14,441 nt of DNA from Gemmatimonadota bacterium (GTDB taxonomy: Bacteria; 4572-55; J002), in the NCBI GenBank assembly GCA_003697105.1, contig RFFQ01000018.1:1-14441 (forward strand). The letters run 5' to 3'. Below the pieces are notes generated by a model. It saw nothing but the letters and a program-made list of their open reading frames with translations, did not search any database and had not been told where the DNA came from. The position numbers and the translations under genes were made by a program. Positions 1-14,441 of this stretch are shown piece after piece (positions within the stretch are counted from its first letter, which is position 1; each line of letters opens with the position of its first letter).

Positions 1-2
1 AC

Positions 3-164
3 GTTGAGCGTGGAGAATCCCCCGCTGTTGAACCCCAAAGGGACGATACCGCACCGGAAGAATCCTCCGCAGATGAAGCTGAGCGTGGAGAATCCCCCGC
101 TGTTGAACCCGAAGCAGGGGAAGCGCACGGGATCGTGGCGGACAGCGAAGAAAAACCTGCGTAA
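3..164 (+). CDS. C-terminal tail of an unidentified protein (5' truncated)
   Basis: Reading from base 3 gives 53 residues ending at TAA 162-164. The tail is very acidic and rich in Glu, Ala, Pro, Asp and Ser, the composition of a disordered C-terminal extension. The decapeptide ERGESPAVEP occurs twice, exactly 25 residues apart. I prefer this frame to the ATG-containing frame at 4-198: the latter gives a basic, Pro/Asn/Lys-rich peptide and runs into the stem of the terminator, whereas this frame stops 8 bases before the stem. The gene starts left of the window, so its function cannot be read here. Such acidic tails occur on many proteins (RNA-binding, ribosomal, chaperone) and are not diagnostic. 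Confidence 0.6.
   Translation, partial: VERGESPAVEPQRDDTAPEESSADEAERGESPAVEPEAGEAHGIVADSEEKPA
6..110 (+). repeat. 30-bp direct repeat pair, 75-bp period
   Basis: A 30-bp segment at 6-35 recurs without mismatch at 81-110. The offset of 75 bp is exactly 25 codons, so the repeat keeps frame and duplicates the peptide ERGESPAVEP in the acidic tail. DNA identity as well as peptide identity suggests a recent tandem duplication inside the gene. More copies may lie to the left of the window. Confidence 0.9.
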
Positions 165-172
165 ACTGTCTG

Positions 173-220
173 AGTTGCACCAAGGGAATACAATATAGAG
201 TTCCCTTGGTGCAACTTTTT
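173..220 (+). terminator. Rho-independent terminator
   Basis: A perfect 16-bp inverted repeat pairs 173-188 with 201-216 around a 12-base loop and runs directly into a T tract at 216-220. It lies 8 bp after the TAA of the acidic-tail gene and separates it from the next operon. The upstream arm begins with AG and the downstream arm ends in CT plus T residues, so it could also work weakly in the reverse direction, but no minus-strand gene needs it. Confidence 0.92.
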
Positions 221-364
221 CCGCTTCTAATATTTTACCTGATTGCCCTGGTTCTGCCTGAATACATGGGGCTGTTTCCGGTCCCCAAGCCGATTCATCG
301 GGTTTCCTCCCGTGGCGAGACCCGCCCGTCCTCCTTCCCTTCAGCACCGTTGCGAAAGAACTCT
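221..364. other. Intergenic region without a supported gene
   Basis: This spacer lies between the terminator and the promoter candidate of the next operon. It holds one short open frame (ATG 266 to TAA 371-373, 35 codons) with no Shine-Dalgarno site and no recognisable product, so I do not call it a gene. I see no RNA gene, riboswitch or clear repeat in it. Confidence 0.5.
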
Positions 365-394
365 TTGAAGTAAACCGTTAACGTCTAATATCAT
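365..394 (+). promoter_or_regulatory. Candidate sigma70-type promoter for the six-gene operon
   Basis: TTGAAG (365-370, 4 of 6 matches to TTGACA) is followed after 18 bp by TATCAT (389-394, 5 of 6 matches to TATAAT). It sits right in front of the start codon at 403. If used, transcription would begin at about 400-402, giving an almost leaderless message. This fits the absence of a Shine-Dalgarno site before 403. Motif matches of this quality occur by chance, so this is a candidate only. Confidence 0.35.
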
Positions 395-402
395 CATGTG
401 TT

Positions 403-2478
403 ATGAAGCGCCATCTAATCGCCATCCTGCACAGCTATTCTGAGATATTTTTTTTGCGGAGTATCGGGATGGGTGCCGGATTTATTGCTTTAACGTTTCT
501 GGTTCCCAATATGGCATTCGCGGGATTATTAGCGATCCTTTCTGCTTATCTGTTTGCCTACTTTATTGGTATGAAGCCGGACTTCCTCAAAACGGGCTTT
601 TATACATATAATCCGCTGTTAGTTGGGCTGGCGATTGGGTATTTGTTCAAGCTGACGCCCCTCACCATCTTTTTTGTGGTCTTCACCGGTATTTTTACGT
701 TTGTGGTGACGATCATGCTGGACAGCCTTTTCTGGCAATATTTACGTCTCCCGATTCTAAGTGTTCCGTTTGTGGGGATTACTTCCATTGTCTATCTTGC
801 GGCTTCCAATTATACCAATTTGTTTGTTACGGCGTTGTATCCGCATCCCGTTTTACCGGTAGTAGAGGCTCAATTACCGTTTTGGGTTACCGGGTTTTTA
901 AAGTCGTTGGGTGCGGTTTTTTTTCTACCCAACGTATGGGCAGGGCTAGGAATTGCCGTGATTTTACTTGTCGCTTCCCGGATTCTGTTCATGTTAGCGG
1001 TGGTGGGTTATTATAGCGGGTCGTTGCTGATCGCCCTTTTGGTAGGGTCACCGGCGCAGGCGTTTGCGGACATCAATCATTTCAATTTTATTTTGATCGC
1101 GATGGCCGTGGGTGGGGTTTTCCTTATTCCGTCTCTCAAAAGTTATGTGCTGGCATTGATTGCGGTTTGTTCGGCAACGGTGTTATTGGATGCGGCTAAA
1201 ACCTTTTGGTCTGATTATGGTATTCCCGGCTTTACCTTGCCGTTTAATGTTGTCTCCCTCTCGTTTGTCTATGTTTTGGGCTTGATTGCACATCCTTTGG
1301 TGGTGAAGTACATCAAGCAGACGCCGGAAGAAACGCTGGATTACTATCTTTTGAACTTACGCCGGTTTCGCGGTTCCGAGCGGACCCTTAGTTTACCGTT
1401 TTCAGGAACGTGGCAGGTCTGGCAAGGTTTTGATGGCTCATGGACGCATCAGGGGAGTTGGCGTTACGCATATGACTTTATCATTGTGGATGATAAGGGG
1501 AATAGCTACCAACATGAGGGAACAGTTCTCACCGATTACTACTGTTTTCGGAAGCCGGTGCTGTCGCCGGTGCGCGGGCGCGTGGTACGGGTTATTTCGC
1601 ATTTGCCGGATAACCCGATTGGTGAGGTCGATAAAAGTGAGAATTGGGGTAATCTGATCATCATTGAAGACCCGCGGGGATTTTATGTGGAAATCTCGCA
1701 TTTTGCTCACGATTCCATCCGGGTGAACAAAGGGGATTGGGTCGAGCGGGGCACGTTGTTGGGACTGTGTGGCAATTCCGGCTATTCCCCCCAACCCCAT
1801 TTGCACGTTCAAGTACAAGCCACCTCGGAAATTGGCTCGTACACCTTGCCCTTTAGCTTTGTAAGTTATACGATTGATCACCAGTTTTACGCCAATGATG
1901 TGCCGCCGGAAGGCGCCCAAATTGAACCCATCTATCCCGATAAACATCTGGACGCTGTGACGGCATTTATGCTCGATGACCGCTATGAATATCGGGTGCT
2001 TAAAAACGGTCAGCCGGTGGGGTACGTTAGGCTGACGGTGCGAATGGCTCCGGATGGCACGTTTTATCTGGATTCCGGTAAAGGACAACTTTATTTTGGC
2101 AAGCATGAAGGTACTTTTTATATGTACCGCCTCGAAGGGAATTGTCACTACTTGAAAATGATATTTTTAGCCCTGCCCCGGTTACCGCTAAGTGCAAAAG
2201 TAGGCTTATCTTGGCAGGATCATATCCCAGTGGGAGTCGTGGCACGAGGAATCACAAAAATGGGTATCCGCTTTTTAAGCTCCTTCTATCACGGGTTAGC
2301 CCATATCCAAACCACGTTGACGGTAACACCCGCGGGTATCGAGGGCAAAATCGAATCCAAGTTACTGAACTTAACCCAACATACCTACCTTGAACTGGAT
2401 GATTACGCAGGGATTAAATCTGTGAGAATTGGCTCGCTCGAATTAAGGAGAAATGAAGATGAAACTATCCGTGGATAA
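403..2478 (+). CDS. Urea transporter fused to M23-family peptidase domain
   Basis: The 691-residue protein has two recognisable parts. Residues about 1-310 are a urea-transporter (UT family, PF03253-type) channel made of two homologous halves: half one has the motif around YNPLLVGLAIG (69-79) and an LP box at LPILSVPF (116-123); half two has FNFIL..AVGGVF (227-240) and TLPFNV (278-283). This family passes urea, and sometimes other small amides, down a gradient through the inner membrane. Residues about 345-475 are an M23 zinc-peptidase (LytM-like) domain: H349 and D358 (in YAYDF) and PHLHV with H466 and H468 are the likely zinc and catalytic residues, and SHFAHDS (432-438) plus the NSGYSPQ segment are typical. 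Residues 480-691 are an unassigned domain. No Shine-Dalgarno site precedes 403. A Met at 469 has GGAG 7 bp upstream, but SYSEIFF before it resembles the conserved N-terminus of bacterial UTs, so 403 is preferred. The last 20 bp overlap the next gene. Confidence 0.88.
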   Translation: MKRHLIAILHSYSEIFFLRSIGMGAGFIALTFLVPNMAFAGLLAILSAYLFAYFIGMKPDFLKTGFYTYNPLLVGLAIGYLFKLTPLTIFFVVFTGIFTFVVTIMLDSLFWQYLRLPILSVPFVGITSIVYLAASNYTNLFVTALYPHPVLPVVEAQLPFWVTGFLKSLGAVFFLPNVWAGLGIAVILLVASRILFMLAVVGYYSGSLLIALLVGSPAQAFADINHFNFILIAMAVGGVFLIPSLKSYVLALIAVCSATVLLDAAKTFWSDYGIPGFTLPFNVVSLSFVYVLGLIAHPLVVKYIKQTPEETLDYYLLNLRRFRGSERTLSLPFSGTWQVWQGFDGSWTHQGSWRYAYDFIIVDDKGNSYQHEGTVLTDYYCFRKPVLSPVRGRVVRVISHLPDNPIGEVDKSENWGNLIIIEDPRGFYVEISHFAHDSIRVNKGDWVERGTLLGLCGNSGYSPQPHLHVQVQATSEIGSYTLPFSFVSYTIDHQFYANDVPPEGAQIEPIYPDKHLDAVTAFMLDDRYEYRVLKNGQPVGYVRLTVRMAPDGTFYLDSGKGQLYFGKHEGTFYMYRLEGNCHYLKMIFLALPRLPLSAKVGLSWQDHIPVGVVARGITKMGIRFLSSFYHGLAHIQTTLTVTPAGIEGKIESKLLNLTQHTYLELDDYAGIKSVRIGSLELRRNEDETIRG
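2445..2450 (+). promoter_or_regulatory. Shine-Dalgarno site deciding the beta-barrel gene start
   Basis: AAGGAG lies inside the end of the upstream gene. It is 8 bases before ATG 2459 but only 2 bases before the in-frame ATG 2453, so 2459 is the likelier start. Confidence 0.75.
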
Positions 2479-3409
2479 TCATCGTATTCAGATTGGAGTT
2501 ATCATCTATTTAATAATGGTATCGCTCAGTTTTATGACAACGGCTGGTGCTCAAACCCCGGATCCCCCGGCTAAGTCTCCCATCCGGTGGGATGTTTTGC
2601 TCTATTATGTACCTTTGGATTATGGGGATTCACAATTTAAGAAGACAGGCGATATGACCGGTATGTACACCTATCTGGGGTACGGGTTGAACCATGCGTT
2701 TGAGGCAGAATTGGACTATACCCACGTGGATTATATTTGGATTGACGATATTAAGCAGTGGGATGTAACATTGGCGTACACCTATTTTACCCGGTTGAAT
2801 TATAAATTTCGGTTGGGGGCTCACTATGTTATCTCGGATGAAGAAACCACAAATGATGTGTGGACTCTGTTTGGCGGGGTCAACCGCTATGTGTATCGCC
2901 AATGGAACGTGCAACTGGACGGATATTATTCGCGCTATCCAAACTACGCCGGTCTGGGAGTCGTACAATTAACCCCGCGCGCCGGTTTTTATTTTGGAAA
3001 TCGGGTAACCTCGACGTTTTATTTTCAAACCCGGGGATATTACATCCATCTTTCGGATCGGTTGAAATTATACGACCCAGTCCAGCTCCAGTTTTTTGCT
3101 TATACCGATCCAGATATGTTTTCGGTGGAAGAATCTATCACCTACTATCGAGGTCCCTGGACTCTGACCACTATGGGCTGGATCGGCGACCAAATGTTTG
3201 CCGTTAAAAGTGATGGTTTCTTGGTAAACAATGTGGAAGAGTTACATTCGGGGGGATACGGAATTTCGCTCAATTATGCCCATAAGATGTCTAGCCTTAC
3301 CGTGGGCTACTATGTCGATCACGTGGAGGAGCGCCATTGGAACAATCCGCGAGAACGGCGCGAGGTGCGCTTCCAAAAATATGTAATCAGCCTGGGACAT
3401 ACCTTTTAA
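2459..3409 (+). CDS. Outer-membrane beta-barrel protein
   Basis: The 316-residue protein begins with a Sec signal peptide: a hydrophobic stretch at about 12-26 and a likely cleavage AGA31|Q32. The mature part has no long hydrophobic helix. It is a series of alternating, aromatic-rich amphipathic strands (many Tyr, Trp and Phe) separated by polar turns, and it ends in ISLGHTF. A terminal Phe is the signal of outer-membrane barrels recognised by BamA. The general look recalls small YaiO-like barrels, but I cannot assign a family; a 12-14-strand pore is plausible from length. The gene overlaps the UT-M23 gene by 20 bp and is followed 17 bp later by the repeat protein, so all should be co-expressed. 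A role as the outer-membrane partner of the inner-membrane channel is inferred from position only. Confidence 0.8.
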   Translation: MKLSVDNHRIQIGVIIYLIMVSLSFMTTAGAQTPDPPAKSPIRWDVLLYYVPLDYGDSQFKKTGDMTGMYTYLGYGLNHAFEAELDYTHVDYIWIDDIKQWDVTLAYTYFTRLNYKFRLGAHYVISDEETTNDVWTLFGGVNRYVYRQWNVQLDGYYSRYPNYAGLGVVQLTPRAGFYFGNRVTSTFYFQTRGYYIHLSDRLKLYDPVQLQFFAYTDPDMFSVEESITYYRGPWTLTTMGWIGDQMFAVKSDGFLVNNVEELHSGGYGISLNYAHKMSSLTVGYYVDHVEERHWNNPRERREVRFQKYVISLGHTF

Positions 3410-3426
3410 CGAAAGGACGGAATGTT

Positions 3427-4692
3427 ATGAGAACGGTCTGTCTTCTCTGTTTTAGCTTGATGATGGCGACCGCCTATGCCGGCACGCCGTTTCGACCCCA
3501 AGCTCACGAGGGGAGGGTCTCTCAACGGGCACTTGACCTGCAAGTGCAGATTCAACCGGATCGGGCAATACCTGACCAATTTCCGTTGGAAACCGGTTAC
3601 CGCGCCACGGAAATGCGCGGTCAGGAATGGCAAAATAATCAGTGGCAGGAGGCGTGGCGGTATTTGTACAGCTACAATACCGAAGACCAACTGGTGCAGA
3701 CCATGTTACAACTCTGGTATCAAGGTGTCTGGTATGATTACCAACGCTATACGTATAGCTATGATGACGAGGGGAATCGCACCCAAACTCGGGTGGAAAC
3801 GCTGGAAGGCACGGAGTGGAATAACACCGAACGCTATCAATACAGCTTTGATGCCAACCACCGCTGGTCGGCAACCCTCTATCAGGTATGGGAATCCAAC
3901 GTCTGGGTCAATTCTTGGCGAGAAAGTTATACCTATGACCATGACGGCACCTGGATTGAAACCTTCGTGGTGGTTTGGTACGAAAACACATGGATCAATT
4001 ACGAAAAATACCGGTACACCTACAATGATGAAGACCAATGGATTGAAACGTTGAATCAAGCATGGCTGGAGTTCGATTGGGTCAATCAATGGCAGGAATT
4101 ATATCACTACGGAGATACCGGGTTGTGGACGGAAACACAGGTGCTGTTGTGGGAAGATAACCAATGGCTTAATGATTGGCGTTGGAGTTACAGCTATGAT
4201 GACGAGGGCTACCCCGATCAAACCATTGGGCAGGATTGGGTAGATGAGTGGGTTAATGAGACCCGCTACCGTTATGAATACGATACCAACTCTAATCTGA
4301 ACACCAAATTGATTCAAACGTGGGAAAACAACCAATGGGAAAACTCCGAACAATATCTTTATACCTACGAAGAATACACGGCGGTTCCACTTGATCCGGA
4401 GGTATTCGTACCGGAGCAATCCCGATTCGTGGCGTATCCCAACCCGTTTAATCCCACAACGACCATCGAATTTGACCTGCCCCAAGCGGGAACGGTCACC
4501 TTGCAGATTTTTGATGTGCGGGGCTATCTGGTAGCATCTTTGATTGCCAATCAGTTTTATAATGCCGGCTCATATCGTGTGCGGTGGGATGGTACTGGTG
4601 ATACCCATCGTCTGCTACCCGCCGGAGTGTATACCGCTCGACTTCGCACGCCGTTTACCACGCAAACCATCCCCCTGATCGGGATGAAGTAA
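3427..4692 (+). CDS. Secreted Trp/Tyr-rich repeat protein with T9SS sorting domain
   Basis: The chosen start, ATG 3427, has AGGA 9 bases upstream and gives an excellent signal peptide cleaved after AYA (residue 18); the longer frame from 3337 would lie inside the previous gene. The protein has 421 residues. Residues 67 to about 318 form nine tandem 29-residue units, roughly W-x4-W-x-N-x2-R-Y-x-Y-x-Y-D-x-[DE]-G-x4-[QE]-T. They resemble the YD-like repeats of secreted FCB-group proteins, probably a beta-rich, carbohydrate- or surface-binding solenoid. Residues about 337-421 are a FlgD-like/T9SS type A sorting domain starting YPNPFNP and ending in a basic residue (MK). Such tails direct proteins through the type IX secretion system, often to surface attachment. 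The T9SS machinery itself is not in the window. Its function is unknown; a surface adhesin or binding protein is a guess. Confidence 0.85.
   Translation: MRTVCLLCFSLMMATAYAGTPFRPQAHEGRVSQRALDLQVQIQPDRAIPDQFPLETGYRATEMRGQEWQNNQWQEAWRYLYSYNTEDQLVQTMLQLWYQGVWYDYQRYTYSYDDEGNRTQTRVETLEGTEWNNTERYQYSFDANHRWSATLYQVWESNVWVNSWRESYTYDHDGTWIETFVVVWYENTWINYEKYRYTYNDEDQWIETLNQAWLEFDWVNQWQELYHYGDTGLWTETQVLLWEDNQWLNDWRWSYSYDDEGYPDQTIGQDWVDEWVNETRYRYEYDTNSNLNTKLIQTWENNQWENSEQYLYTYEEYTAVPLDPEVFVPEQSRFVAYPNPFNPTTTIEFDLPQAGTVTLQIFDVRGYLVASLIANQFYNAGSYRVRWDGTGDTHRLLPAGVYTARLRTPFTTQTIPLIGMK
3625..4371 (+). repeat. Nine 87-bp coding repeats (29-residue units)
   Basis: Units start at residues 67, 96, 125, 154, 183, 212, 241, 270 and 298; the eighth is one residue short and the ninth is partial. 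Conserved positions are paired Trp residues, a [WN]-N step, and a YxYxYD core. At DNA level the units have diverged clearly, so this is an old protein repeat and not a recent tandem duplication. Confidence 0.85.
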
Positions 4693-4708
4693 CCTTTAGG
4701 GAGGGATA

Positions 4709-5341
4709 ATGAAACGGATTGCCGGGCGAGTTATCGTTATCGTGATGATGTTCACCCAGTCCGCCCTCGGACTCACGGGCGAGGAGATCAAAACAGCTTA
4801 CGAGCGTTCCTACACCTATGAAAAAATCCAAGATTATCAAAATGCGATTAAAGCGATGTTGGCTGTCTTTAATGCCTACCCGGAAGGTTATACCGTCAAT
4901 GTGCGGTTGGGTTGGCTCTATTATCTGAATCAAAATTATGCCAACGCTATCGATCATTATCAAAAAGCGATGAAAACCGCGCCTTATGCGGCAGAAGCAA
5001 AGTTGGGATATTTATTACCGCTATTGGCACAGGGCAAATATAGCGAGGTGGAAAAAATCGCTTATCAAATTCTAACCATTGATTATTACAATTATTACGC
5101 GAATTTACGATTAGCCCTTGCCCTACGGATGCAGGAGAAGTACGATCTGGCACAAACCGTCGTAGAACGGATGTTGTTGCTCTACCCGACGGATGTTCCC
5201 TTTTTGGTGGAACAGGCGCTGGTTAAACAGGCACAAGATGATCCGGAAGCCGCTACGGCCATCTTTTGGGATGTACTCATTTTAGACCCCGAAAATGTAA
5301 CCGCCAAAATGTATTTTCAACAAATGGATGCGCCCGAATGA
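4709..5341 (+). CDS. Periplasmic tetratricopeptide (TPR) protein
   Basis: The 210-residue protein starts with a signal peptide (hydrophobic core about 8-16, likely cut after ALG at residue 21). From about residue 30 on it consists of consecutive helix-turn-helix TPR units: DYQNAIKAMLAVFNAYPEG, then the LGWLYYLNQNYANAIDHYQKA type, then further units with the LALALRMQEKYDLAQ pattern. TPRs are protein-protein scaffolds, here probably in the periplasm. AGGGAGGG (4698-4705) gives a strong ribosome site 16 bp after the preceding stop. Its TGA overlaps the ATG of the next gene by 4 bp (ATGA at 5338-5341), so translation is probably coupled. A periplasmic scaffold linking the UT-M23 protein and the barrel would fit the context but is inferred. 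Confidence 0.85.
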   Translation: MKRIAGRVIVIVMMFTQSALGLTGEEIKTAYERSYTYEKIQDYQNAIKAMLAVFNAYPEGYTVNVRLGWLYYLNQNYANAIDHYQKAMKTAPYAAEAKLGYLLPLLAQGKYSEVEKIAYQILTIDYYNYYANLRLALALRMQEKYDLAQTVVERMLLLYPTDVPFLVEQALVKQAQDDPEAATAIFWDVLILDPENVTAKMYFQQMDAPE

Positions 5342-6024
5342 GCGACTATCACATCAATATTTTTTACGATGATGCGGCGCGGGTCTATGTGGCGGACATC
5401 CCCGACCTGCCCAATTGTTCCGCTACCGGATCGACGCCGGCAGACGCCTTGGCAAACGTTGAACGGAAAAAACAGGCTTGGTTGAACACCGCTAAAGCGC
5501 AAAATTTACCCTTGCCGCCACCGGTCTATCGCCCTTCTCGCTATACCTTGGAGATTGTGCCCGCCCGGGAAGAGCATCTCCCCGCCGTTATTCCCATCTG
5601 GCAAGAATTTATGGCGTATCATGCCGAAATTGATCCCTATTTTGCACCCAAACCCCGTGGCGAAGTGGAATTTGAAACCCATTTGAAAACCCTGATCCAT
5701 GCCCCCCAAGCACACGTCCTCGTGGCGGTGGATCGGGATCAGGTGGTGGGGTATGCCATTGCGGAGATATATCATTATTCGCCGGTGTTTGCGCACCAAC
5801 AGTACGGCTTTATCTCGGAAGTTGCCATCAGCCAGCCCTCCCGCGGGCGGGGAATTGGGCAGAAATTGGTCGCGCGCATCTATGATTGGTTCCGCGAACA
5901 CGAGATTGAACGGGTCGAACTGCGAGTCTTTAGTGCCAACCGGAGCGCCTATCAATTTTGGCAAAAACAAGGTTTTCAGCCTTACCTCGAAGTGATGTAC
6001 CGGAATTTGCAACCGGAAAAATGA
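5338..6024 (+). CDS. HicB-like domain fused to GNAT N-acetyltransferase
   Basis: The start is ATG 5338, inside the ATGA overlap with the TPR gene; the open frame extends further upstream but within that gene. The product has 228 residues and no signal peptide, so it is cytoplasmic. Residues about 1-60 match the HicB-type antitoxin fold: strands with YHINIFYDD, YVADIPDLPNC, and an STPADALANVERKKQAWL helix. After a Pro-rich linker (PLPPPVYRP), residues about 69-228 form a GNAT acetyltransferase: motif A around VAISQPSRGRGIG with the acetyl-CoA loop R169-G174, and motif B with NRSAYQFWQKQGF (201-213). GNAT enzymes transfer acetyl groups from acetyl-CoA to amines, but the substrate cannot be read from sequence. 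No hicA-like toxin gene is present, and the HicB part has no DNA-binding extension. It may serve as a dimerisation or binding module and not as an antitoxin. Confidence 0.82.
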   Translation: MSDYHINIFYDDAARVYVADIPDLPNCSATGSTPADALANVERKKQAWLNTAKAQNLPLPPPVYRPSRYTLEIVPAREEHLPAVIPIWQEFMAYHAEIDPYFAPKPRGEVEFETHLKTLIHAPQAHVLVAVDRDQVVGYAIAEIYHYSPVFAHQQYGFISEVAISQPSRGRGIGQKLVARIYDWFREHEIERVELRVFSANRSAYQFWQKQGFQPYLEVMYRNLQPEK

Positions 6025-6061
6025 CTCACTCCCTGTTTTTATGTCACTGAATGTACCATTT

Positions 6062-6068
6062 AAGGAGG
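6062..6068 (+). promoter_or_regulatory. Shine-Dalgarno site deciding the phosphoesterase start
   Basis: AAGGAGG is a near-full anti-16S match. It ends 5 bases before ATG 6074 and 2 bases before ATG 6071, so 6074 is the better start. The upstream in-frame ATG at 6041 lacks any such site and would place the signal peptide too far from the N-terminus. Confidence 0.8.
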
Positions 6069-6073
6069 TTATG

Positions 6074-8101
6074 ATGGTGTCTTTCCCTCAGTTGAGGCAG
6101 AGTTTTGCACTCGTGATGGTGTTGATGGCGCTTGCCGGTGCACAAGATGAGTTACCGGTGATCGACCCAGCCACGTTGGGCTATGAACCCTACCTGAGCT
6201 ATATTGGCAATGCGTTTAGTATCGAGCAAATTCAGCAATCGATTATGCCGGAAGGCACGGAAAAAGGCTTAATCGTAGATTTAACCCACCTGACCCGAAC
6301 ATTGGATCAAACCGAGATCGACCCCACCCACATTTATGGAATGATATACACCGGTCCCTATCCCTTTGAAGCAAATGAAGTGCGGTATATCTACAAGCGC
6401 TTTCGGACATACGAATCGATTGACAACGGCAAAGGGCTGGTCTCGCTTTACCGGTTTCAACGGGATAAATATAATAGCGAGGGGGCGGCATGGTTGAAAT
6501 CCGGTCAAGTGGCAGTGCGTTTGGTGCTTTATCTGGAGCAAGCCGGTAAAGATGATATTTTGGGAATATACGACACATTTGCCAATTTTATTTGGGATGG
6601 CGCGACCTACCATAAAGCCCCCACCCTCTATGAGGGACCCTTTGTCAGCATGATTCACAGTGGCGATCCGTCCCGGCTGGTCATCGCCTTTAAGGTGGAT
6701 CGACCGGTGACTCCCACCGTGGTGGTGGAAGGTCTCGGTGAATTTAGCGGTACGTCCGGTAATCCCCTGTATGAAATTGAAATCAGCGGGTTACAACCGG
6801 ATCAGGAATATCGCTATTTTATTCAGATTGGTGACGCGGTGCGAACAAAATCGTTTACCTTTAAAACCGCTCCCAAAGCAGGCTCGCGGGCACCGGTTCG
6901 ATTTGCTTATGCCGGCGATAGCCGCGAAGGGATCGGTGAAGGTGAGCACAATTTGATGGGTATCAATGCCGCCATTGTGGAACGCCAGTTTAACCAAGCA
7001 TATCAATTCGGTACGGACTTCTTTTTGTTTGGGGGGGACTTGATCAACGGGTACACCTCCAGCGTCGAAGATTTTCGCACCCAAATTCATGCGTGGAAAC
7101 AAGCCGCCGCCGGATATATGGCAGAACGTCCGGTTTATCCGGCAATTGGCAATCATGAGTCGTTGTTAAATCGGTTTCGCCGACCGGATAACCATCGAGA
7201 CCGCATCCAACTCGACCGGTGGCCCTACGAGACCGAAAGCGCCGAAGCGGTTTTCGGGCAAGAGTTTGTCAATCCGACCAATGCGCCGGAACGTTCCGAT
7301 CCACGTCGCCCCCCGTATGCGGAAAATGTGTATTCCTTCCAGTATGGGAATATCAAATGTATCACCTTTAACAATAATTATTGGGTCGCGTGGACTCCAG
7401 AAGTTTCCGGAGGTGCGCCGGAAGCCTATATCATGGCCGATCAGATGGCGTGGTTGGCACAGGAACTTGCCGCGGCGGAGGCAGATGAGACCGTCGATTA
7501 CGTGATTTTATTCGCTCAAGAACCTATTTTTCCTAACGGCGGTCATGTGAAAGATGCCATGTGGTATCATGGTGATAACAACGTGCGCGCCTACACGTAT
7601 GTTGCCGGACAAGGATTAGTACCAGCGGAAAAGGGGATTATTGAAGTCCGTAATGACTTTGTGCGGTTGGTGGCACGTCACCGCAAAGTCGCGGCGGTGC
7701 TTACGTCCGACGAGCACAATTACAGCAAAATACTAATCGATAAGACGGTTCCCATTGGGGATATAGTGACGGATGACCCCAACGGCAATCAGATTATCTG
7801 CGAAACGGGCGAGGGATGTTCGCCGTTAAAGGACTTGCCGTATCCGGTCTGGTATCTGACCTGTGGGGGTGCGGGCGCGCCGTTCTATGCCCAAGAAGAT
7901 ACCCCGTGGAATCAATATTGGCAGGACCACCCCACGAACTGCCCGGATGAAAGTGAATGTTTTGTGTTTTCTTCCCAATTTAACTTCTTTCTGTTTGAAA
8001 CCAGTGATGCGGGTCTGAGCCTAGAGGTCTGGACACCTTACGGCGAACGCATCGACCGGATTGAAAATCTCATGGATGTAAAATCTGTGAAAACAGACTA
8101 A
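6074..8101 (+). CDS. Exported metallophosphoesterase, purple-acid-phosphatase-like
   Basis: The protein has 675 residues from ATG 6074. It carries a signal peptide cut near LAGA|QDELP, then a domain of about 160 residues I do not recognise, then a fibronectin-III-like beta domain (about 187-267, ending FTFKTAP) as found before the catalytic domain of purple acid phosphatases. The calcineurin-like catalytic domain follows, with GDSR (D282), GGDLIN (D322), GNHE (N360, H361) and SDEHNY (D546, H548, in place of the usual GHxH). The usual His before the HHP-type motif is replaced by QEP in FAQEPIF; GGH with H491 nearby might substitute. Five Cys (576, 582, 597, 623, 629) may form disulfides. It probably hydrolyses phosphate esters in the periplasm or outside. 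The 49-bp gap from the acetyltransferase suggests the same operon. It has no T9SS tail. Confidence 0.85.
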   Translation: MVSFPQLRQSFALVMVLMALAGAQDELPVIDPATLGYEPYLSYIGNAFSIEQIQQSIMPEGTEKGLIVDLTHLTRTLDQTEIDPTHIYGMIYTGPYPFEANEVRYIYKRFRTYESIDNGKGLVSLYRFQRDKYNSEGAAWLKSGQVAVRLVLYLEQAGKDDILGIYDTFANFIWDGATYHKAPTLYEGPFVSMIHSGDPSRLVIAFKVDRPVTPTVVVEGLGEFSGTSGNPLYEIEISGLQPDQEYRYFIQIGDAVRTKSFTFKTAPKAGSRAPVRFAYAGDSREGIGEGEHNLMGINAAIVERQFNQAYQFGTDFFLFGGDLINGYTSSVEDFRTQIHAWKQAAAGYMAERPVYPAIGNHESLLNRFRRPDNHRDRIQLDRWPYETESAEAVFGQEFVNPTNAPERSDPRRPPYAENVYSFQYGNIKCITFNNNYWVAWTPEVSGGAPEAYIMADQMAWLAQELAAAEADETVDYVILFAQEPIFPNGGHVKDAMWYHGDNNVRAYTYVAGQGLVPAEKGIIEVRNDFVRLVARHRKVAAVLTSDEHNYSKILIDKTVPIGDIVTDDPNGNQIICETGEGCSPLKDLPYPVWYLTCGGAGAPFYAQEDTPWNQYWQDHPTNCPDESECFVFSSQFNFFLFETSDAGLSLEVWTPYGERIDRIENLMDVKSVKTD

Positions 8102-8157
8102 GCAAAAAGCTGCGATGACGAACCTGTTCCCTCCAATTTGAGGTCAGTACGGTTACT

Positions 8158-8206
8158 AAGGTGTCAAGACCCCTTGCTACCAAAAGTAAGGCATCTTGAC
8201 ACCTTT
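8158..8206 (+). terminator. Terminator-like hairpin after the six-gene run
   Basis: A perfect 12-bp stem pairs 8158-8169 with 8194-8205. The 24-base interior can extend the pairing imperfectly (CCTT/TAC with GTA/AGG). It is 57 bp after the phosphoesterase stop. The T tract is weak (three T before AAAA), so it may be a weak terminator or an mRNA-stabilising hairpin. Confidence 0.7.
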
Positions 8207-8369
8207 AAAATTTAACCCATTCTTACTCTGATCCAAACCAAATCCTCATTTAATTCCCACCGGTTCTAAACATCCACTTGCGATTCAGTTTACCGATCCG
8301 GTAAGTGGTGTGGTTTTCCCTTTATCAAAAGTGAACTGATGCTCAAAATCTGCCAAGATAGGGTTACCA

Positions 8370-8399
8370 TTGTTTTATCATTGATTTAATTCATAAAAT
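8370..8399 (+). promoter_or_regulatory. Possible promoter of the glycosyltransferase pair
   Basis: TTGTTT (8370-8375) and TAAAAT (8394-8399, 5 of 6 matches to TATAAT) are 18 bp apart in an AT-rich stretch just before the first glycosyltransferase. A second choice, TTGATT at 8381 with TATCTA at 8404, is about as good. Which is used cannot be told from sequence. Confidence 0.3.
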
Positions 8400-8432
8400 T
8401 ATATATCTACAGGCTCGGAAAGGAAGACCCCC

Positions 8433-9623
8433 ATGAAAATTGCCTATTTTACTGAGAGTTTACCTCCGAAAACCGACGGGGTTGCCAAAAGTTTGACCAA
8501 ACTGGCAGAAACCCTATTGCAACGTGAGATTGATTTCCGGTTTTATTGCCCGGCGAAGCCCGATGAAACGGTCGCTTGGCACCATCGAGTCCGTAAAGTG
8601 GTCTCTGTACCGTTTCCGCTGTACAGCTATTATGATATTGCCCTGCCAATGTTTGACCGGCTTGAACCGGAACTGGATGAATTTGCCCCGGAAATTGTCC
8701 ATGTTGCCAGCCCGACGTTGCTCGGTATTTTTGGGCAAGATTATGCTCGCCGGAGGCATATTCCGGTGGTGGGCAGTTTCCACACCAACTTTGTCTCGTA
8801 TTTTCGTTATTACAACATTCAGTTTGCGGAACAATTCGGTTGGAATATCCTGCGCTGGTTTTACGGGCGGTGTGCGGTGGTCTATGCCCCATCCCGAAGC
8901 ACTGCCGCCGATTTAGCTGCCCACGGGATTGGCAACGTGGAACTTTGGCAACGAGGTATTGAATTGGAACGCTTTTCGCCCCACTTACGAGATATGGAAT
9001 TGCGCCGTTCTATCGGGGCAGAACATATCCCCATTGTGCTCTTTGTTGCTCGCTTGGTTAAAGAAAAGGATTTAGATGATCTGATGGCGGCGGCGGAACT
9101 GCTAACGTCTTGGGGACATACCTTTAAGGTGGTGTTTGTCGGTGATGGTCCCTATCGTTCGGAGATTGAACAACGCTTGCCGGATGCCTATATCGCCGGA
9201 TTTCAGTATGGAGAAGATTTAGCCCGCTGGTATGCCTCTGCTGATATTTTCGCCTTTCCTTCTACGACCGAAACTTTTGGTAATGTGATTTTGGAAGCCT
9301 TTGCCTCCGGTCTTCCGGTGGTGACGGTCAACAAAGGGGGTGTTCAGGATTTAGTCACTTCCGGTTTGAATGGATACATTGCACAGGCAAATAATCCGCT
9401 GGATTTTGCTGAAAAAATTCAACTCCTGCTTGCCGATGAAGACCATCGCCGGACACTCGGTCAAAACGGGCTTAAAACCGCCCGTAATTTCAGTTGGGAC
9501 CGGATCAACGGGGCACTTATTGAGAGCTACCAACGGGTTATTGAAGTGCATCAGGACGCGTCACTCGCCACGGAAACCTACCAGCCACCGACGGGATTGG
9601 TAGATAAAAAGAAGGCTTTTTAG
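8433..9623 (+). CDS. GT4-family glycosyltransferase (MgtA/SQD2-like)
   Basis: The 396-residue protein is of normal length for a GT-B retaining glycosyltransferase. The N-terminal Rossmann half opens with MKIAYFTESLPPKTDGVAKS, with the Gly-containing acceptor loop at 14-17. GSFHTNFVSYFRYY (H117) is typical of the branch containing bacterial alpha-mannosyltransferases (MgtA) and plant/cyanobacterial SQD2. The C-terminal half has ARLVKEKDL (R207, K212) for the nucleotide-sugar phosphates, VGDGP, and the EX7E motif in TETFGNVILEAFASG (E280, E288). It should add a sugar from a nucleotide donor to a lipid or glycan acceptor on the cytoplasmic membrane face. Donor and acceptor cannot be predicted. 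AGGA (8421-8424) is 8 bases before the ATG. The next glycosyltransferase begins 7 bp after its stop. Confidence 0.9.
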   Translation: MKIAYFTESLPPKTDGVAKSLTKLAETLLQREIDFRFYCPAKPDETVAWHHRVRKVVSVPFPLYSYYDIALPMFDRLEPELDEFAPEIVHVASPTLLGIFGQDYARRRHIPVVGSFHTNFVSYFRYYNIQFAEQFGWNILRWFYGRCAVVYAPSRSTAADLAAHGIGNVELWQRGIELERFSPHLRDMELRRSIGAEHIPIVLFVARLVKEKDLDDLMAAAELLTSWGHTFKVVFVGDGPYRSEIEQRLPDAYIAGFQYGEDLARWYASADIFAFPSTTETFGNVILEAFASGLPVVTVNKGGVQDLVTSGLNGYIAQANNPLDFAEKIQLLLADEDHRRTLGQNGLKTARNFSWDRINGALIESYQRVIEVHQDASLATETYQPPTGLVDKKKAF

Positions 9624-9630
9624 GGGTTTT

Positions 9631-10797
9631 ATGAAAATTTGTGACATCACTCACGCCTACACCCCCAGTAGTGGAGGCATTCGCACCTACATTGATGCCA
9701 AACGGCAGTATATTGAACGTCACACGGATGGGGAACATCTGCTGATCATTCCCGGAGCAACAGATCGTGTCAGTCGGGAGGGTCGTCTCACCTGTTATGA
9801 AGTCAAATCTCCCCTGATTCCAAACTGCGAACCGTACCGCTTTTTTCTGCGGTTGGGTCGTCTGGTCACTATTTTACGCCACGAGAAACCGGCGCTGATC
9901 GAATTTGGCACGCCGTACACCTCCCCGTGGGCGGCAGTTATCCATCGCTGGCAACATACCTGCGCCCTTGTGGGCTATTACCACACGGATTTTCCGACGG
10001 CTTACGTCGAACCTGTCATTGCGAAAGTCTTAGGGGATTTTTGGGGGACGCCTGCCCGGGCATTGGCAGTCAATTACATTCGCTCGGTCTATAACCGCTG
10101 TGATGCGATTATCACGTCATCAGACCAATACTACGAAAAACTAGCAGAATACCGGATTGAACCGGTACATTACATCACGTTGGGAGTCGATTTGGAGACC
10201 TTCAACCCGCGCCGGCGAGACCCTCACTTACGGCAGGAATTGGGTGTGGCAGAAGACGGATTTTTGCTGGTGTATGCCGGGCGCTTTGATAGCGAAAAAA
10301 AGGTCGATGTGATTGTGGATGCGGTGTACCAGTTACCGGCTACTCTGCCGGTCAAATTGGTACTGATCGGTGAGGGACCCATGAAGCCGGAATTGCTCCG
10401 CCGGGCGGAAATGGATGACCGGCTCTCCATCTTGCCCTTCCAATCCGATAAACGCGCGTTAGCATCCTTGCTGGCTTCGGCAGATGTGTATGTCACCGCC
10501 GGTCCTTACGAAACATTTGGGTTATCGGTTATTGAGGCGCAAGCTTGCGGTCTGCCGGTGGTGGGTGTCAATGCCGGTGCGTTGACCGAACGGGTTCCGG
10601 CAGGAATAGGCTTTTTGGGGGCGGTGGATTCTTCGGAAGAGATGGCAAAAAACATCCTACGGGTGATCCACCACCCGCACCGCCACGAAATGGGGCAAAA
10701 GGCGCGTGAGTGGGTGGCCGCTCGTTTTTCATGGGATAAAACGTTTCGTGCCACATTTGATCTGTATAGCGAATTGGTTAGCGGTTTCCAGTTTTAG
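9631..10797 (+). CDS. GT4-family glycosyltransferase (second of a pair)
   Basis: The 388-residue protein has GT-B architecture. It begins MKICDITHAYTPSSGGIRTY, with the Gly-rich acceptor loop at 14-16. GYYHTDF (H118) corresponds to the SFHTNF segment of its neighbour. AGRFDSEKKVD carries the conserved Arg/Lys pair, IGEGPMKPEL follows, and ETFGLSVIEAQACG holds the EX7E motif (E294, E302). The gene lies 7 bp after the first glycosyltransferase, and its weak ribosome site AGGGG overlaps that stop, so the two are probably translated together. The two proteins share the fold but differ widely in sequence, so they probably add successive sugars to one acceptor. A glycolipid or lipopolysaccharide-type glycan is plausible. 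No transporter or polymerase gene is beside them. Confidence 0.9.
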   Translation: MKICDITHAYTPSSGGIRTYIDAKRQYIERHTDGEHLLIIPGATDRVSREGRLTCYEVKSPLIPNCEPYRFFLRLGRLVTILRHEKPALIEFGTPYTSPWAAVIHRWQHTCALVGYYHTDFPTAYVEPVIAKVLGDFWGTPARALAVNYIRSVYNRCDAIITSSDQYYEKLAEYRIEPVHYITLGVDLETFNPRRRDPHLRQELGVAEDGFLLVYAGRFDSEKKVDVIVDAVYQLPATLPVKLVLIGEGPMKPELLRRAEMDDRLSILPFQSDKRALASLLASADVYVTAGPYETFGLSVIEAQACGLPVVGVNAGALTERVPAGIGFLGAVDSSEEMAKNILRVIHHPHRHEMGQKAREWVAARFSWDKTFRATFDLYSELVSGFQF

Positions 10798-10864
10798 CCG
10801 TAAAACAGGTTACGAAAAAGGTGGTTTCTATGTTGTAAAAACAGGGGTTAACTCAGTTGTCATC

Positions 10865-10893
10865 TTTCCAATAATTTGATGATTTATTATAAT
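10865..10893 (+). promoter_or_regulatory. Sigma70-type promoter for the TPR/T9SS protein
   Basis: TTTCCA (10865-10870, 4 of 6 matches) lies 17 bp before a perfect TATAAT (10888-10893). Initiation near 10900 would leave a leader of about 20 bases with the ribosome site. The same DNA also holds TAATTTG, one base short of the Bacteroidota -7 element TANNTTTG. Confidence 0.6.
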
Positions 10894-10909
10894 TTGCATA
10901 CCTAACCTA

Positions 10910-10914
10910 GGGAG
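10910..10914 (+). promoter_or_regulatory. Shine-Dalgarno site supporting a TTG start
   Basis: GGGAG ends 7 bases before TTG 10922. The nearby ATG at 10918 is in another frame and only 3 bases away, and its frame does not encode a signal peptide. Confidence 0.7.
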
Positions 10915-10921
10915 TAAATGT

Positions 10922-12616
10922 TTGAAAACGAAGGCCTTAACCTTCAATCTACTACTAATACTAGCCGCGTACCAATGGGTTTGGTCCCAAAGTAGTTACA
11001 TTAATGTTGACGTTGATATTGGAAATAGTCAACTTGTTGTAACGGGTCGAGGTCACACTCAGGGGTCACCCGCTGTTACAGTTGAACCTCAAGACTATTG
11101 TGACTGGAATGGTACCCCACCTATGGACGAGGTTTGGTTACATTTGGATTTTAGGAAAGAAGGGCATATGAATCATACCCCTCCGGTTTTCATTGATAGT
11201 TGTGAAGACGAATATTACTTTGGACCTGAAAGTGAACATCATGATACATGGTTAGCCGGAAGAATTGATTATACTTCCGGTCAACAAACCGCTATATTTG
11301 AATACAGACTAAACTTTCGGCCAGAAGGCTTACCAGGGGGTGCTACGGATTACGATAGTGGTGTTTCGCTGGAATATCCAGCATTAACACCTTTATCTTC
11401 AGTTGTTCGGTGTACGGAATTCTATGGAAACTTCGATGCGGTCTATCTTCGTGATCACACGGTCTCTGTCCTAGAATACAATCATATTCACGACAATCGC
11501 CGGAACGGGGTTGCGGGATCACGCAGTGGAGGAATCATTCAAACTCTCAGAACTAATACATTCGCGAATAATATGGGTACTGAGATTTTGGCATGGGAAC
11601 ATGTTTTTCGACAAATGACCAATGGCAACAATCAGATTACGGATGTGGAAGATTCCCCCGGTTACGATCACTATTTACTGCTCATGGTTGGTTGGGATGG
11701 TATTACTCCGGTTGATGTTCGAGGCAACAATTTTACGTATGACGATAACCCCGAACGATTTTATCCGAGTTACGAAGCCTTTATTTTTGATGAAGGCGGT
11801 GGCAGTGGCGACGAAGAACTGCTTCTGCAAGCCGGTGTTGCCCAAATGAACGAACAGCAATACGAATCCGCCGCCGGAACATTTCAGCAATTGATTGAGA
11901 CATATCCGGCGACTTCGGAAGCACGGACAGGTTTGAATTATCTTTATTTTATCGAAAACTATACTGAACAGGATTTTGCTGCTTTGCGCGATTATATGAC
12001 AAGTCTGGATGTGGGAGATAATTCCCTAATGCTGGCATTGATCGAAGAGATCGAGACCAAAACGTATCGGGATGAAAGGGACTATCTAACGGCAATTGAA
12101 CGATTGGAAGCCATCATTGCCAACCCGCCAGATGAGGAAACGTTGTTGTACGCGCTGATCGATGAAGCATACTGCTACCTGCGGTTAGAAGAAGGGGGCG
12201 GTTTGCGGTCAGCAAAGCCGCAGTGCAGCGTTCAACCTCAATCCTATGAGGAATATCAGGATATTACGCGAGAACTCCGAAAAGAACTCGCTCAATTACA
12301 AAGGTTTGTGGAACAAGGAAACACTCAAACCCAAACTCCTGAATCCTATTCCCTAACGGTATATCCGAACCCATTTAATCCACGCACCACCATTCATTTT
12401 GACTTGTCTCAGTCGGGTGAAGTGTCGCTAAAGATTTATGATTTAACCGGGCGGCTGGTTCGTGTTCTCGTCAGCGAAACAAGAGAAGCAGGCTCTTATT
12501 CTGCCAGTTGGTACGGCACTGATGAGCAAAATCAAGAAATGCCTTCCGGCATCTACATTCTGCATCTGGAAACAGATCATCATAGTCAGTCTAAACCCTT
12601 GATCTTGTTAAAATAG
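10922..12616 (+). CDS. Secreted protein with TPR-like helices and T9SS sorting domain
   Basis: TTG 10922 is the best start: it has a spaced GGGAG and gives a signal peptide (hydrophobic LLLILAA, likely cut after VWS or SQ at about residues 22-23). The 564-residue product has three parts. Residues about 25-290 are beta-rich, with short Asn-containing turns such as YNHIHDNRRNGV and TNTFANNMGTEI that look like turns of a right-handed beta-helix. After the linker EGGGSGD (about 290-297), residues 298-465 are helical and TPR-like (AQMNEQQYESAAGTFQQLIE). Residues about 478-564 are a FlgD-like/T9SS type A sorting domain starting YPNPFNP (481-487) and ending in LLK. It should be exported by T9SS to the surface or medium. 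I know no function for the combination. The gene stands alone between its promoter and a strong terminator. Confidence 0.82.
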   Translation: MKTKALTFNLLLILAAYQWVWSQSSYINVDVDIGNSQLVVTGRGHTQGSPAVTVEPQDYCDWNGTPPMDEVWLHLDFRKEGHMNHTPPVFIDSCEDEYYFGPESEHHDTWLAGRIDYTSGQQTAIFEYRLNFRPEGLPGGATDYDSGVSLEYPALTPLSSVVRCTEFYGNFDAVYLRDHTVSVLEYNHIHDNRRNGVAGSRSGGIIQTLRTNTFANNMGTEILAWEHVFRQMTNGNNQITDVEDSPGYDHYLLLMVGWDGITPVDVRGNNFTYDDNPERFYPSYEAFIFDEGGGSGDEELLLQAGVAQMNEQQYESAAGTFQQLIETYPATSEARTGLNYLYFIENYTEQDFAALRDYMTSLDVGDNSLMLALIEEIETKTYRDERDYLTAIERLEAIIANPPDEETLLYALIDEAYCYLRLEEGGGLRSAKPQCSVQPQSYEEYQDITRELRKELAQLQRFVEQGNTQTQTPESYSLTVYPNPFNPRTTIHFDLSQSGEVSLKIYDLTGRLVRVLVSETREAGSYSASWYGTDEQNQEMPSGIYILHLETDHHSQSKPLILLK

Positions 12617-12625
12617 ATAACCACT

Positions 12626-12660
12626 AAACCGCACAGGTTTTATCTACCTGTGCGGTTTTT
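12626..12660 (+). terminator. Rho-independent terminator
   Basis: A perfect 13-bp, GC-containing stem pairs 12626-12638 with 12646-12658 around a 7-base loop and continues into TTTTT, C, TTTT. It is 9 bp after the stop of the TPR/T9SS gene and only 18 bp before the next ATG. The following gene must therefore rely on read-through or a promoter within or upstream of the hairpin. Confidence 0.93.
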
Positions 12661-12677
12661 CTTTTGAAGGGAAATAC

Positions 12678-14441
12678 ATGTCCAAGTGGCTGTTTTTTTG
12701 GATTATAATCTTGATACCCGCTTTATCCTGGGCAATAGAAGTGGGCGGGCATATTACTGAAGATACGGTTTGGAGTCCTGAAAATAATCCCTATCATGTG
12801 GTGGAAGACCTCTATGTAGATGAAGGCGTCACATTGCGCATTGAGCCGGGAACGATTGTTGAAATGAAATCCGCCGAATTGCTTTATCCAACGCAAATCG
12901 GCAGTTGGTACTGGGACAACAGCGGTACAGCACGAGCAAAAATGATCTGGGTTGACGGACGAATTCTGGCTGAAGGAACGGAACAGGACAGTATTGTCTT
13001 TACCCGCGATGTGAACCGGCAGTTTTACCGCTGGGGCTGTATCTTTGTATCCGAAAACAGTGAAGAATTATCGGTGTTTAAGCATTGTAAAGTGTTATTT
13101 CCACTCTTTATATCACCCACCGGATTTGAATCATATGACGGCATTTCCGCCGCCAGCGGTTCGCTGATGATTGAAAATTGCCTCTTTCAGAATGTTCAAA
13201 CCGCCATTGATATTCACGGGTCTTTAGACAACTGTTTGATCAAAGGAAATACATTTCAGATTACAGAACGAAATGATATTCGGGATTATATCAGTTACAT
13301 TTACTTTAATAACGGATTTAACAGTGACTTAACCTATATTGTGGGGAATACGTTTGAACGAACAGACAGTTCGAGTGCCGTTGGTATAAGCATCGGCAGT
13401 TTGGGCAGTAAGCCGATAGCTCTGGTTGACAATCGGTTTCAGGGTCAAGTTACACTGCGGTTACAAGGTTCAGACGAGCCAACATATATTTACAATAATC
13501 AGTTTTTGGATGCCCGCCATTCCATCATGTTTATTAGCCGTTTTGAAGCAGATACTATCTATATTCATCAAAATCATTTAGAGATCGACCCCGATTTTTA
13601 TGGATACGGCATTGAAGCCGACTTTAGCTATGTGGATATTGCCGATAATGACTTTTATCGTTGTGGAATTGACATGTATGCGAGTAGTGGGAATGTGTAT
13701 AATAATTATGTCTATGATGATGTAATCAGGAGTTGGACATCTTCGGTATATAACAATATTGTTTGTTATAGCAGTTATTATGGGTATAGCATGCGACTTG
13801 AAACCCCAATGTTTTCCAACAACATTAGCTATTTTAATCGTTTTGTATTTAGCAGTTTACCGTCAACGGTTAAAAATTGTATTTTAATAGGCAGTGAAAG
13901 CGTTAATGAATTTAATAATTTTTATAACACACATCGTTTTCAAAACTGCGTAATTGACTTTGCCTTGCAGGATTCCTTGATTGACGGCGGAGGCAACATC
14001 TGGGAAGACCCACTTTTTGTTGATGCTGAAAACGGTGATTTTCATTTGCTACCCAATAGCCCTGCCATTGATGCCGGTTTTGATACGACTGCCGGTTATT
14101 ATCCCTTTTTTGATATGGATTACCACGAACGTATTTTTAATGACATTATTGATATTGGGGTGTTTGAGTATGGGGCGCCATCTTTGGGTACACTCCGGGG
14201 TTATACCTTGACCACTCAAAATGGCGAACCGGTGGATTATGTGCTCCTTAAAATCAATAATCAAGACGGTTGGTTTGAATTCAGTGATAGCAGTGGTTAC
14301 TATGAATTTAAGCTCCCTACCGGTACGTATGACCTCCATGCGGAACGAGTTTTTTATGATAATGCGGTTACATCCGGTATTGAAGTAGAAGCGGGGCAAA
14401 TCACAGAAGTCGATATCGATCTCTTCTCATTGGTGAATGTG
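12678..14441 (+). CDS. Exported right-handed beta-helix protein (3' truncated)
   Basis: From ATG 12678 the frame stays open for 588 codons to the window edge. GAAGGGA 6 bases upstream is the ribosome site. A signal peptide is clear (FFWIIILIPALSWA|IEVGG, cut after residue 19). The start of the mature part, with W-S-P and LRIEPGTIVEMK, is the usual cap of FCB-group beta-helix proteins. Residues about 60-435 are many short turns of the [IV]xNNxF type (for example NCLFQNV, GNTFERT, DNRFQGQ, NNQFLDA), a pectate-lyase-like parallel beta-helix. Residues about 440-503 hold the DPLFVDAENGDFHLLPNSPA and IDIGVFEYG end motifs of such helices. Residues about 504-585 are a carboxypeptidase-regulatory-like beta-sandwich (LRGYT, DSSGYYEFKLPTGTYDL). 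A T9SS tail probably lies beyond the window. The function may be polysaccharide binding or cleavage; catalytic residues are not identifiable. Its DNA is visibly more AT-rich than the genes before 10.8 kb. Confidence 0.85.
   Translation, partial: MSKWLFFWIIILIPALSWAIEVGGHITEDTVWSPENNPYHVVEDLYVDEGVTLRIEPGTIVEMKSAELLYPTQIGSWYWDNSGTARAKMIWVDGRILAEGTEQDSIVFTRDVNRQFYRWGCIFVSENSEELSVFKHCKVLFPLFISPTGFESYDGISAASGSLMIENCLFQNVQTAIDIHGSLDNCLIKGNTFQITERNDIRDYISYIYFNNGFNSDLTYIVGNTFERTDSSSAVGISIGSLGSKPIALVDNRFQGQVTLRLQGSDEPTYIYNNQFLDARHSIMFISRFEADTIYIHQNHLEIDPDFYGYGIEADFSYVDIADNDFYRCGIDMYASSGNVYNNYVYDDVIRSWTSSVYNNIVCYSSYYGYSMRLETPMFSNNISYFNRFVFSSLPSTVKNCILIGSESVNEFNNFYNTHRFQNCVIDFALQDSLIDGGGNIWEDPLFVDAENGDFHLLPNSPAIDAGFDTTAGYYPFFDMDYHERIFNDIIDIGVFEYGAPSLGTLRGYTLTTQNGEPVDYVLLKINNQDGWFEFSDSSGYYEFKLPTGTYDLHAERVFYDNAVTSGIEVEAGQITEVDIDLFSLVNV

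Follow-up and report, generated by a model that had tools for sequence, protein, structure and literature searches.

A urea-transporter fold fused to an M23 peptidase is part of a conserved gene cassette in several phyla

M23 metallopeptidases and domains of the YmcC/LolA-like type are usually located outside the cytoplasm. The peptidase-containing ABC transporters of the C39 type, known from the export of ribosomally synthesised and post-translationally modified peptides (RiPPs), combine a peptidase and an exit path in one chain. In the biosynthesis of lasso peptides the leader peptides are recognised by discrete RiPP recognition elements (RREs) through a [Y/W]xxPx[L/V/I/F/A] motif (PMC13381572, PMC12710340). 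The known urea transporters (UTs) consist of ten helices (PMC10541013), and in UT-A both ends of this ten-helix chain lie inside the cell (PMC12649947). The UT pore passes only small solutes and has a constriction of 2–3 Å in the known structures.

The window that we analysed, a stretch of 14,441 nt (contig RFFQ01000018.1 of the Gemmatimonadota assembly GCA_003697105.1, forward strand), was reported in a first-pass annotation to encode a urea channel and an M23 peptidase in one polypeptide. This is indeed the case, since a single ORF of 691 codons matches both Pfam profiles above their cut-offs: UT (PF03253, cut-off 25 bits) at residues 7–291 with 206.9 bits (E 4.9e-61, profile positions 3–290 of 292) and Peptidase_M23 (PF01551, cut-off 28.7 bits) at residues 384–473 with 43 bits (E 5.4e-11). 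The HLH site of the M23 domain is formed by residues 466–468, and the first zinc-ligand pair, H349/D358, is located upstream of the Pfam match. Among solved structures the UT part matches dvUT and human UT-A and UT-B, and the M23 part matches TagE, lysostaphin and other M23 enzymes. The C-terminal domain (CTD, residues ~488–691), which like the gene neighbourhood was not covered by the earlier annotation, has no match in Pfam. Modelled alone, it forms a beta half-barrel (pLDDT 83.5) with a weak YmcC/LolA-like resemblance; the best structural comparison gave a Z-score of 8.8 (3fzx, rmsd 4.1 over 151 residues), and a Foldseek search with this model yielded E values of 0.02 or worse and no firm fold match. 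The full-length AlphaFold model, built from six sequences, was poor (pLDDT 48.5, ~25 in the M23 part) and too weak to be used for the M23 part, and our structural reading is therefore confined to the CTD model. The features of the locus are listed in the table.

Table. Features of the UT-M23 locus in the window (positions are those of the 14,441-nt stretch)
Feature	Position	Strand	Basis
Contig start shared with the end of contig C9 (location of PqqD, ATP-grasp and decarboxylase of the cassette)	1..75	+	75-bp identity
3' end of an ORF (396 aa once joined with C9) between decarboxylase and UT-M23	1..198	+	contig join
UT-M23 fusion gene, 691 aa	403..2478	+	single unbroken ORF
UT (urea transporter-like) membrane domain, residues 7–291	421..1275	+	aligns with dvUT and human UT-A/UT-B structures
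Conserved linker TPEETLxxYL...R, residues 297–330, directly after TM10	1291..1392	+	basic, predicted cytoplasmic
M23 metallopeptidase domain, residues 331–486	1393..1860	+	profile match, structure match, invariant residues
C-terminal domain (CTD), residues 488–691	1864..2475	+	beta half-barrel model, weak YmcC/LolA-like resemblance
Outer-membrane beta-barrel-like protein, signal-peptide-like N-terminus, 318 aa	2453..3409	+	sequence pattern, no Pfam match
TPR protein, signal-peptide-like N-terminus, 210 aa	4709..5341	+	homologues

The fusion is real and is widespread across several phyla. Five full-length single-ORF homologues from other assemblies, four of them in metagenome-assembled genomes (MAGs) titled Ignavibacteria or Melioribacteraceae and one in a MAG titled Nitrospinia, are 53–60% identical to the window protein over 687–691 residues. 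In the class to which the genome of locus L005 belongs, a UT domain is encoded in 73 of the 391 genomes, in 57 of these 73 within a frame of at least 600 aa. In a domain-wide sample of 290 genomes there were 15 with a full-length UT match, and of their UT frames 13 (the window's own included) are at least 690 aa long, one is a 524-aa frame with M23 and one is a UT of 361 aa alone. That the architecture might be conserved had been anticipated, and its recurrence in unrelated phyla confirms this. The full-length homologues in other assemblies and the class-wide long frames rule out an artefactual assembly join, and the possibility that UT and M23 are separate genes in the relatives is ruled out too, a single cassette (L115) being the only one with a UT lacking M23. 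The supposition that the fusion is functionally undescribed also agrees with our survey of the open-access literature, where no description was found of UT with M23, of UT with PqqD, or of PqqD with ATP-grasp and a decarboxylase.

All 48 aligned fusions have the M23 residues H349, D358, H433, H466 and H468 without exception, the aligned sequences being related and not independent, with one locus represented twice and some rows from close relatives. The fusion thus possesses all the catalytic and zinc-binding residues of M23 metallopeptidases such as lysostaphin, TagE, ShyA and Csd3. It differs from them in its first motif, H-x8-D instead of the usual H-x3-D, in being tethered to the membrane and in its predicted position on the cytoplasmic side.

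The conserved cassette that surrounds the fusion gene is the larger finding, beyond the fusion itself. In more than 40 loci the gene order is PqqD-like protein (where detected), ATP-grasp ligase, PLP decarboxylase (DDC), UT-M23, barrel-like outer-membrane protein and TPR protein, the exported barrel-like gene standing before or after the TPR gene depending on the locus. With median gaps of −4, 0 and +5 nt at the first three junctions, the genes are spaced as closely as those of a coupled operon. The ATP-grasp gene is present in 56 of the 57 class genomes with a UT frame of at least 600 aa (Fisher p 9e-59) and in only seven other genomes of the class, six of which have shorter or truncated UT frames; all eight class genomes in which the only complete UT is a stand-alone one are devoid of it. 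In the domain-wide sample, UT was found in 14 of 14 ATP-grasp genomes and ATP-grasp in 14 of 15 genomes with a full-length UT (p 6e-23), and in the fifteenth (G490) the DNA upstream is masked, with the decarboxylase end still in view. It is almost certain that UT-M23 functions together with the cassette enzymes, and the cassette indicates an undescribed pathway for the synthesis and probable export of a small molecule, and not urea uptake or cell-wall work.

A few loci deviate from this scheme. One genome (G382) has the fused gene and no ATP-grasp match, and at the locus of the Nitrospinia MAG (L006) no ATP-grasp gene is found nearby. The L115 cassette contains two ATP-grasp genes, and its UT has a linker-like motif and no M23 domain, so M23 is not strictly required by the cassette. 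In genome G118 the cassette is present twice, at both ends of one contig (L041 and L080), the second copy with a frameshifted UT-M23; this is probably an unresolved circular overlap.

The genome from which the window derives most likely also holds the whole cassette, split over two contigs. Contig C9 carries, at its end, the ATP-grasp and DDC genes, preceded by a PqqD-like ORF (locus L083), and its final 75 bp (in cassette direction) are repeated exactly at the window start; on account of this end identity the two contigs most likely abut. The region contains short degenerate repeats, which probably caused the assembly to break here. Between the ORF completed by the join and UT-M23, at about 173–220, there is a perfect inverted repeat of 15 bp with a run of T residues behind it; this terminator-like hairpin is a probable terminator, and UT-M23 may thus be transcribed from a promoter of its own in this genome. 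As both the extra ORF and the hairpin separate UT-M23 from the enzyme genes, co-transcription is not given in this genome. Downstream, the start of the barrel gene overlaps the end of UT-M23, and homologues occupy the same place in loci L004, L005, L007 and L008. The TPR protein is the most conserved envelope partner (52–61% identity). The barrel and signal-peptide calls were made by reading the sequences themselves. A protein with a T9SS tail (3424–4692) is encoded between the barrel and TPR genes in this genome, and a second protein with a T9SS-type C-terminal sorting domain is found at 10922–12616, both tails being FlgD-like/Por_Secre_tail.

The best solved match of DDC is the N-citrylornithine decarboxylase 7kh2 (E 1.9e-63), and its closest characterised relatives are FslC, an N-citrylornithine decarboxylase, and BtrK. 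DDC shares with FslC the C-M-x-x-D motif, where DAP decarboxylases have C-E. This difference suggests that the far end of its substrate lacks the free amine found in DAP and ornithine and may be, for example, an amide. What distinguishes DDC from FslC and BtrK is an extra RRE-like tail and the pairing with ATP-grasp and UT-M23, with no siderophore synthetase among the cassette genes. The DDC copies score less than 245 bits against the lysA model TIGR01048 and stay below its cut-off of 297.9 in all genomes tested; a separate LysA above the cut-off is present in 14 of 26 genomes. The identity of DDC with the cell's LysA is thus rejected for these 14, and in the other genomes, including that of the window, DDC is still a candidate for this role. 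The ATP-grasp protein is distantly related to carbamoyl-phosphate synthase.

The extra tail at the N-terminus of DDC has the consensus KKYE[KR]PxIxKxxxGxMNKFG, with Y/FxxP conserved in 45 of 45 sequences, the glycine in 44 of 45 and the lysine in 43 of 45. The PqqD-like protein of the cassette is an RRE of the PqqD family (PF05402, E 6.9e-13 in L005), and an ORF of this kind was also read in the window's own genome. The cassette is thus similar to the lasso-peptide and PQQ systems with a discrete PqqD-type RRE, both in the PqqD-family protein standing beside modifying enzymes and in the YxxPx[I/V/L] recognition-like motif; in contrast to these systems, the motif is located on the N-terminus of the decarboxylase and not on a separate precursor peptide. 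A separate RiPP precursor with the recognition motif was looked for and not found: none of 422 small ORFs in the 1.5 kb upstream of ATP-grasp had the motif [YW]E[KR]Px[LVIFA]. The simplest reading, supported though indirectly by these motifs, is that the cassette PqqD binds the tail of DDC itself.

On this basis we tentatively propose, with somewhat less than even confidence in the chain as a whole, that UT-M23 provides the inner-membrane part of a conserved cassette for biosynthesis and export, in which it would serve as both exit channel and processing peptidase. PqqD would bind the decarboxylase tail (YE[KR]PxI...G.MNKFG), which would dock or carry the intermediate, the ATP-grasp ligase would form an amide and the decarboxylase would remove the carboxyl group of the distal amino-acid end. 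The M23 domain, facing the cytoplasm, would then release or trim the product, which, being small, could leave the cytoplasm through the UT pore and be taken across the outer membrane by the TPR protein and the barrel. Such an arrangement would parallel, by analogy only, the C39 peptidase-containing exporters of the RiPP systems in having a peptidase and a membrane exit path in one chain; UT-M23 differs in having no ABC transporter, the place of which would be taken by the UT fold, and in using a zinc peptidase. The more specific pathway type, in which a decarboxylase with its own leader-like carrier tail is held by the RRE and loaded by ATP-grasp, and the UT channel and the cytoplasm-facing M23 domain release and export the product, is a rather doubtful possibility at present.

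The side of the membrane on which the M23 domain is exposed is critical for this proposal. In the loops of the fusions the content of lysine and arginine is 0.107 per residue on the side of the two termini and 0.042 on the other side, and the bias has the same direction in 48 of 48 fusions and in 9 of 9 UT-only proteins; from this distribution the C-terminus, and hence the M23 domain, is predicted to be in the cytoplasm, as in the known UTs. When the internal loops are taken alone, 43 of 48 fusions agree, and the alignment of 48 fusions reveals no further helix between TM10 and M23. The number of cysteines per 100 residues is 0.95 in M23 plus CTD, comparable to ATP-grasp (0.71) and DDC (0.78) and well above the mature TPR protein (0.18). 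The orientation of the M23 domain and the CTD towards the cytoplasm is thereby supported, if indirectly. The possible use of a C381–C456 disulphide as a periplasmic marker was dropped, because this pair co-varies only partly (both cysteines in 32 sequences, only C456 in 10).

The charge-based topology conflicts with the usual extracytoplasmic site of M23 and LolA/YmcC-like domains. The first-pass annotation had suggested a tie of the channel to the cell wall, which would mean a periplasmic M23 domain cutting or binding peptidoglycan and the UT part being its membrane anchor or a wall-gated channel. The usual location of these two folds, the intact M23 active site and the envelope nature of the TPR and barrel partners speak in favour of such an arrangement, which we nevertheless consider unlikely, given the uniform positive-inside bias with no additional TM helix between UT and M23, the cytosol-like cysteine content and the fact that the constant partners are cytosolic biosynthetic enzymes. 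The related M23 proteins argue against it as well. Relatives encoded on plasmids of Thermus, Thermomicrobium and haloarchaea are anchored by short membrane segments as well, the nearest ones being those of Thermus and haloarchaea; in two tethered proteins of the same subtype, from Thermus thermophilus (L131, 4812–5771) and the haloarchaeon Haladaptatus (L132, 3758–4684), basic residues directly follow the last membrane segment. Since haloarchaea, to our knowledge, have no murein, M23 proteins of this kind need not serve a murein wall.

The proposed export function also depends on the properties of the UT part. It resembles the SLC14/UT channels (dvUT, 3k3f; UT-B) in that the whole ten-helix domain is matched over nearly its full length, and differs from them in the fusion to M23 and CTD, the loss of the second polar urea-site residue, the lack of an accompanying urease and the nearly constant association with the cassette. 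The position of E187 of dvUT, a urea-site residue, is occupied by A171 in the window protein and by A, L, S, F, Y, G, I or T, never by E or Q, in the 48 fusions, whereas eight of nine UT-only proteins have E or Q there. At the position of dvUT Q24, the first urea site, the window protein has E14, the UT-only proteins have Q in nine of nine cases and the cassette fusions have Q or E in 28 of 42. The window protein therefore does not have a polar Q/E at both pseudo-symmetric sites (Q24 and E187), and its score of 98.5 bits with the NCBIfam model TIGR03441 (urea_trans_yut) does not reach the equivalog cut-off of 274.6. A convincing urease alpha was found in none of 46 genomes, 38 of which carry the fusion, the single match above the cut-off being partial; urease-linked urea uptake is thus unsupported. 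The role of a urea channel initially assigned to the protein is not supported by these data, which favour, again indirectly, the view that the fusion pore is not a canonical urea site, and which are compatible with a pore of altered selectivity or one without conduction.

If the pore does not conduct, the degenerate UT fold might be a scaffold that gathers PqqD, the ligase and the decarboxylase at the membrane, where M23 would act on a protein or peptide substrate. In line with this, all fusions have lost the polar residue at the second urea site and vary at the first, and the membrane part looks exchangeable, because the short membrane segments that carry the M23 relatives of Thermus and haloarchaea are unrelated to it. 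At the same time, the pore-lining residues F17, L73, F174, F227 and L231 and also N228 are strongly conserved in the fusions, it is the UT and not the M23 domain that is retained in L115, and the conserved outer-membrane partners suggest that something crosses the envelope, which makes a mere scaffold as improbable as the periplasmic peptidase. That UT is a genuine uptake channel for urea, ammonia or an amide, feeding ATP-grasp or the decarboxylase with M23 in a regulatory role, is very unlikely, since the full-length profile match, the Q/E frequently retained at the first site and the distant kinship of ATP-grasp with carbamoyl-phosphate synthase are outweighed by the second site, the low urea_trans_yut score and the lack of urease, and the outer-membrane partners and the peptidase would be left unexplained.

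Should the proposed biosynthesis-and-export function of UT-M23 be correct, it would place an M23 peptidase on the cytoplasmic side of the membrane, represent a re-use of the urea-channel fold for export and mean that RREs can recognise a metabolic enzyme as well as precursor peptides. The six-gene system is compact, testable and spread over several phyla, Melioribacter roseus being a named carrier. Because every full-length UT protein found in the domain-wide sample occurs with the cassette or a part of it, it may often be the case that an annotated bacterial urea transporter belongs to an unknown biosynthetic pathway.

Further downstream in the window, a single ORF at 5338–6024 encodes a GNAT acetyltransferase after a weak HicB-like N-terminal stretch (E 0.002). 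Two adjacent GT4 glycosyltransferases are encoded at 8433–10797, the second of which is close to N-acetylglucosaminyl phosphatidylglycerol synthase (E 1.8e-90, below the cut-off).
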